From: Desulfobacterales bacterium
GTDB lineage: Bacteria > Desulfobacterota > Desulfobacteria > Desulfobacterales > UBA11574
Assembly: GCA_024641825.1 (NCBI GenBank)
Contig: JAHECI010000004.1
Coordinates: 1 to 33,935 of the forward strand
Direction: 5' to 3'
Length of the DNA stretch: 33,935 nucleotides
Shown: positions 1-33,935 of the stretch, piece by piece
How the letters are laid out: each line of letters starts with the position of its first letter
How positions within the stretch are numbered: position 1 is the stretch's first letter
Translations under genes and position numbers: made by a program
Notes under the pieces: generated by a model
The model's input: the letters and a program-made list of their open reading frames with translations, nothing else
Databases searched by the model: none
Told to the model about the DNA's origin: nothing

Positions 1-437
1 ATCTGAATGTCGGTTTTTGTTTTTAGTTCCTTTTTTTTAAGGGCCATTCGCACACTGTCGAGGATTCCATTGATAAAGGCACCCGACAATTCGGTGCCGA
101 ATTTCTTTCCCACGTCAATGGCCTCGTTGATGGATACTTTGGGTGGAATGTCTTGACAATAAAGGAGTTCATACACGGCGATTCTAATAATATTTCTGTC
201 CACGCAGGACATTCGGCTTATTTTCCAGTTGTCGGAAAATTTTTCGATGATCGAATCGATTTCGGATTTTTCATGGACAACGCCGTTGACAAGCTTGAGA
301 AAAAAAGGGCGGGCCTTTTTTGAAGGGTTAAAATTGATGCAGAATCGTTCCAGCAAATCATTGGAGTCATTCTGGCTCATATCAATATAAAAGAGCGCCT
401 GCATAGCAAGTTCTCGGGACTTGCGACGGTTTCCCAT
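1..437 (-). CDS. nusB: transcription antitermination factor NusB (3' end cut by window)
   Basis: This open frame is absent from the ORF track because it has no stop inside the window. Translation from the ATG at 437 begins MGNRRKSRELAMQALFYID and runs about 145 residues to the left edge, so the protein is nearly complete (NusB is usually 130-165 aa). The ending ELSGAFINGILDSV and the earlier 'DRNIIRIAVYELL' are typical NusB helices. NusB binds the boxA RNA with NusE (S10) and supports antitermination of rRNA transcription. Its ATG lies two bases after the ribH stop, the usual ribH-nusB pairing, so it is the last visible gene of the riboflavin operon. The C-terminal end is not visible. Confidence 0.93.
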   Translation of the reverse strand, partial: MGNRRKSRELAMQALFYIDMSQNDSNDLLERFCINFNPSKKARPFFLKLVNGVVHEKSEIDSIIEKFSDNWKISRMSCVDRNIIRIAVYELLYCQDIPPKVSINEAIDVGKKFGTELSGAFINGILDSVRMALKKKELKTKTDIQ

Positions 438-439
438 GG

Positions 440-913
440 TTAAGCCTGGTCGACGACCTCAATCAAGTTTGCCATTTCTATGGCGGTTATTGCCGCACTC
501 CATCCCTTATTGCCGGCTTTTGTTCCGGCACGTTCGATGGCCTGTTCGATGGTATCGGTGGTTACAATGCCAAAGATGACCGGAACTTCAGATTCCAGAC
601 TCACCATGGCGATTCCTTTGGAGACTTCGGCGCTGACATAATCAAAATGTGATGTTGCACCTCTGATGACAGCTCCCAGACAGATAATCGCATGGTATCG
701 ATTTGCTGCAGCCAACTTTTTGGCCATCAATGGTATTTCAAAGGCACCGGGGACCTTCACGACCTCGATATCTTCGTCTCTGGCACCGGAGCGTAACAGT
801 CCATCCAAAGCACCTTCAAGAAGCCTTTCGGTGATAAAGTTATTAAAACGGCTTACAACAAGCCCAAATTTTTTGCCCTCAGCCAGGAGCTTGGCTTCGA
901 TAATTTTTGGCAT
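440..913 (-). CDS. ribH: 6,7-dimethyl-8-ribityllumazine synthase
   Basis: The 157-residue protein matches the family in length. It condenses 5-amino-6-ribitylamino-uracil with 3,4-dihydroxy-2-butanone 4-phosphate in the next-to-last step of riboflavin synthesis. Visible family motifs are '[16 protein letters not shown]' near the N terminus, '[15 protein letters not shown]' around residue 55, and '[16 protein letters not shown]' around residue 80, which carries the catalytic His of the GATxHFDYV motif. The start is ATG at 913. It lies between ribBA and nusB in the same direction. Nothing unusual is seen. Confidence 0.97.
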
Positions 914-967
914 TTGAGTTCCTCCCGATGTTATTGAAAGATACCATCTGTCAACGTCAACACAATT

Positions 968-2182
968 TTACGGCACGGTATCGACATTTAACAGGTGTCC
1001 CATCTTAAGTTTTTTGCATTCCAGATAATGCCGATTGTATTCATTGGGTTCGGTCTCGATCTCAATTTGCTCGGTTATACTGAGCCCATATCCTTGAAGG
1101 CCGACCATCTTCTTGGGATTGTTGGTGAGAAGCCGCATCTTTTTAACACCGAGGTCCACCAGAATCTGGGCGCCAATCCCGTAGTTTCTCAGATCCGGCT
1201 TGAATCCGAGTCTTTCATTGGCCTCAACCGTATCCAGACCCTGATCCTGGAGTGCATAGGCCTTAATCTTGTTAACAAGACCGATGCCGCGTCCTTCCTG
1301 GCGGATATAGAGGAGTACGCCGGCGTTTTCCTGGTCGATCATTTCCATGGCCGTCTGCAGCTGATCCCCACAGTCACAACGAAGGGAAGCGAAAATATCT
1401 CCGGTGAGGCACTCTGAGTGGACTCTCACAAGGACGGGTTTCTCCGGATCAATCTGCCCCTTAACCATGGCGATATGCAACAAATCATCCACAGCATTTT
1501 CATAGATAATTGCTTTGAATTCTCCTGCAATGGATGTGGGAATAACCGTTTCTGCAACCCTTTTCACGAATGACTCGGTACGCATACGGTATGCAATAAG
1601 GTCCGCGATGGTGCAGATGCCGATGCCGTGCTTTTCGCTGAACTTTTCAAGGGCCGGCATCCGGGCCATGGTGCCGTCTTCATCCATGATTTCACAAATC
1701 ACGCCAGAGGGTTTTAGGCCGGCAAGACGTGCGAGATCTATGGAGCCTTCTGTCTGGCCGGCTCGCACGATAACCCCCCCGTTCCTGCCCCTCAGCGGGA
1801 ATACATGTCCGGGCCTCACAAGATCCCGGGGCTCGGCATCGTCTGCTACGGCGGTAAGAATCGTGGTGGCGCGGTCCGCAGCGGAAATGCCGGTTGTTAC
1901 ACCGCACCGTGCTTCGATGGACACCGTAAAACCGGTCTGATATTTAGAGGTATTGTGTTCAACCATCAGCGGCAGGTTAAGAGAATCGATCTTTTTTCCG
2001 GTCATGGACAGACAGATAAGTCCCCTTCCGTATTTGGCCATGAAATTAATGGCTTCCGGTGTCACGGCTTCAGCCGCCATGGTAAGGTCGCCCTCGTTTT
2101 CACGGTCTTCGTCGTCAACGAGAATGACCATGCGTCCGGCAGATATTTCTTTAATTGCTTCTTCGGTGGATAATAGTGACAT
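968..2182 (-). CDS. ribBA: bifunctional DHBP synthase / GTP cyclohydrolase II
   Basis: The 404-residue chain is a RibB-RibA fusion. Residues ~1-200 are 3,4-dihydroxy-2-butanone 4-phosphate synthase, with the acidic metal-binding motif '[11 protein letters not shown]' near residue 23. Residues ~205-404 are GTP cyclohydrolase II, with the zinc ligands in '[17 protein letters not shown]' and the active-site stretch '[11 protein letters not shown]'. Together they feed both branches of the riboflavin pathway from ribulose 5-phosphate and GTP. Key residues of both halves look intact, so both activities are expected. The start is ATG at 2182. It lies between ribE and ribH. Confidence 0.97.
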
Positions 2183-2246
2183 TTTTATTTAGTTTCTCCG
2201 TTATTTTCTTGCTTACGATAAATTGTAAAAGTTTCGAAACCCCAAA

Positions 2247-2909
2247 TTAAATAAAACCGGTTTTGGCCAGAAACTGCATGTCCACCGACTTTCCGGTCTC
2301 TTTCGAGTTGTCGACGTCATGACTTCGGCGAACAAATCGTTCAACATACTTTCCGATCATGTCTGTTTCTATGTTGACAAGATCTCCGGCGGTTATAAAG
2401 CTCAAGGTCGTCAATTCGGCAGTATGCGGTATGATACTTACATCAAAACCATTTCGGCCGCAGTTGTTGATGGTGAGGCTGATGCCATCCACGGCGACCG
2501 AGCCCTTTTTTATCATATAATAGGACAGGGTTTCGGGTACTTCAATGGTAATAATTATGGCGTTTCCGATTTTTTCTTTAAGTTTTACGGTTCCAATTCC
2601 ATCGATATGCCCTGAAACAAGATGGCCGTCAAGACGATCGGACAGTCGAAGGGCGCGCTCAAGGTTGACGCGAGCTCCGATCTTTGCCCGGCCAAAGGTC
2701 GTCCTTGCCAGGGTCTCCGGTGACATATCCACCTGAAACCGTAAGCCCTTGATCATAACCACGGTCAAACAGGCGCCGTTAACTGAAATACTGTCTCCGA
2801 TTTTGGTCTGATCAAGATCGAAGTCCGCATCGACGCTTAAGCGTTTACCCGGACCCGTCGACCGTATTTCACGGATGGTGCCGAGACCTTCTATGATTCC
2901 GGTAAACAT
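2247..2909 (-). CDS. ribE: riboflavin synthase, alpha subunit
   Basis: The 220-residue protein opens with MFTGIIEGLGTI, the hallmark start of riboflavin synthase, and shows the internal duplication of two lumazine-binding repeats (about residues 1-97 and 98-195; the second contains 'LVSGHIDGIG'). It dismutates two 6,7-dimethyl-8-ribityllumazine molecules to riboflavin and the pyrimidine precursor. The motif 'SVNGACLTV' in repeat one and 'AVDGISLTI' in repeat two are the usual ligand-binding turns. The start is ATG at 2909. It lies 36 nt downstream of the ribD stop, in one operon. The gene is also called ribC in some species. Confidence 0.97.
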   Translation of the reverse strand: MFTGIIEGLGTIREIRSTGPGKRLSVDADFDLDQTKIGDSISVNGACLTVVMIKGLRFQVDMSPETLARTTFGRAKIGARVNLERALRLSDRLDGHLVSGHIDGIGTVKLKEKIGNAIIITIEVPETLSYYMIKKGSVAVDGISLTINNCGRNGFDVSIIPHTAELTTLSFITAGDLVNIETDMIGKYVERFVRRSHDVDNSKETGKSVDMQFLAKTGFI

Positions 2910-2945
2910 AATTCAAAAAATGGCCTATTGGAAATTGTCAATGGT

Positions 2946-4109
2946 TCAATCTTGGATCCCGTCCGGTTTCGGTGTATCCGCCGGGATTGAATTATGGTCA
3001 ATATACCCTTGGATCATAATATCGTCACCGAATCGTCTGACATGAATATCCTTAACCGGAATACAGCGATCCATTGTATCCGCCCCCGGTCCTTTGCAAA
3101 TGGGAATGCCGTCATCTCCTCCCAGAATTTTAGGTGCGAAGAAAAATATAATTTTTTCAACGATGCCTGCAGATAGCGCAGATGCAACCACCCGGCTGCC
3201 GCCTTCGATAAGAAGGCTGGTTATTCCAAAGGACCCCAAGCGGTCCATGAGGCGGTCAAGGTCGATCCTCCCATCTTTTAAAGGAGATTCGATAATTCTG
3301 GCGCCTGTCTTTTCTATTCGGGCCTTTTTATCGTTTGAAACCGAAGGCCCGGTGACCAGTATCGTATCAGAATCCGAATGAAGCCGCAAGAGTTTAGCCG
3401 CTTCGGAAATTCGAAGATGGGTGTCGAGAATAATTCTTGTGGGATCCAGACTTTTGAAATCTTTTGGACGACTTACCAGCCGGGTGGTCAAACTGGGATT
3501 GTCTTTTTCTACCGTGTTGATGCCCACCATAATGGCATCGACAGCATGGCGGAGGCGGTGGACGAACTCCCTGGCCGCTTCACCGGTAACCCACTTGGAA
3601 TCACCGCTTTTTGTTGCGATGCGCCCGTCAAGGGTCGCTGCGCATTTTAGGATCGTAAAGGGTCTTTTTGTTCGGGTGAATTTAATAAAAAATTCATTAA
3701 GTCTTTTTGCGTGGTCTTCACAAATGCCCACCGTGGTTTTGATGCCGCGATTTTTTAAATATTCTAAGCCGCCACCTTTCACATCGGGATTGGGGTCTTT
3801 CATGGCAGCAACCACATGCCGAATCCCGGCACCAATTATCTTTTCGGTGCAGGGGGGCGTACGCCCGGTATGGTTACAAGGCTCCAGGGTGACATAAAGG
3901 GTTGCACCTCGTGCCAAACTTCCGGCAGTGTCGATGGCATCGACTTCAGCATGGGGTTCCCCTGCGGCTCTGTGATATCCCTTTCCGATCACCGCGCCGT
4001 CTTTAACGATTACGGCACCGACCATGGGGTTCGGCGAAGTAAACCCCTCGCCCTTTTTGGCAAGGTCGAGTGCCATCTGCATAAAACGCTTGTGGTCTAT
4101 GAATGTCAA
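2946..4109 (-). CDS. ribD: riboflavin deaminase/reductase RibD
   Basis: The 387-residue protein is a deaminase-reductase fusion catalysing the second and third steps from GTP to riboflavin. The N-terminal zinc deaminase domain (~1-145) has 'GEPHAEVDAI' and 'EPCNHTGRTPPCTEKI', the His/Cys/Cys zinc site. The C-terminal NADPH reductase domain (~150-365) has 'TLDGRIATKSGDSKW' and 'LLIEGGSRV'. The track start is TTG at 4109, with no good upstream ATG before an in-frame stop. The first ATG (residue 10, FMQMAL) would clip the first helix, so TTG is preferred but not proved. It lies 56 nt after nrdR. Confidence 0.95.
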   Translation of the reverse strand: MTFIDHKRFMQMALDLAKKGEGFTSPNPMVGAVIVKDGAVIGKGYHRAAGEPHAEVDAIDTAGSLARGATLYVTLEPCNHTGRTPPCTEKIIGAGIRHVVAAMKDPNPDVKGGGLEYLKNRGIKTTVGICEDHAKRLNEFFIKFTRTKRPFTILKCAATLDGRIATKSGDSKWVTGEAAREFVHRLRHAVDAIMVGINTVEKDNPSLTTRLVSRPKDFKSLDPTRIILDTHLRISEAAKLLRLHSDSDTILVTGPSVSNDKKARIEKTGARIIESPLKDGRIDLDRLMDRLGSFGITSLLIEGGSRVVASALSAGIVEKIIFFFAPKILGGDDGIPICKGPGADTMDRCIPVKDIHVRRFGDDIMIQGYIDHNSIPADTPKPDGIQD

Positions 4110-4165
4110 AATACTATGGTTGATCTAACCTCGGATGCGTTTGGCGTTCTTCGAACGCATCATGT

Positions 4166-4621
4166 TTAATGCCTGCTCAAAAGATGTTTTAATTCAGAAA
4201 CAAAATCGTTTACATCTTTGAATTCCCTGTATACTGAAGCAAACCTAACATATGCGACATCATCTAAATCATGAAGTTTTGCCATGATCTTTTCACCGAT
4301 TTTGTGGGAAGGTATCTCCTTTTCACCGGTTTCCCTGAGATCGCGTTCCAGTTCGTCGAGGAACTCGTCGATGACATTTACGCTGATATCCCGTTTCTGA
4401 CATGCCTTTTGGAGACCCGAACGGACCTTCTCCCGGGAAAAAACTTCACGTCGCCCATCTTTTTTAACAATCATGACGGGGATATCTTCAATATGTTCGT
4501 AAGTTGTAAATCGTCTGCTACATAAAATGCATTCCCTGCGTCTCCGGATGACATTCCCATCTTTACTCAATCTAGAGTCGATCACTTTGTTGTCTATTTC
4601 TCCGCAAAATGGACACTTCAT
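4166..4621 (-). CDS. nrdR: transcriptional repressor NrdR
   Basis: NrdR is a zinc-finger/ATP-cone repressor of ribonucleotide reductase genes. I start it at the ATG at 4621 (151 aa) rather than the track start at 4648: the protein then begins MKCPFCG as in the family, and a strong GGGAGG ribosome site sits just upstream. The zinc ribbon uses CPFC and CILC pairs (residues ~3-34), followed by '[10 protein letters not shown]', then an ATP-cone domain (~49-139) with '[15 protein letters not shown]' and '[14 protein letters not shown]'. The linkage nrdR-ribD is common in proteobacteria. No NrdR box was searched for systematically. Confidence 0.96.
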
Positions 4622-4657
4622 GAATCCCTCCCTGGCTCTATCTCGCATTATTGATGG

Positions 4658-5128
4658 TTATTCGAACGAGTCGGCATCGATCTTTATGACGTCAATACCC
4701 GCTTCCTTCAACATTTCTTCGGACATGGAGTCTGCATATCCAGACGCGTAAAAGATGCTACGTATTCCTGCGTTGATAATCATCTTGGCACATATGGAAC
4801 AGGGCAGGTTGGTACAGAAAAGGGATGCACCCTTTATGGTAACACCATGATAAGCGGCCTGAATGATTGCATTCTGTTCGGCATGTATCCCTCGACAAAG
4901 CTCATGATTTTCACCGGAGGCGATATTCAGTTTTTCCCGAAGGCATCCTGTTTCAAGGCAGTGTTTAACGCCGGTGGGCGCACCGTTGTACCCGGTGGAC
5001 AAGATTCTTTTGTCTTTTACGATGATGGCGCCGACCGATCGCCGGAGACATGTGGAACGCCGGGCCACCAGAGACGTGATGTCCATAAAATAGGCTTCCC
5101 ACGAAGGTCGGTTGCTTCTCTCTGCCAC
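4658..5128 (-). CDS. comEB: dCMP deaminase family protein
   Basis: This 156-residue zinc-dependent deaminase has '[10 protein letters not shown]' (catalytic His-Ala-Glu) and '[10 protein letters not shown]' (PCxxC zinc ligands). The N-terminal '[11 protein letters not shown]' and '[12 protein letters not shown]' are typical of the ComEB/deoxycytidylate deaminase family, which makes dUMP for thymidylate synthesis. The start is GTG at 5128, two bases after the glyA stop, with a GAGGTGG ribosome site inside the end of glyA, which suggests translational coupling. Pairing with glyA (one-carbon supply) and nrdR (dNTP control) fits nucleotide metabolism. The exact substrate, free dCMP or another cytidine form, is inferred from the family. 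Confidence 0.92.
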
Positions 5129-5130
5129 TT

Positions 5131-6393
5131 TTATTCCACCTCTTTGTGCCAGTTTTGATACAGGGGAAACCCTTGGCAGAGCTCAAACACAGTGTTCTTT
5201 GTCGTTGCAATAATTTTATTGTCCGTGGGATTTTGAAGCACATGGACAATAAGTTCTGCAATTGATTTCATTTCAGGCGCTTGCATGCCCCTGGTGGTAA
5301 TTGCGGGGGTCCCGATACGGATACCACTGGTCACCCCAGGGCCGAGGGTCTCAAAGGGTATGGAATTTTTGTTCACGGTAATTCCGGCACGGCCCAGGGC
5401 GTCTTCAGCATCTTTCCCTGTTATTTTCAGATTTCTCAAATCCACGATCATCATATGGTTGTCGGTACCGTTGGAAACCAGTGTTAAACCGCTATCCATG
5501 AGATGGCCGGCGAGAGCATCCGCGTTTTTCACGATATCTTTCTGATAGGTCTGGAATGATTCGCTCAAGGCTTCTTTGAAAGCAACCGCCTTGGCCGCAA
5601 TAACATGCATGAGCGGTCCGCCTTGAATTCCAGGGAATATTTCCTTGTTCAGCCGGGTGCTGTAATCGGTTCGAGCCAGAATCAGGCCGCCCCGCGGCCC
5701 CCTTAACGTTTTGTGGGTTGTTGAGGTTACCACATGGGCAAAGGGTACGGGAGATGGATGAAGTCCGGCGGCCACAAGACCGGCGATATGGGCCATATCC
5801 ACCATTAAAAGCGCGTTGACCGACGCCGCCATTTGTGCGAAGGCTTCGAAATCTATGATACGCGGATAGGCGCTGGCACCGGCAACGATCAACTTTGGCC
5901 GATGTTTTTTTACCAATCGTGCCACTTCTTCATAGTCGATGGTACCGGTATCTGCATTTACGCCATAGTGAATAAAATTATAGAGTTTTCCCGAAAAACT
6001 GGCCGGACTGCCATGGGTCAGGTGCCCTCCATGGGACAAACTCATTCCCATGACCGTATCTCCCGGATCTAACAGCGCAAAATATACGGCCATATTGGCT
6101 TGGGAGCCCGAGTGGGGCTGAACATTCGCATACGGGGCTTTAAATAGTTTTTTTGCGCGACTGACGGCCAGTTTCTCAGCAACATCGACATATTCGCACC
6201 CGCCGTAATACCGTTTATCCGGATAACCTTCGGCATATTTATTGGTCAGTACACTTGCCTGGGCAGCCATGACCGCAGGGCTTGCAATATTTTCCGATGC
6301 AATAAGCTCCAACGTGTGGGTCTGCCGGTCGATTTCCATGGAGATTGCCCGGGCAATCTCGGGATCTACTTTTTCAATGAGTCTAAAGTCCAA
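5131..6393 (-). CDS. glyA: serine hydroxymethyltransferase
   Basis: This 420-residue PLP enzyme interconverts serine and glycine with tetrahydrofolate and is the main entry of one-carbon units. Clear motifs are '[14 protein letters not shown]' near residue 30, '[16 protein letters not shown]' near 55, the PLP-lysine motif '[14 protein letters not shown]' near 230, and '[14 protein letters not shown]' in the C-terminal domain. The start is TTG at 6393, preceded by an AAGGAA ribosome site; no ATG competes close by. The gene lies between rpiB and the dCMP deaminase gene in one operon. Confidence 0.97.
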
Positions 6394-6409
6394 ATATTTT
6401 TTCCTTGTT

Positions 6410-6427
6410 TCGCGTAAAACGCGAACC
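6410..6427. other. short hairpin between rpiB and glyA
   Basis: The 69-nt gap holds a perfect short inverted repeat, TTCGCG-taaaa-CGCGAA. It has no T-run, so a role as terminator is doubtful; it could be an mRNA processing or stability hairpin. Confidence 0.35.
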
Positions 6428-6462
6428 TGTAACGATGGGTTCGACGGTTGCCGGCGGACGGT

Positions 6463-6954
6463 TTAACCGCTAACAGATCCGTCGGTACAGCCGTGCTTCG
6501 CATCCGTATCAAGCCGATCAAATTTTGCCAGCCGGCGAAGATGCCGTCCCCCCTCAAAGGGTGTTTCCAGCCAGACCCTGACGATTTCCAGAGCCAGCAC
6601 GTCTCCGATAACGCGACCCCCCAAGACCAATATATTGGAATCGTTGTGTCGTCTGCTCATGATAGCGGAAAAAAGATCTGAGCACAGCGCCGCCCTGACA
6701 TGAGAGAATTTATTGGCAACCATGGACATGCCGATCCCTGTGCCGCACAACAGGATCCCACGGGAAAATTTACCCGATGAAACCAATGATGCGACCTTGA
6801 TACCATAATCCGGGTAGTCCACCGAATTTTCACTGAAGCATCCCACATCTTCAACATCCATGGACTGTTCCACCAGGAATGCCTTGATTTTTTCTTTCAA
6901 ATCATATGCCGCATGATCACTGCCGATCACCAGGGGTGTTGTGTTTCCGGACAT
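6463..6954 (-). CDS. rpiB: ribose-5-phosphate isomerase B
   Basis: The 163-residue protein belongs to the RpiB/LacAB sugar isomerase family and interconverts ribose 5-phosphate and ribulose 5-phosphate, the latter being the substrate of RibBA downstream. Diagnostic stretches are 'IGSDHAAYDLKE' at the N terminus, 'VDYPDYG', 'GILLCGTGIGMSMVANK' with the catalytic Cys and anion hole, and 'SRRHNDSNILVLGGR'. The start is ATG at 6954. It follows rpmF in the same direction after a 120-nt gap. The C-terminal ~15 residues (after RRLAKFD) are an unusual polar extension. Confidence 0.95.
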   Translation of the reverse strand: MSGNTTPLVIGSDHAAYDLKEKIKAFLVEQSMDVEDVGCFSENSVDYPDYGIKVASLVSSGKFSRGILLCGTGIGMSMVANKFSHVRAALCSDLFSAIMSRRHNDSNILVLGGRVIGDVLALEIVRVWLETPFEGGRHLRRLAKFDRLDTDAKHGCTDGSVSG

Positions 6955-7033
6955 GATATTACCCTGTATATTGGAAATGAAGGGACCGTTGAAAGTTTTG
7001 AAGGAACAATATTTTCAAGCATCCCAAAAACGT

Positions 7034-7069
7034 TCACCGGTCGCGTAAAAAATCTTTTTAAGAAACCAT
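7034..7069. terminator. hairpin between rpmF and rpiB resembling repeat-element tips
   Basis: The stretch reads GGTCGCGTAAAAA-tc-TTTTTAAGAAACC, an imperfect inverted repeat with an AT-rich centre. Its outer sequence resembles the tips of the repeats at 30755-30879 and 31001-31192 (gacggtttcgtaaaaag type). It may be an intrinsic attenuator after rpmF, or a relic in which the two ends of such an element were joined. Confidence 0.4.
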
Positions 7070-7074
7070 CAAAA

Positions 7075-7251
7075 CTATTCGGTTTCAATTACCGTGCGGC
7101 CCTTATACGTACCGCAACTGGGGCATGCATGGTGTGGAAGCCTGGCTTCACCGCACTGGGGACAACTGGTGAGATTAGGGCCTGCAATTTTTTGATGCGT
7201 CCGCCGCTTATCCCGCTTTGATTTTGATGTTTTTCGTTTTGGAACTGCCAT
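7075..7251 (-). CDS. rpmF: 50S ribosomal protein L32
   Basis: This gene is too short for the ORF track. Translation from ATG at 7251 gives 58 residues beginning MAVPKRKTSKSKRDKRRTH, the universal L32 start, followed by a zinc ribbon with pairs CPQC and CPSC and ending VIETE. L32 is a structural protein of the large ribosomal subunit; the four-Cys form binds zinc. An AGGTGG ribosome site lies just upstream. In many bacteria rpmF precedes plsX and fabH; here rpiB follows instead. It appears to be the first gene of the rpmF-to-nusB operon. Confidence 0.95.
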   Translation of the reverse strand: MAVPKRKTSKSKRDKRRTHQKIAGPNLTSCPQCGEARLPHHACPSCGTYKGRTVIETE

Positions 7252-7283
7252 AATTAACCACCTAACTATTTGTTTTTGTTGAA

Positions 7284-7349
7284 ATGTTATTTAAATCCAT
7301 ACGTTGTCAATGTTGAAGTTTAACTAATTGAAATAATACGCATTGTCAA
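7284..7349 (-). promoter_or_regulatory. candidate promoters of the rpmF-to-nusB operon
   Basis: On the minus strand two sigma-70-like -35 boxes (TTGACA at 7349-7344 and at 7310-7305) precede rpmF. The first is followed after 17 nt by TAGTTA, the second after 15 nt by TAACAT. The -10 boxes are imperfect, so which one is used is unknown. No FMN riboswitch is seen in this leader. Confidence 0.45.
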
Positions 7350-7383
7350 GATTTTTAATACATATTTATTTTGATTTCCAATA

Positions 7384-7436
7384 CCCCGCCTTTTGTCGGC
7401 GGACGGCCGAGATTCCGTCTCTTGGGGGAGCGGGGC
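7384..7436. terminator. GC-rich hairpin in the recD2-rpmF gap
   Basis: The outer arms CCCCGC and GCGGGG enclose two smaller options, CCGCC/GGCGG and GACGG/CCGTC. It lies downstream of recD2 and upstream of the rpmF promoter, so it may end recD2 transcription. No clear T-run follows on the minus strand, so the terminator role is uncertain. Confidence 0.4.
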
Positions 7437-7442
7437 TTCATT

Positions 7443-7592
7443 ACATGAAGTTATCTCAAAATAATCTTTTGGCCCAACCTCGGCGTTGGACCCTCGTTTT
7501 AAGTCCTCGACATACTTGAGTATGCCTGCGGGTTAAAACTCGGCTCCGCCTTGATTTTGAACCGAAATCTTTATTTTGAGATGGCTTCATGT
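7443..7592. repeat. long imperfect palindrome touching the recD2 stop
   Basis: The two arms of about 75 nt are imperfect reverse complements. The outer ends match as ACATGAAG..ATCTCAAAATAA, and the apex is TCCTCGACATACTTGAGTATGCCTG. The inner end of the element abuts the recD2 TAA at 7592-7594. Its architecture, including the apex, parallels the element at 21537-21686. It fills most of the noncoding gap 7252-7591 together with the hairpin and promoters. Confidence 0.8.
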
Positions 7593-9778
7593 TAATTCTG
7601 TTTAAGCCTGAAAGCAAGGCCGGAAAGACGTTTTTTGGGCGTATCGTTTTTGAGCGCAATTGCCAGGGCTTTTTTGGTGCCGATGAGGATGACCAGCTTC
7701 TTACCCCGTGTAATGGCCGTGTATAAAAGGTTTCTCTGGAGAAGAACAAAATGCTGGGTCATTATCGGTAATATGACGGCCGGATATTCGGATCCCTGTG
7801 ATTTATGAACTGATATGGCATAGGCCAGGGATATTTCATCCATCTCCGTAAAATCGTAACTTACCGTCCTTCCATAGAAGTCCACGGAAAAGACATTTTC
7901 TTTTACGTCAACAGTGCGTATGGTCCCGATATCTCCATTGAAGACTTCTTTTTGATAGTTGTTTTTAAGGTGCATGACCTTGTCTCCGATTTTAAATCGA
8001 CTGCCTCTGGTTTCGACGATCACCGGATTAGGGTTCAATACCTCCTGCAAAACCTGGTTAAGATGGGTGGTGCCGATGACGCCTTTATGCATGGGGGTTA
8101 GAATCTGAAGGTCGTGCACCGGATCGACGTTAAACCGTTCAGGAATTATTTTGTTGCACAATTCAAGAATCGTGGCGACCACCGTGTTGGGATCATTCTC
8201 TTCTATAAAATAAAACTCGGAAAGGCTTTCGGTAGTGTCCAGCGGCTTGAAGACCGGAAATTCACCTTGGCGAATTTTGTGAGCGTTAGATACAATGGGG
8301 CTTTTATGAGCCTGCCTGAAAATCTTCTTGAGATAAAATGTCGGTGCACGGGCTGATTTTATCATGTCGGAAAGAACATTGCCGGGACCGATTGACGGGA
8401 GCTGGAAAACGTCACCGACCAGTACCAGAACAGCGGTCATGGGGACCGCATCGATCAGATGAAACATCAAAAGGGTATCCACCATGGACGCTTCATCAAT
8501 AATGACTGCATCCGCGTCCAAGGGGTTGTCCCGGTTCTTGTCGAACAGGCCGTCTTTAAAGTTAACGCCCAATAATCTGTGAATGGTTTTTGCATTCCTT
8601 CGGGTCACCTCGGACAGCCGTCTGGCTGCGCGACCGGTTGGCGCTGCAAGAAGAACCCGTTTCCCGAGGGCTTCAAAAACAGCATTCACAGATCGAATCA
8701 GGGTTGTTTTGCCGGTTCCAGGCCCCCCGGTAATAATCACCGCACGATGGGATAGAATTTTTTCAAGGACGACAATTTGTTCCCGGGAAAGTTTGATGGC
8801 CAATTTCTTTTGAACTTCTTTTGAAATGCGTTCCGCATCTATTGTGGGCGGTGTTACCGGGACCGACAACAGGGCTTTCAGGCGATTGGATATACCGGTT
8901 TCCGCCCGGTGAATTTCTTTCAAGTAAACGATTCTGTTTTCAGGAGTATCCGGTGAATTTTCAATTACCAGTTCTCCGTCGGCCGATAATTTCTCCATGG
9001 AATATCGGGTGATATCGGCTTCAAGGGAAAAAAGGTCTGCACACTGGGCAACCAAGTGATGTTCAAAAATAAAGACGTGCCCCTCATGGATGAATTGCTC
9101 GATCACATGGCGGATGCAAGCCTTCACACGCTGGGTGTCATCCCTTGATACACCCAGCTTAAGCGCAATTTTGTCCGCAAAATAAAAACCGATTCCAGGA
9201 ATATCGCCGGCCAGGCGGTAGGGATCATTTTGGATAATATTGACCGCATCCGCACCGTAGGTTTTAAGTATTTTTGCACAATAGGCGGTTTTCACCCCTG
9301 CATTTTGCAATAACTGCATGACGCCCCTTGCGGCATGATTGTATTTCCAGGCATCACATATCAAGGCTGCTTTTGCAGGTCCGACGCCGTCCACTTCCAC
9401 GAGTCTTTCAGGGTTTTTTTCTATGATTTCAAAAGTCCTGGCGCCAAAACGGCGGATCATTCTTTGGGCTGTTGAAGGCCCGATCCCCTTGACAATGCCG
9501 GAGGCCAAATATTTTTGGATACCGCTGATGGTTGCCGGCAACGTCTCCTCATATGACGCAATTTTGAACTGCTGGCCATATTTAGGATGGGTTTCCCAGG
9601 CCCCTTCAATTTTAAGGAATTGTCCCGGTTTGACAGCCGGCATTGACCCCACGATGGTCACCATATTGTGGGTCTTGCTCGTTTTTAATTTTGCGATGGT
9701 ATAATGGGTCTCGGGATTAGAATAGGTGATTCTTTCCAGCTCACCTTCAAGGGTGGTTATGGGGAGGGGCCTGTTCAT
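7592..9778 (-). CDS. recD2: RecD2-type ATP-dependent DNA helicase
   Basis: This superfamily 1B 5'-3' DNA helicase is of the RecD2 type, which acts without RecBC in DNA repair. The protein is 728 aa when started at ATG 9778; the track's TTG at 9784 overlaps the preceding stop and adds only two residues. The N-terminal OB-like domain (~1-85) and helix-hairpin-helix repeats (~85-200, 'GIVKGIGPSTAQRMIRRFG', 'VDGVGPAKAA') are followed by helicase motifs: Walker A 'ITGGPGTGKTTL' (~350), Walker B 'VIIDEASMVDT', 'VGDVFQLPSIGPG', 'SVHKSQGSEYPAV' and 'LLYTAITRGKK' near the C terminus. All core motifs look intact. Confidence 0.95.
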   Translation of the reverse strand: MNRPLPITTLEGELERITYSNPETHYTIAKLKTSKTHNMVTIVGSMPAVKPGQFLKIEGAWETHPKYGQQFKIASYEETLPATISGIQKYLASGIVKGIGPSTAQRMIRRFGARTFEIIEKNPERLVEVDGVGPAKAALICDAWKYNHAARGVMQLLQNAGVKTAYCAKILKTYGADAVNIIQNDPYRLAGDIPGIGFYFADKIALKLGVSRDDTQRVKACIRHVIEQFIHEGHVFIFEHHLVAQCADLFSLEADITRYSMEKLSADGELVIENSPDTPENRIVYLKEIHRAETGISNRLKALLSVPVTPPTIDAERISKEVQKKLAIKLSREQIVVLEKILSHRAVIITGGPGTGKTTLIRSVNAVFEALGKRVLLAAPTGRAARRLSEVTRRNAKTIHRLLGVNFKDGLFDKNRDNPLDADAVIIDEASMVDTLLMFHLIDAVPMTAVLVLVGDVFQLPSIGPGNVLSDMIKSARAPTFYLKKIFRQAHKSPIVSNAHKIRQGEFPVFKPLDTTESLSEFYFIEENDPNTVVATILELCNKIIPERFNVDPVHDLQILTPMHKGVIGTTHLNQVLQEVLNPNPVIVETRGSRFKIGDKVMHLKNNYQKEVFNGDIGTIRTVDVKENVFSVDFYGRTVSYDFTEMDEISLAYAISVHKSQGSEYPAVILPIMTQHFVLLQRNLLYTAITRGKKLVILIGTKKALAIALKNDTPKKRLSGLAFRLKQN

Positions 9779-9780
9779 GA

Positions 9781-10383
9781 TCAATGCCGGTGGCCCGAAG
9801 GGTCTGGGGATTTGTACCGGGTGATTATCCAGTCAACGGCGTTGAAAAGGTCCGGGGCCACATGGTCCGGATGGATCGCTTTTTCTTTTAATATTTTTTC
9901 AGCCTGGATGCCGTTACCGGTTTCGACCAGAAGCGCGTACCTGCAGCCCGCATTCCGAGCACATTCGATGTCCTTTGCACTATCCCCGACCATGACAGCA
10001 GTTGCAAGGTCGATCCGGTATCTCTTTTTTGCCTGATAAATCAATCCCGGCTTTGGTTTCCGGCAATGGCACCGGTCTTCGGGTGTATGGGGGCAAAAGA
10101 ATATATCTGTGATTTCACCCCCGCCGGCTTGAACACTGGCCGTCATCCGGGTATGAATATGGCGGAGTCCTTCTCTGGATACCATCTTACGATTGATCAC
10201 CGACTGGTTGGTGATGACAATGGTGGTAAACCCATTCTGTTTGAGTTTCCTTAAAGCCTCTAGACTTTTTGGCAGAAACTCAAATTCAGACCAGTGTTTT
10301 ATATAATCCGCCGAATCCCGGTTAATCACGCCGTCACGGTCCAGAAAGACGACTTTTTGCAGTATGTGTTCTCGAATCGTCAA
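9781..10383 (-). CDS. gmhB: D-glycero-D-manno-heptose 1,7-bisphosphate 7-phosphatase
   Basis: The 200-residue HAD-superfamily phosphatase has motif I 'VVFLDRDGVINRD' (nucleophile Asp), motif II 'IVITNQS', a zinc-binding loop 'FCPHTPEDRCHCRKPKPG' (Cys/His ligands, typical of GmhB) and motif III 'MVGDSAKDIECA'. GmhB removes the C7 phosphate in ADP-heptose synthesis for lipopolysaccharide core, which indicates a Gram-negative envelope. The start is TTG at 10383, overlapping the rlpA TGA as TTGA, so translation is probably coupled. A histidinol-phosphatase role is a less likely alternative. Confidence 0.9.
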   Translation of the reverse strand: MTIREHILQKVVFLDRDGVINRDSADYIKHWSEFEFLPKSLEALRKLKQNGFTTIVITNQSVINRKMVSREGLRHIHTRMTASVQAGGGEITDIFFCPHTPEDRCHCRKPKPGLIYQAKKRYRIDLATAVMVGDSAKDIECARNAGCRYALLVETGNGIQAEKILKEKAIHPDHVAPDLFNAVDWIITRYKSPDPSGHRH

Positions 10384-11156
10384 TTATCCATCGCAATTGC
10401 AAATGCATTCTTATATCCGTTTTGGATCATGAATTCTTCATTTCTGTCTGCTTCTTCCAGACTCGAATATTTGCCGACCCGTACCCGATAAAAAGTGGCA
10501 TTCCCGTCGAAAAAGGCCTTGATGTGGACATTTTTGTAGGATCGAGCAAGCTTTTCCCGGAGTCTTTCAGCGTTCGTCCACTCACTGAAGGCCCCGATCT
10601 GAATGGTAAAATCTCCCTGATAATAATTCGCCGGCGAATAGGATTGACCGGTGCTTTTGGATAGGTCCGATGAATTGGGGGTGCCGAGTGCGATAATTTC
10701 AACATCCGCCGTACCGGGTCCCACAACGCCGAGTTTTTTTGCCGCGGTATAAGAGAGGTCGATGATCCGTCCCCGGGCAAAAGGCCCCCGGTCGTTAATC
10801 CTGACGTCGATTTTTCGGTTGTTTTCCAAATTATGTACGCTGACATAGGTGCCAAAGGGGAGGGTTTTGTGGGCAGCGGTCATGGCATACATATTATAGG
10901 TTTCACCGTTGGATGTCTTTTTCCCGTGAAAGTCCCTACCGTACCAGGATGCTCGGCCCCGCTGGTTGAACCCTTGTGCATGGGCCAGCGGCTGATACCA
11001 GTTTTTCCCGATTTTATAGGGTTTCGGCTGCCCGGGAGGGGTCGGCGGAGGCTCGACGGTTGCACATCCGTAAAAAAGAAAAACCAAAAGACCGCAAAGA
11101 GCAAGACGTCTATGAATCGCAGGGGGTTGTCTTTTTTTTAATAGAATGGTCATCAT
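10380..11156 (-). CDS. rlpA: septal-ring lytic transglycosylase RlpA family lipoprotein
   Basis: The 258-residue envelope protein has a positively charged start, a hydrophobic stretch and a probable lipobox ending at Cys31 (LFYGC), so it should be a lipoprotein. Residues ~65-155 form the double-psi beta-barrel RlpA domain ('GRASWYGRDFHGKKTSNGE', 'VRINDRGPFARGRIIDLS', with the catalytic Asp), and residues ~180-258 form a SPOR domain ('FTIQIGAFSEWTNAERLREKL') that binds denuded septal glycan. It overlaps the lon stop as TAATG and the gmhB start, consistent with one mRNA. RlpA cleaves denuded glycan in Pseudomonas; activity here is inferred. Confidence 0.93.
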   Translation of the reverse strand: MMTILLKKRQPPAIHRRLALCGLLVFLFYGCATVEPPPTPPGQPKPYKIGKNWYQPLAHAQGFNQRGRASWYGRDFHGKKTSNGETYNMYAMTAAHKTLPFGTYVSVHNLENNRKIDVRINDRGPFARGRIIDLSYTAAKKLGVVGPGTADVEIIALGTPNSSDLSKSTGQSYSPANYYQGDFTIQIGAFSEWTNAERLREKLARSYKNVHIKAFFDGNATFYRVRVGKYSSLEEADRNEEFMIQNGYKNAFAIAMDN

Positions 11157-13504
11157 TATTTTTCAAATGCGATTTTCAAAACATCCAGCATCCTTTCCAC
11201 AGGGTAAAAGCGAATCTTTTTTTGAATCTCTTTGGGGATGTCTTCCAGATCTTTTTCGTTCCATTTGGGTATGATAATCGTTTTTATGCCCGCACGATGG
11301 GCTGCCAGAACCTTTTCCTTGACGCCGCCAACCGGGAGAACCTGACCTCTTAATGTTATTTCACCGGTCATGGCAAGATCTTTTTTGATGGTTTTATGGG
11401 TCAGTAACGATGTCAGTGCCGTCAGCATGGTGACACCGGCTGAAGGACCGTCTTTGGGAATGGCGCCGGCCGGAACGTGAATATGAATATCGTGTTTTTC
11501 GAAATAATCTTCCGGAATGCCGATGGTATCGGAATTCGATCGAATAAAACTCAATGCCGCGGTTGCGGATTCTTTCATGACATCTCCTAGCTGGCCCGTC
11601 AGGGTAAGGCCTTTACCCCCCCGCATGGAGGTCGCTTCTATAAAGAGGAGTTCACCGCCGGTCTCTGTCCAGGCAAGTCCCGTTGCCACTCCGGGAATTG
11701 AAGTTCTGGCCTTTGCTTCCGCAATCAATCGAACGGGCCCGAGGTACTCGGAAATATTTTCAACCTTGATGGTAACGGATCCAACTTTATTTTCAGCGAC
11801 ACTGGCAGCAACCCCGCGGCAGATGGATGCAATTTCACGTTCGAGATTTCTCAAGCCGGCTTCCCGAGTATATCCGGATATAATCTGTTTTACAGCGCCT
11901 TTTGTAAAAGACAACTGTTTGCGCTGAAGTCCATGGGCTTCCCGTTGACGGGGGATAAGATAGCGGTTGGCGATTCTGATTTTTTCGTCGAGTGTATAGC
12001 CGAGAAGCTTCAGGACCTCCATTCTGTCCCGCAGTGCCGGCGGGATGGTATCGAGAATATTGGCGGTGGTGATGAACATCACCTTTGAGAGGTCAAAGGG
12101 CACGTCCAGATAATGATCTGAAAAAGAAAAGTTCTGTTCAGGATCGAGAACTTCCAGAAGCGCAGACGACGGATCCCCTCGAAAATCGCTTCCAACCTTA
12201 TCGATTTCGTCGAGCATAAATACGGGATTGTTCGATCCGGATCGTCGTATCCCCTGAATAATGCGGCCGGGGAGCGCGCCGACATAGGTGCGTCGATGTC
12301 CCCTTATTTCAGCCTCATCCCTCACGCCGCCGAGTGAAATTCGGAAGAACTGCCGGCCTAAAGCCTCGGCGATGGAGCGGCCCAGAGATGTTTTTCCCGT
12401 ACCGGGGGGACCGACAAAGCAAAGAATGGGTCCCTTTGACTCCGGTTTTAACTTGCGTACCGCCAGATATTCCAAAATTCGCTTTTTGGCTTTGTCCAGG
12501 CCAAAGTGTTCTTTATCTAAAATTTGTCTGGCCTTTTTGATGTCAAGGTTGTCTTTGGTACTTTCATGCCAGGGAAGTGCGGTGAGCCAGTCCAGATAGG
12601 TTGATGCCACGGTATATTCCGCTGAAGACGGATGCATTCGGGAAAGGCGGTTCAGTTCCCGTTCAGCCTCCTTGAGAGCTTCCTCGGGCAGGTTTTTTTC
12701 ATCGATTTTTGCCCGGTAATCTTCAACTTCCACAGCGGCTTCATCTTTTTCGCCCAGTTCTTCTTTAATGGCTTTGAGCTGCTCGCGAAGATAGTATTCC
12801 CGCTGCCGTTTATCCATATCTCCCTTGACCTGGGATTGAATTTTGTTTCCCAGCTCGAGGATTTCCAACTGATGGTTAACCAGCCGAGTCACTTCTTTTA
12901 ACCGTTTTTTCGTATCAAAAATTTCCAGGACTTTCTGTTTTTCTTCAAGGCTGGAGTTGATGGTGGAGGCAATCATATCCCCCAATATGCCGGGTTCTCT
13001 TATGGATCTTGCCATCACCACGATTTCCTGGGGCAACCCGGGAGAAAGTTCGGCAATTCTGGTAAACTGGTCGATCATGTTGGACATCAGGGCCTCGGTC
13101 TCTTTGTCTTTGGTATCTATGTCTTTAATATGTTCGACCTTGGCCCGAAGATACGGCGTTTCTTGCACATATTCTTTGACCTTGAATCTTTCCAATCCCT
13201 GGGCCAGCAATTGCAATTTATTATCTTCGGTTTTTGCCATTTTAAGGATCATTGCACTGGTGCCCACGGCGTTCAGATCCTCCATAGCATGAACGGTATC
13301 TTCGGAGGGCTTTTTGACTAAAATCAGTCCTATGAGTCGATTCTGGGACATGGCTTCGTCCACCAGCTTAATCGATTCCGGCTGCATAACAACCAGGGGC
13401 AAAACCATTTTGGGGAAAAGCGCCGCGTCAAACAATGGAAGAATCGGAAGCAGTTCCGGAAGTTTTTTTGCGCTGAGTTCAGGTGATGGCTGCTGTTCTA
13501 TCAT
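11156..13504 (-). CDS. lon: ATP-dependent protease Lon
   Basis: This is a complete Lon protease, 782 aa from ATG 13504 (MIEQQPSP), which has a GGAGG site nine bases upstream; the track start is a TTG overlapping that site. Domains in order are the N-terminal LON substrate domain (~20-215), a coiled linker, the AAA+ module with Walker A 'FVGPPGTGKTSL' (~360) and Walker B 'VFMLDEIDKVG', and the C-terminal Ser-Lys protease with 'KDGPSAGVTM' and 'PVGGVKEKVLAAHRAG'. It degrades misfolded and regulatory proteins. hsp20 lies 49 nt upstream, so the two form a protein-quality unit. Confidence 0.97.
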   Translation of the reverse strand: MIEQQPSPELSAKKLPELLPILPLFDAALFPKMVLPLVVMQPESIKLVDEAMSQNRLIGLILVKKPSEDTVHAMEDLNAVGTSAMILKMAKTEDNKLQLLAQGLERFKVKEYVQETPYLRAKVEHIKDIDTKDKETEALMSNMIDQFTRIAELSPGLPQEIVVMARSIREPGILGDMIASTINSSLEEKQKVLEIFDTKKRLKEVTRLVNHQLEILELGNKIQSQVKGDMDKRQREYYLREQLKAIKEELGEKDEAAVEVEDYRAKIDEKNLPEEALKEAERELNRLSRMHPSSAEYTVASTYLDWLTALPWHESTKDNLDIKKARQILDKEHFGLDKAKKRILEYLAVRKLKPESKGPILCFVGPPGTGKTSLGRSIAEALGRQFFRISLGGVRDEAEIRGHRRTYVGALPGRIIQGIRRSGSNNPVFMLDEIDKVGSDFRGDPSSALLEVLDPEQNFSFSDHYLDVPFDLSKVMFITTANILDTIPPALRDRMEVLKLLGYTLDEKIRIANRYLIPRQREAHGLQRKQLSFTKGAVKQIISGYTREAGLRNLEREIASICRGVAASVAENKVGSVTIKVENISEYLGPVRLIAEAKARTSIPGVATGLAWTETGGELLFIEATSMRGGKGLTLTGQLGDVMKESATAALSFIRSNSDTIGIPEDYFEKHDIHIHVPAGAIPKDGPSAGVTMLTALTSLLTHKTIKKDLAMTGEITLRGQVLPVGGVKEKVLAAHRAGIKTIIIPKWNEKDLEDIPKEIQKKIRFYPVERMLDVLKIAFEK

Positions 13505-13553
13505 GTGAACCTCCAAATCGTTTCATACAAAGGAATTCTGATTTTTTTTAACG

Positions 13554-14000
13554 CTATCGCTCTGTAATCGGGACCTTGAAAGTCTTATCAAGGGAAAGCT
13601 TGGCAAGTCGAACCTGAAGAAATCCGTTGGAATATGAGGCGGAAACAACCTCAGGGTCAATGGGCGAAGGAAGATAGAGTATGCGCTCAAAATTACCATA
13701 CTGTATTTCCGCCAGACGGTATGTCGCATTTTCCATGCGTGTTATCGGGACGCGGTTTCCTTGAATCTTAACGGCCTTACTGCTGATTTCCAGCTCCAGG
13801 TCCTCTTTTGTAACCCCGGCAATTTCACCCATGATAATTATTTCGTCCGGCGTTTCATAGATATCCATTTGAGGCTTCCACGTCCGTTCGGATAACGCAA
13901 ACATAGGATTTATCGATCTAAAGAGATCCTCAACTGTTTTCTCGAACTTGGAATCTAGATGATCAAAACCGTCGGTGAATCGTATTTTGATATAATCCAT
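13554..14000 (-). CDS. small heat-shock protein (Hsp20/alpha-crystallin)
   Basis: I start it at ATG 14000 (148 aa, MDYIKIRF), preceded by an AGGAG site; the track's TTG at 14033 is upstream of that site. An alpha-crystallin domain spans ~40-135, beginning 'WKPQMDIYETPDEIIIMGEIAGVTKEDLELEI' and ending with 'YSNGFLQVRLAK', the usual G.L.V.L pattern, and the C-terminal 'VPITER' resembles the IxI/V oligomerisation motif. It is an ATP-independent holdase chaperone. Position just before lon suggests shared heat-stress expression; I see no convincing sigma-32 promoter. Confidence 0.93.
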   Translation of the reverse strand: MDYIKIRFTDGFDHLDSKFEKTVEDLFRSINPMFALSERTWKPQMDIYETPDEIIIMGEIAGVTKEDLELEISSKAVKIQGNRVPITRMENATYRLAEIQYGNFERILYLPSPIDPEVVSASYSNGFLQVRLAKLSLDKTFKVPITER

Positions 14001-14191
14001 TTTAAAGCTCCTGGGCGCTAAGGGTTGGTTCAAAAATAATCACATGCTGATGCGTCGATTCATCCCGCTTGGCGGGGCTTCAGGGAACTTCAATGTCCGG
14101 ATATTAACACCGAACCAAGGGTTTGTAAAGAGAAGTCCTGAATCTTGTCAGGGCAAAGGCATTTGAATCCCAATAGAGAGAGAACGCTCCA

Positions 14192-14395
14192 CGACGGCGC
14201 ATATCTCTTTCCAACCGACGGGAACTTGTGCTCGAGCACCCGTAAGCCCGAGCCGTGCCAGAGTTATAAAGAATCACTCGTCAAAAAAATATCCGATGGA
14301 TGTTTTAAATTATAATTTCATTCGGCTCGGTCTAACGCGTGCTAAAGCCCTTCAAACAGCCCGTCGGTTTCCAAGAGAAACACGCCGTCGCTTCG
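14192..14395. repeat. ~200-nt imperfect palindrome upstream of hsp20 and the MFS gene
   Basis: The left arm (~14192-14275) and right arm (~14310-14395) are reverse complements at roughly three of four positions. Matching blocks include CGACGGCG, AACCGACGGG, GCACnCGT and CCGAGCCG. The apex is AT-rich. The rest of the 511-nt gap 14001-14511 holds a short hairpin (CCCGCTTGGCGGG, near 14065) and CCTGA/TCAGG near 14137; no ORF of note was seen. Confidence 0.7.
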
Positions 14396-14511
14396 CTGTA
14401 CCGAAATCAAATGGGTTCACCCTGCGAATCTTGTCAGTCAATTACGAAAGGGGGGTGTTCTGCTTATAGATTAAAATTGTATTTTGTCCTTAAATGAAAT
14501 ATTAAAAACCC

Positions 14512-15663
14512 ATGGATCGATATTTTAAAAATTCATTTAAGCTGATCATCGGCTCTCAGTATTTTTTATACTTTGGCGTCATGGGCATTTTTTTGCCCTA
14601 TTTTAATTTATACTGCTATCACCTCGATTTTAGCGGGCTTCAAATCGGTACGCTGTCCGCCGTCAGGTCCGTGGCATTAATTTTATTCTCACTGGTCTGG
14701 GGAATTTTGGCGGACCGTTTTCAAATTAGACGACCGATATATATTTTATGTAATTTGATCAGTGTCGCAATATGGGGGTTTTACTTCTTCACCACCGACT
14801 TTTGGCCCATGCTTTTTATCACCGTTGTTTACGGCATATTTTACGCCCCCATCATTTCCTTTCTCGAAGCCTTTACCATGGACGTTTTGGGCGCAAAAAA
14901 GAAACGCTACGGGACGATCAGGGGATGGGGCTCCATCGCTTTTATCATTACGGTCATCGTGCTGGGGCGCATTATAGACCTTTATTCCATCCGAATAATT
15001 CTCATACTCATTTTCTGCGGGTCTCTGGCACAGGCACTGATTTCCTTTAAGATCCCGGATATTCAGATCAAGAAGAAAACCTCTTTTTCTTCGAAAGTCA
15101 AAGTCCTTTTAAAAAGACGTGTGGTGGTGTTTCTGTTCTGTGCGTTTTTAATGCTGGTGAGTCATGGAACCTACTACGGTTTTTATTCCATCCATCTTGA
15201 AAACCTGGGATACGGAAAGACATTTATCGGAATCTCATGGGCACTGGCATCCATTGCAGAAATTGTCGTGATGATAAAATCGGATATGATCTTCAAGCGT
15301 TTTACCATCGATAATGTTCTGGTCTTTTCATTCATGGTGGCGGCACTCAGGTGGTTTGGGCTCTTTTTTGCCACATCTCCAGCGTCGATCCTGTCCTTAC
15401 AAGTTCTTCACGCAGTGACCTATGGAACGTTTCATGTGGCGAGTATTTTATACATCGATTCCTTATCGCCCGATGAAACCAAAACTCTGGGGCAGTCGGT
15501 AAACAACGCGACAACCTATGGGCTCGGCCTCATGGTTGGACTTTTCGTGAGCGGTTATTTTTTTGAAATTTTGGGAACATTTAAAATGTTTATGATCAGC
15601 AGCTTTATTGCCCTGACCGGGGGACTGGTTCTGAAGGGCGCCCAGGTGATGGATCGCAGATGA
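14512..15663 (+). CDS. MFS transporter, PPP/HcaT-like
   Basis: The 383-residue membrane protein has about 12 hydrophobic segments in two six-helix halves, the size and pattern of a major-facilitator permease. The segment 'GILADRFQIRRP' after the second helix is the MFS signature loop, and 'RYGTIRGWGSIAF' around residue 135 is characteristic of the MFS_1-like/3-phenylpropionate permease (HcaT) and nucleoside:H+ symporter group. The substrate cannot be told. The ATG at 14512 has only a weak ribosome site. It stands alone on the plus strand, converging on the RACo-like gene 10 nt beyond its end. GTG/TTG alternatives were not obvious. Confidence 0.85.
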   Translation: MDRYFKNSFKLIIGSQYFLYFGVMGIFLPYFNLYCYHLDFSGLQIGTLSAVRSVALILFSLVWGILADRFQIRRPIYILCNLISVAIWGFYFFTTDFWPMLFITVVYGIFYAPIISFLEAFTMDVLGAKKKRYGTIRGWGSIAFIITVIVLGRIIDLYSIRIILILIFCGSLAQALISFKIPDIQIKKKTSFSSKVKVLLKRRVVVFLFCAFLMLVSHGTYYGFYSIHLENLGYGKTFIGISWALASIAEIVVMIKSDMIFKRFTIDNVLVFSFMVAALRWFGLFFATSPASILSLQVLHAVTYGTFHVASILYIDSLSPDETKTLGQSVNNATTYGLGLMVGLFVSGYFFEILGTFKMFMISSFIALTGGLVLKGAQVMDRR

Positions 15664-15673
15664 TGGATGGAAA

Positions 15674-17626
15674 CTAGTTTGTTTTTAGAGCCCTACGGGC
15701 TTCCAAGCGTCTTTTGAGTTTGGGGAATTTATTCATGTCGGTGTGTGGCAGAAAAAGAGCGGCCACGTAATGATCCATAAAAGAGAGTGTTTCCGACAGC
15801 TCGAAATTTGTCATCCGCTTGGTTACCTCCACCACATCTTTTCGGATGCGGTTGGTCAGAGAACTCATTTTTGCCCCCATTAAAGACCCGTTGCCGATAA
15901 AGCGAATTCTATCCAGGTCCATTTCAGGCAACAGACCGATCACCATGGCCTTTTCCAGGTCCACATAGCTTCCAAATCCTCCTGCCAAATAGATTTGGTC
16001 GATATCTCGCATCGTAAGACCCACCTCTTCCAGGAGGGTGATGCAACCGCTGTAAATCGCCCCTTTGGCGCGTATGAGATTGTCAAGGTCCGGTTCAGTT
16101 AAGGCAATATCTCTTCCGATCTCGGTTTCATCCTTCCAGGCAAGGACGTACTCGAAAATACCATCGGTTTCCCGAACACGGGGGGTATCGAGGTCCCGGT
16201 TGAATTTGCCCTGGTTATCGATGACACCCATTTCAAACAGGGTTGCTGCGATGATGATCAGTCCCGAGCCGCAGATACCTTTGGGTCTGACATTGCCGAT
16301 GGTAATATTCATGGGTTCGAATGTCACGGGATCCATGGAAAAATCTTCAATGGCGCCTTTGGCGGCGCGCATTCCAAACTTTACGCCGCCCCCTTCAAAT
16401 GCCGGCCCGGCGGAACAGGATGCACAGGCAAGCCAGTCTTTATTGCCGATGACAATCTCTGCATTGGTTCCGATATCCATGAAAAGTGTCAAATCTTCGG
16501 TGCGATACATTCCCGACCCCATTACGCCGGCCACAATGTCGCCGCCAACATAACTTGAAATTGCCGGGTATACCAAAGCGGTGACATGGTCCCCAAGGGC
16601 AAGGCCCAGTTCAACTGCATTGATGGGGGGATAGAGGGTTGACGCCGGCACATAGGGTGAAAGCCGAATATATTTGGGGTCGATCTTCAGCATGAGCTGG
16701 GTCATGGTTGTATTGCCGGCCATGGTAAGGGTGGAAATTTCGTCGATATCGATCCGGGCCTGTTTGACCATCTTCTTGATTAACGTGTTGATGGTATGAA
16801 TAACCACCTCGTGAAGCTTCTGTAGACCCTCGGGTTTACTCGCATAAATGATTCTGCTGATGACGTCTTCACCATAACTGATCTGGCCGTTGTAGTCGCC
16901 AAACTGGGCCAGAACAGCACCTGTTTTAAGGTCGACCAGTTGGCCGTAGACGGTGGTTGTCCCGATGTCCACGGCAATTGCATAATTTCGATCGGTGGTA
17001 TCCCCGGGCTGGACATTTATGATGTGGGTCTTTCTTCCGGATTGAACCGGCCTGGCAAGGGTAGCGGTAACTCTGAAGCCGTCTTTTCTCAAAATGTCCG
17101 GAATTTTCCGGATAACGGGAAGCCGAACCACCAGACGGTGTTCGTCGTATTTAGCTTTCAAAAAAGAGACGAGTCTGGTTACATCCGGCAGGTTATCCTG
17201 TAAGGTCGGCTCCGGTACCTGGAGATATTTCTTTTCCACCGGCGGGATGAAAAGTCCTTTATCCTTTAGATCTTCGAGATTCATTTCCCAGATCCGGGCC
17301 GTCCTTCGCGGCGTTGTCTGGAGATTAAGAACCCCTGCATCAACTTCCGACTCTATGGGGATGCGTACCACAAGATCCTTTTTAACAGCGGCCAGACAGG
17401 CCTGGCGATACCCGTTGTTCAGGTCTTCGGGGCTGAGCTTTTCCGATATCCCCCCTTCAACCTCCCCGTTTTCGATGATAACCCTGCACTTTCCACAGAC
17501 ACCTTCACCGCCGCAAGATGCATTAATATGAACCCCTGCTTCCATGGCGGCACGGATAAGGTTTTCGCCACGGGGAACGGTCGTTTCTATATTGTGGGGC
17601 AGAAATAATATTCTAACTGTGTCCAT
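15674..17626 (-). CDS. RACo-like [2Fe-2S]/ASKHA corrinoid activation protein
   Basis: The 650-residue protein has an N-terminal plant-type [2Fe-2S] domain with ligands C38, C44, C47 and C77 (ASCGGEGVCGKC...QAC), a linker, then an ASKHA ATPase domain (~215-640) with 'IAVDIGTTTVYGQLVD', 'TMAGNTTMTQL', 'LFMDIGTNAEIVIG' and 'ACSAGPAFEGGG'-like stretches. Family members (RACo, RamA-like, DUF4445) reduce inactive Co(II) corrinoid to Co(I) at the expense of ATP, reactivating methyltransferases. No corrinoid protein or methyltransferase lies in the window, so the client is unknown. It starts 4 nt after the cNMP-type gene stop and is likely cotranscribed with it. Confidence 0.9.
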   Translation of the reverse strand: MDTVRILFLPHNIETTVPRGENLIRAAMEAGVHINASCGGEGVCGKCRVIIENGEVEGGISEKLSPEDLNNGYRQACLAAVKKDLVVRIPIESEVDAGVLNLQTTPRRTARIWEMNLEDLKDKGLFIPPVEKKYLQVPEPTLQDNLPDVTRLVSFLKAKYDEHRLVVRLPVIRKIPDILRKDGFRVTATLARPVQSGRKTHIINVQPGDTTDRNYAIAVDIGTTTVYGQLVDLKTGAVLAQFGDYNGQISYGEDVISRIIYASKPEGLQKLHEVVIHTINTLIKKMVKQARIDIDEISTLTMAGNTTMTQLMLKIDPKYIRLSPYVPASTLYPPINAVELGLALGDHVTALVYPAISSYVGGDIVAGVMGSGMYRTEDLTLFMDIGTNAEIVIGNKDWLACASCSAGPAFEGGGVKFGMRAAKGAIEDFSMDPVTFEPMNITIGNVRPKGICGSGLIIIAATLFEMGVIDNQGKFNRDLDTPRVRETDGIFEYVLAWKDETEIGRDIALTEPDLDNLIRAKGAIYSGCITLLEEVGLTMRDIDQIYLAGGFGSYVDLEKAMVIGLLPEMDLDRIRFIGNGSLMGAKMSSLTNRIRKDVVEVTKRMTNFELSETLSFMDHYVAALFLPHTDMNKFPKLKRRLEARRALKTN

Positions 17627-17630
17627 GATG

Positions 17631-18098
17631 CTATATTTTTTCCATGGCGCCGTAGGCGGCCTGTAATCTGTCCCGAAGTAAATAGCAGAGTCTTTCCATG
17701 ATATTAAATCCGAGTTCGGTGTTGTCGATCATCATCTTTCTCAAATCAGCGCCCCGGATCGTTACGATGTGGGTCGGTTTCTGACAAACGGCCGAAGACA
17801 TGAGGATGTGGGGCATGTTCAGCAGGGTGGACCAGCAGCCCAGAACTCTTCCCTTCCCGAGGGTTTCGATGACGACATTACCCTTGTGTGCCCCTAGATC
17901 CACAGACCTTTCCAGGTGTATATAACCGTCGGCAATAACATAGACATGCTCCCCGTAATCGCCCTGTTGAAATACATATTCACCACTTTTATAGGTTGAA
18001 GGCTTGCAGAGTTTAGCGATTTCAGATAGTTCATTTTTTCCCAGCAACTCGAAAAACTCGCAACTCCCCAAAGCACATTCCATTTCCATAGGGTTCAT
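17631..18098 (-). CDS. cyclic-nucleotide-binding-fold protein, no DNA-binding domain
   Basis: The 155-residue protein is a cupin-like Crp/cNMP-binding domain: 'CEFFELLGKNELSEIAKLC', 'YKSGEYVFQQGDYGEHVYVIADG' and a C-terminal helix. There is no helix-turn-helix, so it is not a Crp/Fnr regulator. The phosphate-binding cassette, normally like FGE-x-x-x-x-x-x-x-R, reads 'VLGCWSTLLNMPHILMSSAV' and lacks the Glu and Arg, so canonical cAMP binding is doubtful. It may sense another ligand or act as a partner of the RACo-like ATPase encoded 4 nt downstream. The start is ATG at 18098, with a GAGGTGG site. Confidence 0.85.
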   Translation of the reverse strand: MNPMEMECALGSCEFFELLGKNELSEIAKLCKPSTYKSGEYVFQQGDYGEHVYVIADGYIHLERSVDLGAHKGNVVIETLGKGRVLGCWSTLLNMPHILMSSAVCQKPTHIVTIRGADLRKMMIDNTELGFNIMERLCYLLRDRLQAAYGAMEKI

Positions 18099-18414
18099 AT
18101 GCCACCTCTTTTATTTTTAATGTTGAGATTGGACCCCGGTTAAACATTAAATTCGGATTTAAACGGGCAGGCAAAAGAGAGCGCTTTTCAAGGGTCTCAA
18201 CGACATATAATCTAAAGTATACTCTGACAGTTTCAACAGATTTGTCAAGCAGATACTCCGGATCGCATCCTTATATCATTTGACATTTCCTCTCTTACAA
18301 TATAATAAAAGTTGGATTTTTAATTTCTTTTATTTTAGCTGATTTGGAAGCATAATGCCAACCAAAGATGAATAGCAGAATAATGGAAATGGTTCGTCTG
18401 AAAGGGAACGCAAT
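18099..18414. other. divergent intergenic region, cNMP-type gene / nuoE-like gene
   Basis: This 316-nt gap separates the two diverging operons and holds the plus-strand promoter listed separately. The stretch gagcgcttttcaagggtctcaacga near 18179-18204 resembles one tip (aaaaggtctcaacga) of the palindrome at 21537-21686, possibly half of such an element. No gene is seen. Confidence 0.5.
18280..18306 (+). promoter_or_regulatory. promoter of the nuoE-like operon
   Basis: Perfect sigma-70-type boxes TTGACA (18280-18285) and TATAAT (18301-18306) are separated by 15 nt, slightly short. Transcription would begin near 18313, giving a leader of about 100 nt before the ATG at 18415. Confidence 0.65.
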
Positions 18415-18951
18415 ATGAATATTGAATTAACGGATGAAGACAAAGCGGCCCTAAAACATGTTGCTATAAAAATTACTTCCCTTAAAAAACAGAGACGAAA
18501 TCTAATCCCCATCCTCCAGATGATCCAGAAAGAGCTGGCCTATCTTCCCCGCGAATCCCTAAAAATGGTGGCAGAACACCTCGAAATTTCGGAATCTGAA
18601 GTTTATGGGGTCGCAACTTTCTATAATCAATTCAGATTTCATCCCCCTGGTAAACACCCCATCAAAGTGTGTCTGGGGACGGCCTGTCATGTTCGGGCAG
18701 GGGATATCATCCTCGAAAATTTTGAGCGTAAACTCGAGATCTCCGAAGGTGAAACTACGCCGGACCGAGAGTTCAGCATCGAAAGGGTCGCCTGTGTGGG
18801 GTGCTGTGCGCTGGCGCCCGTAGCCATTATTGGCGAGACCGTTCATGCCCATATGGCCCCCAGCAAAGTGGAAGGGCTTATCATGCGGATTGCAATAGAA
18901 AAAGAGATGGCAGAAAGAGAAAAACAAAAAAATGAATCCGCCGGAAAATGA
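18415..18951 (+). CDS. NuoE/HndA-like [2Fe-2S] subunit
   Basis: The 178-residue protein has the thioredoxin-like [2Fe-2S] fold of complex I 24-kDa (NuoE) subunits, with ligands C86, C91 (CLGTAC) and C127, C131 (CVGCC). An N-terminal helical part carries 'LPRESLKMVAEHLEISESEVYGVATFYNQF', the standard NuoE signature. It relays electrons next to the NuoF-like flavin subunit. The ATG at 18415 is preceded by AAGGGA. Its last 20 bases overlap the start of the NuoF-like gene, so translation is probably coupled. Similar subunits occur in NAD-linked hydrogenases, formate dehydrogenases and BamG; the partner enzyme is not visible here. Confidence 0.92.
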   Translation: MNIELTDEDKAALKHVAIKITSLKKQRRNLIPILQMIQKELAYLPRESLKMVAEHLEISESEVYGVATFYNQFRFHPPGKHPIKVCLGTACHVRAGDIILENFERKLEISEGETTPDREFSIERVACVGCCALAPVAIIGETVHAHMAPSKVEGLIMRIAIEKEMAEREKQKNESAGK

Positions 18952-20881
18952 AAAAATAGATCAGAAGTTCAGTGTGATTCTTGAAGCGGCCGAAAAACGC
19001 CGGAAGGCATTCACAGAAGCGCCGGTTCCCAAAATTCACATTGGTATGGCCACATGCGGTATCGCCTCCGGGGCCCTTGAAACCAAAAAGGCATTCGAAG
19101 AGATTCTCGCTAAACGTAATATGGAGGCCATCATTCATCCGGTGGGCTGTATCGGCCATTGTTATGCAGAGCCGGTGGTTATCATCGACCATCCGGATTC
19201 CGGATTTCCCCCCATTTTCTATCCCGAAGTTACCGCGGGCAAAGCCCAAATGCTGGTAAAACTGTTTTTGGGAGAAGGGGACCCCCGCTTTGAACACATC
19301 CTCGGTGCCACCAAGGAAAACGATCTGATTCCTTCGGTCATGGAGTTTCCACGGTTCAACCAGGAAAAACGGATCGTTATGGAAAAATGCGGGCATATCA
19401 ACCCCGAAGATATCTATGACTACATTGCCGAAGGCGGATATTCAACCCTTGCCAAAGCTTTACAGCGCTCCCCGGATGAAATCATCAACGAGATCGAGCA
19501 TTCCGGTTTAAGGGGTCGGGGCGGCGCCGGATTTCCCACGGGAAGAAAGTGGAAACTGGCAAGAAATACCTTGTCCCATGACAAAATCGTCATCTGCAAT
19601 GCAGATGAAGGGGACCCCGGCGCATACATGGACAGAACCATTCTGGAAAGCAACCCGCATCAGGTCATTGAAGGCATGGCCATCTGTGCGTATGCCGTGG
19701 GCGCGCATAAAGCCGTGGTGTATGTCAGATCGGAATATCCCCTGGCCGTCAAAATTGTCACAAAAGCCATTGGGCAGGCAGAAGAACTGGGACTTATGGG
19801 CAAAGGGATTCTGGGCAGCGGGTTTGATTTGGAAATTGATGTGTTCCAAGGATCCGGTGCCTTTGTCTGTGGTGAGGAAACCGCCCTGATTCGATCCATC
19901 GAAGGGTATCGGGGCATGCCCCGGTACCGTCCCCCTTATCCGGTTGAAAAAGGACTGTGGGGTACGCCGACGATCATCAACAATGTGAAGACCCTGGCCT
20001 CCGTGGCCCCCATACTGAATAATGGTGCGGCCTGGTACAGAGACATCGGGACCGAACACAGCCCGGGCACTGCTATTTTCTCCATCGTGGGGAATGTGGT
20101 GCATGCGGGTTTGGTTGAAATCCCCATGGGCGTATCCCTGCGGAGCCTTATATTTGATATCTGCGGGGGAATTCCCAATAAAAAGAAATTCAAGGCTGTT
20201 CAGATCGGCGGGCCCTCCGGCGGATGTCTGAATGAAGATTTCCTGGATACCCCCATCGACTTCGATTCTCTGACCCAAGCCGGGGCGATGATGGGATCCG
20301 GCGGCATGGTGGTGATGGATGAAGATACCTGCATGGTGGAGGTCGCCCGATATTTCCTCGATTTCACCCAAAAGGAATCTTGCGGGAAATGTACCTTTTG
20401 CAGAATCGGGACCTACCACCTTCTTAAAATACTCCAGCGATTGACCAAAGGAGAGGGCCTTGACGGTGATCTGGAGCTGTTGGAAACCCTGAGCCGGGAC
20501 ATCAAAGCCGGGTCACTGTGCGGTTTGGGTAAAACCGCCCCGAATCCGGTGCTCACTTCACTGAAATATTTCAGAGAAGAATACGAGGCCCATGTCAAAG
20601 AAAAACGCTGCCCTGCTTTGATGTGCCGGGCACTGACCGCTTTTTATTTTGATTTGGACCTGTGCGCCCGGGGATGTGATGCCTGTGCCACGTGCTGTCC
20701 GGTTGAAGCGGTATTTACCACCAGCAACCGCAAGAAAGGGGTTGATCAGGAACTTTGCGTAAAATGCGGCGAGTGCCTGGTGGCCTGCCCGCCGGAGTAT
20801 GATGCGGTGAGAAAGGTATCTCCTCCGAATCTGGTTCCTTTGATAGAGAAGATGCCGGAAAAAAAAGAAGAAGGACGATAA
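18932..20881 (+). CDS. NuoF/HndC-like NADH-binding flavoprotein
   Basis: The 649-residue protein oxidises or reduces NAD(H) through FMN. Domains in order are an N-terminal [2Fe-2S] thioredoxin-like domain (~25-125, 'MATCGIASGA' and 'VGCIGHC'), the 51-kDa core (~150-560) with 'GLRGRGGAGFPTGRKWK' (FMN/NADH site), 'CNADEGDPGAYMDR' and 'EGYRGMPRYRPPYP', the [4Fe-4S] site 'ESCGKCTFCRIGT', and two C-terminal ferredoxin clusters ending 'CVKCGECLVACPPEYDA'. The first of these, CARGCDACATCCP, has C-x3-C instead of the usual C-x2-C and an extra Cys. This layout matches bifurcating-hydrogenase and BamH-type subunits rather than membrane complex I. Confidence 0.93.
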   Translation: MNPPENEKIDQKFSVILEAAEKRRKAFTEAPVPKIHIGMATCGIASGALETKKAFEEILAKRNMEAIIHPVGCIGHCYAEPVVIIDHPDSGFPPIFYPEVTAGKAQMLVKLFLGEGDPRFEHILGATKENDLIPSVMEFPRFNQEKRIVMEKCGHINPEDIYDYIAEGGYSTLAKALQRSPDEIINEIEHSGLRGRGGAGFPTGRKWKLARNTLSHDKIVICNADEGDPGAYMDRTILESNPHQVIEGMAICAYAVGAHKAVVYVRSEYPLAVKIVTKAIGQAEELGLMGKGILGSGFDLEIDVFQGSGAFVCGEETALIRSIEGYRGMPRYRPPYPVEKGLWGTPTIINNVKTLASVAPILNNGAAWYRDIGTEHSPGTAIFSIVGNVVHAGLVEIPMGVSLRSLIFDICGGIPNKKKFKAVQIGGPSGGCLNEDFLDTPIDFDSLTQAGAMMGSGGMVVMDEDTCMVEVARYFLDFTQKESCGKCTFCRIGTYHLLKILQRLTKGEGLDGDLELLETLSRDIKAGSLCGLGKTAPNPVLTSLKYFREEYEAHVKEKRCPALMCRALTAFYFDLDLCARGCDACATCCPVEAVFTTSNRKKGVDQELCVKCGECLVACPPEYDAVRKVSPPNLVPLIEKMPEKKEEGR

Positions 20882-20884
20882 GAC

Positions 20885-21535
20885 ATGCCGAAAATCCGGG
20901 TGGATGATAAGGAGATCGAAACCAAGCAAGGGACGACATTACTTCAGGCCTGTCTCGACAACGACATCTATATTCCCAACCTTTGTTTTCTGGAAAGCAT
21001 GGAAAATCCTTCGGCGTCGTGCAGGATGTGCTTTGTAGAAATCCAAGGGGAAAGACAGCCGATAACATCCTGTACGGTTGCCGTCGAAGACGACATGGTT
21101 GTCAAAACCGACACTCCGGCCGTGAGGCAGCTGCAACGAACCGCCCTTCGGCTGCTCCTTTCGGTTCATCATGTGGATTGCAAGCATTGTCCGGCCAATA
21201 AAAAATGCGAACTCCAGCGCATCGCCAAATTTCTAAAGGTCGGCTTAAAGCCCAAGAAACTTGAACGATATCTTAAAGAGACAGAAGTCGACCAAAATCA
21301 CCCTTTTTTAAACCACTATCCGAATCGATGTGTTTTGTGCGGAAAATGTGTACACATTTGCCGGAGAGAGCATGGTCAATCTGTTTGGACCTTTGCCGAT
21401 CGGGGGTTCGATACCGTTATCAGCGCTTACGGTGAAGGGGAAGCGTCGTCGCAGATCTGTGAAAAATGCGATGTCTGTGTTAAAATATGTCCGGTGGGTG
21501 CTTTGACGTTAAAGGATGCCCAAGAAGACAGTTAA
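20885..21535 (+). CDS. NuoG N-terminal/HoxU-like Fe-S subunit
   Basis: The 216-residue protein corresponds to the electron-wire part of NuoG or HndD: an N-terminal [2Fe-2S] domain (C-x..., 'CLDNDIYIPNLC', 'SASCRMCFVEI'), the His-Cys [4Fe-4S] site 'HHVDCKHCPANKKC' (~residues 98-112), and two [4Fe-4S] clusters 'CVLCGKCVHICRREHG' and 'CEKCDVCVKICPVGAL'. The catalytic domain of [FeFe]-hydrogenase and the molybdopterin-like domain of NuoG are both absent, so it is a wiring subunit only, as in HoxU or BamI. It starts 3 nt after the NuoF-like stop with a GAAGGA site. Its electron acceptor must be encoded elsewhere. Confidence 0.9.
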   Translation: MPKIRVDDKEIETKQGTTLLQACLDNDIYIPNLCFLESMENPSASCRMCFVEIQGERQPITSCTVAVEDDMVVKTDTPAVRQLQRTALRLLLSVHHVDCKHCPANKKCELQRIAKFLKVGLKPKKLERYLKETEVDQNHPFLNHYPNRCVLCGKCVHICRREHGQSVWTFADRGFDTVISAYGEGEASSQICEKCDVCVKICPVGALTLKDAQEDS

Positions 21536-21536
21536 C

Positions 21537-21686
21537 GAGAGACCTTTTCAAAACGCCCCTTTTTGCCCAATTTCTGCGTCAGGCTTCAAATTGTAATCCT
21601 CGAAATACTCTATGTATTCCTGTGGTTAAAATTTTCGCCTTCCTTGAACTTGAACAAAAATGAACCTTTTTAAAAGGTCTCAACGA
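21537..21686. repeat. long imperfect palindrome right after the nuoG-like stop
   Basis: Arms of ~75 nt pair as CGAGAGACCTTTTcAAAA with its mirror CGTTGAGACCTTTTaAAAA, continuing inward to an apex of TCCTCGAAATACTCTATGTATTCCTGTGG. It begins one base after the TAA at 21533-21535. The apex is shared in form with the element at 7443. It may end transcription of the plus-strand operon. The following 21687-21817 shows nothing recognisable. Confidence 0.82.
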
Positions 21687-21817
21687 ATTGAACTGCAACG
21701 GACCGGCCGTTTGAATTTGGGAGATTTCAACCGGGGAAGTTCATGTTCTGCAACCCCGTGACCGTATGTGCTGAAATCCTGGTGCACAAAGGATAGGGCC
21801 TCGATGGAATAAGCCCG

Positions 21818-22255
21818 CTATGACTGCCTGATAATCCTGATGATTTTCGGCTGGTATTCGTCTCTTTTGGCCAGCTTGTTTCCCTTTGATCGAACGAATA
21901 GCAGTGTAAGCCCAAAAAATGAAAATCCCATAATTGCAGACAGCATGGACGCGTCGAAATCCAAAGAAGCGGCCATTTTCTGACCGATAAAAGCGCCGAC
22001 GACCATGGCGATAATGGGAAATACGTAAAGCAGAAACGTGGCTTTTAGCAACGGGGACGTGTCAAAACTCAGTACCACCTTCTGGCCCACTTTCGCCCCT
22101 GCACGATTAATTGCTTCCACCTCCATTTCCGTAGCTCCGCCCAAACTGTGGCAAGAACTCCTGGCAGCACACGCCTTACATGCACTGGTTTTGGTGGTTT
22201 TCACCCATGCTGTTTGGGAATCGGTTTTAATCACAATGCCTTCTTCAGTGGCCAT
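21818..22255 (-). CDS. RseC/MucC-type membrane redox protein
   Basis: I start this at ATG 22255 (145 aa, MATEEGIVIKT), which has a GAAGG site; the track's start at 22438 lies inside a palindrome. The N-terminal soluble part has the RseC Cys motif 'ACKACAARSSCHSLGG' (C-x2-C-x5-C), followed by 'VEAINRAGAKVGQKVVL' and two transmembrane segments (~75-95 and ~105-125), then a basic tail. RseC-family proteins influence sigma-E and the SoxR-reducing Rnf/Rsx system and may bind Fe-S clusters. Downstream placement after the Flx genes suggests a redox context. The function here is inferred from the family only. Confidence 0.85.
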   Translation of the reverse strand: MATEEGIVIKTDSQTAWVKTTKTSACKACAARSSCHSLGGATEMEVEAINRAGAKVGQKVVLSFDTSPLLKATFLLYVFPIIAMVVGAFIGQKMAASLDFDASMLSAIMGFSFFGLTLLFVRSKGNKLAKRDEYQPKIIRIIRQS

Positions 22256-22371
22256 AAATATTACCTTCTTTTGGGGGCGAACCTCAGCATTCCTTTCGTT
22301 TATATCCCAAAATAATACCTGTTTGCTGAAAGTCACGACCTTAAGATAAAATTTGGGAAGATATTTTGACG

Positions 22372-22520
22372 AATCCGATTGAGCGATTGTCGAGTTTGCC
22401 GGTCGTAAGATCCCGCCTTTCGGGGAGATGCAAGGCATGAGACATGCAGCCGTAGTATGCTACTGCAAATGTCTCATAACGCTGCAGATTCGGTAGAATC
22501 GGCAATCGGTCAATCGGATT
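22372..22520. repeat. long imperfect palindrome abutting the flxA-like stop
   Basis: The outer arms match as AATCCGATTGAgCGATTGtCGA against its mirror (3-4 mismatches in ~30). An inner stem pairs CATGAGACATgcAG..GTAG with its mirror around the apex TATGCTACT. The left arm carries ~23 extra bases (including the hairpin CCCGCCTTTCGGG). It touches the flxA-like TAA at 22519-22521. It probably separates flxA from rseC transcription. Confidence 0.78.
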
Positions 22521-23364
22521 AATACTCTTTGGGCATTCTATTCAGCTGGTCCAGCGTAAAAACCGGACCGTCTTTACAAACGTATTCTTTACCGATGTTG
22601 CACCGGCCGCATATTCCGATGCCGCATTTCATGCGCATTTCAAGGGACATGATAATATGATCATGGGAATAGTCCAGGGTATCCAAAACCGGTTGGGTAA
22701 ACTTAATCATAATGGGAGGTCCGCAGACGATGGCATAGGTGTCCGGGTTGCCGGGGGGGGCCTTCTGGTTGGTAATGGTGGGGACAAAACCGATATTGTA
22801 TTTCCAGTCTGGATCGTCCGTAGCATCCACCGTAATATGCATGTTGATATCGTCGCGTTTTTCCCATTGGGCCAGTTCGTCCCTGTAAAGAAGCATGCCC
22901 GGCGTACGGGCGCCGTATATTACATGGATATCTTTAAATTTTGGCCGGTTGGCCGGATCCAGCATATATATGATCGAAGAGCGAAGGGTGGTAAACGCAA
23001 ACCCGCCGCCGATAATGACAACGTTCTTGCCTTCCATGATATCCCAGGGGTACCAGTTTCCCAAAGGTCCACGGACGCCCATGATATCTCCGGCCTTCAT
23101 GTTGTGAAGATGGGATGTTACCAGGCCCACCTTGTTGACCGTAAACATTAAAAACCCTTTTTCCGTGGGAGATGAAGCGATGCCGATGGGAATTTCTCCT
23201 TTTCCGGCAACCGAGAGCTCGGCAAACTGACCGGCCTGGTAATTAAATTTTTCTTCGTCCTCCGGGTGTATAAAGACCAGTTTAAATGTTTTCAGATTTT
23301 TATCTTCGGTTTCAGTGATGATTTCATCGATACGAACCGGATACGGCAAATACGGATTTTGCAC
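22519..23364 (-). CDS. flxA: FlxA-like FAD/NAD(P)-binding oxidoreductase
   Basis: A ferredoxin-NADP+ reductase-fold protein. The FAD-binding part has 'FNYQAGQFAELSVAG' (QFxxL) and 'DIMGVRGPLGNWYPWD'; the NAD part has 'NVVIIGGGFAFTTLRSSI' and 'AIVCGPPIMIKF'; the C-terminal Cys cluster is 'CGIGICGRCNIGKEYVCKDG', a [2Fe-2S] site as in AsrB and hydrogenase gamma subunits. I choose GTG at 23364 (281 aa, MQNPYLPYPV) because GGAG lies eight bases before it; the track's TTG at 23406 would overlap flxB by 11 nt. In Desulfovibrio FlxA takes electrons from NADH to the Hdr complex. It is the last gene of this operon before the palindrome. Confidence 0.88.
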   Translation of the reverse strand: MQNPYLPYPVRIDEIITETEDKNLKTFKLVFIHPEDEEKFNYQAGQFAELSVAGKGEIPIGIASSPTEKGFLMFTVNKVGLVTSHLHNMKAGDIMGVRGPLGNWYPWDIMEGKNVVIIGGGFAFTTLRSSIIYMLDPANRPKFKDIHVIYGARTPGMLLYRDELAQWEKRDDINMHITVDATDDPDWKYNIGFVPTITNQKAPPGNPDTYAIVCGPPIMIKFTQPVLDTLDYSHDHIIMSLEMRMKCGIGICGRCNIGKEYVCKDGPVFTLDQLNRMPKEY

Positions 23365-23395
23365 TTCTACTTCTCCTTTGAGAATTGACTTGGGA

Positions 23396-24442
23396 TTAAG
23401 ATTCAAAACTGTTCATCAAGTCGCAAACCTTACGTATATCGATATTCACCGGGCAGAGACGGATGCATCGCCCGCAGCCGACACATTGAATGCCGTTTGC
23501 ATATTTGTCGACGTAATATTTCAGTTTGTGCATGAAACGCTGGCGGACCCGCTGCATTTTCATGTCCCTGGGATTGTGTCCGGATCCGTGATGGGTAAAC
23601 AGCGGATACATGCAGCTGTCCCAATTGCGAATGCGGGTGCCGGAGGATCCGAAGGTTTCGTCTTGAATATCGAAACACCAACACGTGGGACACGCATAGG
23701 TGCAGGTTCCACAATTGATACAGGCAAACGCCACATCTTCCCAAAAAGATGCTTCAAAAAGCGCTGTGGTATCTTTATCCTTTAATTTGTCTGTGGAAAC
23801 CCGGGCGGTTATTTTCGTTTCCGCAGCCTGTTTTAGGGTTTGGATCTGTTCTTTTAAATCACCGGCCTCGTCCGCCATGTCCCATCCGGCCGCTGTGATG
23901 AATTCTTTTCCCTTTTCACTGATAATTTTGGCGAGATAATGATCCGCTGCATCGACCAGGAGGAGATCCAGTCCTTCTTCATGAAACGGTCCGCACCCGG
24001 CTGTGGTGCAGAAGCAGTTACGGCACGGCGTATTGCAGGCATATCCGATCCAGGTGGTGGCTTCGTAAGCGTTGATCCAGTAAGGGTCTTTATATTCGGG
24101 TGTATCAAAGTTCCGTTTTACCAGGAGAAATGCTTTGGCATCACACGGTCGGATGCCGACGACGGCCCGGGGCGAAGTGTCTTTATCAATTTCTTTTAAA
24201 ATGTGATGATCTTCCTGTTTTTCATCCAGAGTGTATTCGAACAGGGTTTCCGACTGGGGGTAAACCACCGATTTTGGAGAAAGCCGTGTGTTTTGCAAAC
24301 TCAGATCCGGAAGCTCATCTTTATGGAGTTCCTTAAAAATATGAAACTCATCCTTCTGAACCGGACCGAATAATGAAAATTTATCTGCCAAACGTTTCAG
24401 CCCTTCAGCCCAGTTCTTTTTATCGATTTTTATGACGTTCAT
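23396..24442 (-). CDS. flxB: FlxB-like [4Fe-4S] electron-transfer subunit
   Basis: The 348-residue protein resembles FlxB, AsrA and cytoplasmic hydrogenase beta subunits. The N-terminal ~220 residues carry 'VVGIRPCDAKAFLLVKR' and 'CNTPCRNCFCTTAGCGPFHEEG', typical of this family, followed by two [4Fe-4S] sites: 'CINCGTCTYACPTCWCFDI' and 'CVGCGRCIRLCPVNIDIRKVC'. It should pass electrons between FlxA and the FlxC/FlxD side. The start is ATG at 24442. The gene lies 102 nt after flxC and directly before flxA. A sulfite reductase role is unlikely because no AsrC is present. Confidence 0.88.
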   Translation of the reverse strand: MNVIKIDKKNWAEGLKRLADKFSLFGPVQKDEFHIFKELHKDELPDLSLQNTRLSPKSVVYPQSETLFEYTLDEKQEDHHILKEIDKDTSPRAVVGIRPCDAKAFLLVKRNFDTPEYKDPYWINAYEATTWIGYACNTPCRNCFCTTAGCGPFHEEGLDLLLVDAADHYLAKIISEKGKEFITAAGWDMADEAGDLKEQIQTLKQAAETKITARVSTDKLKDKDTTALFEASFWEDVAFACINCGTCTYACPTCWCFDIQDETFGSSGTRIRNWDSCMYPLFTHHGSGHNPRDMKMQRVRQRFMHKLKYYVDKYANGIQCVGCGRCIRLCPVNIDIRKVCDLMNSFES

Positions 24443-24544
24443 CGTATGTGCCTTTATCTTTTTTGCCAGCAGTCACGTGTTGTGGGTTCATACATTCTTT
24501 TTACAAACGGATAATGCCCCATGACGATGGACCATGTCCAATGC

Positions 24545-25492
24545 CTATTTAATAAAATCATCCGGATCATCGGGTCTGTAAGTATCCAGGGGCGGCCGTT
24601 TTTCCAGGGTCAAACCGGACTCCCAGTCGAACAGCTCAAGGCAGTCTTTTTCCAGTTTCTTTGTCAAGAGTCTGACCTTAATTCCCATTGGACAGGCACG
24701 CTCACATGCCCCGCAGTCGGTGCACCGACCGGCACAATGATAGGCTCGTAAAAAGTGAAACGTCCGTATGTCTGTGGGGTTTTGACTTTTGCCCACCCAC
24801 TGGGGCTGTGACTCATCCACGAAACAGGTGGGACAATAGCAGAGTGGGCATGCATTTCTACAGGCATAGCAGCGGATACACGTCGAGAGAAGATCCTCGA
24901 AATATTCCCATTTCTCTTCGGGTGCCATGTCTTCAATTTTGCGAACATCCTCGTACTTGTCCACATCTGTCTGCTCTTCGACAAGATCGGCGGCAAGTTC
25001 ATCGTAGATGACCGGATTGCGGTGGGTACAGATGGTACAGTTTTGCTGGAGGACATCTTTTTTGTCGATGGTTTTATCGACGCCGTCGCCCTTGATATTT
25101 ATTCGGCCGTCGGCCTCGGTGACCGCCTCGATTTCGGTATCAAACATGGCTTCGATTTTGTGCCGATCGATCATTCCCTTGCAGGGGACGCCGATAATTA
25201 CGACCTGATCCCGTTTGATTTTATTTTCGATAATATGGGTCACGATGTTTCTGGAATCGCACCCCTTTGAAACAATACCGATTTTTTCCTTTCTGTTGGC
25301 AAGGTAGTTCGCCAAATTGATTCCGCAGCTGCTGTCCCATACCAAACCGTCAACCGCTTCCGGGGTTTTAGCAAAACAGGGTTCGTTCATCATCGGCACC
25401 GTTCCTTTTCTGAAGCCGACAATGAGATCAACCTTGGATTCTTTTAACAGCCGATTCGATATTTCTTTGATTTTTTCTATGTAGGCGAACAT
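24545..25492 (-). CDS. flxC: FlxC-like FrhB-domain Fe-S protein
   Basis: The 315-residue protein begins with an FrhB/FdhB-like part (~15-190: 'VDLIVGFRKGTVPM', 'VSKGCDSRNIVTHII', 'GVPCKGMIDRHKIE', 'NCTICTHRNPVIYD'), then two ferredoxin sites, 'CIRCYACRNACPLCYCPTC' and 'CTDCGACERACPMGIKV'. The Cys-rich mix resembles FlxC. The start is ATG at 25492, one base after the mvhD TAA, so the pair is probably coupled. It likely forms the bridge between FlxB and FlxD. F420 use is not implied; FrhB-like domains are common in F420-free electron-transfer proteins. Confidence 0.85.
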   Translation of the reverse strand: MFAYIEKIKEISNRLLKESKVDLIVGFRKGTVPMMNEPCFAKTPEAVDGLVWDSSCGINLANYLANRKEKIGIVSKGCDSRNIVTHIIENKIKRDQVVIIGVPCKGMIDRHKIEAMFDTEIEAVTEADGRINIKGDGVDKTIDKKDVLQQNCTICTHRNPVIYDELAADLVEEQTDVDKYEDVRKIEDMAPEEKWEYFEDLLSTCIRCYACRNACPLCYCPTCFVDESQPQWVGKSQNPTDIRTFHFLRAYHCAGRCTDCGACERACPMGIKVRLLTKKLEKDCLELFDWESGLTLEKRPPLDTYRPDDPDDFIK

Positions 25493-25493
25493 G

Positions 25494-25925
25494 TTAAGCG
25501 ACCTTAGCGTTTGTTTTTATAAAATTGTTGTTCGGTCCAAGGGCTTTGACTGCCTCCACGGTCTCTTTGACCACATCCACAAATTTTACCGATTCAGCAG
25601 AGGAGATCCATGAAAAATGGAGGCGACCGGGTTCGATCCCCATGTATTCGATGAAGTTTTTAAATAAAGCAAATTTTCTGCGTGCATAGTAATTACCTTC
25701 CAGGTAATGGCAATCTCCGGGATGTCACCCGGACACCCATACGCCGTCCGCGCCCTGTCTGAAGGCAGCCAGAATGAATTTCGGGCTCATCCGACCTGTA
25801 CAAGGAATTCTAATCACCCGGATGTTCGGCGGATATTCCATCCTGCTGACCCCTGCAAGATCAGCGGCACCATAACTGCACCAGTTGCATAAGAAACTGA
25901 CGATTTTGGGTTCCCAGTCTGACAT
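25494..25925 (-). CDS. mvhD: selenocysteine-containing MvhD/FlxD electron-transfer subunit
   Basis: The ORF track stops this gene at TGA (25725-25727). Reading through gives 143 residues with U67 in '[16 protein letters not shown]', exactly where MvhD homologues have Cys (SGCHPGDCHY), and the frame continues cleanly for another 76 residues to TAA at 25494. The family's ligands C13, C16, C42, U67 and C72 are in place for the [2Fe-2S] cluster. Start is ATG at 25925 with an AGGAG site. A SECIS-like hairpin follows the TGA. MvhD/FlxD hands electrons to HdrA, which lies just upstream in the operon. A sequencing error is unlikely because motif and frame are intact. Confidence 0.93.
25692..25708 (-). 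promoter_or_regulatory. bacterial SECIS-like hairpin in mvhD
   Basis: On the mRNA strand ATTACCT-GGA-AGGTAAT forms a perfect 7-bp stem with a G-starting loop. The loop begins 23 nt after the TGA, within the usual distance for bacterial SECIS elements, which SelB recognises to insert selenocysteine. Confidence 0.7.
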
Positions 25926-25942
25926 ATTAAAAATTCTCCTAA

Positions 25943-26072
25943 CCCGGATAAACCGGGGAAGTCCCTAAAGTGAACCAAAGGTTAGAATGGAGCAAGATTC
26001 AAGTACTCTTTCTTTTGTTAGACAATTTTCGTCCTAACCTTTAGGCATTTTAGGCAATTTTAATTTTAGGCA
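25943..26072. promoter_or_regulatory. structured leader between hdrA and mvhD
   Basis: The 222-nt gap contains a CCCGG-ATAAA-CCGGG hairpin (25943-25957), an 11-bp bulged stem CCAAAGGTTAG...CTAACCTTTAGG with a ~48-nt loop (25975-26044), and three copies of TTTAGGCA (26040, 26049, 26065). It may be a processing site, attenuator or protein site. No gene was seen. Confidence 0.45.
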
Positions 26073-26147
26073 CTATTTCGAGCAGCCCATGTTTGAATTT
26101 AATAAAACCGTTACGAAAAATACAGAATAACGATTAACAATTAACGT

Positions 26148-29100
26148 TTATATAGCCTCATTCAATGCAAAGATCTGTGCAAAGATCTGATCATTGTCGA
26201 ATCCTTTGAGGTGAATGGCACCGGATCGACAAGAGGCGACGCACAGACCGCAGCCTTTACACAGAACCGGATTGATCCGGGTTTTTCCGGTAAAAGGCCC
26301 CTCTTCAATAAAACTGGGTGCCGAATAAGGACATTCGGAAACACATACCCCGCAGGAACTGCAGTGGGCAGGGTTTGTTTCAGCGACAATGCCGCTGGTC
26401 TGGAACACCCCTTTGGCCAATACGGTTACGGCACGGGAAGCGGCGGCCTCCCCCTGAACGATGGATTCATCGATGGGTTTGGGCGCATGGGCCAGTCCGC
26501 ACACGAAAACACCGTCCGTGGCAAAATCCATTGGCCGTAGTTTGACATGGGCTTCGGCAAAAAATCCATCGGCATTCTGGGGGATTTTATACATCTGCGC
26601 CAGGGGGTTTTTAGAATCCGGAACAATGGCCGAAGCCAGGACCAAAAGTTCAGGCCGTATCTCCATCATCCGTCCCAGAACCCGGTCGGTGAAACTGACC
26701 TTGAGCTCCCCGTCTTCCGTTGCCACGTCGAGGTCTTTTCCCGAGTCATAGCGGATGAATGCAATGCCTTCAGTGCGCGCTCGGCGGTAAAGATCTTCCC
26801 TGAGACCATAGGGGCGTAAATCCCTGTAAAGAATAAAGACGTCCATTTTCGGGTTGGTTTCTTTAAGTTTCAGCGCGCTTTTAATGGATTGTGTGCAGCA
26901 GACCTTGGAACAGTAGGGTCTGTCCGGGATTCTGGAGCCCACACACTGAACAAACACCGCCGTGTCGATTTGCTCGATGGACGGGTCCTTGTCGATAAAC
27001 CGCTGCTGAAGCTCCAGGCCCGTTACGACGCGGGCGTCTTCTGGGTATAGATAACCGTTGGGCTTGAATTCCGAAGCCCCCGAGGCGATGATGGTGACGC
27101 CGTGCTCCAGGACGTTGTCTTCGCCGTTGCAGGAGACGGTGGTTTTAAAGTTCCCCACAAATCCGTCAGCATGGGTAATTTCGGCATTCAGAAAAACCGT
27201 TATGTTATCATTGGACTGAACCGCAGCCGTTAAACTTGTCAAATATTTCTGAATGTCCTCACCCCGCCAGGTTTCATGGAGATGACGCGCTTGCCCCCCG
27301 AGGGCATCGGTCTTTTCAATCAGAAACACCTGATATCCCTGTTCCGACAGATTTTTGGCCGCCGCCATTCCGGAAACCCCGCCGCCGACCACCAAAACCG
27401 ACTGATGGATCTCCATGGTCGATTCCGACAACGGTTGCTGAAGCATGGCCTTGGCCACGGCCATCCTGAGAATGTCTTTCGACTTTTGAGTGGCCTTGGC
27501 CGGGTCGTCTTTATGAACCCACGAACACTGGTTCCGAATGTTGGCCATCTCAAACAGATACTTGTTGATACCGGCGTTAATTAAGGTTTCCTGAAATAAA
27601 GGCTCGTGGGTCTTTGGGGTACAGGCGGCAACCACCACCCGATTCAGTCGGTGCGCTTTAATGACCTCGGTCATCTTATCCTGGGTGTCCTGGGAGCAGC
27701 TGAACATGTTCTCCTCTACGTGGGCAACGCCGGGGAGATCTTTTGCAAACTCCGCAACTTCAGGGACATCGACGATTCCCGCGATATTGGTTCCGCATCG
27801 GCAGACAAAAACACCGATCCGGGGCGGGTCTCCCCGGACATCCGTTTCGTCGGGGACTTCTCTGGTTTTTGTGAGGGTCCACCGGGACTCGGCCAACTTG
27901 CTGCCTGCCACACCCGCAGCAGCGCTGGAATCGATCACCGAAGACGGGATATCTTTGGGGGCTTGAAAAATACCGCAGGCATATATGCCGGCCCTGGACG
28001 TCTGAACCGGATCAAAACTGCTGCTGCTGGCAAAGTTGTAATGATCCAGATCGATGCCCCATTTTTTTGCCTGGGCGGTTGTTTCCATCGATGCCGTCAG
28101 GCCCACGGACAGGACCACCATGTCAAATTCTTCTTCCACACGCCTGCCGGTCTCGTCCACATACCGGATAATCTGCATCCCCGTCTCTTCATCCGGGTCG
28201 ATACGGGACACTTTGGATTTGACGAACCGGACCCCCAGTTCATCCTTGGCACGGTTGTAGTATCTTTCGAAGTCTTTCCCGTAGGTGCGGATGTCGATAT
28301 AAAAAACGGCTGCATCCAGGTCTTCGCTGCTGTGCTCTTTGGCCAGCATGGCTTCTTTGATGGCGTACGTACAGCACACCCCTGAGCAGTAGCCATTGGC
28401 ACCCACATGGACATCCCTGGACCCGATGCACTGGAGCCAGGCAATTTTTTTCGGCTCTTTATGGTCCGAAGGTCGCACCATATGCCCGCCATAGGGTCCG
28501 GAGGCCGAAAGAATCCGCTCGAACTCCATGGACGTCACCACGTTGGGATGTTTGGTGTATCCGTAGATGTCGTGCCGGGCAGGATCATAGGGTGCACCCC
28601 CCGGCGTCAAAATGATGGCACCCACCTGGATCTCTATCGGTTCATCCTTTTGGGAATGGGTTTTGGGGGTGAGTGCTTCGGCTTTGCAAACCTTTACACA
28701 TTCGAGACACTCACAGCATACCATGCAGTTCAGGCATTTTTTGGCCTCGGCCACCGCCGCGGCTTCACTCAAACCCCGTTCAACCTCGTCAAAGGTTGTT
28801 TTCCGGGCGTCCATGGAAATTCTGGGCATTTTGGCCCTTTTAACCTTTGGAATATCTTTATCGATGGGGTTGAAATTCTTCTGGGGAATCTCAATGGGTT
28901 TTCGCCCTTCTTTTAAATCTGCGCCATCGAGATATCTGGATATGGAAATTGCGGCCTCCCGTCCGGCAGCCACAGCGCCAATGGCGATCCAGGCGCCGGT
29001 CTGGGCATCACCCCCTGCAAACACGCCTTTTCTGGTGGTTTCGAAGCTTACCGGGTCGACGTCGATGTTGTTCCATCGGTCCAGATCGACACCGATTGAG

Positions 29101-30596
29101 CCGTTAAGAAACGCCGTGTCGGTACGCTGGCCGATGGCCGGTATGATAACATCCGTATCGACGACAAATTCACTTCCTTCAACCGGAACCGGGCGACGAC
29201 GGCCGCTTTTATCCGGGGCTCCCAATTTCATTTTTATGCATTTGAGACCCACGGCTTTACCGTCTTTTTCCATCACCTCCATCGGGGCCATAAGGAACTG
29301 AATATCGACCCCTTCTTCGAGGGCATCTTCGATCTCCTCTGCCCGAGCCGGCATTTCTGTAAGGGTCCGCCGGTAAAGGATGCTGACGGTGTCCGCACCC
29401 AGGCGTAACGCGGATCTCGCAGCATCGATTGCCACATCACCGCCGCCGACGATGGCGATATTCCCCTTGACGTCTTTGATGTCCCCAAGTGCTGCATCTC
29501 TTAAGAATTTAACGCCGGGGATGACGCCTTCGATATCTTCGTTGGGGATGTTAAGTTTCATATTGGCATGACAGCCAACGGCGAGATAAACCGATTGGTA
29601 CCCGTCGTCCATCAAACTGTCGATGGTCATGTCTCGTCCAAGGGCTGTATTGAATTTTATCTCGACGCCGAGCCGGGTGATCCACTCGATCTCTTTTTCA
29701 AGAACATCCGGTGGGAGTCTGTAATCCGGAATTCCGACTCTGAGCATGCCGCCGGCCACAGGAAGGGCCTCGAAAATGGTCACCTTGAAACCATCTTGTG
29801 CCAGAAAATAGGCCGCGGTGAGGCCGGCAGGTCCGGCGCCGATGATTGCGATCTTTTCGTCCCTTGGCGTGATCTCGGTCAAGGGAAGGTCATGGATATC
29901 AACCTGGTCCGCTGTAAAACGTTTGAGGGTGCAGATGGAGATCGGTTCATCCACGTCTTTCCGTCGGCACCCGTCTTCGCACGGATGGGGACAGATCCGA
30001 CCGAGAACACCCGGCAGCGGCAGGGTCCGTGTGATAACCTCCAGGGCCTCCGTATATTTTCCCTGGGCAATCATGGCCACATATCCGTGAGCATTTACAT
30101 GGTTCGGACAGGCATGGGTACAGGGAGAAGAATCTCTTTTGTCTATGGAATAGGCTCCGGGAACGGCCTGTGCATAAGGCTTATACACCGCTTTCCGGTC
30201 GATGAGCCGCTCATCGTAAAAACTGGGAAGACTGACCGGGCAAACTTCGGTACAATCTCCGCACCCCGTACATTTGTCAGGATCGATATATCGCGCACCT
30301 TTGTTCAGGGTGACCTTAAAATTACCGGCTTCGCCGGATATTTCCTTAACCTCGGTGATGGTGTGGAGCTCTATGTTAATGTGCCGGCCGACCTCGACCA
30401 GTTTGGGTGAGATAATTCACATGGCACAGTCATTGGTGGGAAAGGTCTTGTCCAGCTGTGACATTATGCCGCCGATGGCCGGTGACTTTTCTGCGAGGTG
30501 GACATAAAACCCGGAATCCGCTAAATCCAAAGCAGATTGCATTCCTGTAATTCCGCCTCCCACTACCAGTACCGATCCGATTACATCTTTGGACAT
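26148..30596 (-). CDS. hdrA: giant fused HdrA selenoflavoprotein (HdrA + GltD-like + HdrA)
   Basis: The track begins at 30188, but the frame runs on upstream through TGA (30417-30419) to ATG 30596 with an AGGAG site, giving 1,482 residues. U60 sits in '[18 protein letters not shown]', where other HdrA have Cys. Domains, from coordinates: HdrA Rossmann start '[11 protein letters not shown]' (~9); ferredoxin '[12 protein letters not shown]' (~112); GltD-like part (~155-570) with 'IIGAGPAGL' (~245) and '[11 protein letters not shown]' (~377); Cys-rich '[17 protein letters not shown]' (~620); HdrA part with 'YCSGVCC' (~735); second HdrA beginning 'FVCRCGTN' (~929), 'VVGGGVSGM' (~1068), 'YCSKVCC'; and two ferredoxin sites (~1410, ~1445). 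Likely the flavin-bifurcating core of a complex with MvhD and Flx. Confidence 0.92.
30384..30401 (-). promoter_or_regulatory. bacterial SECIS-like hairpin in hdrA
   Basis: On the mRNA strand CUGGUC-gagguc-GGCCGG pairs fully if G-U pairs count. The loop begins 21 nt after the TGA at 30417-30419 and starts with G, as bacterial SECIS loops usually do. The evidence is weaker than for mvhD because of three G-U pairs. Confidence 0.55.
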
Positions 30597-30754
30597 GGTT
30601 TAATTCTCCTGGTGAAAATATAGCATAATTCTAATGGTATTCGTATTTGATGGCCTTGCAGACGGTCAAAAAAAGAGGCCTTTTTACCAGATTGTTTTGT
30701 ATTGAGCACAAAAGGAAATTACTATATGTTGTAAAAAAGCATGTCAATAAAATT

Positions 30755-30879
30755 TGATGAACTCGAAAAAAGTCTGATTTTGCTCGCTCCGCAAGCAATT
30801 TTTAACGCCAGACGCATCATGAATCTTTCTCCAAAATTGCTCGATGTCGCTCACAAAAGATTTTTTACGAGACCATCAA
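30755..30879. repeat. palindromic repeat, short (internally deleted) copy
   Basis: This ~125-nt element runs from TGATGAACTCGAAAAAAGTC to GATTTTTTACGAGACCATCA, with inverted ends and inner GCAAGCAATTTT/AAAATTGCTCG. It matches the outer parts of the copy at 31001 but lacks its ~67-nt central arm. The 605-nt gap 30597-31201 holds both copies; the remainder (30597-30754 and 30880-31000) shows no gene. Confidence 0.85.
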
Positions 30880-31000
30880 ATTTAAAGCTTGGTTTTTCGT
30901 CTTCTTGACGGTGCCGGAATGTTGGACTATCATCCAAAAATCGGCAGGGCCATAACCCAAAAAAAATGTCACAAAAAGAAAAAATTTACAACCAAGGGCT

Positions 31001-31192
31001 GATGAACTCCAAAAAAGTCTGATTTTGCTCGCTCCGCAAGCAATTTTGGGATTCATGACCCGTCTGGCTAAATTGCAAGAACTCGGGCGAACGCCCTCAA
31101 ACAGCTTGAAATTTTTAGCGCCAGACGCATCATGAATCTTTCTCCAAAATTGCTCGATGTCGCTCACAAAAGACTTTTTACGAAACCGTCAA
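31001..31192. repeat. palindromic repeat, long copy before pnp
   Basis: The 192-nt element begins TGATGAACTCCAAAAAAGTC and ends GACTTTTTACGAAACCGTCA. The inner arms CATGACCCGTCTGGCTA and TTAGCGCCAGACGCATCATG pair, and GGGcgaacgCCC forms the apex. It ends nine bases before the phosphorylase ATG. The track ORF 30865..31167 spans the two copies and is not a gene. Confidence 0.87.
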
Positions 31193-31201
31193 GGACTCAT
31201 T

Positions 31202-32023
31202 ATGAGAAATTATAAACATAAAGTGTTTGAAACTTCAGAATTCTTGAAAAAACATATCAAAACGCCACTCCTAACCGGGCTTATAACCGGTACGGGTCTC
31301 GGAGAAAGTTCGAAATTCTTAGACATATCTGCATCCTTTGAATATGAAGATATTCCGCATTTTCCCACATCAACGGTGGAGAGTCATTACGGGCGGCTTC
31401 TTTTCGGAGAAATCCGGGACAAACCGATCATGGCCATGCAGGGGCGTTTTCATCTTTATGAAGGCTATTCGCCCCTGGAGGTGACCTTCCCCATACGGGT
31501 GATGCAGGCGCTCGGTGTTAAAACCCTCATCCTTTCAAATGCTGCCGGCGGTCTGAACCCAGAATTTAATGCCGGTGATATTATGATCATTCGCGATCAT
31601 ATCAATTTAACCGGTTCAAACCCCTTGATCGGCCCCAATGAAGCGCACTGGGGAAGTCGGTTCCCGGATATGAGTGCGGCCTACGACACCGGGCTGATGG
31701 ACCTTGCGGAAAAGGCCGGAAAGGATGAAGGCATCTGTTTGCAAAAAGGGGTATTTGTGGGACTGAAGGGCCCGTCCCTTGAAACGCCGGCCGAAGTTCG
31801 CTTTCTAAGGAGCATCGGTGCCGATGCCGTAGCTTTTTCAATCATACAGGAGGTTATTGCCGCCATCCATGCAGGGATAAAGGTGCTCGGCCTTTCCACC
31901 ATAACCAACGTACACGATCCGGATCGACCGGTTCCCGCAACGGTCGAAGAAATAATCGCCGTGGCCCAGCAGGCCGCGCCAAAGCTTGAAGCGATTATTA
32001 AACATGTGATTGAAAACAATTGA
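31202..32023 (+). CDS. purine nucleoside phosphorylase (PNP-I family)
   Basis: I start this at ATG 31202 (273 aa, MRNYKHKVFE); the track start at 31157 lies in the repeat. It is a trimeric-type PNP/MTAP homologue: phosphate loop 'TGTGLGESS', 'GRFHLYEGYSPLEVTFPIRV' with the active-site His, 'LSNAAGGLN' and 'GPSLETPAEVRFLR'. The usual base-site motif VGMSTVPEV reads 'VAFSIIQEV' here: Met is replaced by Phe and Val-Pro by Ile-Gln, while the Glu is kept. Substrate preference may thus differ from inosine/guanosine. The later 'STITNVHD' keeps the Asn. A link with the MTA/SAH deaminase downstream (purine salvage) is plausible. The promoter, if any, lies in or before the repeat. Confidence 0.92.
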   Translation: MRNYKHKVFETSEFLKKHIKTPLLTGLITGTGLGESSKFLDISASFEYEDIPHFPTSTVESHYGRLLFGEIRDKPIMAMQGRFHLYEGYSPLEVTFPIRVMQALGVKTLILSNAAGGLNPEFNAGDIMIIRDHINLTGSNPLIGPNEAHWGSRFPDMSAAYDTGLMDLAEKAGKDEGICLQKGVFVGLKGPSLETPAEVRFLRSIGADAVAFSIIQEVIAAIHAGIKVLGLSTITNVHDPDRPVPATVEEIIAVAQQAAPKLEAIIKHVIENN

Positions 32024-32092
32024 TCCGGACATCCCCGGCGTGCCGGGAGAAAACTATAATTGCTTTAAAAACAGCATGTTGAAAAAAACTTC

Positions 32093-32122
32093 TTGACAGG
32101 AGATTCAATCCGTCGATATCAT
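32093..32122 (+). promoter_or_regulatory. promoter of the Cys-rich protein gene
   Basis: TTGACA (32093-32098) and TATCAT (32117-32122) are separated by 18 nt, a good sigma-70-type match. Transcription would start near 32129, about 140 nt before the ATG. Upstream, TCCCCGGcgtgCCGGGAGA (~32031-32050) could end pnp transcription, though it lacks a T-run. Confidence 0.55.
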
Positions 32123-32268
32123 TTTTAAAAATTGATAGTCTAGTATCTTGCCATCCCAGTACGCCCTGTTCGAGTTAAGGATATACGTCCAATATCCCTT
32201 ATATTCAAAAAACTGTAGAATATTTGAAGCCTTTTATAAATCCTTAACGGTGAAGAAAGGAGGAGTTT

Positions 32269-32679
32269 ATGCGTCAAATCATCACGGTGTTATTTTCATT
32301 CTGTCTGGTTTTCATGACGGTGACAGTGGCATCGGCAGGGGAGTCTTTGGTGGACACGGTGGCAAAGGGTTGTGAAAAGGAACTCAACGCCTATTGCGCC
32401 AATGTTACCCCCGGTGAGGGCCGAATCCTGGCCTGTTTGTATGCACATGGGGACAAACTTTCCGGTCAGTGTGAATATGCGCTTTACGATGCGGCGGTTC
32501 AACTGGAGCGTGCCGTGGCTGCGTTATCCTACCTCGCCAATGAATGTGACGCGGATTTGGAGCAATACTGTTCATCGGTTCCCCCCGGTCAAGGCCGCTT
32601 GATCGACTGTCTCAATAAAAACGCCAAGAACATCAGCAAACGTTGCAAACAGGCTCTTGAGGACGTCGGCCTGAAATAA
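32269..32679 (+). CDS. secreted cysteine-rich repeat protein (GLG1-type repeat)
   Basis: The 136-residue protein has a clear signal peptide (hydrophobic 5-20, cleavage after ASA at ~23). The mature part is two copies of a ~55-residue unit, 'C-x3-L-x2-YC-x3-PGEGRILACLYAH-x-K-LS-x2-C' and 'C-x3-L-x2-YCSSVPPGQGRLIDCLNKN-x-KNIS-x2-C', the Cys-rich repeat also found in Golgi GLG1 (PF00839). Four Cys per unit suggest disulfide-bonded helical hairpins in the periplasm. Its role is unknown. An AGGAGGAG ribosome site and a good promoter indicate strong, independent expression. It stands alone between pnp and the convergent deaminase gene. Confidence 0.88.
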   Translation: MRQIITVLFSFCLVFMTVTVASAGESLVDTVAKGCEKELNAYCANVTPGEGRILACLYAHGDKLSGQCEYALYDAAVQLERAVAALSYLANECDADLEQYCSSVPPGQGRLIDCLNKNAKNISKRCKQALEDVGLK

Positions 32680-32689
32680 ACAGCGAGCA

Positions 32690-32750
32690 CGCCGATGGGC
32701 CCACGACGCCGGCCGCGACGCCGGCCTCGGCGGCTCATGGGCCGGTGATG
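32690..32750. terminator. GC-rich convergent terminator-like hairpin
   Basis: GGCCCA...TGGGCC encloses GC-rich repeated CGACGCCGGCC units that can fold back. It lies between two converging genes and may terminate both, although no strong T-run is seen. Confidence 0.5.
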
Positions 32751-32765
32751 GGAAATCTTGGTTGT

Positions 32766-33935
32766 TTATGCCAGCCACGCCTTAACCAGAAAAGATTTTT
32801 CCCTGGAGCGTGCGATTATTTCATCAAAATCCAGGGTCAATAATTTCCGATCTGCCATGACCAATTTGCCGTTGATCACCGAGTGTGTGACATCGTTTCC
32901 ACTTGCAGCATAGACCAGCGTGGACACTGCATTATATATGGGTGTGAGGTGGGGTTTATGGGTGTCGATGACAATAACATCCGCCTTTTTGCCGATTTCC
33001 AATGAACCGGTGATATTTTGAAGTCCCAAAGCCTTTGCGCCTTCGATGGTTGCCATTCTCAGAACGGTAACGGCATCTGCCACCGTCGGATCCATTGTGT
33101 GAACCTTGTGAAGTTTCGCAGCGGTATCCATTTCTGAAAATAAATCCAGGTTATTGTTGGATGCGCATCCATCGGTTCCCAAACCAACCGTCACGCCCTG
33201 TCTGATCAACTCCGGGACCGGTGCGATACCCGACGCCAGTTTCATATTGCTTTCCGGATTATGAACCACCTTTACTCCGTGTTCCGCCATGGTCTCAATG
33301 TCCGATGGTTCCAGATGAACGCAATGGTCTGCAGTCAGGTGGGCGCCCAAAAGCCCCAGGGAATCGAGATATTCTATGGGTGTTTTGGAATATTTTTTCT
33401 TTAGTTCGGAGACTTCATTTAACGTCTCGGCCACATGGATAATCAACGGGACACCGTGCTTCGATGCCAGTTCATTGGATGCCGTCAGCAGTTCCGGGCT
33501 GCAGGTAAAAAGGGAATGGGGTTCCACCGCTATGGACACAATGGGATCGTCCCGCCATTTTTGAATCAACGATTCCGTATACGCCAGGCCGTTTCCCACC
33601 GATCCGTAGTTCGGCGATGGAAAATCATACAAAACTTCTCCCACCAGACACCTTACCCCCGCTTCTTTAGCGGCCTTTGCCACTTCTTCTTCAAACAGAT
33701 ACATGTCGCAAAACGTTGTGGTGCCGGACAGTATCATTTCGGCAAGGGCAAGCTGGGTCCCGGTATAAACAAACTCTGCATCCATGTTGCGCTCTGCCGG
33801 GAAAATGTAGTTTTCAAGCCATTGCATCAATGGAAGGTCATCTGCCAGACCTCTGAAAAGGGTCATGGCTGCATGGGTATGACCGTTCACCAGGCCGGGG
33901 AGAACCAAACCACCTTTGGCGTCGATGATTTTGGC
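32766..33935 (-). CDS. mtaD: MTA/SAH deaminase-type amidohydrolase (N-terminal part cut by window)
   Basis: The frame is open to the right edge, so only the C-terminal 389 residues are visible; the track's start at 33908 is an artefact. It is a metal-dependent hydrolase of the amidohydrolase superfamily: 'LPGLVNGHTHAAMTLFRG' (metal His pair), 'SIAVEPHSLFTCSPELL', 'PLIIHVAETLNEV', 'LTADHCVHLE' and 'VGLGTDGCASNNNLDLF' (Asp ligand). This pattern is typical of 5'-methylthioadenosine/S-adenosylhomocysteine deaminases (TM0936-like) and 5'-deoxyadenosine deaminases. The PNP-family enzyme 743 nt away, on the other strand, would fit purine salvage. Atrazine-chlorohydrolase-like paralogues cannot be excluded. 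The missing part should be ~45-50 residues. Confidence 0.88.
   Translation of the reverse strand, partial: AKIIDAKGGLVLPGLVNGHTHAAMTLFRGLADDLPLMQWLENYIFPAERNMDAEFVYTGTQLALAEMILSGTTTFCDMYLFEEEVAKAAKEAGVRCLVGEVLYDFPSPNYGSVGNGLAYTESLIQKWRDDPIVSIAVEPHSLFTCSPELLTASNELASKHGVPLIIHVAETLNEVSELKKKYSKTPIEYLDSLGLLGAHLTADHCVHLEPSDIETMAEHGVKVVHNPESNMKLASGIAPVPELIRQGVTVGLGTDGCASNNNLDLFSEMDTAAKLHKVHTMDPTVADAVTVLRMATIEGAKALGLQNITGSLEIGKKADVIVIDTHKPHLTPIYNAVSTLVYAASGNDVTHSVINGKLVMADRKLLTLDFDEIIARSREKSFLVKAWLA

Follow-up and report, generated by a model that had tools for sequence, protein, structure and literature searches.

A miniature inverted-repeat element of Desulfobacterales, inserted twice before pnp and probably shortened in place at one site

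Two copies of a palindromic repeat upstream of pnp

How did a long and a short copy of the same palindromic repeat come to stand before a single gene, and does the short copy derive from the long form? The question is raised by the first 33,935 nucleotides of contig JAHECI010000004.1 (the window), from a draft genome (456 contigs, 87% complete) of an uncultured relative of sulfate-reducing bacteria; the gene is pnp, encoding purine nucleoside phosphorylase (31,202–32,023; NF006054 and TIGR01700, both above cut-off). Features below lie on the forward strand, except that target duplications and a possible remnant near 7 kb are given without strand. The explanation that we favour, with a probability of roughly 0.9, is that the repeat is a miniature inverted-repeat transposable element (MITE), that the two copies were inserted separately, and that the upstream copy lost 68 bp in place, the loss presumably caused by replication slippage and the insertions presumably by a transposase supplied from outside.

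Copy 1, an internally deleted form of 124 bp, extends from TGA to TCA at positions 30,755–30,878, and copy 2, the full-length form of 192 bp, occupies positions 31,000–31,191. The initial annotation, which had placed them at 30,755–30,879 and 31,001–31,192, was right about both copies and off by one base in the bounds. The copies share orientation and are separated by 121 bp; being separate insertions (see below), they are 'tandem' only in a loose sense. Their outer parts are nearly identical, as had been noticed (98% over the left 48 bp and 95% over the right 83 bp), and the inner arm described as missing from the short copy is indeed absent, but measures 68 bp (31,040–31,107 in copy 2) instead of about 67. 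Copy 1 is flanked by an AATT target duplication (30,751–30,754 and 30,879–30,882); for copy 2, the likely duplication is AGGGC (30,995–30,999) and AGGAC (31,192–31,196), with one mismatch.

Copy 2 consists of three nested stems, namely an outer stem formed by the tips, a middle stem (31,050–31,068 with 31,120–31,138) and an inner hairpin. Its predicted fold has an energy of −65.9 kcal/mol (z = −6.4), compared with z = −4.0 for copy 1, and in both cases none of 200 shuffled sequences was equally stable. The segment missing from copy 1 comprises the left arm of the middle stem together with the entire inner hairpin; the right arm, whose counterpart in the long copy pairs with 31,050–31,068, is orphaned at 30,807–30,825. 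Retention of this arm without its partner points to a deletion rather than to primitive simplicity. A 100-residue frame across the element had no NCBIfam match, and an Rfam scan of the whole window had none either. The outer tips had also been reported from a hairpin at 7,034–7,069. Two facing tip-like stretches are present there, at 7,035–7,071, but 6 and 4 of their 21 positions are mismatched, and the hairpin may at best be a degenerate, tip-only remnant of the same family.

The element family and the search for its transposase

The collection and classification of genome copies that had been proposed yielded long and short forms alike, not one form only. With the long copy as the query, 66 matches were obtained in the host draft genome; the collected copies include about 27 of 190–193 bp, 17 of 66–67 bp and a single one of 124 bp. 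The size forms of the element are 192, 124, 110, 73, 69 and 67 bp, of which 192 and 67 bp constitute classes and the others are rarer. The collected copies also include a second subfamily, of 153 or 179 bp. The 153-bp subfamily has tips in common with the first, whereas the interior is different (L086 201–353, L087 475–653, L094 475–627, L058 1501–1679); several copies carry the tip doubled in tandem with a 26-bp spacing, which brings them to 179 bp.

Both ends of the element carry the terminal inverted repeat TGA..G..TCGTAAAAAGTC, and the facing tips pair. In four genomes of the genus, 71 of 96 copies are flanked by an exact target duplication of 4–5 bp, compared with a mean of 4.6 and a maximum of 12 in 2000 random re-pairings of the flanks; the remaining 25 copies lack an exact duplication, as would be expected of old copies. 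Targets tend towards AANNTT, and the duplications are of the ANNT type. Relatives of the element were detected in 28 of the 60 genomes searched (host included), and the tip alone occurs in many draft genomes of Desulfobacterales and other 'Deltaproteobacteria'. Locus L076 of G007, a complete genome of the family, contains the inner hairpin sequence (query bases 69–116) within a repeat with other outer parts, which suggests that element families swap inner and outer modules.

The elements are short, lack coding capacity, are present in many copies with inverted ends and target duplications, and have empty orthologous sites. The multiplicity, the inverted ends, the 4–5 bp duplications and the presence or absence at orthologous sites identify the family as a non-autonomous MITE, presumably mobilised by a transposase provided in trans. 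Papers searched for the tip sequence gave unrelated hits only, and those on MITEs that name Desulfobacter or Desulfobacterales contain no description of this element family.

A transposase with matching ends, which had been suggested as a check, was not found in the few transposase families, genomes and tip-fetched loci searched. At transposase loci of the PF01609, PF05598 and rve types in five to six genomes, the inverted ends do not match the tips. The complete 5.3-Mb genome G060 contains many tip pairs of a 133–135 bp form, none of them at the spacing of an insertion sequence. Among loci fetched with the tip, a search for facing tips 0.6–4 kb apart around a transposase returned only L230, with no transposase; positions 307–1266 of this locus form a composite of 960 bp that has the tips of the family, an AAAT duplication and another repeat inside, and its frames, read by eye, resemble a degraded group II intron protein. 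Frames beside unpaired tips yielded no transposase cluster, the exact tip was absent from viral contigs, and plasmids gave no match to the long copy. The family would depend on a transposase that is encoded elsewhere and recognises the tips of about 20 bp. The full terminal inverted repeats and target duplications suggest that this enzyme would be a DDE-type transposase and not the tyrosine transposase associated with REP elements.

Insertion and shortening at orthologous sites

The history of the two copies can be read from sister genomes, all of them drafts. G003 has no insertion at either pnp site. G002 carries a 192-bp copy (L265) at site 1, with the same AATT flanks as in the window, and none at site 2; the host genome carries the 124-bp copy at the first site and the 192-bp copy at the second. 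G001 gave no pnp match. In G002 and G003, the flanks continue through both insertion junctions. Given that one sister genome has only the site-1 copy and the other has neither, copies 1 and 2 are products of separate insertion events, and given the 192-bp copy with the same AATT duplication at site 1 of G002, the host copy at that site became short only after it had been inserted. The upstream insertion dates from an ancestor common to the host and G002 and measured 192 bp at that stage.

Aligned to L265, its ortholog, copy 1 differs by a simple deletion whose junction slides over exactly GCAATTTT (30,795–30,802), one repeat being left of two. This 8-mer is the longest direct repeat with a spacing of at least 20 bp in a representative full-length copy (L003); in copy 2 of the window, the second repeat reads GAAATTTT. 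Judged by this alignment, the orthologous pair shows the 124-bp copy to be an in-place deletion derivative of the 192-bp form, the origin that the initial annotation had put forward. In the host lineage, 68 bp were lost between two GCAATTTT repeats that flank the hairpin arms. Deletions of this kind, between short direct repeats bracketing hairpin stems, are what a polymerase slipping on a folded template classically produces. The position of the junction, at an 8-bp direct repeat flanking the stems, is what the earlier suggestion of slippage predicts, and we infer that the polymerase slipped across the folded hairpin during replication; slippage of polymerases at hairpins in vitro has been reported (PMC4134008).

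The pnp site is not alone. Orthologous sites were identified by matching both flanks between genomes, and of the 10 clean sites occupied in two genomes (a count that excludes a complex eleventh site, L040/L113), five have the same form in both and five differ. Besides the pnp site (124 bp in the host, 192 bp in G002), the differing sites include L060/L061 and L098/L308, each with 67 bp in the host and 192 bp in G002 and with the junction at TTGCTCG. At the other two, the two genomes carry different deletion products (110 and 67 bp at L105/L250, 67 and 69 bp at L095/L296), which requires a longer common ancestor. Comparison of orthologous sites shows that the recurrent 67-bp class arises from the same kind of in-place loss, here between TTGCTCG repeats. 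The eleventh site consists of an adjacent tip and a 67-bp copy in the host (L040 1361–1521); in G003, it holds a 192-bp copy of a divergent subfamily without a target duplication (L113 496–687).

These comparisons bear directly on the alternatives. That the two copies result from tandem duplication or misassembly at one locus might be suspected from two like copies 121 bp apart in a draft of 456 short contigs; however, each copy has its own target duplication, the sister genomes carry one copy or neither, and their flanks span both junctions, so that we consider this extremely improbable. Collapse of the repeat in assembly, raised at the outset as a concern, is likewise unlikely in view of a junction, a target duplication and several substitutions that are unique to site 1. 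A very improbable reading, in our estimate, is that the short form came first and became the long one by gaining an inserted inner palindrome, whose target duplication the repeats would be, although short forms are common and 7-bp direct repeats, TTGCTCG, stand on either side of the inner piece in the 192-bp form. The second TTGCTCG belongs to a stem instead of lying outside it, orthologs at two sites are different remnants of a longer element, and the divergent 192-bp subfamily lacks the repeat pair, yet has equal length and nesting. For copy 1 of the window, this reading is contradicted already by the unpaired arm, which must reflect a deletion.

Ectopic recombination (gene conversion) between copies, in place of slippage, could also replace one form by another in situ. 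Near-identical copies are numerous, and two copies on contig C371 and one on C306 (L005, L013, L015) each share one flank with different partners, a pattern that fits crossing-over between copies, assembly chimerism or a strain mixture. Against this, the 124-bp form is unique among the collected genome copies, so that no donor was seen, copy 1 retains site-specific substitutions on either side of the junction, and the junctions fall exactly on short direct repeats. We regard recombination as an unlikely source of the form differences and retain slippage as the preferred explanation.

The pnp leader and related elements

A promoter-like site for pnp, TTGACG-17-TATCAT (30,905–30,933), is kept in G002 and G003, and G009 has an altered version of it in a comparable position. 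Copy 1 precedes this site by a short distance, and copy 2 separates the site from the start codon at 31,202, a position in which the element would be transcribed as a leader hairpin. The long copy had been said to end nine bases before pnp; we count 10 bases, which become 9 when the following A is assigned to the element. The last base of copy 2 (31,191) and the duplicated target together read AAGGA, at the distance of a ribosome-binding site. In the predicted leader fold, this stretch is, beyond its first few bases, less open than in G002, a weak indication that initiation may be lowered. Control of pnp by copy 2, as proposed initially, is plausible; more tentatively, a large leader hairpin might change the stability or the translation of pnp mRNA. 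An in-frame ATG within the element would allow a 15-residue extension of the pnp product (window positions 31,157–31,201) that is absent in the sister genomes.

In a further genome, G013, the conserved pnp start is preceded at a distance of 10 nt by a 152-bp element that belongs to the other subfamily (75% identity to L088); this insertion is an independent event. Tip-bearing elements also occur upstream of pnp in other genomes of the family (L267, and L268 on the reverse strand), one of them ending 10 nt before the start.

Among 28 diverse copies of 190–193 bp, 20 of 53 pairs have at least one change on both sides, and two-sided changes number 99 cells, compared with 24.6 after shuffling and 4–18 with the partner slid; the count was made on an alignment of related sequences from which the structure was also predicted, and much of the covariation is a difference between two subfamilies and hence traces to few events. 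Moreover, a palindrome whose arms exchange sequence by template switching would also keep them matched without selection, and covariation is thus no proof of RNA function. A selected regulatory RNA of pnp, similar to a riboswitch or an attenuator, might be argued from this covariation and from the unrelated, tip-sharing G013 element before pnp, but copy 2 is missing at pnp in the sister genomes, copies are scattered genome-wide, Rfam offers no match and no site resembling an intrinsic terminator was found on the pnp strand, which together make such a role quite improbable. A broader reading, in which the nested hairpin is maintained, its arms changing together across the order, and repeatedly lands in the pnp leader, so that long and deleted forms would be settings of one expression switch, is speculative and also improbable. 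A mobile element that entered the leader remains our preferred reading.

REP and REPIN elements are palindromic, extragenic and present in many copies, as is the present element, which differs from them in having full terminal inverted repeats and target duplications. In behaviour, it is closest to the Correia elements (CREE, or nemis) of Neisseria, to which we know of no sequence relation. Both are small and non-coding, with inverted-repeat ends and discrete full and internally shortened size classes; however, the target of CREE is TA (sometimes CA), whereas the present element duplicates 4–5 bp of an AANNTT-like target, and its shortening is documented in place, by orthologous sites and repeat junctions. 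CREE fall into classes of 153–157, 105–107 and 69–73 bp, are often located 5' of genes and in some instances occupy the leader that separates a promoter from its gene and are cut by RNase III; the copy in the mtrCDE leader of Neisseria is a tested example of such placement (PMC2649163).

The Chunjie MITE of Geobacter uraniireducens, at 178–235 bp with conserved ends (PMC10969869), is likewise a MITE of variable size from the broader former Deltaproteobacteria; its full length is larger, and the comparison covers size and the presence of conserved ends. Reduced copies of QMITE1 and QMITE2 of Coxiella burnetii grade from full length to REP-like (PMC10969869), a series comparable to that seen here. 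The loss reported for QMITE2 is terminal, whereas the present element keeps its tips and loses its interior.

Descriptions of long and short MITE classes in bacteria usually compare copies within genomes. Here, the change of form was caught at single orthologous sites, with the longest direct repeat predicting the deletion junction, and hairpin-driven deletion thereby becomes measurable across sister genomes, five of ten occupied common sites differing in form. MITEs as a kind are already known; this one is new and unusually well resolved, and pnp is a locus at which the element entered the 5' leader in one lineage only.
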